Part shown: piece after piece, positions 1 to 33,780 of the stretch
How positions within the stretch are numbered: position 1 is the first letter of the stretch
Layout: the number at the start of each line of letters is the position of its first letter
Virus record (IMG/VR): IMGVR_UViG_3300030117_003910
Coordinates: 1 to 33,780 of that record
Strand: one strand, 5' to 3'
Source: a virus
DNA: 33,780 nucleotides
Notes under the pieces: generated by a model
The model's input: only the letters and a program-made list of their open reading frames with translations
What the model was told of the DNA's origin: nothing
Databases searched by the model: none
Translations under genes and position numbers: made by a program

Positions 1-673
1 GTGCGACATAATGCATTTCACCCTTTACATTCTTTCGGGTGCAGTGAATTTCTTGTTCAAGTTTCCCGCCCCAATCACGCCATGCTGGTTGAACACCAAC
101 AGGAACATTATCCACATATTTTTCTGCTTCGTGAGTAATATAAATTACATCACACTTCAAACGATAAATAGAAACCATCAATGCCTCAAATGTTTTATTT
201 CTTGCACCGTATTGAAACGGCATAATTTTCGTGACTTTCGTTGGGTCAGGATTAACTTTGAGAATACAACTACTAAACCAAGTATCAACACCATCAAGAA
301 CAAAAATAGGATTTTCTCCTTCTTCAATCTTTGAATGAACATATTTCACAAAGTCTCTTGAATTTTGTTCGGACTTGTGAATATCCAATTGTGCGTCTTT
401 ATCCTGCACGATTGGGTTAAACACTTCAATTCTTTCTGTTGCATCATGGCAGGTAATCCATGTAGATTCTACGCCACTATCCCAATCAAGAACATAGATT
501 TTCCTATCGGGAAAATCAAGTGCCAATCCAGTTTTACCGGACTTGGGAATACCCCAAATACCCAAAACCATTCGTGGCTTTCTGCTCTCTCTTTTCTTCT
601 CCATTTGTTTCTTATGCAATTCCAAGAATGTTTCACTTGGTAAAGCACTTCCTTTGCTATCTGTCAATCCCAT
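1..673 (-). CDS. Sak4/RecA-like P-loop ATPase (3' end cut by window)
   Basis: At least 224 residues read leftwards from ATG at 673; the C-terminus lies outside the window. A Walker A motif (GIPKSGKT, about residues 34-41) is followed by a strand with aspartates (VLDWDSG) and a Walker B-like strand (IFVLDGVDTW). This arrangement is typical of phage Sak4-type single-strand-annealing ATPases of the AAA_24/RecA-like family, which act in recombination and replication. The product would load or anneal ssDNA together with the SSB candidate two genes upstream. It follows the 82-residue gene directly (5 bp between that gene's stop and this ATG). Sak4 versus a more RadA-like protein cannot be settled without the C-terminus. 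Confidence 0.75.
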   Translation of the reverse strand, partial: MGLTDSKGSALPSETFLELHKKQMEKKRESRKPRMVLGIWGIPKSGKTGLALDFPDRKIYVLDWDSGVESTWITCHDATERIEVFNPIVQDKDAQLDIHKSEQNSRDFVKYVHSKIEEGENPIFVLDGVDTWFSSCILKVNPDPTKVTKIMPFQYGARNKTFEALMVSIYRLKCDVIYITHEAEKYVDNVPVGVQPAWRDWGGKLEQEIHCTRKNVKGEMHYVA

Positions 674-678
674 TTGTA

Positions 679-927
679 TCACACCAATTTATTTTCTTCT
701 ATTCTTGTTTTTGAATTCTTACTCATTGTCCAATATTGAATAATATTACGAAGTGATTCAAGGTCATAACAAATATACCTTGCTTCCTTCTGCCCAATAT
801 GAAACTTTACCCAGTAAGTACCTATTTCATTTTCGTTTTCTTTGTAGGTAATAAAATCTACATTCGCCAAATCAACGACATATGCATTCTTTTTTACCAA
901 GAATCTTTCTCCTATCAAATCTTTCAT
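679..927 (-). CDS. hypothetical protein, 82 aa
   Basis: Unrecognised small soluble protein, likely alpha/beta (strands around YVVDLANVDFITYK and YWVKFHIGQ, then a helix LESLRNIIQYW). An in-frame GTG at 936 would add three residues, but it lies inside the ribosome binding site AAGGTGA, so the ATG at 927 is the better start. It sits between the SSB candidate and the Sak4-like ATPase, in the same direction, so a role near recombination is possible but unproven. Confidence 0.7.
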   Translation of the reverse strand: MKDLIGERFLVKKNAYVVDLANVDFITYKENENEIGTYWVKFHIGQKEARYICYDLESLRNIIQYWTMSKNSKTRIEENKLV

Positions 928-944
928 CTTTTTCACCTTTTTGA

Positions 945-967
945 AAAAATAGGCTTCGCACCTATAC
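945..967 (-). terminator. hairpin plus T-run after the SSB candidate
   Basis: On the minus strand, ATAGG-TGCGAAG-CCTAT forms a 5-bp hairpin followed at once by six T residues. It lies in the gap between two minus-strand genes, so it may be a terminator or attenuator. The loop TGCGAAG also appears in a related intergenic element near 20,085-20,140. Confidence 0.45.
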
Positions 968-1024
968 GGGCATCATTCTACCGCCACACCTACACGGTTC
1001 CTAAGTTTTTACACAAAGGAGGAA

Positions 1025-2236
1025 TCAAAACCAGTCAAAGTCTTTCTCCACAGGTTGAGCAGATTCAACAGGGGAACCTACACGCTCAATACAAAGCACA
1101 CCAGCGACATTGATAGTTGTTGGTTCGGTTTGACCATCAACCATTCTTTGACTTGTTCGGCCAATCACGATAACAGTTGAGCCAATTCCAAAGTCCAAAT
1201 CAATATGTTCGGGAATCCAGCAAGTTGTCATGCTGTCTGATTCAAAGTCCACTTCGGCATTTAAGTCCGTAATGTTAATGATTCGGTTTCCGTTCTTCGT
1301 AGGTGTCATGTTCATATTGCACACCGTTCCATCTGTAATCACGAAACGCTCTTTTGAGGGGTTGCTTTGAAGCAAAATATGAGCCTTGTCAATTTCAACT
1401 AGAGCCGTGATGTGCTTTTCAAAGTGTTCTTTCAAACAGTTTTCAAAGGAGAATCCAGTCATGTCTCGGTATGCATCCGATTCAGGGTCAATGTTTGAAT
1501 TGAGCATCAAACTCTTGAGCGTCGTATCGGTTGCACCGTAAATATCCGTTCCATTTGAACCAGCAACACAGATGAAATGAACCCATTCAAATGTGTTTGG
1601 AGCGAAGTCAATTCCTCCTTGGTTTTTATAGGAAAAGAAATACGGACGCATTTCCTCGCCAGCGACGGAACCAAAGAAAATACCGCTTCGGCGGAATTGT
1701 TCTTTTGGCAGAGGCTTGCCGTAATTGTTGTTTTTTCCACCATTCATATAAGTCGCCGTTGCATCAAGAGGAATGTAAATTCTTCCGTCTTCAAGAGTCT
1801 CTGCTCCTTCTGGCAAAGCGGCCACAACTTTTTCTTCATAGTTGCCGTTATAGTATCGGGACACCGTAAATTTACCAAGAGCATTTTCTTGAGCAACGGC
1901 TACAATTCCCTTTTCAAGGGCATTTTCTGAATCTCTGATGTATTCTTCCTTTGCTTTGTTTCGGTTCCAACTCATCATATCGCGTGGTGCATCAAGAGAC
2001 AAAAAGAATCCAAATGCTGGCTTGAAGAGAGAATCGCTTTGTTGTTGTTGCTTTCCGCTTGATGCAGAACGCTTCGCATTTGCGACATAGTTTCTCCATA
2101 GTCCCAGTCCAATAGGGTTATTCGTCTCAATGTGGCTTTCGCTACAAATTTCGGCAAACTTGGCGTTTGCCTCTTCGGTGGTAAGACCAAGAATCTTAGC
2201 ACCTGCTTCAATTTCTTTCACAGTTTTTTCTTCCAT
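1025..2236 (-). CDS. candidate ssDNA-binding protein with acidic C-terminal tip
   Basis: A 403-residue protein with a helical N-terminal segment (residues 1-50), a Q/S-rich linker (KRSASSGKQQQQSDS), a long mixed region and a C-terminal beta-rich stretch that could be an OB fold (STVIVIGRTSQ ... TINVAGVLCIERV). It ends in a Pro/Glu linker and the acidic aromatic tip EKDFDWF, the kind of tail SSB proteins use to recruit partners. Neighbours are the clamp loader on one side and a Sak4-like ATPase on the other, which suits an SSB. No family was recognised with certainty; the function rests on tail and context. Confidence 0.45.
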   Translation of the reverse strand: MEEKTVKEIEAGAKILGLTTEEANAKFAEICSESHIETNNPIGLGLWRNYVANAKRSASSGKQQQQSDSLFKPAFGFFLSLDAPRDMMSWNRNKAKEEYIRDSENALEKGIVAVAQENALGKFTVSRYYNGNYEEKVVAALPEGAETLEDGRIYIPLDATATYMNGGKNNNYGKPLPKEQFRRSGIFFGSVAGEEMRPYFFSYKNQGGIDFAPNTFEWVHFICVAGSNGTDIYGATDTTLKSLMLNSNIDPESDAYRDMTGFSFENCLKEHFEKHITALVEIDKAHILLQSNPSKERFVITDGTVCNMNMTPTKNGNRIINITDLNAEVDFESDSMTTCWIPEHIDLDFGIGSTVIVIGRTSQRMVDGQTEPTTINVAGVLCIERVGSPVESAQPVEKDFDWF

Positions 2237-2245
2237 GTTTTTTCA

Positions 2246-2281
2246 CTTCCATTTTTTGTTTTGTTTTGTTTTGTTTTTTTA
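2246..2281. repeat. TTTTG pentanucleotide tract
   Basis: Short run of TTTTG units ending in seven T residues, lying between the RFC gene (whose TAA is inside it) and the SSB candidate. On the coding strand it reads as an A-rich leader with AAAAC units upstream of the SSB start. Confidence 0.6.
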
Positions 2282-3190
2282 CAATAGTTGTCCCACCATC
2301 CATGATAAAAGCACTTTTGGGGTCATACTATTGGAACGGTATTCACATTCTCCGATTGTTCGGAGAAACTTAAACTTCAAGGTGCTATCCAGCCCCTTTG
2401 AATTAATGACTGCATCATGCAATCCAAGACAGATTTCTTTAACTGTTCTGCCTTTGTATAATAAATCATGTAATTCACCTAATACATTCGTATTCTTATT
2501 TATAGTCTTAATCAAAATTTTATGGTATTCTTCTAGTGATACATCAATTTGTCTTTGAAGAGTAGAGTCGCTTGCTTTTGCGGCTTGGACTTCGGTAATT
2601 GCCCTTCTCATATCACCATTCATTGAGTATATAAATGACCCTAACTCTTCATCGCTAAAACGATGAATTTGTTCTTTTAAAAGAATACTCTTAATCATAT
2701 CCAACATATCGTCGTTAGAAATTGGTTTAAAATGATAATTAGCACAACGGCTTTGTAAGGCAAAGATAATTTTATTTCTGTCATTACATGTAATGATGAA
2801 GCGAATGTTGCTAGAATATCTCTCCATGATTCGCTTAAGTGCATTTTGAGCATCTGTCGTCATTCCATCCATTTCATCAAGAAGCATCATGCGAAAAGGA
2901 ACCTCGCCAATTGTTCCGCTTTGAGCAACTTGACGAATAGTTGTCCTAACATTTTCTAGTCTCCTATCATCAGAAGCATTTACTTCAAAGAAATTATCTT
3001 TGAAATTTTCTTTTAGAAACTCTTTTGCTAGTACGATTCCGGCAGAGGTCTTCCCGTTTCCGGGTTTTCCATAAAGAAGAACATTTGGCATATCTTTGCT
3101 TTCAACCCAAGACTGGGCATCCATTACAAAGTGTTCTTGTCCCTTAATATCGCTAATTTTATTTGGTCTGTATTTTTCTGTCCATAGCAT
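2279..3190 (-). CDS. rfcS: replication factor C small subunit (clamp loader ATPase)
   Basis: 303-residue AAA+ ATPase that would open and load the PCNA sliding clamp. Visible motifs: N-terminal WTEKYRP (residues 3-9), Walker A GKPGNGKT (41-48), Walker B LLDEMDG (103-109, where most archaeal proteins have DEAD), sensor 1 ITCN (133-136) and the SRC arginine finger (147-149), then the helical collar domain. Slightly shorter than cellular archaeal RFC-S (about 320-330). GGAGG precedes the ATG. A second ATPase three genes upstream (3662-4504) ends in a PIP box and may be the large-subunit partner. Confidence 0.95.
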   Translation of the reverse strand: MLWTEKYRPNKISDIKGQEHFVMDAQSWVESKDMPNVLLYGKPGNGKTSAGIVLAKEFLKENFKDNFFEVNASDDRRLENVRTTIRQVAQSGTIGEVPFRMMLLDEMDGMTTDAQNALKRIMERYSSNIRFIITCNDRNKIIFALQSRCANYHFKPISNDDMLDMIKSILLKEQIHRFSDEELGSFIYSMNGDMRRAITEVQAAKASDSTLQRQIDVSLEEYHKILIKTINKNTNVLGELHDLLYKGRTVKEICLGLHDAVINSKGLDSTLKFKFLRTIGECEYRSNSMTPKVLLSWMVGQLL

Positions 3191-3192
3191 TT

Positions 3193-3408
3193 TTATTCCT
3201 CCATGAGTGTATATACTTTAGTGTGGTCGGGTAGTTTTTCATGTACCGTAAATGGTTTTCTTTTGAGACATTGTGCTAGTCTATTTGTAGTTATACGGGT
3301 CATTCTAACATATCCTTCCATTTCCAATAAGCGGTCTTTTAATGCAAGTGCCGTCATTGGCCCTTCTTCTCTAATGATTCTCTTTGCTTCTTTCATTACT
3401 GTTTTCAT
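3193..3408 (-). CDS. small winged-helix-like protein
   Basis: 71 residues; the pattern EEGPMTALALKDRLLEM ... TRITTNRLAQCLKRKPF ... KVYTLMEE resembles a winged helix (three helices plus a C-terminal beta wing). Possibly a transcription regulator. It overlaps the preceding gene by ATGA and its last codons carry the GGAGGAA ribosome binding site of rfcS. Confidence 0.65.
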   Translation of the reverse strand: MKTVMKEAKRIIREEGPMTALALKDRLLEMEGYVRMTRITTNRLAQCLKRKPFTVHEKLPDHTKVYTLMEE

Positions 3409-3665
3409 TCCTCTTCCCCCTCATAAGTCCATAGAGCAGGATAAACTCCTTTATCTGTTAATCTGGTAAATCCATGCCAAGGAGCAGAAAGAATAGAACC
3501 GACTGCTTGTCTTGAGGGTGTATTTCTATATGGTTTTAATCTGCCACCGCCAGCAATAGATTTTGTATCTAATAATTTAGAATGTATTTCGTTTGTGTTC
3601 ATAATCTTTCCTTTTAGGAATTTTTTAATTCTTTTTGGTATTTGTTTTTTCTTTCCTTCCATCAT
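3405..3665 (-). CDS. hypothetical basic protein, possibly winged helix
   Basis: 86 residues. A very basic N-terminus (GKKKQIPKRIKKFLKGK) is followed by a region that could form a winged helix (TNEIHSKLLDTKS ... SRQAVGSILSA ... FTRLTDKGVYPALWTY). It ends GEEE, encoded by the ribosome binding site of the next gene. ATGA overlaps join it to genes on both sides. The ATG at 3665 is followed by a second ATG and an internal Met, so the start is uncertain. Confidence 0.6.
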   Translation of the reverse strand: MMEGKKKQIPKRIKKFLKGKIMNTNEIHSKLLDTKSIAGGGRLKPYRNTPSRQAVGSILSAPWHGFTRLTDKGVYPALWTYEGEEE

Positions 3666-4504
3666 ATGAATTCCTCCAATGATTTTTGCTGAACCCTAAC
3701 CGGGTCAGTCTTCTTTCGTCGTTTCTTTTCACCAAGTTTTAACAGGCGACATTCTGCATTGTTCAACTTTGTTTTTGCCCAAGTTTTGAAATTATCGTCT
3801 TGAAGCAATTGTGCAAGAATCTTAGGATTCTTTACGCCAAGTCTTCTTGAAAGACTTGGAACTTTTGAATAGTTTCCTCTTCTCGGCATTTGTATGCGTC
3901 CAATCATGTTCCCCATGTGTGCATAAGAAAGCATTTCATAAAAGTATCGTTGGCTCCATTTCCTTCTTACGACCCCATCAATGAAAACCAATCGGTTAGT
4001 GTGCATGTTCTCACATAACCAAGTCAAAACTTGGGTGTCCGAAGGCTTGTTAAAAAGCATCAGTTCTCTTACTAAATCTCTATCACTTAGTTTAAGGTAA
4101 TCCATGACCAATGCATAAGTGTCTCTTTCATAAGAAAATGGTTGTTCGCTTCTCGGAGCGAGCGACTCAATCTTTTCTCTCAAATGATTCTTTGAACCTG
4201 CTCGCTTGATTTGGCACATTGCTTTGATGTCTTTAGGAACGCTCTTTTCATTGATAGAGGTAAGAACAACTTGCCCACGATAATTGCGAAGAATAGATAA
4301 TATAGCATCTTTCTCTGGTTTGTAATGCACATCTTCAATGATAATTCCATTCTCTACGGGAATAGAGCCAATATCATAGTCAATTGAATTAGCATAGAAA
4401 ACAACTGGGTTCTCCACAAAGGTTTTTGCCTTTTGTGATTTACCTGTGCCTACCTTTCCTGTGAGAAGTATTGGTCTTTTTTTATTGAGATTCGTGAGTC
4501 CCAT
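3662..4504 (-). CDS. AAA+ ATPase with C-terminal PIP box; clamp-loader large-subunit-like
   Basis: 280 residues from ATG 4504, preceded by AAAGGTG at good spacing (a GTG at 4513 lies in that site). Walker A GKVGTGKS (residues 16-23) and Walker B IIIEDVH (55-61) mark a P-loop ATPase; a basic helical C-terminal half follows. The final residues QKSLEEFI match the archaeal PCNA-interacting motif QxxLxxFF, the way archaeal RFC large subunits end. With rfcS three genes downstream, this is likely a reduced RFC-L. Alternative: another PCNA-bound ATPase. Confidence 0.7.
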   Translation of the reverse strand: MGLTNLNKKRPILLTGKVGTGKSQKAKTFVENPVVFYANSIDYDIGSIPVENGIIIEDVHYKPEKDAILSILRNYRGQVVLTSINEKSVPKDIKAMCQIKRAGSKNHLREKIESLAPRSEQPFSYERDTYALVMDYLKLSDRDLVRELMLFNKPSDTQVLTWLCENMHTNRLVFIDGVVRRKWSQRYFYEMLSYAHMGNMIGRIQMPRRGNYSKVPSLSRRLGVKNPKILAQLLQDDNFKTWAKTKLNNAECRLLKLGEKKRRKKTDPVRVQQKSLEEFI

Positions 4505-4922
4505 GTAATACACCTTTTAATTTCAGTATTTCTTCTAGCCCTTTTAGTGTCCTGTGCTGTTTGGTATCAACAATTGAAGCAATTCGCACGAAGGGATTGA
4601 GAGTATTGTTATGATTTAGATAATTCCAAGTATAGGGGGTTTCGCTAATGATAATATTTAGAACGCTCTGTATGTTTTTAATTCCTCTAACTGAGAGAAT
4701 CGGACTTTTTCTTCTTACCGATTCATTTCGTCTTACTTTACTTTCAACGCCATAAGTAGTCATGGCTCTGGCAATTCCACATAAAAAATCATATGATGGC
4801 ATTCTAATGTCTATTGCTAATTTAACGGCATATCCGATTCTCATTCTTTCATCCGATTGCACACGACAATGAAACTGTGCCTTGGAAAGTAAAATTCCCG
4901 TAAGCATCGCCCGACTAAACAT
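4482..4922 (-). CDS. decayed LAGLIDADG-like DNA-binding protein
   Basis: 146 residues, start supported by GGAG before ATG 4922. The segment LTGILLSKAQF (residues 7-17) lines up position for position with LAGLIDADGSF but lacks the catalytic acids. The rest (RIGYAVKLAIDIRMPSYDFL, GVESKVRRN, SPILSVRGIKNIQSVLNII) follows the strand/helix rhythm of a LAGLIDADG half-domain, including the typical L-x-V-x-G-x-x-N-I. It may be a homing-endonuclease fold kept as a DNA binder. It overlaps the ATPase gene by 23 bp. The family call is by eye and tentative. Confidence 0.55.
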   Translation of the reverse strand: MFSRAMLTGILLSKAQFHCRVQSDERMRIGYAVKLAIDIRMPSYDFLCGIARAMTTYGVESKVRRNESVRRKSPILSVRGIKNIQSVLNIIISETPYTWNYLNHNNTLNPFVRIASIVDTKQHRTLKGLEEILKLKGVLHGTHESQ

Positions 4923-5274
4923 TACTTTCAGTCTCCTTCATTCCCAGATATTGGGCTTTGTATCTTAAATATTCTAAGCCTTCAAGTATTGTTTTAGCCA
5001 CAACATCTTCGTCAATATCATTCTGAGCGATACCAAAAACCATTCTTGTTCCTTGATAACAATTAAGAAGGTTTGCTTTTTCTTCACAAATAGGTTCTAT
5101 AATTACGACAACTCTTTCTTTTATTATTTCCGTAGCGTGGACAATTCTATAATATAGTCCTTTATTTATAACTTCAATTTCTTCTTCATTTGGAGAACCA
5201 TATACGAAGAAGTTGAAAGTTCTTACTTTCTCAAACTTAGCGAGCAATTCATTTAATTCTGGATATAAAAACAA
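4915..5274 (-). CDS. hypothetical protein, 119 aa
   Basis: Acidic protein of alternating strands and helices (FNFFVYGSP, GLYYRIVHATEII, VVVIIEPI, then helices at the C-terminus). Not recognised. It seems to start at TTG 5274, eight bases after AAGGA, because no ATG occurs until well inside the protein. Its last bases overlap the next gene by 8 bp. Located between the histone-fold and LAGLIDADG-like genes. Confidence 0.65.
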   Translation of the reverse strand: MFLYPELNELLAKFEKVRTFNFFVYGSPNEEEIEVINKGLYYRIVHATEIIKERVVVIIEPICEEKANLLNCYQGTRMVFGIAQNDIDEDVVAKTILEGLEYLRYKAQYLGMKETESNV

Positions 5275-5279
5275 GATTA

Positions 5280-5732
5280 TCAGTCCTTAATATATTCTTC
5301 ATTCTTTTTCCAATATCCAGAAACTCTTTCGTTTGTCTCAAGCCAATGAATGTGGGCGGCGGTGATTCGGGCATCTCCACGCTCTAAGGCATTCTGTTCG
5401 GCATTGGTTATGACATTTGCTATGGCTGTTTCTACCCATTCATAGAGAAAGTTTTTTGCTGTTCTTGATATTTGAAGGTCGGTGGCATCCTTGATGATGG
5501 AAGTAATGTTTATCTTACTTCTTGTTCGTGGTCTTTTCTCTACTTTCTTTTCGGGGACAATCAACTTACCATTTTCCATATAGGGGCATTCTTTTACAGG
5601 GACTTTAGTTGGTCGCCCTTGGTCATGTAAAACATTCTTTAGGTGAGCGATTCCGTTTTCAATTTTGATGCAACGATAAGTATGTCTTTTTCCATTATTC
5701 ACTATAATAGTCAAATCACCAACTTTAATCAT
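5280..5732 (-). CDS. histone-fold protein with extra N-terminal beta domain
   Basis: 150 residues. Residues 74-133 read like an archaeal histone: short helix 1 with SIIKDAT (78-84, compare the histone motif I-I-K-D-A), loop LQISR, long helix 2 (about 90-118), loop GDARIT, helix 3 AAHIHWLE. The histone RD clamp is altered (R122, with H127 where Asp is usual). Residues 1-62 form an all-beta domain like KOW/SH3 barrels (VGDLTIIVNNGKRHTYRCIKI), joined by a basic linker KKVEKRPRTRSK. Likely a DNA-compacting or chromatin-mimicking protein. It overlaps the ligase gene by ATGA. Confidence 0.75.
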   Translation of the reverse strand: MIKVGDLTIIVNNGKRHTYRCIKIENGIAHLKNVLHDQGRPTKVPVKECPYMENGKLIVPEKKVEKRPRTRSKINITSIIKDATDLQISRTAKNFLYEWVETAIANVITNAEQNALERGDARITAAHIHWLETNERVSGYWKKNEEYIKD

Positions 5733-7273
5733 TCCATAGCCTCCAAATCTTTGAGCGTGTTAATATCTGCAACAAACTTATCATCACGAATACGCTTGCA
5801 TCGTGGAAATCTCAAACCAATATTATTTGAGGCATCCCTTGAGACTAAATCGGCTCTTACTTCAAGAACAACAACAGGGTTCACATTGTAAGAATTACCT
5901 TCATAGGAAACAATATTTCTTCGTAGAGTGTTTGTTAATGAAATTAAATCCATATCGCTAAAACCAGTTCCAACATATCCAATGCTTTGGAAACCATCCT
6001 CTGTTGCTACTCCCATTTCAAATGTAGCAAAGACATTTGATTTCTTTCCTTCACCGTATTGTGCTGAAAGAACCACCACATCAAGTTCAATCAAAGGTGG
6101 TTTGTATTTTGCCCAACCTTTTGAACGCTTCCCTGCTTCATAAGGAAGAGAAGCATCTTTTACAATAATACCTTCAAACCCTTCGTTGATTGCTACATTG
6201 TAGAAAGCCATCACATCTCCCCCTTCGGGCATTCGTTGTGCTTGGTCAGGATTGCCCTTAAATCGCTCAAGGCGTTGGTCATAGGGCAAGTCCATAATCG
6301 TCTCTCCAGCCCACTTTAGGCAGTCAAAAATGACCCATTTCACCTTGACTCTCTCCATGGCTTCCTCTACATTCTTTGAATGAACCCTCGTTCCCATCAG
6401 TTTATGTTCGGCAGGAGAACCGTCTTCATTAATTGGATAAATCTCTCCATCAAAAATGACATTATCAACTTCATAATTACGAACAACTTCTGCAATATCA
6501 GGGAATTGCTTTGAAACAATTTTTCCTTTACGATTAAAAATAATTACGGAGTCTCCTTCTTTATGAATTTGATAACGGTTTCCATCATACTTGAAATCAA
6601 CAATTTTCTTTACAGGCCACTTATTCATCGGCAAGTCTTTTGCTAACATGGGTTTGATAAAACCACCATGGCTCAAACTCATTTGTGGTTCTTCTCCCAT
6701 GTTGTAGTAGTTTGAAACTATATCCACAGAATTGAAGTTCAAATGCTTTTTAACATCAGTAATCTTCTTACGATAATAATGGGCAAGAATTTTCTCAACA
6801 GTTCCACGGTTGATTCCGTTTCGTGGTTTTCTCAACCAATACCGAACAAACCAACGGCGTTCATTTGCTGACATATTCAGCAACGCCTGTTCAATCATTA
6901 GGTATTCTTTAGAGTTAAACTTACCACAATTTAATTCAAGAAGGCGGTGAACATAGTTCACCGAATACTTTTTTTGTGTTTCTGCCGAGGGGTCTAGTTG
7001 ATAAACAACTTCTCCTAAATCATTATGTAAGTATAGTTCATTATCAATTTCATTATCAAACATATTAAAAATGCTTGAAATCCATTTCTTCGCTTTAGCC
7101 AACGCTATGCTGTTTGCTTTCAAAGAATCTTTATCTAAGATACAAAATACTGTATGCTTTGGGCTGGTTATAGTATTAAAACTCTCCATTCCCTCTGAAA
7201 ACATTTTTATCGTTTGAGTCGGTTTCATTCTGTTTGTTGCTTGTAGTAGCCTTGCTAGATTCGTCCATGCCAT
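5729..7273 (-). CDS. lig: ATP-dependent DNA ligase
   Basis: 514-residue ligase that seals nicks in duplex DNA. Motif I KYDGNR with adenylated Lys228; motif III FDGEIYP; motif IV EGIIVKD; motif V WAKYKP; and a C-terminal OB domain ending with VVLEVRADLVS and LRFPRCKRIRDDK. The N-terminal 220 residues fit the helical DNA-binding domain of archaeal/eukaryotic LigI-type enzymes, somewhat shorter than the cellular 550-600. AAGGAG ten bases before ATG 7273 supports this start, even though the preceding small ORF runs 98 bp into it. Confidence 0.95.
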   Translation of the reverse strand: MAWTNLARLLQATNRMKPTQTIKMFSEGMESFNTITSPKHTVFCILDKDSLKANSIALAKAKKWISSIFNMFDNEIDNELYLHNDLGEVVYQLDPSAETQKKYSVNYVHRLLELNCGKFNSKEYLMIEQALLNMSANERRWFVRYWLRKPRNGINRGTVEKILAHYYRKKITDVKKHLNFNSVDIVSNYYNMGEEPQMSLSHGGFIKPMLAKDLPMNKWPVKKIVDFKYDGNRYQIHKEGDSVIIFNRKGKIVSKQFPDIAEVVRNYEVDNVIFDGEIYPINEDGSPAEHKLMGTRVHSKNVEEAMERVKVKWVIFDCLKWAGETIMDLPYDQRLERFKGNPDQAQRMPEGGDVMAFYNVAINEGFEGIIVKDASLPYEAGKRSKGWAKYKPPLIELDVVVLSAQYGEGKKSNVFATFEMGVATEDGFQSIGYVGTGFSDMDLISLTNTLRRNIVSYEGNSYNVNPVVVLEVRADLVSRDASNNIGLRFPRCKRIRDDKFVADINTLKDLEAME

Positions 7274-7403
7274 TTGTAATCATCTCCTTATTGTTGTTTA
7301 TTTCTTTTATCAGTTGTTTTAAAAGGACGCTGATTCTCCCTTCATTCTTTTCAGAATAGGTCCACATGGCATTCGCCAAATAGACCCAATCACTCTTCTT
7401 CAT
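7176..7403 (-). CDS. small hypothetical protein overlapping the ligase start
   Basis: 75 residues from ATG 7403, which lies in the last codons of the upstream gene (after GGGTGC). The N-terminal half (MKKSDWVYLANAMWTYSEKN ...) looks like a normal helical protein; the second half is polar low complexity and overlaps the ligase gene by 98 bp in another frame. It may be real with a throw-away tail, or a chance ORF filling a 115-bp gap. Confidence 0.45.
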   Translation of the reverse strand: MKKSDWVYLANAMWTYSEKNEGRISVLLKQLIKEINNNKEMITNGMDESSKATTSNKQNETDSNDKNVFRGNGEF

Positions 7404-7740
7404 CTTTAGCACCCAATATGCCGAGAAGTCGTGCAAAATTAACAGACATATTGTGTGCCAATTCTGTTTCATTTAATTTGTTTCGTTCAAGAAGCCGTTG
7501 TCCAAGCAACATCAATGATGCTTGAGTAATTGCTGGCGCAACTTTAGCAAGTGAACCGTTTTCTTGGATTTCCCAATAACAAACAAATGTCAATCGGGTG
7601 TGGTGTCCGGCGTTCACAGATTCATTGTAGCCAAAATTAAAAATATCCAAGAATCTCCCATCAAGGTTCTTCTTCTTTTTCTTTGCCCATGCATTAAAAC
7701 GCTCGTCGTTTATTGCGATTCGGTATAGAATTTCTGTCAT
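7390..7740 (-). CDS. hypothetical protein, 116 aa
   Basis: Starts at ATG 7740 (M-T-E-I-L-Y), which follows GGAGGAAGAGG and overlaps the upstream stop as ATGA; a start eight codons earlier would include the ribosome binding site. Mixed alpha/beta, with a basic stretch AKKKKKNLDGRF and a helical C-terminus ending DEEE. No family recognised. Lies between the second histone-fold candidate and ligase. Confidence 0.65.
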   Translation of the reverse strand: MTEILYRIAINDERFNAWAKKKKKNLDGRFLDIFNFGYNESVNAGHHTRLTFVCYWEIQENGSLAKVAPAITQASLMLLGQRLLERNKLNETELAHNMSVNFARLLGILGAKDEEE

Positions 7741-8024
7741 TCCTCTTCCTCCGAGATGTTCCAATCCGCATTTCTTAATGCTTCCAATAGAGCCAATTTA
7801 AATCTTGCATAAGCGTCTTTCACATTATCAGGATGAATGCGGGTTCCCCGCCCACCAAGAGGCGGCATTGACTTTTCAACGAAAAGTAAAAACTCATCGC
7901 ATATTTCACCACAGAACATGTTAGCGAAACCAACAGCCCCATAAGTAATGCTTCTTCCTTTACAGCCGTTTTTAGCGGCGGCTTCTCTCATCGCTTGCTC
8001 CGTATGTTTCTTAAATGTCTTCAT
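7737..8024 (-). CDS. possible second histone-fold protein
   Basis: 95 residues. RSITYGAVGFANMFC (24-38) into a long helix, a loop GGRGTRI (57-63) and PDNVKDAYARF (65-75) match the L1, helix 2, L2 and helix 3 order of histone or CBF/TAF-type folds (compare GRKT-I-x-x-E-D-V). The first 20 residues could be helix 1. Ends in EEEE, encoded by the next ribosome binding site. May pair with the histone-fold protein at 5280-5732, though it could be another small helical protein. Confidence 0.55.
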   Translation of the reverse strand: MKTFKKHTEQAMREAAAKNGCKGRSITYGAVGFANMFCGEICDEFLLFVEKSMPPLGGRGTRIHPDNVKDAYARFKLALLEALRNADWNISEEEE

Positions 8025-8226
8025 CCAATTCTCTCCTTAATATTTCATACAACATTTTCGCTTCTTCAAGGTTTAAGCGAATACCTTTTCTTGTTGGTTT
8101 GTCATTCAAAAACCAACGAATATCAAACACTTCAATGTTCCAATAGGTTCCACGCTTGACAATAATTTCATCCTTTTCGTTTCGGATGACTCGTCCTGTA
8201 ATTTTTAGGTCGGTCAATTCATCCAC
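8011..8226 (-). CDS. PC4-like transcriptional coactivator / ssDNA-binding protein
   Basis: 71 residues. VKRGTYWNIEVFDIRWF followed by NDKPTRKGIRLNLEEAKML closely matches the PC4 core (strands, then the hallmark P-T-x-K-G-I-x-L and the dimer helix). PC4 proteins bind ssDNA and modulate transcription or replication. The start is uncertain: GTG at 8226 overlaps the upstream stop, while TTG at 8217 has a better spaced GGTG. The 3' end overlaps the next gene by 14 bp. A TFB gene in the same block suggests virus-directed transcription. Confidence 0.8.
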   Translation of the reverse strand: MDELTDLKITGRVIRNEKDEIIVKRGTYWNIEVFDIRWFLNDKPTRKGIRLNLEEAKMLYEILRRELDEDI

Positions 8227-8609
8227 CCCTGTTTAAATTTATCCAAATCCTGTCTTGATGTAAAGTACCGGGGCGTGTCTAAATCATCTAATCGGTTCAC
8301 AATCCAGCAAGCACCTCCAAGAGAAGAAACTTGAACAACTTCATATTGACCGTCATTTATTTCAAGGACTTCAACTGTATTTACTTCGGGGGTCAATCCA
8401 TATTTCTTGGTTAATTCCGTGGCAACTGTTCTAATATTCTCTGCCACATACTTGATGATGTGCGCCCTTTGGATAGGTATTTTCGGTTCAACATCAATCT
8501 TCAATGAACCCTTAAAATTACAAACTCTACATTTATTTCCTTCGCAAACAGGGCATCTAATTTGCGCCCTATGTGGTGCTGGAAAAACAACAGTTATTGC
8601 TTTCTTCAT
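8214..8609 (-). CDS. Zn-finger protein, 131 aa
   Basis: An N-terminal double knuckle CPVCEGNKCRVCNFKG (about residues 19-34) resembles a DnaJ-type zinc site with CxxC pairs. Then comes a helix (RAHIIKYVAENIRTVATEL) and a beta-rich C-terminus. It directly follows the GroEL gene with an ATGA overlap, so a DnaJ-like helper role is tempting, but no J domain or full cysteine-rich domain is present. Confidence 0.65.
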   Translation of the reverse strand: MKKAITVVFPAPHRAQIRCPVCEGNKCRVCNFKGSLKIDVEPKIPIQRAHIIKYVAENIRTVATELTKKYGLTPEVNTVEVLEINDGQYEVVQVSSLGGACWIVNRLDDLDTPRYFTSRQDLDKFKQGWMN

Positions 8610-10093
8610 TGTTCTCCCACCAATACTGCAACTTCCGTAGAATAGAACAATTGTGCAATTGACATGGCGGCAAGAAGGCTGTTCTTTGCAACCTTTACTG
8701 GGTCAAAGACTCCCTCTTCTTCCAAGTTAGCCATTTTACCTGTTAAGGCATTGAAGCCCATGGGATATTCTTCGGGAGGAACGGGGGATAGGTTGCTATT
8801 CTCAAAGAGTGCTTCATAAGGGGCGGTCATAGCGTCCTTAAACCAATTAGGCGCATCAATTCTCTGGGCAACCTCCATCAAAGCACGACCTCCACCAACA
8901 ACAATACCTTCTTCTAAAGCGGCTTTTGTTGCATTCAAGGCATCATCAAGGCGTTCCTTCTTCTCAAGCATTTCAATTGATGAAGAAGCACCGACCTTAA
9001 TTGTAGCAACCTTTCCACGAAGGCGAATGATACGGGACTTCAGGCGAGCCGCTTCAAATCCTTCCATAGATTTGACTTGCTCTTTTAGATAATTGATTCG
9101 TGAATAAGTCTCACCCTCGCCACCAACCAAAATTGTTCGCTCCTTTGAAATAATAACTCTCTCGCATTCTCCTAAATCGCTCTTAACAAACTGTGAGGCA
9201 CTATCCTTACTTTCTTCGGTGAAGACTTTACCGCCCATCAAACATTGAATGTCTCCTAACTCATCCAATTGTTGGTCGCCAAAGTTTGGTGCAAGAACAA
9301 CGGCACACTCCACGGTTTTGTTGATAATGTTTGCCAGTAGATTGTTCAATGCTGAACCATCCATTCCCTTACAGAAAATAACAAGTGGTCTGCTCTGATT
9401 TGCCGCATACTCCAACAATCCGATTATGTCCTTAAAGTTTCTAAACTTCATGTTTGACATGAACACTAAAGGATTTTCAAATATTGCTTTACCGTTGGGT
9501 TGATTCGCCATCAAATGGCTGATGTAGCCTTCGGGAATCTGCATTCCTTCTCTTACAATTAATTCTGTAATGTGGGTTTTTGATTCTTCAACAGTCAAAG
9601 CACCTTCACGGCCCACTTCTTGAATTCCTGCTTGAATTAAAGCACCGAGGTTTGGGTCATTGTTTGCCGCAATTGTAGCGACATTGAGAATATCATCATC
9701 CTCAATTTTAATTGACAATTCATCCAATCCCTCAAGCATTTTCACCTTCAAGTAATCCAGCGTCTCATAGAATTTGTGAGCATTCATTTCAGGCAATTGA
9801 GAAATCTTCGCACAAAGCATTCTCGCAAGAATACAAGCCGTTGTTGTTCCATCGCCCGAACCTTCTTGGGCTTTACTTGCTAAGTTTTGAACCAATTGCA
9901 CACCCATTTGAACATAAGGGTCTTCATGAGAGATATATTTTGTGATGGTCACGCCATCATTAATGACAATTGGTGGGTTGTTTTGCAGAATAACTGTTTT
10001 TGCTTGGGGACCAAGTGTTGGTTGAACCGTATTGGCAACCAAGTTAATTCCCTGCAATAGTTTTCTCTTTACTTCTTCTCCATTGATAATCAT
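8606..10093 (-). CDS. groEL: GroEL-like group I chaperonin
   Basis: 495 residues. The equatorial domain has NTVQPTLGPQ, INDGVTITK (Asp46) and GSGDGTTTA (Asp81); the apical domain shows IPEGYISH, PLVIFCKG and APNFGDQQLDELGDI; the C-terminal equatorial part has DALNATKAALEEGIVVGGG. These are group I (bacterial-type) signatures, not the thermosome type usual in archaea. It is shorter than E. coli GroEL (548) and lacks the GGM tail. Catalytic Asp residues are kept, so it is probably active. The GroES-like gene is directly upstream (ATGA overlap). Likely folds virion proteins. Confidence 0.92.
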   Translation of the reverse strand: MIINGEEVKRKLLQGINLVANTVQPTLGPQAKTVILQNNPPIVINDGVTITKYISHEDPYVQMGVQLVQNLASKAQEGSGDGTTTACILARMLCAKISQLPEMNAHKFYETLDYLKVKMLEGLDELSIKIEDDDILNVATIAANNDPNLGALIQAGIQEVGREGALTVEESKTHITELIVREGMQIPEGYISHLMANQPNGKAIFENPLVFMSNMKFRNFKDIIGLLEYAANQSRPLVIFCKGMDGSALNNLLANIINKTVECAVVLAPNFGDQQLDELGDIQCLMGGKVFTEESKDSASQFVKSDLGECERVIISKERTILVGGEGETYSRINYLKEQVKSMEGFEAARLKSRIIRLRGKVATIKVGASSSIEMLEKKERLDDALNATKAALEEGIVVGGGRALMEVAQRIDAPNWFKDAMTAPYEALFENSNLSPVPPEEYPMGFNALTGKMANLEEEGVFDPVKVAKNSLLAAMSIAQLFYSTEVAVLVGEQ

Positions 10094-10305
10094 TCCAACA
10101 CCGCCATAACCATTTCATAGGGAACAAACTTGAACCCATCATACTCTTGAATTGTTTTAGCCATAGAGAAAATGATTGTTTTACCAATCAATTCTTTATC
10201 GCAGGCACAGGACAATACCTTGCCCAAATTGTTTTCTTTCATGGTGATAATACCATGGCTTTGAACTTCTTGTTCAACAATTACAAAGTTGTTCATGGCC
10301 TTCAT
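10090..10305 (-). CDS. groES: minimal GroES-like co-chaperonin
   Basis: 71 residues from ATG 10305, after GGAGGAAGA and overlapping the upstream stop. NNFVIVEQEVQSHGIITM corresponds to the first strand and mobile loop of GroES; NLGKVLSCAC, IGKTIIFS and YEMVMAVLE match its G-x-V-L, V-G-D-x-V and final I-L-A-I-V-E positions. At 71 residues it is shorter than the usual 95, with trimmed loops. Together with GroEL it forms a complete two-gene unit. Confidence 0.8.
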   Translation of the reverse strand: MKAMNNFVIVEQEVQSHGIITMKENNLGKVLSCACDKELIGKTIIFSMAKTIQEYDGFKFVPYEMVMAVLE

Positions 10306-10580
10306 TCTTCTTCCTCCGTAGGAATGGCTATCCAAGCACGACGAGAATTTGAAACCCATGTGTAAATATGAGTTTTATAGAATTCTTTCAATTCTTTATC
10401 TCGCTTGGTTTTTCTGGACTTTGCCCATTGAATCCCTTTGTTTTCCCTTGGTTTGTTTTCATCGTTAGGATGCGCCTTTTGGTGGCGAGCCGTTCTTTGT
10501 TTTAGCGTTAAATTTTCAGCCTCTCTCATTGGCCTGTCCGGGTATTTTTTCGCAGTATCAAATCCTGTTTTTCTTGTCAT
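10302..10580 (-). CDS. hypothetical basic protein, 92 aa
   Basis: Very rich in Lys/Arg and low in hydrophobics until the end (HIYTWVSNSRRAWIAIP), then EEEE from the ribosome binding site of groES. Probably nucleic-acid binding or disordered. ATGA-type overlaps connect it to the JAMM gene upstream and groES downstream. Confidence 0.6.
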   Translation of the reverse strand: MTRKTGFDTAKKYPDRPMREAENLTLKQRTARHQKAHPNDENKPRENKGIQWAKSRKTKRDKELKEFYKTHIYTWVSNSRRAWIAIPTEEEE

Positions 10581-11275
10581 TCCTCTTCACCTCTTGGTCT
10601 TTGTTGTGTTTTTTCTGGTTCTCCATTTGCATAGATTTCAAGTTTATTTTTACTAAACTTGCTCCAAAAGCCATAGTGTCCTTTTGTGGACATTTGACTT
10701 CCAAGAACATATGCACAATTGATGTGTTCTTCCCAAATGTTGATTGTTCTCCAATCCGTTCCGCTAAAGTAGGCGGAACCAAATGGGTGAGTATGAATCC
10801 AACACTTGATAGGAAGTTTCATTCCAATGAGTGTTGATGGGTCAATTGTCAAATAATCAACATATCCAGCCGTACCAGTTGAAACATAAATGTCATTCTT
10901 TGAATCAATGACTGCTTGGACTTCAAGCCCCGGCAATATTTCAGTAGAAGCATACCAAATAGCATCATGCAAATCCAGAGAATGTTCAGCATCTTGAACA
11001 ACTGTAAAATCTTCCCAATTTACTGTTGATGTTGCTTCCATCAAACATCTATTCCATGCCTCTTCAACATAGCGAACTGCTTCAACTCGCCCTTCTTCAA
11101 TTTCCTTTCTTTTTTGTACGATTATTTTTGCTCTTTCTTTGTTATTCATATTTTTCACCTTTTCATTATTTTTTAACCATTCTTTATAGCCTTCTTCCAT
11201 CAACCATTCATCATATCCTGAATCGTCGTCATCATCGGGATTCTCCCGAATAAACCAATCCCCACTTTTGCTCAT
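10577..11275 (-). CDS. JAMM/JAB1-family metalloprotease (deubiquitinase-like)
   Basis: 232 residues. An acidic, helical N-terminus (1-85) precedes an MPN+ domain whose zinc motif is intact: H161-T-H163-P, S171, D174, i.e. HxHx(10)D. E118 in GLEVQAV is a candidate for the catalytic Glu. JAMM enzymes cut after the C-terminal glycine of ubiquitin-like proteins or trim their precursors. Two genes upstream is an E1-like enzyme and 4.5 kb upstream a beta-grasp protein ending GGSY, a fitting substrate. Alternative: a virion tail protease, as in phage tail protein K, but no NlpC/P60 domain is present. Confidence 0.88.
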   Translation of the reverse strand: MSKSGDWFIRENPDDDDDSGYDEWLMEEGYKEWLKNNEKVKNMNNKERAKIIVQKRKEIEEGRVEAVRYVEEAWNRCLMEATSTVNWEDFTVVQDAEHSLDLHDAIWYASTEILPGLEVQAVIDSKNDIYVSTGTAGYVDYLTIDPSTLIGMKLPIKCWIHTHPFGSAYFSGTDWRTINIWEEHINCAYVLGSQMSTKGHYGFWSKFSKNKLEIYANGEPEKTQQRPRGEEE

Positions 11276-11763
11276 TCTTCCCCACCTCGGAGGCGCATGA
11301 GTTTGTCGTTGAGTTTGTTCATTTTGGCGATTATACGCTTCTCCTTACGGCTTGAAGGAATCTTGGGTATGTAAGGTTCCTTTCGTTCTCGGACGGTCAT
11401 AGCGGCCTTCCTAACAAGTTCTATGTGAGTCAGTTCTGTGCTGTCAATCAATTGCTCAAGGCGACCAGCACATTCAGCATAACTGCAACCAAAATATCCT
11501 CGCACCTCATCAATGCTCATATCATAGAAATTAACCAGCAAGAAGAAATCTTTCTTCGCATCCCAACCCGATGAAGTTTGGGTTTCTTCGGCAATAACTT
11601 TAGTTTGTTGTAGTTTCTTCCACTTCATTTTTGTTGCGTGTGCTGAACGCTTATTTCCAGCAACGGATTCAACCGCATAAGCAACCGATTCAAATTCAGT
11701 CGCATTGGTAATCTTCAACAATAATTCCTCTTCTTCTTTTGTCCATTTTATTCCTCGGCTCAT
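11272..11763 (-). CDS. SANT/Myb-like protein ending in LMRLRGG-EE
   Basis: 163 residues. IKWTKEEEELLLKI ... ESVAYAVESVAGNKRSAHATKMKWKKL (5-52) looks like a SANT/Myb helical bundle; a second bundle follows (DFFLLVNFYDMSIDEV ... CAGRLEQLID). The basic C-terminus ends LMRLRGGEE, close to ubiquitin's LRLRGG with a two-residue extension. No beta-grasp fold is seen, and the GG-EE codons double as the ribosome binding site of the JAMM gene, so the likeness may be chance. It lies between the E1 and JAMM genes, ATGA-linked to both. Confidence 0.7.
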   Translation of the reverse strand: MSRGIKWTKEEEELLLKITNATEFESVAYAVESVAGNKRSAHATKMKWKKLQQTKVIAEETQTSSGWDAKKDFFLLVNFYDMSIDEVRGYFGCSYAECAGRLEQLIDSTELTHIELVRKAAMTVRERKEPYIPKIPSSRKEKRIIAKMNKLNDKLMRLRGGEE

Positions 11764-12317
11764 ACATTCACCACCATATATTCTCTAACTTCTTCGCCGT
11801 TAAACCAGCGTTGAATCCATTGTGCGCCCAATCCTGCAATTGCGACTTGCATGTAATGTACGCCTTTATTTGTTCCATCCCATGAATCTCCTTGACAACT
11901 AAACGACCCTTCTTCACCAGCCAAAAGCATATCATACATTTTCGGGTCTGCCTTATGCGACACAAGGGCGGCGTTCCTACCCTGCGCCCGTAAGTCTAAC
12001 CACTTAATGCTTGTGTTGTAAAGGGTTCGTCGCAACCCGATATTATCAACACAACAAATAACCAAATCATAATTTTGCATTTGTGATTCTGCAAGAATAG
12101 GATAGGTGCTTGCATGACTTACGGAGGAATATTCATCCCTCATCACCATGGCCTTGTTTTGCCCGACATGTCCCTTCTTAAAATTTTGATAAGATAAATT
12201 TTTATTTTCAACTTTATCCGGGTCTGCAACAGAAATCCGATATAATCCTGCTCTGTGTAAAATAGGAATTAGAAAACTTCCAATTCCGCCTGCTCCAATA
12301 ACTAATACTTTTCTCAT
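11760..12317 (-). CDS. E1-like (ThiF/MoeB-type) adenylating enzyme
   Basis: 185-residue Rossmann protein. The nucleotide loop GAGGIGS (8-14) is followed by ISVADPDKVENKNLSYQ (28-44), VGQNKA (51-56) and DLVICCVDN (84-92), the standard E1/ThiF order. The usual Arg of N-L-x-R-Q is Tyr43, and no CxxC zinc pairs are seen. Cys141 (FSCQGD) could be the catalytic thiol. It is a compact form (cellular MoeB/ThiF about 245). It would adenylate the Gly-Gly end of a ubiquitin-like protein; the candidate at 15768-15977 is in the same strand block. The TGA/ATG overlap at 11760-11763 leads into the SANT-like gene. Confidence 0.88.
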   Translation of the reverse strand: MRKVLVIGAGGIGSFLIPILHRAGLYRISVADPDKVENKNLSYQNFKKGHVGQNKAMVMRDEYSSVSHASTYPILAESQMQNYDLVICCVDNIGLRRTLYNTSIKWLDLRAQGRNAALVSHKADPKMYDMLLAGEEGSFSCQGDSWDGTNKGVHYMQVAIAGLGAQWIQRWFNGEEVREYMVVNV

Positions 12318-12319
12318 AT

Positions 12320-12457
12320 TTATTCCTCCTTAATTGCTCCACATTTTGTGCAAGTGTATTCAATTACTAATTCTTCAAATTTTACAGCATCAACGCCATA
12401 TCCTTCCCAAAAGGTATCAACATATCTGTCTGTTTCTTTCCAATCGTGTTCACACAT
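12320..12457 (-). CDS. small Zn-binding protein, 45 aa
   Basis: From ATG 12457, preceded by GAGGTGAATAAG. It has MCEHDW at the N-terminus and YTCTKCGAIKEE at the end, giving Cys, His and a CxxC, a likely single zinc site. A longer reading frame upstream lacks a ribosome binding site and overlaps the MazG gene, so it was not used. It ends two bases before the E1 gene. Confidence 0.6.
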   Translation of the reverse strand: MCEHDWKETDRYVDTFWEGYGVDAVKFEELVIEYTCTKCGAIKEE

Positions 12458-12467
12458 CTTATTCACC

Positions 12468-12791
12468 TCAAAACGATTTACCATGCATAAACTCACGGCT
12501 TTGATTGTATTCAATCTTAGCGAGAATCGCACCTGCTATATCTAAATCTTTACCAAAAGAATAGTCCATGATGCGAATAATCACATCTGCTAATTCCTCT
12601 TCAACACTATTAAATTCAATGATTTTATTTGAGGAAGGGTTATCGTTTCGCATGGCCTCCAATGCTTCTGATAATTCAGAATGCATCAGTGCAATTGCTT
12701 CACCGTCATTTCTCTCTTCTTTCCAAAAACCATGATTCACCGCATTGGTGTAGATTTTCTTTGCTAACTTATTCCATTCTTTTTCAAACAT
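12468..12791 (-). CDS. MazG-like NTP pyrophosphohydrolase
   Basis: 107 residues from ATG 12791 after GGTGA. ALMHSELSEALEAMRND gives the E-x-x-E half of the metal site and VEEELADVIIRIMDYS the E-x-x-D half, as in the all-alpha MazG/dUTPase-like fold. Such viral enzymes hydrolyse nucleotide triphosphates or alarmones, tuning nucleotide pools in infection. It overlaps the TFB gene by 8 bp. Confidence 0.85.
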   Translation of the reverse strand: MFEKEWNKLAKKIYTNAVNHGFWKEERNDGEAIALMHSELSEALEAMRNDNPSSNKIIEFNSVEEELADVIIRIMDYSFGKDLDIAGAILAKIEYNQSREFMHGKSF

Positions 12792-13653
12792 TTGTTTCAC
12801 CTATTTTATTTACATCCTTGCCTCTTAGTTGTTTTACCGAAGTTTTCCCAATCAAGGCTAAGAGGGACTTCGTTTGTTGATAAATATTCTTTTCATCAAA
12901 AGAACATAACTTGCTGATGTCTTTACGAGAAGGTTCTCTCCTTTCAAAGACATTTGTTGTTATCCAACAGATAGATGCATAGTAGCATTTTCCTTTAGTA
13001 AAGTTGCTATTGCTCACAATGTTCTCAAAGCGAGCAAGAACATCTAAACATTGTTTTAGATAATTTCTATCTTTAGTTATTTGAAGAACATGATATTCAA
13101 GTTGATATGCTGGATTGACTTCTGTATAGTTTATTTGATTTCTGTAAAGAGAATTCAACTTTCTTACAATTTTACGCACTCTTTTTGGATTCACTTGAAA
13201 TTCTCTCATAACTTCTTTCATAGGGATGGGTGTTCCTCTCTCTTTGAGAGCATAGAAAACAACCGCAGTTGCTCTGTCCTCATAAGAAAATTTACCAAAT
13301 ATTCCTTTACGATAGGCTTCCATGTAAATTTTATCAACTCTTTCTTTCAGAGAAGAAGAGGGTGAAAAGTTCGCCAAAACAATACGACAATGCGATAGTG
13401 CTTGACTGATGTTTTTAGGAATAATACTTGACTTTCCAAAGCGATTAAATTTATAGGAACCCTCTCCAGAAATCACCGAGCCTAAATATCCCTTATCTGC
13501 TGAACGGATGGATTGCCCGTCCTTCCCCATTGATAAAATCGTCTGTTCAAAAATTTCCTCAATGAGAATAAGACCACATTCATTACAAATGTGTTCGCCC
13601 ATTTCCTCATCAAAGGTTGAGTTTGCTGTTCCGCACTCTTCGCATTTCTTCAT
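12784..13653 (-). CDS. tfb: transcription factor B (TFIIB-like)
   Basis: 289 residues. An N-terminal zinc ribbon (Cys4, Cys7, Cys23, Cys26) is followed by a B-linker-like segment and two cyclin-like repeats (about 95-190 and 195-285, including DRATAVVFYALKERGTPIPMKEV and YYASICWITTNVFERREPSRKDISKL). TFB bridges TBP-bound promoters and RNA polymerase. The usual length is about 300. A virus-encoded TFB would steer host polymerase to viral promoters, for instance the TATA-like boxes near the ACCATATGGT elements; that link is inference. Confidence 0.92.
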   Translation of the reverse strand: MKKCEECGTANSTFDEEMGEHICNECGLILIEEIFEQTILSMGKDGQSIRSADKGYLGSVISGEGSYKFNRFGKSSIIPKNISQALSHCRIVLANFSPSSSLKERVDKIYMEAYRKGIFGKFSYEDRATAVVFYALKERGTPIPMKEVMREFQVNPKRVRKIVRKLNSLYRNQINYTEVNPAYQLEYHVLQITKDRNYLKQCLDVLARFENIVSNSNFTKGKCYYASICWITTNVFERREPSRKDISKLCSFDEKNIYQQTKSLLALIGKTSVKQLRGKDVNKIGETNV

Positions 13654-14809
13654 CTATATCAACCCTATTTTCATTTGGTTCAGAAAGAATATAACTTTTA
13701 ATTGTATGAACAATATTAATTGTCATGTTATCATTTAAAAGAGCCATCGCTCTTGCGGCGAATTGGTCGCCAATAGAAGAATCGTCATTTGCATTATCAA
13801 TGCAAATTGCACCAGACCATTGAGGCTCGTTTCCTTCCCCGCTTCTTCTCGTCGGTTGCCAAACATATGTTGAAACATTCTGTGTTCCCGTTGATTTAAA
13901 GTTTTGACAAACCAGCATCCAATCATAACCATTACCACGAACAAACATTGTTGTTAATTGATTATCAGAATTCCAGACTGGGAAAAACCTATCTGGTCTT
14001 TGTTCAACCATTTCATTAATTAGTTCGTATGCTCTTTTTTCTACAATGTCTTGTTTTCTATTCTGTTGTAGAAAAGCAATCATAAGATTCAATTCTGCAT
14101 TGGTTGGTTCACGACCTATTAATTTTACAAATAAATTCCTAGGAGAGGTATAAGGCCAAGAACCTCTTTTTTGACCATGCACATAGAAATTACAATAACG
14201 GTCTAATTCTTTAAAAGAAATTTCTCCCCAAACGCCATCGCTTATTTCAATGGCGCATGTAGTTGGCCCTATCCTTTGAACATTCAGCCGAACATCGTGC
14301 TTTTCATAATCATTGAAGAAAAAGAAAGGCAAACGGTTTTCTAAAACATACGAAACATTCTCTGGAATATTTAAGCAAGACCAAAGAAATCTGTTGAGTT
14401 CAGCCTTGCAATCTGTAAAACAACTACGATAAAGGACTCTCGCAATAACATCACACATATTATCTAATGACAAATAAATTCCATTAATTGTGTGTCTTCC
14501 AGACTTCTTTTGAAAGAAGATAGAAAAATCTTTTATAGAAATAGTAGCAGAGACAGTGGATGGGATATGGCCTTTTCTGCCACCATATCTTGTCGTTCTT
14601 GGTTTAACGAAAATTGATTTTAATTGGCTTTTAATTCCCTCATGCAGAGGGTCTTTTGATTTAAAACCTGCTCTGCTCATATTTAGAACTGCTCTTCCAT
14701 TTTCCTTAAAGAAACGATTAGTAATGTGTTTAAAAATATCACTACTCATTGTAGTATTATAGTATTCATTTGTATCGTTTGGCTTTTTTATTCTTACATC
14801 AAATTCCAT
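13610..14809 (-). CDS. hypothetical protein, 399 aa
   Basis: Not recognised. An N-terminal region rich in Arg/Lys (VKPRTTRYGGRKGHIPS), a middle alpha/beta region with aromatic clusters (LPFFFFNDYEKHDV, NFYVHGQKRGSWPY) and a strand-rich C-terminal third. It ends in a charged helix whose last 44 bp overlap the TFB start. No transmembrane segment or obvious nucleotide site. Large for this block, so probably an important enzyme or DNA-binding protein. Confidence 0.75.
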   Translation of the reverse strand: MEFDVRIKKPNDTNEYYNTTMSSDIFKHITNRFFKENGRAVLNMSRAGFKSKDPLHEGIKSQLKSIFVKPRTTRYGGRKGHIPSTVSATISIKDFSIFFQKKSGRHTINGIYLSLDNMCDVIARVLYRSCFTDCKAELNRFLWSCLNIPENVSYVLENRLPFFFFNDYEKHDVRLNVQRIGPTTCAIEISDGVWGEISFKELDRYCNFYVHGQKRGSWPYTSPRNLFVKLIGREPTNAELNLMIAFLQQNRKQDIVEKRAYELINEMVEQRPDRFFPVWNSDNQLTTMFVRGNGYDWMLVCQNFKSTGTQNVSTYVWQPTRRSGEGNEPQWSGAICIDNANDDSSIGDQFAARAMALLNDNMTINIVHTIKSYILSEPNENRVDIDEEMRRVRNSKLNL

Positions 14810-14813
14810 TGTA

Positions 14814-14975
14814 TCACATCATGTATATCTTACTGTTATCTTTATTGCATTCATCATGCATTTCATTTCTAATTTCATTGGGAGAGTATAGTTTTTTTCC
14901 GCATACTCGGCAGATGGTGGCAACTTTGTTGCCTTTTCTATTGTTATAAATATATTCAGGATTTTTTTCTTTCAT
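14814..14975 (-). CDS. small zinc-finger protein, 53 aa
   Basis: Start ATG 14975 lies inside the last codons of the upstream gene. Residues 22-25 form CxxC (ICRVCGKKLYSP) and residues 40-43 give H-x2-C (MHDEC), a C2HC zinc finger like those of treble-clef proteins. Function unknown, possibly nucleic-acid binding. Confidence 0.65.
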   Translation of the reverse strand: MKEKNPEYIYNNRKGNKVATICRVCGKKLYSPNEIRNEMHDECNKDNSKIYMM

Positions 14976-15315
14976 AATTAAGCCCCAATCTATTCTTAAT
15001 TATAATTCTGTCTTCACATATTTTACATTTTTCGCCCAAACAATTTTTATTGTGATAGGCTAAAACATCTTCATATTCTTTCATCTTTCTTAACATATAT
15101 TTATTGAATCCTTCATCTACTGCTTCTTTGTTATGCCAAAGACAGTCATATATTGTTTGAGTAAGAGAGAACTCGTTGAAATAAATTTCGTCATTTTTGG
15201 CGATGCTTGCCCATCTAGTGATTTTTGAGAATTGCTGAGGATTCATGTCAATGAATATTTTTACGCATGAACTTATGAGGTCATTTGTAGTTAATCTTTT
15301 CTTCAAGACTAACAC
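14956..15315 (-). CDS. hypothetical protein with C-terminal Cys cluster
   Basis: 119 residues, mainly helical, with HNKNCLGEKCKICEDR (about 89-104) suggesting a zinc site. The start could be GTG 15315, which overlaps the upstream stop, or TTG 15306, which has AGGTG at better spacing. Function unknown. Confidence 0.65.
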   Translation of the reverse strand: MLVLKKRLTTNDLISSCVKIFIDMNPQQFSKITRWASIAKNDEIYFNEFSLTQTIYDCLWHNKEAVDEGFNKYMLRKMKEYEDVLAYHNKNCLGEKCKICEDRIIIKNRLGLNYERKKS

Positions 15316-15689
15316 CTAAATTTCTTACGCATGGGAATAGTTTGTAGGTTATCAAAAAAGTAAAGGCTTTCTTTGCCGTCTTTTGTTAGAACCCACTCCT
15401 TTTCTGCTAAGAAATTCCATTTGTCATAATCGTTAATCGCATATTTCCATTTATTCAATAACTCCTCAACAGAATTAAAATCTTGGTTTTTGTATCTAAT
15501 AATAGTGTAGCCTTTTGCCCAAATATAACCATGTTTTGCTAAAGCAATAACATGATTATTTTGATAAAAGTCTGGTTTGAATATCGCAACATCTTCATGT
15601 ATATACGGGTTCATCATTTTCCACCCTAAAACATTAAGGTGGATTTTGAGGGCTTCGGGTGCAATAAAGTGCTTAAAGTCGGGCTTCAT
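15309..15689 (-). CDS. hypothetical protein, 126 aa
   Basis: Aromatic-rich small protein with strands and helices (DVAIFKPDFY, IALAKHGYIWAKGYTIIRYKNQDF, VEELLNKWKYAI) and a basic end MRKKFRC. Not recognised. GTG 15692 is an alternative start. Its frame is open back to the TGA of the ubiquitin-like gene, but with no start or ribosome binding site there, so the two are taken as separate genes. Confidence 0.65.
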   Translation of the reverse strand: MKPDFKHFIAPEALKIHLNVLGWKMMNPYIHEDVAIFKPDFYQNNHVIALAKHGYIWAKGYTIIRYKNQDFNSVEELLNKWKYAINDYDKWNFLAEKEWVLTKDGKESLYFFDNLQTIPMRKKFRC

Positions 15690-15767
15690 CACCCAAAAAA
15701 GGGGATGCCTCCATGTGGTTGGGACATGGCGACACCCCCGAAGGTATAGGAAACAACCGTTGAAGAC

Positions 15768-15977
15768 TCAATAGGAGCCTCCAACAATTGCGGGAGTCAA
15801 GTCCACAGATTGAACCGTGTCCCAGTTGATTTCGTTAATTCCCTCACGGGCAACCATTTCACCATCCACGAAAACCCAATGGGTTGGGTGCGTATGGATG
15901 TTTTCAATGACTTCCGAAGCCTCAAGGCTTAGGGTCGTGTGTCCAGTTTCGTTCAAAATTCGTAGTGTAATCATCAT
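15768..15977 (-). CDS. ubiquitin-like beta-grasp protein ending in Gly-Gly-Ser-Tyr
   Basis: 69 residues from ATG 15977 after AAGGAAGTGAG (a GTG at 15983 lies within that region). Predicted order: strand ITLRILN, strand TTLSLEA, helix SEVIENI, strand HWVFVDGEMVA, then WDTVQSVDLTPAIVGG. The end matches the MoaD/ThiS pattern D-x-V-x-L-x-P-x-V-x-GG; Gly66-Gly67 are followed only by Ser-Tyr. A modifier or sulfur carrier would need that dipeptide removed (the JAMM enzyme at 10577-11275) and then E1 activation (11760-12317). Alternative: a MoaD-like sulfur donor without protein conjugation. Confidence 0.75.
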   Translation of the reverse strand: MMITLRILNETGHTTLSLEASEVIENIHTHPTHWVFVDGEMVAREGINEINWDTVQSVDLTPAIVGGSY

Positions 15978-16024
15978 TCTCACTTCCTTGTTTTCTCCAA
16001 TGTTTGTTTCCTATTTAAACCACC

Positions 16025-16132
16025 CTATACTTCGGGGTCGTCGCCGTCATACAAAAGTCCAACCACAGCCACGCCCACCACGGGAATACTTGCCGCTACC
16101 GCTACATAAAATAAATTCTTTATCAATCCCAT
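16025..16132 (-). CDS. 35-residue single-span membrane peptide
   Basis: ATG 16132 follows AAAAGGTGATTA. It encodes a short Lys-containing N-terminus, one hydrophobic segment (about residues 6-28, FYVAVAASIPVVGVAVVGLL) and an acidic tail YDGDDPEV. Likely a small membrane protein; function unknown. It fills the gap before the ubiquitin-like gene. Confidence 0.6.
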   Translation of the reverse strand: MGLIKNLFYVAVAASIPVVGVAVVGLLYDGDDPEV

Positions 16133-17359
16133 TTAATCACCTTTTCCTAAAATTTCTGCTATCTTTTTACTTGCGAATTTCTTTGAAGGAATTTCACCTT
16201 CCCATCCCAAGTCTCGCAAATAATTAACTTGGTTTGATGTAGGTGGATTCTCCACCATAATTTTTCTTAAAGAGTTCAATTGCGCTGTGGATAATTCCTT
16301 ACGGTTAGAAAGTTTCTTTCTAATGCTCATCAAAAACTCTGCTTCCCAAGCGTTTCCTGCAAACGATTCATCAAAGATAGGTATGCCATAATACTCACAC
16401 ATATTAGAAAATGTTTCGCTAGGAGTCAGAGCAAGTCCTCTTTGATACCTTTCAAACTTCTGCTGTTCTCTCTTTTTTCTAATATTTTCTTGCCGAATGG
16501 CTTCTTCACGGGCCTTTCGTTCTCGTTCAGGTGCGCCTTTGTCCCATTCAATTTGAGCCAGCCTTGCTTTTTCTGCGGCTTCTTTTCTTTTTTGTTCTGC
16601 TATAATTTTTTGTTGCTCTAAGAATTCCAATCGGTCTTCTCGTTCTTTTTTCCATGCTTCAAACGCTGGCCGCATGCTATGGGATTGAGCAAAGAATAGA
16701 GATAAATCCATCATTAATTTTTCATTAGGGAAACCACGGGTTTTTATTTGAGCCTTGGGGTTATCGGGATGATTCCATCGCCAAACAATAGAAGCCATAT
16801 CATAATCAACCCCAAAGGTTCCTCTACCCTTCTTTCTTAAGACCTTTCTATATTCATAGCGGCGATACTTAGCATCGTAATACTGCTCCTTTTCATAAAC
16901 ATTGTGCCAAACATCCATTTCTTTGACTGCATCAAACATATTTGTAAAAGCATCTCCATTTTCAGCCCACCATGCTTCCGCTTTCATGGAACCTACACGC
17001 TCTTTGAGCCAAAGTTCAACCTGTTCATCTGAAACCTCGGCAAGATTAACATTCTTTTCCTCTGCGATTTGTCGCATAATTAAATAAGAATTGATGTGGT
17101 CGCTTCCAACAATTTCCTCAACACCATTTTCTGTATTTCTGATTCTAAAATGATAAACAATACCATGTCCACAAAGACAATGATTCTGATGGTTAGAATT
17201 ACTCACCCAATCTGGCATATCGGCTGAACCAGCCCACCAAACATCACCAGTAGCAATCCATTCTTCCTTTGCTTCTTCGTAGTTGTTAGCAACAGAAAGT
17301 TCTGTCATTCTTTTGATGAGAATTTTATCCCATCGTCCATTTCCTAGTTCTCTTCGCAT
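16133..17359 (-). CDS. hypothetical protein with CxCG motif and long coiled coil
   Basis: 408 residues from ATG 17359, preceded by the strong site AAGGAGGAG. Near residues 60-90 is HCLCGHGIVYHFRIRN ... VGSDHINSYL, a pattern I know from phage proteins of unknown function. Residues about 225-310 are a highly charged coiled coil (Glu/Lys/Arg/Ala). The C-terminal helices include NSLRKIMVENPPTSNQVNYLRDLGW, perhaps a small DNA-binding unit. May be a DNA-associated scaffold. Confidence 0.75.
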   Translation of the reverse strand: MRRELGNGRWDKILIKRMTELSVANNYEEAKEEWIATGDVWWAGSADMPDWVSNSNHQNHCLCGHGIVYHFRIRNTENGVEEIVGSDHINSYLIMRQIAEEKNVNLAEVSDEQVELWLKERVGSMKAEAWWAENGDAFTNMFDAVKEMDVWHNVYEKEQYYDAKYRRYEYRKVLRKKGRGTFGVDYDMASIVWRWNHPDNPKAQIKTRGFPNEKLMMDLSLFFAQSHSMRPAFEAWKKEREDRLEFLEQQKIIAEQKRKEAAEKARLAQIEWDKGAPERERKAREEAIRQENIRKKREQQKFERYQRGLALTPSETFSNMCEYYGIPIFDESFAGNAWEAEFLMSIRKKLSNRKELSTAQLNSLRKIMVENPPTSNQVNYLRDLGWEGEIPSKKFASKKIAEILGKGD

Positions 17360-17360
17360 T

Positions 17361-17744
17361 TTAATCTCCTCCTTTTGGTAATTCAAAACCCATAATTTTT
17401 ACTACTTTGTTATTCACGGAAATAATTTGGGCTTGTAGTGTTTTTAATCTATCATCAGTTGCTTTTTTAATAGCAGATTTTAGAGTATTTTGAATATAAG
17501 TATTTACTTGGTCATTTACCATGCTTTCAATGATAGTTTCAAGCATTTCATTTGCTTTCTCAAGTTTTTCTATTCTTCGTTCAAGACGCATAAACTCGGT
17601 TTGCGACTTACGATTTGCTTTAGCAAGACCTGTCTGCGCTTTCTTGCTATAATAACATTCATCGCATTTTCGGAAATTAGAGTTGCTTTCTCTCGTAAGA
17701 CTTTTTGGCTTGTAAGATTTACCACACACTTCACATTTCATCAT
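17361..17744 (-). CDS. zinc-finger plus coiled-coil protein, 127 aa
   Basis: Two CxxC pairs (CEVCGKSY near residue 4 and CDECYYSK near 27) form a probable zinc ribbon. Residues 50-120 are a long helix/coiled coil (LERRIEKLEKANEMLETII ...). Likely nucleic-acid or protein binding. Its end carries the AAGGAGG site for the next gene; its start overlaps the upstream stop. Confidence 0.65.
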   Translation of the reverse strand: MMKCEVCGKSYKPKSLTRESNSNFRKCDECYYSKKAQTGLAKANRKSQTEFMRLERRIEKLEKANEMLETIIESMVNDQVNTYIQNTLKSAIKKATDDRLKTLQAQIISVNNKVVKIMGFELPKGGD

Positions 17745-17995
17745 TGTAAAAACTCCCTGTCTTCTTTTTCAAATTTGTATTGTTCTACAAGATAACCCTG
17801 TAAAATAGTGTCCATCTTTTCTTGGAGTGCTTCAATTATTCCCGCAATCATTCTACGGTTCACACTAATCCAAAGTTTATGATAGGTGTTAATCACTACT
17901 TTAGGCTCATCATCATCATTATAACTAATGACGATTGGTGGCATTTCTTCACTGTTAATCAGTCTAAATTCTACTTTTGTTTTTTCTGGTAGCAT
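17741..17995 (-). CDS. hypothetical protein, 84 aa
   Basis: Acidic protein, strands first (KVEFRLINSEEMPPIVISY, PKVVINTYHKLWISV), then one long helix. GGAG precedes ATG 17995. It follows the tRNA-Arg gene. Function unknown. Confidence 0.6.
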   Translation of the reverse strand: MLPEKTKVEFRLINSEEMPPIVISYNDDDEPKVVINTYHKLWISVNRRMIAGIIEALQEKMDTILQGYLVEQYKFEKEDREFLQ

Positions 17996-18022
17996 TTTTA
18001 TTTCTCCTTTATTTTTAAAAAA

Positions 18023-18099
18023 TGGCGGGCGTAGGAGGATTTGAACCCCCGGTTTCGGCTTAGAAGGCCGAAGTGTTATCCAAACTACACTATACGCCC
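18023..18099 (-). tRNA. tRNA-Arg (anticodon TCT), CCA encoded
   Basis: Cloverleaf read by eye on the minus strand: acceptor GGGCGTA/TACGCCC, anticodon stem TCGGC/GCCGA with loop CTTCTAA, anticodon TCT (reads AGA), T arm with GGTTCAAATCC. The discriminator G is followed by CCA. It decodes AGA, the dominant Arg codon in the right-hand gene block. Confidence 0.93.
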
Positions 18100-18109
18100 C
18101 CGCTATCTT

Positions 18110-18415
18110 TCAACCAATGTAAGCACTACAAAGTGCCAGCACATTGTTGAGTTCCTTTGATTCAATCATATTTTCAAGCCTACTTAAGTCGCCCTCTCTT
18201 TCCAGATGCATCTTCTCTACAAAGTAAGAAGAAAGAAGTTGCGCTAATTTTTCTGGGCTGGCATTTCTCAATAGACGAGAAAGATTAGCCGACACATTAT
18301 CCTTGTAATTTAATTCCGACAAACAATCCCAACAATCAACAGAAATATTGGCATCAGCGTGGCGGTCAAAGATTGTGTAAGCGAGTCTTCCATTACATTT
18401 TTTACATTCATTCAT
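18110..18415 (-). CDS. Zn-ribbon-like protein, 101 aa
   Basis: CKKC near the N-terminus (residues 4-7) and CWDC (28-31) make a four-Cys zinc ribbon; a helical C-terminal part follows (LSRLLRNASPEKLAQLLSSYF ...). AAGGTGA precedes ATG 18415. Probable nucleic-acid binding or regulatory protein; function unknown. Confidence 0.65.
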   Translation of the reverse strand: MNECKKCNGRLAYTIFDRHADANISVDCWDCLSELNYKDNVSANLSRLLRNASPEKLAQLLSSYFVEKMHLEREGDLSRLENMIESKELNNVLALCSAYIG

Positions 18416-18512
18416 ATTTTTTCACCTTCTCGGTTAGTTCCGTCAAACAACGGTAGCAATAGTGTTTTTTGTGTCCTATAACCACATTGCAAGCAATACA
18501 TCTTTTTTGCAT
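18408..18512 (-). CDS. 34-residue zinc-finger peptide
   Basis: ATG 18512 follows the TAA of the upstream gene without a gap. It encodes CIACN ... HKKHYCYRCL, i.e. two CxxC pairs with His between, a compact zinc knuckle, and overlaps the next gene by 8 bp. It is one of several tiny Cys-rich proteins in this block. Confidence 0.6.
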   Translation of the reverse strand: MQKRCIACNVVIGHKKHYCYRCLTELTEKVKKYE

Positions 18513-18629
18513 TTAATCACCATCATATGGTTGATAGTAAGCAATTCTACCACATATTGCACATTTGCATTTATTTTGACCAAGTTTAAAGTCAAGTATT
18601 TCCATAAATTCATCACAACAGTATATCAT
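18513..18629 (-). CDS. 38-residue Cys-rich peptide
   Basis: Encodes an N-terminal YCCDE and a central CKCAICGR, so four or five Cys suited to one zinc site, ending YDGD. ATG 18629 overlaps the end of the upstream gene by 4 bp; GGAG lies just before it. Function unknown. Confidence 0.55.
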   Translation of the reverse strand: MIYCCDEFMEILDFKLGQNKCKCAICGRIAYYQPYDGD

Positions 18630-19267
18630 TCTTTCATCTCCACTAATAGTATTTTTGGGTTTCGTGCATTGTATTCTCGCACATATTCATTGTATTTGAT
18701 AGCATATTGGTTTGAAGGAAACCATTCTGGTCGCCGGTCTTTTTTCCAATCAGCAAACCTCCATTTGCCTTCAAGGTAATAGTGGCGATAAGACTGAATG
18801 ACAAACTCCCATTCAGTCAGAAAAGTGTTGGGTATTCTGTACTCATCGGCCATAGCAATAGATACTGGCGAGGCTTCTTTCCAACAGCCATCTTTCATAA
18901 AATGGTCGCCCCATGTTTGGAGAATACGGGCATAAGTCCCGTGAGTTTTACCATATCGGTAAGTATATTCTTCACAAAGAGCAAGTGCATGTTGCATAAG
19001 CCAATCAGCATTGTGTGGATTCTGTCTCGCCCAAATGGTTGAGGGGTGGTTGAGCATGGCTGGTTTCATCAGTTTTGATTGAGAACAGGCATGAAATTGT
19101 TTCAAATCACGCAAAGCAGGTTCTTTTCCATACTTCGCAAGATACTGAAAGTAAAGTGCATTTGTGTGAATCATTTGACAACTCTCGGTTGGCATTTTGA
19201 CCACATGTTTGTCCAGCATTTGTCGTGCCGCTTCAACAGGGTTTTTTGATAAAGCAAAGATGTTCAT
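18626..19267 (-). CDS. conserved phage-type protein with DKHVVKM motif
   Basis: 213 residues. Motifs NIFALSKNPVEAARQMLDKHVVKMPTE at the start, HPSTIWARQN, ALALCEEYTYRYGKTH and PEWF near the end match a family I know from many marine phages, whose function is unknown to me. Conserved His and Glu residues hint at an enzyme. GGTGGAAGA precedes ATG 19267. Confidence 0.8.
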   Translation of the reverse strand: MNIFALSKNPVEAARQMLDKHVVKMPTESCQMIHTNALYFQYLAKYGKEPALRDLKQFHACSQSKLMKPAMLNHPSTIWARQNPHNADWLMQHALALCEEYTYRYGKTHGTYARILQTWGDHFMKDGCWKEASPVSIAMADEYRIPNTFLTEWEFVIQSYRHYYLEGKWRFADWKKDRRPEWFPSNQYAIKYNEYVREYNARNPKILLVEMKE

Positions 19268-19497
19268 TCTTCCACCTCTTCATAGACTGCCTTTTGCATC
19301 CAATATTGATGCCACATCATCGCAGGAATCATAGCACTCCAATTAGACGAACTAGGGTTCTCTAAGTAGTTCTGAAAGGTTTGTTCTAAATATTTCCTGC
19401 ACTCAATACGAAAAACATCAACAGAGTTTCTGTCCATAGGTTCGTGCGTTGCTCCAAAAGAAGCGACTTGTTCTTGTCTTATCTCATTTATATTCAC
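19264..19497 (-). CDS. hypothetical helical protein, 77 aa
   Basis: Starts at GTG 19497 (GTGA overlap with the upstream stop, GGTGAT just before). Mostly helical with Trp-rich end (SNWSAMIPAMMWHQYWMQK) and acidic tail EEVEE. Not recognised. Confidence 0.6.
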   Translation of the reverse strand: MNINEIRQEQVASFGATHEPMDRNSVDVFRIECRKYLEQTFQNYLENPSSSNWSAMIPAMMWHQYWMQKAVYEEVEE

Positions 19498-19673
19498 TTT
19501 ATCACCATTCTTTTTAATGATAATTGGTATGCTTCATATGGGCGCATACCTTTATCCCGTAATTGTTTGAAAATTTTTCTTCTCCTTTCCTCATGTTTGA
19601 CAGGCCTATTAAGATATTCTGTTTTGTAAAGCCTATGAGAATCGGGTCTTATCACATCTTTCATGTATTTCAT
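19494..19673 (-). CDS. hypothetical basic protein, 59 aa
   Basis: ATG 19673 overlaps the upstream stop (ATGA) and follows GGTG; a longer frame to 19706 would run into the upstream gene. Very basic (KHEERRRKIFKQLRDKGM), probably helical and nucleic-acid binding. Confidence 0.6.
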   Translation of the reverse strand: MKYMKDVIRPDSHRLYKTEYLNRPVKHEERRRKIFKQLRDKGMRPYEAYQLSLKRMVIK

Positions 19674-19849
19674 TCTAACACCAATTTTGTTTGTTTTCCG
19701 TTCCATTCAATTTCGATGGGGATTCGGAAAGTTCTTTCACCGATGGAACCACATCCCAAACAGATAAAATGCTGATGAATCACATTATACGGTTCTTCAA
19801 CAGACAAGTCCTCTGCGGTTAATTCATAATCATCGTGTAAGCAATTCAT
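19670..19849 (-). CDS. small Zn-binding protein, 59 aa
   Basis: ATG 19849 follows GGAGGAAGA and overlaps the upstream stop. It has NCLHDDYEL at the N-terminus and HFICLGCGS in the middle, forming a Cys/His zinc site, then a beta-rich end (RTFRIPIEIEWNGK). Function unknown. Confidence 0.6.
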   Translation of the reverse strand: MNCLHDDYELTAEDLSVEEPYNVIHQHFICLGCGSIGERTFRIPIEIEWNGKQTKLVLE

Positions 19850-20067
19850 TCTTCTTCCTCCGGCAGGTTAGTGTATTTCACAATATGATTACATCTGGCA
19901 AAGTGAGCAATTTCTTCTACTTCAATAGCATAATCATCTGCTTCTTGCCACTCATTCAATATATGTTCAAGAATGCTGGTGTTCCAATCAGGATATTCCA
20001 TCAGGAAACAGACCACATCATTGTCCGACCATTTATCTACAATTTTCATAAATTCTTCGTATTTCAT
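19846..20067 (-). CDS. hypothetical acidic protein, 73 aa
   Basis: Helical, Glu/Asp-rich (DKWSDNDVVCFLMEYPDWN ... EWQEADDYAIEVEEIAHFA), ending EEEE encoded by the next ribosome binding site. Not recognised. First gene after the intergenic element downstream of the helicase. Confidence 0.6.
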   Translation of the reverse strand: MKYEEFMKIVDKWSDNDVVCFLMEYPDWNTSILEHILNEWQEADDYAIEVEEIAHFARCNHIVKYTNLPEEEE

Positions 20068-20084
20068 TTTTATTCCTCTTTTTT

Positions 20085-20140
20085 TTGTTTAGGGCTTCGC
20101 ACCCATCCGAGCGTCAAAATCTCCGTGGCTCACGCTTACA
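20085..20140 (-). other. intergenic element with conserved TGCGAAG loop
   Basis: Minus-strand stretch between the helicase and the 73-aa gene. It contains GACGCTCGGATGGGTGCGAAG, matching GATGCCCGTATAGGTGCGAAG at about 950-975, with differences that keep a short stem (GGG/CCC here, ATAGG/CCTAT there). It can also be read as a 19-residue peptide from GTG after AAGGAG. RNA element or tiny gene; undecided. Confidence 0.4.
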
Positions 20141-20170
20141 CCACACACAGGGGAACTACTCCTTGGAGTA

Positions 20171-21601
20171 TTAATTTATGCCGGGTTTTGGCCCGACAAA
20201 GAACAGGCTTTCTTGCGCTCTTGTGATAGCAACATAGCAAATATTGTTCTCTTCATGCCCACCTTTTGGGTGTGGCATTCTTTCAGTAGCAAGAATATAA
20301 ACTCGCCTTGCTTCAAGACCTTTTGACTTGTGAACCGTTGAAAGCATGATTTCGCCTTTGTCGCTTCCGTCAAATACACGCTTGATTTCTTCAATAATCC
20401 CACCAACGGTTTCTGCTTTGTTGATGAAGATGCGAATACAAGCGGCTTTATCTTCAAGAGCCATCGCTTGGTTCTTTTTGTCCTGTTGCATCAAACGCTT
20501 GTAGTTATACTCAAAGTCTGCTTGAAACAAGTCTCCAAATTCATCAACGCCCATATTGTTGTTTTTGGTAATTTTCTTGACAGCGTTAATCAATCCCTTG
20601 GTCATGTCTCTTCCGAGAATGTAGGCAGATTTGCCTTGTGAAATCAAATCGTAAAACGCTGAAACCAATGGCGCATTGTAGCGACATAGAACCATATCGT
20701 TTCTTTGAGGGCTAAAAGGCGCATTAACAACGACCTTTCCTTCAATAGCATTCGGAGCATGATGGAAGTCAGAAACATATCTGTTTGCCTCCTTGACAAT
20801 ATTTGTAGGACAACGCCATGAAATGCTCAAGGGCAATTCAGTGATTTCACGGTCTGATTCTTGCATCAATCGCTGTTTGAACATATTCATGCTGTTAGAA
20901 TCAGCACCACGGAAGCCGTAAATCGCTTGGTTGGGGTCGCCAACAATAACACAACGGCCACCGTTCACTACACGGGAAATAAGTTCTCGTTGTGCTTCAT
21001 TGAAATCCTGTGCTTCATCAACAAACAAAATGTCGTAGTGAGGCATCGGGTATTCATTCACTAATGGTAGCCAAATCATGTCATCAAAGTCAATCTTATT
21101 TGTTTGGGACTTTGCCAGATTAAGGATTGCTGGAATCGCACCAATGGCTTGATTTTCTTCACGGCTTGATTCAAAGACAATGTTATATTGGTCAATCAAT
21201 TCACGAATAGACTCCACATCGGTTGCGCCGACTAAAGAACCTTTGATTAAAGAAATCAGTTTGCACAAAGGGGCAGTATAATAATCTTTACCCAATAGTT
21301 CTTGAACGATATCGTGGGTTTTGCGAGTATTGACTTTAGTTCGTATTCCGGCATTTCGGATAGCGGCAAAGCCAAAAGCATGGAATGTTTTTGCATCCAC
21401 ATTATCGGGCAATCTGTTTTGCAGTTCGGTCTGAATTGATTTGTTGAAACAAAGGAATGCCGCATTGGTTGAATCAATACGGTTTGCGGCTTCAACTATT
21501 GTTGAAGTCTTTCCTGTTCCTGCTCCAGCATTTACAATTACATGGCTCTCAGTTTCCACGATAGCGTGGAAAATCTTTTCTTGTTGTTCTGTGTGTTTCA
21601 T
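20171..21601 (-). CDS. UvrD/PcrA-like superfamily 1 DNA helicase
   Basis: 476 residues. Walker A NAGAGTGKT (24-32), motif II VDEAQD (194-199), motif III VGDPNQAIYGFRGAD, motif IV with the SWRCP arginine, motif V STVHKSKGLEA and motif VI YVAITRAQ. Compact compared with UvrD (about 720), lacking large insertions. It would unwind DNA in replication or repair. AAGGTGA precedes ATG 21601 and a TATA-like box lies about 30 bp upstream, so it may head the long minus-strand operon. Confidence 0.93.
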   Translation of the reverse strand: MKHTEQQEKIFHAIVETESHVIVNAGAGTGKTSTIVEAANRIDSTNAAFLCFNKSIQTELQNRLPDNVDAKTFHAFGFAAIRNAGIRTKVNTRKTHDIVQELLGKDYYTAPLCKLISLIKGSLVGATDVESIRELIDQYNIVFESSREENQAIGAIPAILNLAKSQTNKIDFDDMIWLPLVNEYPMPHYDILFVDEAQDFNEAQRELISRVVNGGRCVIVGDPNQAIYGFRGADSNSMNMFKQRLMQESDREITELPLSISWRCPTNIVKEANRYVSDFHHAPNAIEGKVVVNAPFSPQRNDMVLCRYNAPLVSAFYDLISQGKSAYILGRDMTKGLINAVKKITKNNNMGVDEFGDLFQADFEYNYKRLMQQDKKNQAMALEDKAACIRIFINKAETVGGIIEEIKRVFDGSDKGEIMLSTVHKSKGLEARRVYILATERMPHPKGGHEENNICYVAITRAQESLFFVGPKPGIN

Positions 21602-21627
21602 TTATTTTTCACCTTTTTTTATTTTTA

Positions 21628-21641
21628 CTAATATATGAATA
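21628..21641 (-). promoter_or_regulatory. TATA-like box for the helicase operon
   Basis: On the minus strand TTCATATATTAGT lies about 30 bp before ATG 21601, with AAGGTGA between. This is the expected position for an archaeal TATA promoter giving a short leader. Confidence 0.5.
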
Positions 21642-21644
21642 GGA

Positions 21645-21713
21645 GGGGAAGGAGAACAAAACCGAACTTAATCGGTCATTATCGTTTAGAAGCCCCCGTT
21701 CTACGACTTCCCC
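21645..21713. ncRNA. 69-nt structured element beside tRNA-Leu
   Basis: Ends pair perfectly (GGGGAAG with CTTCCCC); inside are a second stem (AGAAC with GTTCT) and a hairpin ACCGA-ACTTAA-TCGGT. The size resembles a tRNA, but no proper T loop or anticodon arm can be drawn on either strand. Could be a decayed tRNA, an ncRNA or a processing signal. Confidence 0.35.
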
Positions 21714-21722
21714 ATGTGTAAG

Positions 21723-21806
21723 TGCTAAGGGCAGGATTTGAACCTGCGAACCATTACGGACAGGAGTTTAAGCCCTGCGCGTTTAACCATGCTCCGCCAC
21801 CTTAGC
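21723..21806 (-). tRNA. tRNA-Leu (anticodon TAA)
   Basis: Acceptor GCTAAGG/CCTTAGC, anticodon stem CAGGG/TCCTG with loop CTTAAAC (anticodon TAA, reads TTA), a long variable arm as in Leu tRNAs and T arm GCAGG-TTCAAAT-CCTGC. CCA is not encoded, unlike the tRNA-Arg. TTA is the favoured Leu codon of the right-hand genes. Confidence 0.92.
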
Positions 21807-21825
21807 CTGTTGAATGCCATAACTA

Positions 21826-21850
21826 AAACAGTTTGATAATTAAAACTGTA
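21826..21850. repeat. ACAGTTT/AAACTGT hairpin
   Basis: Inverted repeat with a 7-bp stem and 8-base AT-rich loop, just upstream of tRNA-Leu on the minus strand. Farther along (21850-21935) the sequence is GC-rich with GGGG/CCCC pairing; no ORF was found there. Confidence 0.4.
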
Positions 21851-21939
21851 ATGCGTGAGACACGCCGCCGACATCAAGGGGGGCGGGGCCGACCCCCTTA
21901 TAACACCCTGACCTTCTCCGGCCTGTCTGCGTTAAGACC

Positions 21940-22194
21940 CTAACTGGTTGAGGATAGCATCTCAAAGGCTATCGCTAAACCAATAATCAATATACCAAAG
22001 CCCCAGATTAAGCGACTTCTAACATTGTTAGGAGGATTGCATTTTCTTTTCAAGCAATAGTGGCTTACTAATATATTGCCTTGATGAACATAAGTCTCAA
22101 GTAAATGATTTGTTCCTTCAGGAATATCTATTCCACAAGTTTGGCAAATAGTGTTTTTATCTGCCTTAACATAGACTTCTTCAATAAGTTTCAT
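21940..22194 (-). CDS. Zn-finger protein with C-terminal membrane anchor
   Basis: 84 residues. N-terminal CQTCGIDIPEGTNH and HYCLKRKC form a Cys/His zinc site (17-52); residues about 62-80 (LIWGFGILIIGLAIAFEML) are a transmembrane helix, leaving the finger probably cytoplasmic. Function unknown. Confidence 0.7.
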   Translation of the reverse strand: MKLIEEVYVKADKNTICQTCGIDIPEGTNHLLETYVHQGNILVSHYCLKRKCNPPNNVRSRLIWGFGILIIGLAIAFEMLSSTS

Positions 22195-22299
22195 CTTAAT
22201 ACCTCAAAGAGGTGGGGAGAAAACCTTTGGCAAAAATCCCGCTAAGAACCAACAAGCAAAGAAATGCGACCAAGCCAAGCCATTAGGTTTTTTTAAACC

Positions 22300-22347
22300 A
22301 TGCAAACTCCCCGTGAAAGAGGGGGAGAATAGGGGGCCGTAGCCCCC
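22300..22347 (-). terminator. GC hairpins downstream of the 153-aa gene
   Basis: Two hairpins follow the gene: CTCCCC/GGGGAG at about 22309-22327 and the perfect GGGGGC-CGTA-GCCCCC at 22332-22347. The same kind of GC hairpin closes most genes up to 27.6 kb, suggesting terminators or mRNA-end stabilisers. The remainder of 22195-22386 shows no gene. Confidence 0.5.
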
Positions 22348-22386
22348 CATTCCCCGTTGTTCAAGTCAGAGACTTGGATTGTTGGC

Positions 22387-22848
22387 TTATTCTTCCGAAT
22401 CGTCGGAAAGAAGGGATGCAACGCTACCGTCCCATTCGCCAGCCTTGTATTGCTTGCTCAAAGCATTACGAGTTCGCTTCACAACGGAAGCGGCGTATTC
22501 TTCGGCAGTTTCGTACAAAGCACCACCACGGGCGAAAGAAACGCTCGCAATAATGGCATCATGGTTGTAGTAGTTGAGGGCGGCTTCGCTCACAACGCCA
22601 CAGATTTTATCCAATGAAACACGGACGGCGGTTGGAACTGCGGCTTTCTTTCCGGGTCGGAAAGGCGTTCCGTCTCGTCCCTTCAAGAGAGCCTTAACTG
22701 CGTTTCGGCAGTTCTCACGCTCTCCAGCGTCATTCGTTCCAATCTCAAGGTTGAGGCTGATGACTTGTTTCAGTCCAGCCTCAAGGTCTGCGGCCTCAAG
22801 GTATTCGTTCACATCAAGCACTAGGCTATCCCATTCGGTGTTTTCCAT
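22387..22848 (-). CDS. hypothetical protein, member of the 4-gene paralogous family
   Basis: 153 residues, start supported by AAGGAGTTG. Helical, Ala-rich. The C-terminal part (IIASVSFARGGALYETAEEYAASV ... YKAGEWDGSVASL) lines up with the ends of the proteins at 24716 and 26604 (VxIPHGKTGGxY ... RWNGE), and it likewise ends in an acidic tail (SDDSEE). Function unknown; expanded viral families of this sort are often host-interaction or DNA-binding proteins. The nearest ACCATATGGT element is 780 bp upstream. Confidence 0.7.
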   Translation of the reverse strand: MENTEWDSLVLDVNEYLEAADLEAGLKQVISLNLEIGTNDAGERENCRNAVKALLKGRDGTPFRPGKKAAVPTAVRVSLDKICGVVSEAALNYYNHDAIIASVSFARGGALYETAEEYAASVVKRTRNALSKQYKAGEWDGSVASLLSDDSEE

Positions 22849-23324
22849 TTTTTTTCAACTCCTTCCCCGTCAGTCGGGGATAATTTCAACAAAAGAAATA
22901 ACCCATATAAAGCACCCTAAAAGAGTTAAAAGTCTATCCAATAGGCAGACTTGTGGAAACGAAGCGAGGTTGCATTGTAAGCATCCGCTTAGGGACATCC
23001 CGCTACTGTTGAGTAAAAACGCTAAATGAGAATATTTGCCCTACAAAGCAAATTAATAATATTTAGCCCAATTAATTTTGCATCAATGGAAGAAAATGCG
23101 TCTCACTTTGCATCCGTCTCGCATTCGTCTCAAGTGCAAATGAGACAAATTTGGAGCGAGTTATGTGGCATAACCCACACCACAAAAACCAGTAAATGCA
23201 AAAATGCAAAAATGCGTCTCATTCGTCTCATATCTCATGGGGGGTCTTTCTCTCTCTCATATCTACTCTCTTCATAACTCCCTCTCATAGAACCTCTTAA
23301 TAGAATGCTTTATGTTCTCTCTCA

Positions 23325-23376
23325 TTATGATGATGATGATGATATGAGATATGAGATATATGAGATGTATTGATTA
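23325..23376. repeat. GAT/ATGAGAT low-complexity run
   Basis: Tandem GAT units followed by ATGAGAT-type repeats, AT-rich and easily melted, inside the candidate origin. Confidence 0.65.
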
Positions 23377-23382
23377 ATAATA

Positions 23383-23405
23383 GGTAGTTATGAAACATAA
23401 CTACC
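23383..23405. repeat. perfect hairpin GGTAGTTATG-AAA-CATAACTACC
   Basis: Ten-base-pair stem with a 3-base loop. No T-run and no neighbouring stop codon, so a terminator role is unlikely; better seen as an origin or protein-binding structure. Confidence 0.65.
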
Positions 23406-23629
23406 CCTACCCTCATCTAATACAATCCGTCTCATTCTCTGTCCAGCGTGAGACGAATTGAACAATCTATACTATATGATATATTGAATATTGAATATGC
23501 TATGTTATTCTTATTTGAAATACCTGCAATTGAATAAGACTCCTTATTTTCAGTTCTATATTCGGCTTAATTTATTTTAACAAGTGTTAAGGGTTCTTTA
23601 AATATGAAGTAAGAAATACTCGCTTTCTT

Positions 23630-23639
23630 ACCATATGGT
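23630..23639. promoter_or_regulatory. ACCATATGGT operator, copy 1
   Basis: Palindrome with CTTTG four bases to its right. A TATA-like ATATTTAAAG on the minus strand lies 23 bp to its left (23597-23607), the same spacing as at other copies, but no gene starts there; it may drive a transcript into the gene-free region. Confidence 0.6.
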
Positions 23640-23652
23640 TGGCTTTGCTGAA

Positions 23653-23669
23653 CCCCGAATCATTCGGGG
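23653..23669 (-). terminator. GC hairpin at the end of the 66-aa gene
   Basis: CCCCGAAT-C-ATTCGGGG, an 8-bp perfect stem overlapping the stop codon of the gene. Same class of gene-end hairpin as its neighbours. Confidence 0.5.
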
Positions 23670-23860
23670 GGGTTGCACCCCAAGCACGATTTGAGTTCCC
23701 ATTTGTGGTCAGTCAAAACGCAATTTCGTGTTGCTATCACTTGAACATAATTCACCCACTTGTGGGTTCCTCCACCATACTGCCCCCAACCAAGGAGGTT
23801 TGACATTTCACGAATTTTGTCCCATTGGTTTCTCATTTCTTCATCAGTCATTTCTGTCAT
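23660..23860 (-). CDS. hypothetical protein, 66 aa
   Basis: Short protein with helical N-terminus (DEEMRNQWDKIREMSNLLGW), then TRNCVLTDHKWELKSCLGC, whose Cys and His could hold a metal. Second gene of a two-gene unit whose promoter element is probably copy 2 at 24119. Confidence 0.5.
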   Translation of the reverse strand: MTEMTDEEMRNQWDKIREMSNLLGWGQYGGGTHKWVNYVQVIATRNCVLTDHKWELKSCLGCNPPE

Positions 23861-23904
23861 GTTTGTTCACCTGTGGATATGTTGAATCGGAGACACACCT
23901 CGTT

Positions 23905-24057
23905 CTACCCTTTACTTATTTCAATCGCTTTACCGCTTTCCGTCGCAGTTTCCTTCGCACTTTTCCTAGGATTGTTGCGCCTTGTTTCCGCTTTCGTGTC
24001 GGGATTCTCGCCTATTTCTGTCGGTTGATGTGTTCTTTTCGTCAAGGAGGGATGCAT
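23905..24057 (-). CDS. hypothetical basic peptide, 50 aa
   Basis: Very polar, Lys/Arg/Thr/Glu-rich (RRNNPRKSAKETATESGKA), probably disordered or DNA-binding. Support comes from position: its ATG is 62 bp from the ACCATATGGT element at 24119, the spacing seen at other genes here. A longer ORF on the opposite strand has odd composition and was not chosen. Confidence 0.45.
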   Translation of the reverse strand: MHPSLTKRTHQPTEIGENPDTKAETRRNNPRKSAKETATESGKAIEISKG

Positions 24058-24118
24058 TTCACTTGACTACACCAATGCGGGAGGAATTGTTCTGAAAATG
24101 GGGTATTACCAAAGTCTT

Positions 24119-24128
24119 ACCATATGGT
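24119..24128. promoter_or_regulatory. ACCATATGGT operator, copy 2
   Basis: Core palindrome flanked symmetrically: CAAAG four bases to the left (24110-24114) and CTTTG five bases to the right (24134-24138). 62 bp before the 50-aa gene on the minus strand. Confidence 0.7.
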
Positions 24129-24161
24129 CATAACTTTGTGCCATTGACCATGAGCGACTCA

Positions 24162-24184
24162 TCCCCCCATGGATTTTAGGGGGG
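24162..24184 (-). terminator. GC hairpin CCCCCC/GGGGGG
   Basis: Six-bp G/C stem with a 10-base AT-rich loop, about 30 bp past the stop of the 110-aa gene. Confidence 0.5.
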
Positions 24185-24215
24185 TGAGTCCTCTTGGGCT
24201 TATTTTTGGGGAATA

Positions 24216-24548
24216 TCAACGGATAGCCTTCGGTGGGGCGTTTCCTGCCATTAACTGGTCATGGCTTGGGTATCGCCACGCATTCTCAATTGAGGCCAAT
24301 TCACGCAGAGCATACTCACGAAAATCCAAAGCCCTCTCAAATAGGGCTTTGGGGTCGTCCAATTTCCATAGGTTGTCTTCATCAGATTCGGGGAGGTAAT
24401 ACTGAACGGCTTCCCTTGCCCCGGTGGTGATGTAATAACAGGCATCAAAATACATGTCAATCAAAAATTGATGGCGAGACTCAAAACAACTGAATTCTTG
24501 AACTTTACCGCCATGCCCGGTAATCTGCAAATACAAAAAACGACACAT
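24216..24548 (-). CDS. hypothetical protein, 110 aa
   Basis: From ATG 24548, which directly follows GGCTATT with no ribosome binding site; a TATA-like box about 23 bp upstream suggests a leaderless mRNA. N-terminal strand MCRFLYLQITGHGGKVQEF, then helices (HQFLIDMYFDACYYITTG; ALFERALDFREYALRELASI). Not recognised. First minus-strand gene left of the divergent switch. Confidence 0.65.
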   Translation of the reverse strand: MCRFLYLQITGHGGKVQEFSCFESRHQFLIDMYFDACYYITTGAREAVQYYLPESDEDNLWKLDDPKALFERALDFREYALRELASIENAWRYPSHDQLMAGNAPPKAIR

Positions 24549-24561
24549 AATAGCCAATTAA

Positions 24562-24576
24562 GCCTAAATAATATCT
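24562..24576 (-). promoter_or_regulatory. TATA-like box of the 110-aa gene
   Basis: Minus strand AAGATATTATTTAGG, centred about 23 bp before ATG 24548 and 22 bp from operator copy 3. The spacing implies a leaderless transcript. Confidence 0.5.
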
Positions 24577-24597
24577 TAAGGTATCTTCAAAGACATT

Positions 24598-24607
24598 ACC
24601 ATATGGT
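24598..24607. promoter_or_regulatory. ACCATATGGT operator, copy 3 (divergent promoter)
   Basis: Core with CAAAG five bases left and CTTTG four bases right. It sits between divergent genes (starts at 24548 minus and 24716 plus), so one element may serve both directions. This is the window's strand-switch point. Confidence 0.7.
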
Positions 24608-24715
24608 AGTGCTTTGCACTGTGAAACGAAACCCTACTCAAAGTTAATCACTTAACAGGCTATTGTCGTGCGGGGCAACACAAACCGAAAACCCCCTCTA
24701 CTGGAGATGAAAAAC

Positions 24716-25243
24716 ATGAAACTGGAAAACTGGAAGCGAAACTCTGGCGTTGTCCGTCTATTTTTGGACACGCTGGAGGACGAAAACAAACATAAGCAAA
24801 TGTTGTTGGGAACCCTTGAATTGGGTGATGAGCAACAAACTGACGAAATGCGAACCGTGTATTGGACGGCTGTTCGGAATATGGGGAAGGGTGTTGAAAA
24901 CTTCCCTTCTTTCTCTGGGCGACCTCAAGAATCCTACACGCCGGAACAAATCGCAAATCTGAACCTGATTGCCAATGTGGTGCGCTCTGCCTATGCGTCA
25001 ATCCCTACTGAAATGCGAGAGGTGCTTTTGAAAGTGGATATTCCCCACGGAAAGACTGGTGGCGAATATGCTGACTGGGACGCTCTAACGGACGAAAAAA
25101 TCCGTAAGGCCGAATCGGTTATGAAAACCGCCATCAAAGAGAAGCGTTGGGATGCTCTCGCCATGAACGGTGAAGTGCCACAAATTACCCCACGGCCTGT
25201 TAAGGAAAAGGCCGTTTCTGCGGAGGTTTCCGAGGAAGAATGA
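24716..25243 (+). CDS. paralogous-family protein A, 175 aa
   Basis: Closely related to the protein at 26604: shared NW-R-N start, DEMR-x-x-YWxAVRNMGKG-x-x-x-FP, I/FPHGKTGGxY and C-terminal RW with acidic tail (VSEEE). Predicted alpha/beta; no known family. Start chosen at ATG 24716 because GGAG lies nine bases upstream; ATG 24707 and GTG 24668 are alternatives. Uses CGT/CGA/CTC codons, unlike the AGA/TTA-rich genes to the right. Confidence 0.75.
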   Translation: MKLENWKRNSGVVRLFLDTLEDENKHKQMLLGTLELGDEQQTDEMRTVYWTAVRNMGKGVENFPSFSGRPQESYTPEQIANLNLIANVVRSAYASIPTEMREVLLKVDIPHGKTGGEYADWDALTDEKIRKAESVMKTAIKEKRWDALAMNGEVPQITPRPVKEKAVSAEVSEEE

Positions 25244-25270
25244 ATCGGTTGAATTGTGTTGCCCCGTTCC

Positions 25271-25288
25271 GGCCCCCGAAAGGGGGCC
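25271..25288 (+). terminator. GGCCCCC-GAAA-GGGGGCC hairpin
   Basis: Perfect 7-bp stem with a GAAA tetraloop, 28 bp past the stop of paralogue A and 24 bp before the next operator. Confidence 0.6.
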
Positions 25289-25311
25289 ATCGGGTAAAAG
25301 TGCAAAGCATT

Positions 25312-25321
25312 ACCATATGGT
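25312..25321. promoter_or_regulatory. ACCATATGGT operator, copy 4
   Basis: CAAAG four bases left; CTTTG six bases right. It ends 51 bp before ATG 25372, with a TATA-like GAATTAAAAC between (25347-25356). Confidence 0.7.
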
Positions 25322-25371
25322 TCAATACTTTGGAATTTGAACCTTGAGAATTAAAACAGTGCCTCACTTAC

Positions 25372-25899
25372 ATGCGTAAGCACCAAACTGCCGAAGAAAA
25401 ATTGCTAATGGTTCGTGAACGACTCCATATTCTTGAAGACCTCAAATTGGCTAACATCATTGAGGACATCATCAATACTGGCTTTTCGGGTGCTATTTCT
25501 CTGCATAACGCTCTTGAGTCCATTCGTGTCCTTCTTCGGTCCATCAACATGCCAATCCACCGTGTTGGATTCGTCCCCCCTCTGCCTTCCGATGTTCAAG
25601 CCCGAATCTACGAGGCTTCGGAGAGGGTGAGGGAGGCTTTCAGTGCTCTCTATGTGAACGAAAACTACCTTTTGCCGTTTATCGTCCGAAAGCGACGAAT
25701 TGGCGAGATGAAGGACTTTGACGACGCACACCACGACCGATGGTGTCTTTTGGATGCTCTCGTAGGTGAACAGTGCGCCAAGGTTGAGCGAATGCTTGAG
25801 AAGGCATATCGTGAACGCCGATGGAACGGCAAAGTTCCCATTGAATACGCCCGAAGCCGACTCAACATCATGGAGGGCGACCACTTTTACGAAGAATGA
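25372..25899 (+). CDS. hypothetical protein, distant member of the paralogous family
   Basis: 175 residues, helical. The C-terminal region (NYLLPFIVRKRRIGEMKDFDD ... KAYRERRWNGKVPIEY) parallels the family's PHGKTGG ... RWNGE end, and it ends in an acidic/aromatic tail (DHFYEE). No ribosome binding site precedes ATG 25372; a TATA-like stretch about 20 bp upstream suggests leaderless translation. Function unknown. Confidence 0.7.
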   Translation: MRKHQTAEEKLLMVRERLHILEDLKLANIIEDIINTGFSGAISLHNALESIRVLLRSINMPIHRVGFVPPLPSDVQARIYEASERVREAFSALYVNENYLLPFIVRKRRIGEMKDFDDAHHDRWCLLDALVGEQCAKVERMLEKAYRERRWNGKVPIEYARSRLNIMEGDHFYEE

Positions 25900-25909
25900 A
25901 GTGGCCTTC

Positions 25910-25924
25910 GGGGGTTTATCCCCC
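25910..25924 (+). terminator. GGGGG-TTTAT-CCCCC hairpin
   Basis: 5-bp all-GC stem 10 bp after the stop of the preceding gene, before operator copy 5. Confidence 0.5.
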
Positions 25925-25943
25925 ATTGGGTAATCAAAGCCTC

Positions 25944-25953
25944 ACCATATGGT
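25944..25953. promoter_or_regulatory. ACCATATGGT operator, copy 5
   Basis: CAAAG four bases left, CTTTG seven bases right. 54 bp before ATG 26007. Confidence 0.7.
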
Positions 25954-25978
25954 AATGCAACTTTGAATATGCATTACC

Positions 25979-25989
25979 TCATAAATAGC
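25979..25989 (+). promoter_or_regulatory. TATA-like box of the 70-aa gene
   Basis: TCATAAATAGC centred about 23-26 bp before ATG 26007, with GGCTATT directly before the ATG and no ribosome binding site: a leaderless arrangement identical to that of the gene at 24548. Confidence 0.5.
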
Positions 25990-26006
25990 CTGAATTAACG
26001 GCTATT

Positions 26007-26219
26007 ATGAACGGATGGACTAACCGTGAAACTTGGCTTGTTGTTCTTCATTTCTCCGACCTCGTTAGCAACGGGTGGTCTTGGGATGGTGTCAAGGCGA
26101 TGATTGAAGAAGAATGGGACGCTATTTCAAAAACCGCTTTTTTCAGCGACTACCTCAACCTCGGTTTGATTAACTGGGATGAAATCAAGCGTTCAGGGTA
26201 TGGAGATGATGAAGAATGA
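26007..26219 (+). CDS. NRETWLV-type phage protein, 70 aa
   Basis: Begins MNGWTNRETWLVVLHFSD, the hallmark of a small protein family common in phages and archaeal viruses (x-N-x-E-T-W-x-V-x-L), function unknown to me. Helical with acidic end (YGDDEE). First gene of a two-gene unit; its stop overlaps the next start as ATGA. Confidence 0.75.
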   Translation: MNGWTNRETWLVVLHFSDLVSNGWSWDGVKAMIEEEWDAISKTAFFSDYLNLGLINWDEIKRSGYGDDEE

Positions 26220-26458
26220 GCGAAGAATGGCCTATTCTCGTCCTTGACAAAACCGAAGACCCCGATGTTAGGCATTGGGAGCCTGCTATCGCTTGTCCTC
26301 GTTGTAGGTATGAAATGACCTATATAGGCAAATATCCCGACCTTTACGGCTCGCAGGGATTGATTGATGTTGATAAGTGGGTTTGTGTGATGTGCGGTCA
26401 AATGCTGAAATTGCCTCACGGGGAGATTAAGCCTCTTTCACCACCCTCAAAGGCTTAA
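26216..26458 (+). CDS. zinc-ribbon protein, 80 aa
   Basis: Two CxxC pairs, CPRC (about residue 27) and CVMC (about residue 57), 27 residues apart, form a zinc ribbon, with WEPAIACPRCRYEMTYIG before and WVCVMCGQML after. Likely nucleic-acid or protein binding; partner of the NRETWLV gene by overlap. Confidence 0.65.
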   Translation: MSEEWPILVLDKTEDPDVRHWEPAIACPRCRYEMTYIGKYPDLYGSQGLIDVDKWVCVMCGQMLKLPHGEIKPLSPPSKA

Positions 26459-26488
26459 AGCCGCCCTTCGGGGTTATAATCAAAGCAA

Positions 26489-26498
26489 ACCATATGGT
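26489..26498. promoter_or_regulatory. ACCATATGGT operator, copy 6
   Basis: CAAAG three bases left, CTTTG eight bases right; a TATA-like CAAATAAAATG follows at 26515-26525. Upstream of paralogue B. Confidence 0.7.
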
Positions 26499-26603
26499 AG
26501 GAATGCTTTGCATTCAAATAAAATGATACCCTAACCTCCTTTTTGGCAGAATACTTATGGTTTCGTGGGGAAACGAAGCAATCTGTTCAAGGAAGTGAAC
26601 AAC

Positions 26604-27140
26604 ATGGCAGGAATGAAAGAAGAAAATTGGATTCGCAACACCAACCCAATTCGGGCATGGTTGAACGAAACCGAGGAAACACCGAAAACGCTCGTTATCA
26701 AAGGCACAATTGCCCTTGGTGATGAAGCAGAGAATGATGAAATGCGAGGCACATACTGGGTCGCTGTGAGGAATATGGGAAAAGGTTGCGACACCTTCCC
26801 ACAATCCAATATTGGCAAACCATCTACGCTCCCTCAAGAGGTACAAGACAATGTGCTTTCTGTGAGGAACCGTTTGGTTCGTGCATTTGCGGGAATTGGT
26901 GAGCAAGACCTCATTATGAAGGTAATGTTCCCACACGGTAAAACCGGAGGTGCATACCCATCCTTTGATGACTGGGTGAACGCTCAAGCCAAAAAGGGCG
27001 TTGATGCTCTCGTTAAGGGCTACCGAGCAAAACCCGAACAACGCTGGAACGGCGAAATGGTGGATGATTTGCCCACCTTGACACCTCCACCACAAAAGGC
27101 CAAGAAAGCCGAAGCCGACGAGGTGAGCGAAGAAGAGTGA
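26604..27140 (+). CDS. paralogous-family protein B, 178 aa
   Basis: Close relative of the protein at 24716 (shared ENWxRN, GDExENDEMRxTYWVAVRNMGKG, FPHGKTGGAY, RWNGE, VSEEE). ATG 26604 follows AAGGAAGTG at suitable spacing; an in-frame codon at 26565 would add 13 residues without a ribosome binding site. Likely alpha/beta with an Ala/Lys/Pro-rich linker before the acidic end. Two similar copies within 2 kb suggest recent duplication. Function unknown. Confidence 0.75.
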   Translation: MAGMKEENWIRNTNPIRAWLNETEETPKTLVIKGTIALGDEAENDEMRGTYWVAVRNMGKGCDTFPQSNIGKPSTLPQEVQDNVLSVRNRLVRAFAGIGEQDLIMKVMFPHGKTGGAYPSFDDWVNAQAKKGVDALVKGYRAKPEQRWNGEMVDDLPTLTPPPQKAKKAEADEVSEEE

Positions 27141-27158
27141 TTGCTCCGATTTCCCCCG

Positions 27159-27181
27159 AAGCCCCCACACGGGGTTTTCGC
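27159..27181 (+). terminator. CGAA-CCCC/GGGG-TTCG hairpin
   Basis: Imperfect hairpin around CCCCCACACGGGG followed by TTTTCG, 18 bp past the stop of paralogue B. Confidence 0.45.
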
Positions 27182-27198
27182 TACGCTGGCAAAGCCAA

Positions 27199-27208
27199 AC
27201 CATATGGT
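27199..27208. promoter_or_regulatory. ACCATATGGT operator, copy 7
   Basis: Most symmetric copy: CAAAG-4-core-4-CTTTG. It ends 48 bp before ATG 27256; TTCTAAAATACTC (27229-27241) is the likely TATA box. Confidence 0.75.
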
Positions 27209-27255
27209 GTTGCTTTGTTGCACCATGTTCTAAAATACTCAAAAGTCTGACTATT

Positions 27256-27618
27256 ATGTTCACACAAAAGAAGAAGCGACATTTGATTGACAATACCTGC
27301 GGCTGGATGCTTGACATTCAAAATCGTGTTGGTAAGGGTATTGCTTGGTCTTTGACCTCTCATCACCGCCAATTCATTGAATTGGTTGAAAATGACGATG
27401 GAAACATTACCTTTGAGGAATGGAAGGAAGCCTCCAAAAGGCTCATGCAATTTCACGCCATGGCTCGTAATGACATTTATGACGGCCATACTTGGAGTGT
27501 AAAGATTGATGCCGAAGGCCATGAACAGGAAGAGTTTGAAACCGTTTCCCGTGAAGAAAAAGATGTCCGTTCTCTTCTCTACATCTATCACACCGAGTAT
27601 GGCGATGAAGAAGAATGA
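27256..27618 (+). CDS. hypothetical protein, 120 aa
   Basis: Basic N-terminus (TQKKKRHLIDNTCGWML), then helices and a strand-rich acidic C-terminus (HTWSVKIDAEGHEQEEFETV), ending GDEEE. ATG follows GACTATT without a ribosome binding site, as in other leaderless genes here. Not recognised. Confidence 0.65.
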   Translation: MFTQKKKRHLIDNTCGWMLDIQNRVGKGIAWSLTSHHRQFIELVENDDGNITFEEWKEASKRLMQFHAMARNDIYDGHTWSVKIDAEGHEQEEFETVSREEKDVRSLLYIYHTEYGDEEE

Positions 27619-27625
27619 AACCGTT

Positions 27626-27639
27626 GGGGCTTCGGCCCC
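27626..27639 (+). terminator. GGGGC-TTCG-GCCCC hairpin
   Basis: 5-bp GC stem with a stable TTCG tetraloop, directly after the stop of the 120-aa gene; CCCCTTCGGGGG continues the pairing potential. Confidence 0.55.
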
Positions 27640-27660
27640 TTCGGGGGTGTTCAAAGCACA

Positions 27661-27669
27661 ACCATATGG
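27661..27669. promoter_or_regulatory. ACCATATGG, degenerate last copy 8
   Basis: CAAAG four bases left; the final T of the core is missing and CTTTG abuts it directly. It marks the right end of the region. No gene starts at the usual distance (only a 6-codon ORF), so it may be a relic. Confidence 0.55.
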
Positions 27670-27834
27670 CTTTGTATTCCAAATTTTTTTATTTGCATAA
27701 CCATTTAATATTATCGTTTTAATGTGTATTTTAGCCCAATAAACATATATTTTAAACATTTTAATGTTTTGCGCCCGTACTTATTAACAACTTTTGTTCT
27801 TAATAATAACAGGATTTGTTTGCCGCCCTGCGAC

Positions 27835-27847
27835 AAGTATATATGAT
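27835..27847 (+). promoter_or_regulatory. TATA box for the right-hand gene block
   Basis: AAGTATATATGAT, a strong archaeal TATA box about 35 bp before GTG 27875. The region 27670-27834 is very AT-rich and shows no gene. Confidence 0.6.
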
Positions 27848-27874
27848 GCATCCGTATAGGCTGGTTTGATAACG

Positions 27875-28093
27875 GTGTCCGACGAGGCCGAAATAGTAGA
27901 AACCTTACAGGACATGAACAGTAGATTGGACACCATACTAAGAGAGATAAAGACGAAGAAAAAGGCCAATAAACAGTTAGATTCACAGGACATTAACATT
28001 TTAAATAATATCTATAATGAGTTAATTAAAACGACAAATACAATTAAAGGTTATTTAAACAAAGATACTAAACAAACTAAATTAATTAAATGA
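27875..28093 (+). CDS. coiled-coil protein, 72 aa
   Basis: GTG 27875 is a few bases after the expected transcription start, so the mRNA is nearly leaderless; TTG 27866 is an alternative. Almost entirely helical heptads (IVETLQDMNSRLDTILREI ... INILNNIYNELIKTTNTI) with a basic middle and end. Perhaps a regulator or scaffold; function unknown. It lacks the W-K-D-I-L-K tag of the genes after it. Confidence 0.6.
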   Translation: MSDEAEIVETLQDMNSRLDTILREIKTKKKANKQLDSQDINILNNIYNELIKTTNTIKGYLNKDTKQTKLIK

Positions 28094-28162
28094 TATAATT
28101 AAATGAATAAACTTTTATCCTGTTAATAATAAATTAAAAACGCTAAATTTTTCGCAAGTGCC

Positions 28163-28212
28163 AAAAAAATTCCGAGCCATTTTTTGAGAAATTTTAAGGT
28201 GATATTATGTGG
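28163..28212 (+). repeat. leader repeat, copy 1
   Basis: AAAAAAATTCCG ... ATTTTTTGAGAAA ... AGGTGATATTATGTGG; the same approximately 50 bases recur at 28503-28553. Includes the ribosome binding site and the start of the tagged gene. Confidence 0.75.
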
Positions 28213-28503
28213 CAAAACATATTAAAAGCAGAATCCGAAGCAGATATTAAAGAAGAAGTCATTGAGACTCTAAAGCAGGTGCATGAAGCGGCTCTTAATC
28301 AATTTTACAAACAATATTCAGAAAGAGCAGAAAGAGGAGTTAGAATTACAGACAAAAATAAAAATATTCCCATGCCAAAATACATTACTGTTTTAGAAGA
28401 GGCTCTTATGAAACTCGGCTATAATTTGCCAAAAGAGAAAAGAGCAGGAACTCATAGATATGCCGATGTTAATGAGTTTAGGGAAATTAGACAGTATAGG
28501 TGA
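28207..28503 (+). CDS. tagged protein, 98 aa
   Basis: Starts MWQNILKAES, a member of the shared N-terminal tag group. The rest is helical and charged, with a folded-looking end (MPKYITVLEEALMKLGYNLPKEKR). AAGGTGATATT precedes the ATG. Possible virion or virion-delivered protein. Confidence 0.75.
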   Translation: MWQNILKAESEADIKEEVIETLKQVHEAALNQFYKQYSERAERGVRITDKNKNIPMPKYITVLEEALMKLGYNLPKEKRAGTHRYADVNEFREIRQYR

Positions 28504-28553
28504 AAAAAAATTCCGCCAATTTTTTTTGAGAAACTTTAGGTGATATTATGTGG
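28503..28553 (+). repeat. leader repeat, copy 2
   Basis: Near copy of 28163-28212 in front of the next tagged gene, implying segmental duplication of leader plus tag. Confidence 0.75.
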
Positions 28554-29201
28554 AAAGACACAATCAGAAAGAAAGAAGAAGAAAAATTTTCAACTATGCC
28601 CAAAAACTTAATGTTTGAATGGGAATGGAGAAAAAAGACAAATCCAGACTTTGATTATGGCCCAGAGTTGGAGCAAAACTCATGGAGCCAAGATGTTAGC
28701 ACTCTTTTCGTTGCTGGTAGGGCCAGACAATTAGATATTCAAAAAGGAATAAACGCACTAAAAGAAATGGACATTAAATGCTTTGTTGCTGACTTAATCA
28801 ACGAAAATACTTCGGACGATTTCACGGGGCATTTGCATTTTGGTGTAGCGGTAAAGGCTACTTCAGGAGCAAAAGAAGTTATTCTCTACTTTGACACCGA
28901 TACTGAAGCATATTGGGTAGGCGGAGATTATCCTGAAATTGAAAACATTCATCTGCCTTTTGAATTAACCAATCCTAGGGCTTTTAGTGCCATAGTGATG
29001 AACAGATTGGGGTTCAATGTCGGGGTTAAAGAGGATGATAGATACGACAAAGAAGCCGAAAAAGAACTTTATAGAAAACTTAGGGCAGAAGAAATCACTT
29101 ATGACCAGTTCGTTTATGGAATGCAGGATTTAGGCATCGCTATGGATAGAGGTTATTCTGATACTCAGCAAAGAGCCGCAGAACGAGGCTATTACTTTTG
29201 A
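28548..29201 (+). CDS. tagged protein, 217 aa
   Basis: MWKDTIRKKE tag, then an alpha/beta domain (LFVAGRARQLDIQKGINAL, DIKCFVADLINEN, HLHFGVAVKATSGAKEVILYF, AYWVGGDYPEI), and a C-terminal helical region (YDQFVYGMQDLGIAMDRGY). Not recognised. GGTGATATT ribosome binding site. AGA and TTA are frequent codons. Confidence 0.75.
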   Translation: MWKDTIRKKEEEKFSTMPKNLMFEWEWRKKTNPDFDYGPELEQNSWSQDVSTLFVAGRARQLDIQKGINALKEMDIKCFVADLINENTSDDFTGHLHFGVAVKATSGAKEVILYFDTDTEAYWVGGDYPEIENIHLPFELTNPRAFSAIVMNRLGFNVGVKEDDRYDKEAEKELYRKLRAEEITYDQFVYGMQDLGIAMDRGYSDTQQRAAERGYYF

Positions 29202-29210
29202 GGCGATATT

Positions 29211-29600
29211 ATGTGGAAAGACATCCTAAAACAAGACAATAAACGATTTGATGATGAAAGAGAAGATTTAGAAATTAAATTAGAACAATTAGTTGAAGAT
29301 TGGGGAAAAAGTCAAGATATTAGCGACTTTGAATACTTTGCTGATTATAACGGCCCGAATCTTGATGGAGTTGAAATTGATGTCACTTTTGAAGATATGT
29401 ATGAAGGTGAAGAAGATTTATCCCAAGAAGAAAAATTAGAAGAAGATGTTGGTTATTACCGAATAGATTTCCGTAGCACAAAATATGAAGAATTTGCTAT
29501 GGGTGATTATACTTACAATAATGGATTTGAGATGCACGAATTTACTCCTGAAAAATTAGACATTAACGAATTAAAGGAAGCCATAAGGGGATTATCATGA
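29211..29600 (+). CDS. tagged acidic protein, 129 aa
   Basis: MWKDILKQDN tag followed by a very acidic protein (EDLEIKLEQLVEDWGK, EDMYEGEEDLSQEEK). Strands in the second half. The stop overlaps the next start as ATGA. The acidity could mimic DNA; unproven. Confidence 0.75.
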   Translation: MWKDILKQDNKRFDDEREDLEIKLEQLVEDWGKSQDISDFEYFADYNGPNLDGVEIDVTFEDMYEGEEDLSQEEKLEEDVGYYRIDFRSTKYEEFAMGDYTYNNGFEMHEFTPEKLDINELKEAIRGLS

Positions 29601-29839
29601 CATGGAAGGACAAACTCAAAAAATATGAAGGCCCAGAATCAGAAAGATACAGAACTCTTGGTTCAGCATATAATCCTGACCCTGATGAAGAAGATAGATA
29701 TGAAGAAATGGTGGAAGATATTTGCATTAGATGTGGTAAGAAATTAAAGGAAAATGAAGGATTTACTGATACCCGACTTGGAAGACAATATGATAATATT
29801 TGCGATGCCTGTAAGAGAAAAAATCCGAATGACCCTTAA
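29597..29839 (+). CDS. tagged zinc-finger protein, 80 aa
   Basis: MTWKDKLKKY tag, acidic middle, then CIRCGKK (about residue 47) and CDACKRK (about 70), two CxxC pairs of a zinc ribbon. Confidence 0.75.
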   Translation: MTWKDKLKKYEGPESERYRTLGSAYNPDPDEEDRYEEMVEDICIRCGKKLKENEGFTDTRLGRQYDNICDACKRKNPNDP

Positions 29840-29848
29840 GGTGATATT

Positions 29849-30046
29849 ATGTGGAAAGATGAAATCAAGAAAAGAGAAATGGCTGAATTAATGTCTTTAA
29901 TTAAACAAGCAATGGATATTGCAATTAAAGAGGGCGAATCTGCGATTGGTGCAGATTTGGCTAAAATACTTCGTGCAGTTAAGAGAAAGGACGAATCTTC
30001 TAGGCTCTATACTGGAAGAAGGGTTCAATTTGGAGATGACCATTGA
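29849..30046 (+). CDS. tagged helical protein, 65 aa
   Basis: MWKDEIKKRE tag followed by helices (LIKQAMDIAIKEGESAIGADLAKILRAV) and a basic end. GGTGATATT ribosome binding site. Overlaps the next start by one base. Confidence 0.7.
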   Translation: MWKDEIKKREMAELMSLIKQAMDIAIKEGESAIGADLAKILRAVKRKDESSRLYTGRRVQFGDDH

Positions 30047-30309
30047 TGAGCGATTGGCGGGAACAACTCAAAAGAAATTATAATTTTAGCAAAACTATGA
30101 TTTCAGACCTTTACGAGATTTTAAGATATAATCCTAATTTGCCACTTCAATCAATTGTAGATGCATTAGGAAAAAGAGGACATCGGAGAGCATCTAAAAA
30201 GAATACTAGACAATATATGGAAAAAGACCCCAATATTAAATCAGTAATTGATACAAAAAGTTTTTCACATAGGCCAACTGTTTATTATTTAAAGGAGGAG
30301 AAAGCATGA
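30046..30309 (+). CDS. tagged protein with winged-helix-like domain, 87 aa
   Basis: MSDWREQLKR is a looser version of the tag. Then MISDLYEILRYNPNLPLQSIVDALGKRG ... KNTRQYMEK ... TVYYLKEEKA, a probable winged helix. Its end contains the AAAGGAGG site for the next gene. Confidence 0.7.
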   Translation: MSDWREQLKRNYNFSKTMISDLYEILRYNPNLPLQSIVDALGKRGHRRASKKNTRQYMEKDPNIKSVIDTKSFSHRPTVYYLKEEKA

Positions 30310-30452
30310 ATTGGAAAAGAATACTGAAGACAGAAAAGAAACAATTTGAAAAGAAAGGCGGAAAGCCAGACTTTTTGGATTTGGATAAGGACGGGAATAA
30401 AACCGAGCCTATGAAGGAAGCGGCAAAGGACGCTAAGAAAGGGAAGGAATGA
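30306..30452 (+). CDS. tagged 48-aa protein with EF-hand-like loop
   Basis: MNWKRILKTE tag, then PDFLDLDKDGNKTEPMKEA, where D-L-D-K-D-G-N-K-T-E fits a calcium-binding loop (DxDxDGxxxE). I recall the same LDLDxDGNKxEPM motif in small marine phage proteins. Strong ribosome binding site AAAGGAGG; overlaps the upstream stop. Confidence 0.7.
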   Translation: MNWKRILKTEKKQFEKKGGKPDFLDLDKDGNKTEPMKEAAKDAKKGKE

Positions 30453-30454
30453 AC

Positions 30455-30565
30455 ATGACCCGATGCCGCTACCTTGACCGTTGGTTTGATGAAGAGTCAA
30501 AGAAAGTTGATAAGGCAGAGGCCAAAACCAAGAAGTGTTTCGCTACTGGGGGGAAGAAGAAATGA
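30455..30565 (+). CDS. small hypothetical peptide, 36 aa
   Basis: ATG 30455 follows the previous stop closely (AAGGAATGAAC). Basic, with two Cys (TRCRYLDRW and KKCFATGGKKK); its end encodes the ribosome binding site for the next gene. No W-K-D-I-L-K tag. Confidence 0.5.
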   Translation: MTRCRYLDRWFDEESKKVDKAEAKTKKCFATGGKKK

Positions 30566-31323
30566 GTTGGTGGAGTATTCTTAAACAGATGGACTATAAC
30601 AAACTAAGTCCTGAGAAAAAGGAATTGATTAAGAGAGAAATGCTTAACGATGTTGGCTTTGATTTAGATATTGAAGATTTTACTTCCGATTTTCCTATCT
30701 ATTCTACGAATATGTATTATTCGGATATTGATAAAGAATATCAAGTGGGATTTCCTGACTATTTTAGATTTGCCGCTATTGGTGATTTAGATATTAGAGA
30801 TGAAACTCTTATGGGGCATATTGATTTCTTTATTGAGAACAGTAAAGACGAAGATGAATCATATTTTATTGGCTACATGGATGTTGATGAAGATTTAGAT
30901 GATGAAGCGATGGACTTTTTAGACAAATATGGTGAAGACTTAGATACCTTACGAGACTTGATGTTATTACCAGATTTCCAAGAAGAAACTCGTTTAATGT
31001 TTGTTTTTAGTAGAGAACCCGACTACAATAAATTAGTAGGATATTTGAAAGAGTCGGGCAAATGGGAAAGAGAAGATTTAGCGGAACGCATCGGTGAAGA
31101 AACGGGAAATAAAAGAGGGATGCAAAATAGAGAAATTGTGGAAGCATTAGATGATTTCCAAACACAATATTATGAAAATGAATATGCTGACCCAGAAACT
31201 AATCAAGAATTAGAAGCCCTTACTGTTGCTATAAGTAATGGGGACACTAAAAATTTAGAAAGAAGATTTCCAGAGGCTTATTTAATTTTTGGTGAAGCCG
31301 ACCTTTTGGGTGATTTAGAGTGA
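30562..31323 (+). CDS. tagged acidic protein, 253 aa
   Basis: MSWWSILKQM tag. Very acidic (DLDIEDFTSDFP, DEDESYFIGYMDVDEDLDDEAMDF). Helix/strand mix; EETRLMFVFSREPDYNKLVGYLKESGKW suggests an alpha/beta fold. ATGA with the upstream stop, GTGA with the next start. Confidence 0.75.
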   Translation: MSWWSILKQMDYNKLSPEKKELIKREMLNDVGFDLDIEDFTSDFPIYSTNMYYSDIDKEYQVGFPDYFRFAAIGDLDIRDETLMGHIDFFIENSKDEDESYFIGYMDVDEDLDDEAMDFLDKYGEDLDTLRDLMLLPDFQEETRLMFVFSREPDYNKLVGYLKESGKWEREDLAERIGEETGNKRGMQNREIVEALDDFQTQYYENEYADPETNQELEALTVAISNGDTKNLERRFPEAYLIFGEADLLGDLE

Positions 31324-31508
31324 ACTGGAAAGACATTCTCAAGTATTGCGAATATCATAGAAACCCGCCCGAACCAATTCCTGCAAAAGAAGAAGAAAAG
31401 ATGGTTGGAGCAATCACAACAGCAACACCAAACATCACCCGTGTAGCATTTTCACAAAGGAGGAAGAAGCGTGGTAAAGAAGACGAAAAAGAATCAAAGA
31501 AAGATTAA
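31320..31508 (+). CDS. tagged basic protein, 62 aa
   Basis: Starts at GTG 31320 overlapping the upstream TGA: MNWKDILKYC tag, Pro-rich stretch (NPPEPIPAKEEEK), then very basic end (FSQRRKKRGKEDEKESKKD) that overlaps the next gene by 38 bp and carries its AAAGGAGG site. The tag on a GTG start supports it. Confidence 0.7.
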   Translation: MNWKDILKYCEYHRNPPEPIPAKEEEKMVGAITTATPNITRVAFSQRRKKRGKEDEKESKKD

Positions 31509-33039
31509 TGGAAATACCTTTACACAGCAATTTGAAAACATTCAATTTGTTAAAGATTATAAAGCATGGAAAGATAATTGCGAGGGCGTTAGCGGAGAGG
31601 CCATGGGTGTAGAAAATATTCCTACTCTTTGGGACTTTTTAGATAAACACATTATTGCACCGTTTGTTCGTGATGAATCAGTCAATTCGGGAAAAGACGA
31701 TGGAAGTGAGGGTGCTTTAACTGTTCTTGATGGAATAGAAAGTATCATGGAAGGAGAGGTTATTGAAGACGGCGAGATTGATGACCTTCAAAAATTGTAT
31801 GATTATTTAAGAGAAATTGAAGATAACAAAGGGCCGGGCGATTTACAGTTAGACCCAAAAAGAATTTTCTTTACTGACAGAGTTTATGATGATGATGGCA
31901 AAGTTGTTGGAACCGAAGATGTTTTTGGGCATTATAAAACAAAAAATTATGTTAAAGGAAGAAAACTTAAAAATAAAGATTATGCAGGGGAGGCTGTTGA
32001 TGAGGGGTGGTATTCGGGAACTGGGAACCCTCCAAGTTTTGCTTTGTTCGGGGGAAATGCTACATTTGCTAAACCAAAAGGTTTAGTACAGATTTTAGAT
32101 GATGCTTTGAAAGCCCTCAAGCCATCCAAAGGAAAACCTGCTAAAACACAAATTGATGTTGAAATTGTTAATTTATCAGGTAGAAACGCAATTAATAAAT
32201 TAGCGGGTGTGGCTTCGGTAGAAAGATATTTTGACAAGGCAATTAACAATCAAATGTTTTGGGCAGAAAAAAGTGGAAAACTTTTGGTAAATAAATTATT
32301 AGCAGATGTTAAAACAAAACAGTTTGAAGTTTCCCCTAAAGAAGAGAATGCAGTAAAAGAGGCGGCGGGGGCAGGGGATAAAACCCCGGCTGGAAGAATT
32401 AAGACTTTTAAAATAAATAGCACAGGAACACCCATTATTCGTTTTATTCAGGCCGCATTACAAAGAGCGAACAAAAAGAAGGCTCCCGATGGTTATAGGG
32501 CTTGGACATCGGGGAAGCAGTTTGATTATCGTAAAACCGCAAAAGAGGTCTTTGGTGAAGACACCGGAAGATATGCCCCTGATGCAAAAGTCATTTCAAA
32601 GAGTTGGGCAGAGATTCTTAAGCAGGGATTTACCGACCAAGAAATAGATGCCCTTCTTAATGGCATGGCTGACCACATGGAAATGATTACTGAAAAAATG
32701 TTCATGGATGGGTATAAATCGGGATTTTATGATTTTGATAATTTTTGGGTTGATATTGAGGATAGAACTTTTTCTAGGGCAAAAGGCCCGGCTTTTAACT
32801 ATACATTTGCATATAGAAAACCTCCCGATTATGTTCCGTCCGGGGACACATTAATATTTGCAGAAGTTTTAATCGCTGGAACAGAAGATGGAAAGATAAA
32901 TGATGTTTTCTTTAACACAAGTGATTCTAAACAACAAATTAAAGATAGTTTTACTTTTATGCGATTACCAAACATTAGAAGTATAATGAGAAGATGGGCG
33001 AGAGAATTATCCGAATTCAAGAGAAAAATTATGGGGTGA
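31471..33039 (+). CDS. large hypothetical late protein with internal tag-like motif
   Basis: 522 residues from GTG 31471 after AAAGGAGG. Unrecognised; long alpha/beta regions, Gly/Lys-rich linkers (about 285-305) and a central KSWAEILKQG (S378-W379) identical in pattern to the N-terminal tags. Perhaps two units fused, the second starting at that motif. Its size and place right before the terminase-like gene suggest a virion protein. No capsid fold can be claimed by eye. Confidence 0.75.
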   Translation: MVKKTKKNQRKINGNTFTQQFENIQFVKDYKAWKDNCEGVSGEAMGVENIPTLWDFLDKHIIAPFVRDESVNSGKDDGSEGALTVLDGIESIMEGEVIEDGEIDDLQKLYDYLREIEDNKGPGDLQLDPKRIFFTDRVYDDDGKVVGTEDVFGHYKTKNYVKGRKLKNKDYAGEAVDEGWYSGTGNPPSFALFGGNATFAKPKGLVQILDDALKALKPSKGKPAKTQIDVEIVNLSGRNAINKLAGVASVERYFDKAINNQMFWAEKSGKLLVNKLLADVKTKQFEVSPKEENAVKEAAGAGDKTPAGRIKTFKINSTGTPIIRFIQAALQRANKKKAPDGYRAWTSGKQFDYRKTAKEVFGEDTGRYAPDAKVISKSWAEILKQGFTDQEIDALLNGMADHMEMITEKMFMDGYKSGFYDFDNFWVDIEDRTFSRAKGPAFNYTFAYRKPPDYVPSGDTLIFAEVLIAGTEDGKINDVFFNTSDSKQQIKDSFTFMRLPNIRSIMRRWARELSEFKRKIMG

Positions 33040-33043
33040 TATT

Positions 33044-33709
33044 ATGGCCGTTAATCGCAAGCGTTGTGGTTTTTGCCAGCATGAAAATCGTGCTGAATTA
33101 GAACAGGCTCTTGAGTCAAGAGCCATTACTTGCGATGATTTGGATATGCAGAACGGATGGAGAAGCGGAACGGCGGCTCAACATCAACGAAACCACATGG
33201 GCGATTTTGAAATGTCGTCAAACCCAAAGTGTGCCATCTGTATTGACCCTATGAGGAAGCATTATGAAGCGGCCCTTCATGGTGGAGACATTACTTCGGA
33301 GGCTATCGCTCAAGCACTTGATACCACGAAAGCGCAAGTGCAACGCCACATGAAGCACCACTTGACACCGATTGTTCAAGAGAATGCGGCCATGATGATT
33401 GCGAAAAAGGAAGTTAATGAGGTTGAAATGCTCGCAAATAATGTTCAGCGTTTAGACCATCGTTTAGACCAAGTGTTCAATGAATTAGGCAACGATTTAG
33501 ACCCAAAGATGATTGATGCGCTTACCAAGTTAGCCAGAGAAATTCGTGAGTCTTTGAAGTATATGATGGAATTCAAGGGCAAACTTGTTCACAAGAGACA
33601 GGACACAATTATTGTCGCACAGATGCAAATTGTCCAAGAAGTTTTAGCACAGAACAATCCTGAGATTTGGCTGGATATTAAGAGTAAAATGCAGGAGAGA
33701 TTACAATGA
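33044..33709 (+). CDS. terminase small subunit-like protein
   Basis: 221 residues. Two tandem units, each CxxC ... HTH ... H-x3-H (Cys8, Cys11, His47, His51; Cys63, Cys66, His102, His106), with ITSEAIAQALDTTKAQVQRHM as the clearer helix-turn-helix. A helical stretch (LTKLAREIRESLKYMMEFKGKL) follows, as in small terminases, and a final helix. Such proteins recognise the packaging site for the large terminase. Alternative: another HTH regulator. GGTGATATT ribosome binding site. Confidence 0.65.
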   Translation: MAVNRKRCGFCQHENRAELEQALESRAITCDDLDMQNGWRSGTAAQHQRNHMGDFEMSSNPKCAICIDPMRKHYEAALHGGDITSEAIAQALDTTKAQVQRHMKHHLTPIVQENAAMMIAKKEVNEVEMLANNVQRLDHRLDQVFNELGNDLDPKMIDALTKLAREIRESLKYMMEFKGKLVHKRQDTIIVAQMQIVQEVLAQNNPEIWLDIKSKMQERLQ

Positions 33710-33780
33710 GTTGGAAAGAAGTAGTAAAAGCAAAAGGAATGTCAAATGTTAAGTTTGACGACAAATCAATGTATGAAATT
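33706..33780 (+). CDS. start of a tagged gene (cut by window end)
   Basis: ATGA overlap with the terminase-like gene. The first 25 residues begin MSWKEVVKAKG, the tag motif again. The large terminase or a portal gene would be expected next, but the visible part does not identify it. Confidence 0.75.
   Translation, partial: MSWKEVVKAKGMSNVKFDDKSMYEI

Follow-up and report, generated by a model that had tools for sequence, protein, structure and literature searches.

Gene content and lineage of the locus

The window, by which we mean the whole stretch of 33,780 nucleotides analysed here (IMGVR_UViG_3300030117_003910), covers part of the genome of a magrovirus-like archaeal tailed virus. The following genes are relevant to this report:

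8606..10093 (-), GroEL-like chaperonin, downstream of the JAMM gene (tblastn to annotated phage chaperonins, e.g. 1e-82; synteny)
10577..11275 (-), JAMM/MPN+ metalloprotease, 232 aa (Prok-JAB in homologues, AMSH-type match, invariant catalytic set)
11272..11763 (-), 163-aa protein, weakly Myb/SANT-like (PF13921, 15.8 bits, below cut-off)
11760..12317 (-), E1-like (ThiF) adenylating enzyme, 185 aa (PF00899, hhalign, conserved columns)
12468..12800 (-), MazG-like pyrophosphatase, syntenic neighbour (phrog_3301, 2.1e-30)
12784..13653 (-), virus-encoded TFB (TFIIB-like), syntenic neighbour (Zn_Ribbon_TF 4.4e-7, PRK00423 6.6e-10)
13610..14809 (-), 399-aa protein with candidate E2/UBC-like C-terminal domain (AF2, VIA matches, Cys336)
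15768..15977 (-), ubiquitin-like modifier precursor, 69 aa, predicted beta-grasp (AF2, PDB fold matches, homologues)

The three ORFs that a first-pass annotation had read as a Gly-Gly modifier, an E1 and a JAMM protease lie at the coordinates and on the strand that it gave. The 399-aa gene sits between the modifier and E1 genes, and the 163-aa gene, located between those for E1 and JAMM, overlaps both by 4 bases and may be translationally coupled with them.

To our knowledge, metagenomes are the sole source of magrovirus-type viruses, and the Poseidoniales, which are among the most abundant archaea of the marine surface, are their presumed hosts, from the published association of magroviruses. 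According to the ICTV, Magrovirales have a split PolB, an ATP-dependent ligase, a clamp loader, GroEL/GroES and TFB, in genomes of about 90-100 kb (PMC10768690). RFC, GroEL, TFB and ligase are found in the window or by synteny, which fits this gene content, and PolB family matches are present in 10/10 long relatives, at two places in 9 of them.

In related viruses, E1, JAMM and the 399-aa protein accompany the modifier in 142/142 loci that extend 9 kb or more downstream of it, and the modifier and the 399-aa protein accompany E1 in 127/127 loci that extend 7.3 kb or more upstream of it. Where the modifier, E1 or JAMM seemed to be missing, the locus in each case breaks off too near the gene, and E1 and JAMM without the modifier occur in 0 genomes where the flank allows the comparison. 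Chance or artefact is rejected by the conservation of the gene set in >100 viral loci, and ascertainment by the query gene is rejected by the use of the ligase as an unrelated anchor, which recovers E1 in 35/35 and JAMM in 37/37 loci with enough flank. TFB (140/142 modifier loci) and GroEL (134/142) co-occur too, and the co-occurrence therefore marks a core set and is not proof of joint function.

The modifier, the E1-like enzyme and the protease

The modifier can start at ATG 15977 (giving 69 aa) or at GTG 15983, and its C-terminus reads ...VDLTPAIVGGSY, with Gly66-Gly67 encoded at 15777-15782 and the Ser-Tyr tail at 15771-15776. The protein of the window contains 0 Lys and 0 Cys. Its sequence has no significant match in Pfam, PHROGs, NCBIfam, PADLOC or PDB sequences, and the beta-grasp fold claimed in the first-pass annotation is borne out by structure prediction: the AF2 model (pLDDT 90.6) has the predicted order b-b-a-b-b-a-b, and among PDB folds it best resembles ubiquitin, MoaD, SUMO and bacterial Ubls (Z 5-6, Foldseek E 5e-3). 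The matched bacterial Ubls are in complex with a DUB or an E1-E2, and Caldiarchaeum Ub (in the Rpn11 complex) is also matched. The Gly-Gly is located in a flexible, low-confidence tail of the model, and is kept in homologues, VGG being present in 85/85 distinct sequences and followed by 0, 1 or 2 residues to the end. All four synonymous Gly codons are in use at the invariant glycines, and since both are invariant in 85 proteins despite these mixed codons, their conservation exceeds chance.

When 84,980 species genomes were scanned for the modifier, the matches were confined to three contigs of a single MAG. These are apparently viral contigs binned in error, and a host origin of the modifier is rejected on this basis. 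No convincing second copy was found in 45 long records, bar one record of 184,733 bp that contains two whole blocks. The scan also bears on the proposal that the modifier is a decoy that blocks the host SAMP/E1/JAMM machinery, or that the main action of the viral JAMM is to free viral proteins of host SAMP tags. JAMM expansions of archaeal mobile elements (Borg) have been proposed to be deSAMPylases (PMC12660748), in keeping with such a role. However, the modifier family was not found in the cellular genomes scanned, bar the one MAG with virus contigs, and a dedicated modifier and E1 are encoded in every locus with enough flank. Pure stripping is disfavoured because it needs no modifier or E1 of its own, and we consider either form of this proposal improbable.

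The E1-like enzyme belongs to the ThiF family (PF00899, 69.5 bits against a cut-off of 28.1; 3e-19) and has the conserved residues of a Rossmann-type ATP-binding domain (GxGGxG + Asp/Lys/Asp, here GAGGIGS, Asp32, Asn40, Lys55 and Asp91), in agreement with the initial reading of this ORF. It is very short: a domain of ThiF/MoeB type that lacks the accessory domains of E1s. In profile-profile comparison (hhalign) it matches PRTRC ThiF over its full length (99.3%, 8.5e-21), and the candidate catalytic Cys141 (codon 11895-11897) is aligned with the Cys of the PRTRC 'SC' motif. Scores are far below cut-off for the NCBIfam model TIGR03736 (44.7 bits, cut-off 144.75) and for the UbaA model (32.1 bits, cut-off 450), and the enzyme is thus not assigned to the UbaA type. 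Tyr43, invariant in 44 sequences, replaces the catalytic Arg of the canonical NxxRQ motif; the equivalent position is Arg in four PRTRC E1s and Gly in two crAss-like E1s.

ThiS/MoaD-type carriers donate sulfur as thiocarboxylates, and the main rival to a protein-modification role is a sulfur relay, in which JAMM trims the modifier, E1 adenylates it and its thiocarboxylate donates sulfur, e.g. to tRNA or a metabolite. MoaD is near the top of the modifier fold matches and ThiS is also among them, ranked lower; the lack of accessory domains in the E1 likewise suits a relay, and clusters of JAMM, ThiS-like and E1 genes with sulfur-metabolism genes have been described (PMC1779556). On the other hand, the profile of the E1 resembles that of the PRTRC enzymes, which form a class associated with E2-like proteins, and the window proteins scanned include no recognisable sulfurtransferase, rhodanese, cysteine desulfurase or sulfur-acceptor enzyme.

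The JAMM protease of the window scores 20.5 bits against Pfam Prok-JAB, below the 25-bit cut-off, while 50/62 of its homologues match this family at E<=0.01, and an AMSH-type sequence match is also obtained (3.4e-4). The HxHx10D motif reported as intact in the first-pass annotation lies within a catalytic set that is invariant in 62 sequences (Glu118, His161, His163, Ser171 and Asp174, i.e. Glu + HxHx7SxxD). The same annotation had proposed that the protease removes Ser-Tyr. In 34 loci the modifier is tail-less, ending at Gly-Gly, and the HxH..S..D motif of JAMM is intact there; trimming is therefore not its sole job, and its retention points to deconjugation as well. This retention also counts against the sulfur relay.

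Pairing of a Ubl with a JAB protein exists in lambdoid and T1-like phages (PMC1779556), which raises the alternative that the viral pair serves virion morphogenesis, like lambda TAPI/TAPK. This is very improbable: an E1 is present, a Pfam search found no NlpC/P60 match in JAMM, and the neighbouring genes are for replication, transcription or chaperones (TFB, MazG, ligase, RFC).

A candidate E2 in the 399-aa protein

The first-pass annotation saw no E2. One is nevertheless probably encoded, as the 399-aa protein combines a predicted E2-like domain (residues about 250-386, 13652-14062) with an invariant Cys. In its AF2 model (pLDDT 87.1), the C-terminal domain has the predicted order helix, five strands, Cys, helices, with E2-like spacing, Cys336 (codon 13802-13804) being placed 17 residues past the fourth strand and 10 ahead of the next helix. 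Cys336 lies in the motif W.GPICIDN and is invariant in 70/70 sequences. The best 50 VIA matches to residues 250-386 of the model are E2/UBC-RWD-fold chains in 50/50 cases (Z 4.8-5.9), with Foldseek E values of >0.1 for the E2 matches.

At the sequence level, a weak profile alignment places Cys336 on the catalytic Cys of UBE2D2. hhalign comparisons with six eukaryotic E2s (2.4%) and with three PRTRC B proteins (0.1%) are non-significant; the UBE2D2 sequence in the E2 set was verified against the PDB. The 399-aa profile gave nothing significant against crAss gp049, a Pfam search of 70 family members gave no convincing match, and PDB sequences gave no match. A viral structure library contains three close unnamed relatives and no named E2. 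With modest Z and weak sequence support, we propose the 399-aa protein as an E2-like candidate whose Cys336 would be at the catalytic site. No RING or other E3 was recognised. The constant presence of a candidate E2 with an invariant Cys is a further point against the sulfur relay, which we consider unlikely.

Proposed pathway and comparison with known systems

The genes probably constitute a virus-encoded ubiquitin-like protein-modification (conjugation/deconjugation) set that belongs to the genomic core of magrovirus-type archaeal viruses. The modifier, E1 and JAMM set of the first-pass annotation stands as to fold, Gly-Gly and co-occurrence; its lack of an E2 is probably wrong, and its trimming of Ser-Tyr needs widening to deconjugation. 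In the proposed pathway, JAMM would trim the 0-2 residues past Gly-Gly to give the mature modifier. E1 would adenylate the Gly-Gly carboxylate and then hold the modifier as a thioester on Cys141, from which it would move to Cys336 of the E2-like protein and then to lysines of host or viral proteins. JAMM may also take the modifier off again, as suggested by its retention where no trimming is needed. With so little Lys in the modifier, single tags seem more likely than chains. More tentatively, a complete four-part pathway may be core to the whole archaeal virus order and tag host proteins in infection. Such tags might send regulators of the host to its proteasome, at the same time as the virus provides a TFB of its own.

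Viruses commonly hijack host ubiquitin-like machinery. A virus order with its own modifier, E1, probable E2 and deconjugase would, if true, turn this relationship around and mean that viruses are one source in the evolution of ubiquitin-like systems. Its own tag, together with activating, attaching and trimming enzymes, would let the virus label proteins of the infected cell. With few, conserved genes that are easy to express, the set lends itself to a direct laboratory test. Ubiquitin, ThiF, JAB and JAMM are not mentioned in the magrovirus papers PMC10160649, PMC8651126 and PMC5628999, nor such genes in the ICTV profiles PMC10768690 and PMC12999244.

Operon types with a Ubl, an E2-like protein, a JAB and an E1 have been described (PMC1779556). 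The PRTRC cluster of bacterial plasmids has the same four kinds of component: Ubl-like C, E2-like B, JAB A and a ThiF E1. PRTRC ThiF and the viral E1 match end to end with the conserved Cys common to both, and PRTRC B has a GxVCxG motif comparable with the Cys motif of the 399-aa protein. However, the PRTRC E1 keeps the catalytic Arg where the viral E1 has Tyr, PRTRC C ends in one Gly without a tail, unlike the viral modifier, and neither the modifier and PRTRC C nor the 399-aa protein and PRTRC B have a significant sequence match.

In archaea, the SAMP/UbaA/HvJAMM1 system of Haloferax likewise combines a beta-grasp Gly-Gly modifier, an E1 and a JAMM; it is not known to have an E2, and the viral E1, far under the UbaA cut-off, differs from the Haloferax E1. 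The ubiquitin operon of Caldiarchaeum subterraneum (Ub, E1, E2, RING, Rpn11) also encodes a precursor with a tail past Gly-Gly, which its JAMM-type Rpn11 cuts after Gly-Gly, and Rpn11 also deconjugates (PMC6043591). This operon is cellular rather than viral, its tail is longer, and it includes a RING E3 (PMC5654768).

Bacterial defence E1-E2-Ubl-DUB systems (Bil, CBASS Cap2/Cap3, 6A-MBL) are likewise prokaryotic conjugation machinery, but serve host defence, whereas here the carrier is a virus. PADLOC E1-E2 models align with the viral E1 through their E1 half alone, and Cap2-type proteins have E1 and E2 in one chain, whereas the viral E1 is a separate 185-aa ORF. Among bacterial tailed phages, crAss-like phages (DAC15 gp050/gp051) also encode an E1 adjoining a JAB, with no Gly-Gly modifier recognised alongside these pairs; the crAss-like E1 has a long N-terminal extension, and its domain aligns well with the viral E1 in part only.

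Modifier block: gene layout and constancy

The modifier, E1 and JAMM ORFs reported in the first-pass annotation have correct coordinates, and all three lie on the minus strand. The annotation also held that no E2 was visible; a candidate was overlooked, namely a 399-aa protein with Cys336 and an E2-like predicted C-terminal fold.

Genes of the modifier block in the window
15768-15977, minus strand: modifier, 69-aa Gly-Gly protein
13610-14809: 399-aa protein, E2-like candidate, between modifier and E1
11760-12317, minus strand: E1, a clear ThiF protein (3e-19)
11272-11763, minus strand: 163-aa ORF between E1 and JAMM
10577-11275, minus strand: JAMM metalloprotease
10302-10580, minus strand: ORF after JAMM

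Four-base overlaps successively join the last four ORFs, from which translational coupling may be inferred, and groES and groEL follow downstream on the same strand.

Among loci with enough flank (9 kb downstream of the modifier or 7.3 kb upstream of E1), the modifier is accompanied by E1, JAMM and the 399-aa protein in 142/142, and E1 by the modifier and the 399-aa protein in 127/127; anchored on an unrelated ligase ORF, E1 is present in 35/35 and JAMM in 37/37, these counts being non-independent samples since contigs overlap between anchors. The 399-aa protein lies between modifier and E1 at every locus with enough flank, and loci without a member of the set all end too early. Because TFB (140 of the 142 modifier loci) and GroEL (134) are almost as constant, co-occurrence marks these genes as core and does not by itself tie their functions together.

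Modifier, E1, E2-like candidate and JAMM

The AlphaFold2 model of the modifier (pLDDT 90.6) has strands at 3-9, 12-18, 33-37, 40-42 and 57-62, helices at 20-29 and 44-49 and a loose tail; in this model, the order of elements is that of ubiquitin. Fold matches (Foldseek and a second aligner) include ubiquitin, MoaD, SUMO, ISG15, Caldiarchaeum ubiquitin and a bacterial Ubl in complex with its deubiquitinase or with E1-E2, with modest scores (E 5e-3, Z up to 6) and mutually consistent rows. VGG stands near the C-terminus in 85/85 distinct homologues, followed by nothing in 18, one residue in 8 and two in 59, and the tails vary widely. All four Gly codons occur at each of the two glycines, so Gly-Gly is conserved at the protein level. 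The family matches nothing in the libraries searched.

A profile alignment of the E1 with ThiF proteins from four PRTRC (bacterial plasmid gene cluster) systems covers residues 3-172 (99.3%, 8.5e-21) and pairs Cys141 with the Cys conserved in their 'SC' motif. Canonical E1s carry Arg in the NxxRQ motif, whereas the viral E1 has an invariant Tyr there, a replacement that adenylation may or may not survive.

In the 399-aa protein, the most conserved stretch is W.GPICIDN...GDQF..RALALLND, and Cys336, Asp338 and Asn339 are invariant in 70 sequences. Its model (pLDDT 87.1) has a helix at 252-270, five strands and later helices from 346, with Cys336 directly after the fifth strand. The best 50 rows listed by the second aligner, covering residues 250-386, are all E2 chains or E2-fold FANCL, with Z up to 5.9, a range that, by the tool's own warning, widespread arrangements may also reach; Foldseek E-values of E2 rows exceed 0.1. 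Sequence-profile comparisons of this protein gave none significant, and a weak, non-significant alignment with eukaryotic E2s sets Cys336 on the catalytic Cys. An E2-like role for this protein is likely.

JAMM alone falls under the Pfam cut-off, and 50 of 62 relatives match Prok-JAB; the best PDB sequence match of its profile is the deubiquitinase AMSH-like protease. Glu118, His161, His163, Ser171 and Asp174 are invariant. At 34 loci an intact JAMM motif accompanies a modifier that has no residues after Gly-Gly, which means that trimming cannot be the sole reason why the JAMM is kept.

Proposed conjugation route and known systems

The analysis establishes the gene set, its conservation, predicted folds and catalytic motifs; the steps of a conjugation route are modelled on known families. 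JAMM would trim the precursor after Gly-Gly, a cleavage established for Caldiarchaeum CsRpn11 (PMC6043591). E1 would adenylate the modifier and form a thioester, from which the modifier would pass to Cys336 of the 399-aa protein and on to lysines, and JAMM would take it off again. The main rival explanation is that the modifier serves a sulfur relay instead of conjugation. Under conjugation, lysine-linked chains would be hindered by the near-absence of lysine in the modifier family (1.2% vs 5-8% in its partners; at most one in 57/62 proteins).

Systems of the same kind are the Caldiarchaeum operon, SAMP, Bil and CBASS. Bacterial operons with Ubl, E1, E2-like protein and JAB have also been described (PMC1779556). 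The apparent novelty is that such a set, with this unmatched modifier family, seems to be carried throughout an order of archaeal viruses; the magrovirus papers covered do not mention it.

In crAss-like phages JAB adjoins the E1 (ThiF) gene (Bacteroides phage DAC15 gp050-gp051, record L128:4551-6660; a second record, L129:4598-6654); the annotations read 'hypothetical' or 'thiamine biosynthesis protein'. Two adjacent DAC15 genes, gp048 and gp049, are possible additional members of a pathway like this one.

Carrier virus

The window, which is an IMG/VR virus record of 33,780 bases, has genes for a clamp loader of archaeal/eukaryotic type, a UvrD-like helicase, a TFIIB-like factor and GroEL, along with a syntenic ORF taken, from its sequence, as an ATP-dependent DNA ligase. 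Its relatives reach 90-100 kb and carry a family B polymerase, at two places in 9/10 long relatives examined, which fits the published account of Aoguangviridae (order Magrovirales; PMC10768690), where PolB-NTD/CTD labels are used. On these genes we call the virus magrovirus-like; the host of magroviruses is Poseidoniales according to the literature.

A scan of 84,980 species genomes gave matches in one MAG only, whose contigs resemble this virus. The public MAG Altibacter sp. EAC109 holds magrovirus-like contigs (L130-L132; NZTP01000030, 27, 16), one of which has genes in common with the window at 99-100% identity; mis-binning is probable. IMGVR_UViG_3300021958_000021 (184,733 bp; L006, L099, L144) carries the modifier block twice, in differing versions ~93 kb apart, and looks like two joined magrovirus genomes.

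The window also contains a 150-aa ORF (5280-5732, minus strand) whose C-terminal part weakly matches a histone fold (PF00808, E 0.0011, below cut-off), possibly a viral histone-like protein, and an ORF (18626-19267, minus strand) matching pyrimidine dimer DNA glycosylase (PF03013, 2.7e-7). tRNA-Arg(TCT) lies at 18023-18099 and tRNA-Leu(TAA) at 21722-21806, both on the minus strand; PMC5628999 reports a magrovirus tRNA-Arg(TCT) with the same sequence as a gene of Marine Group II.
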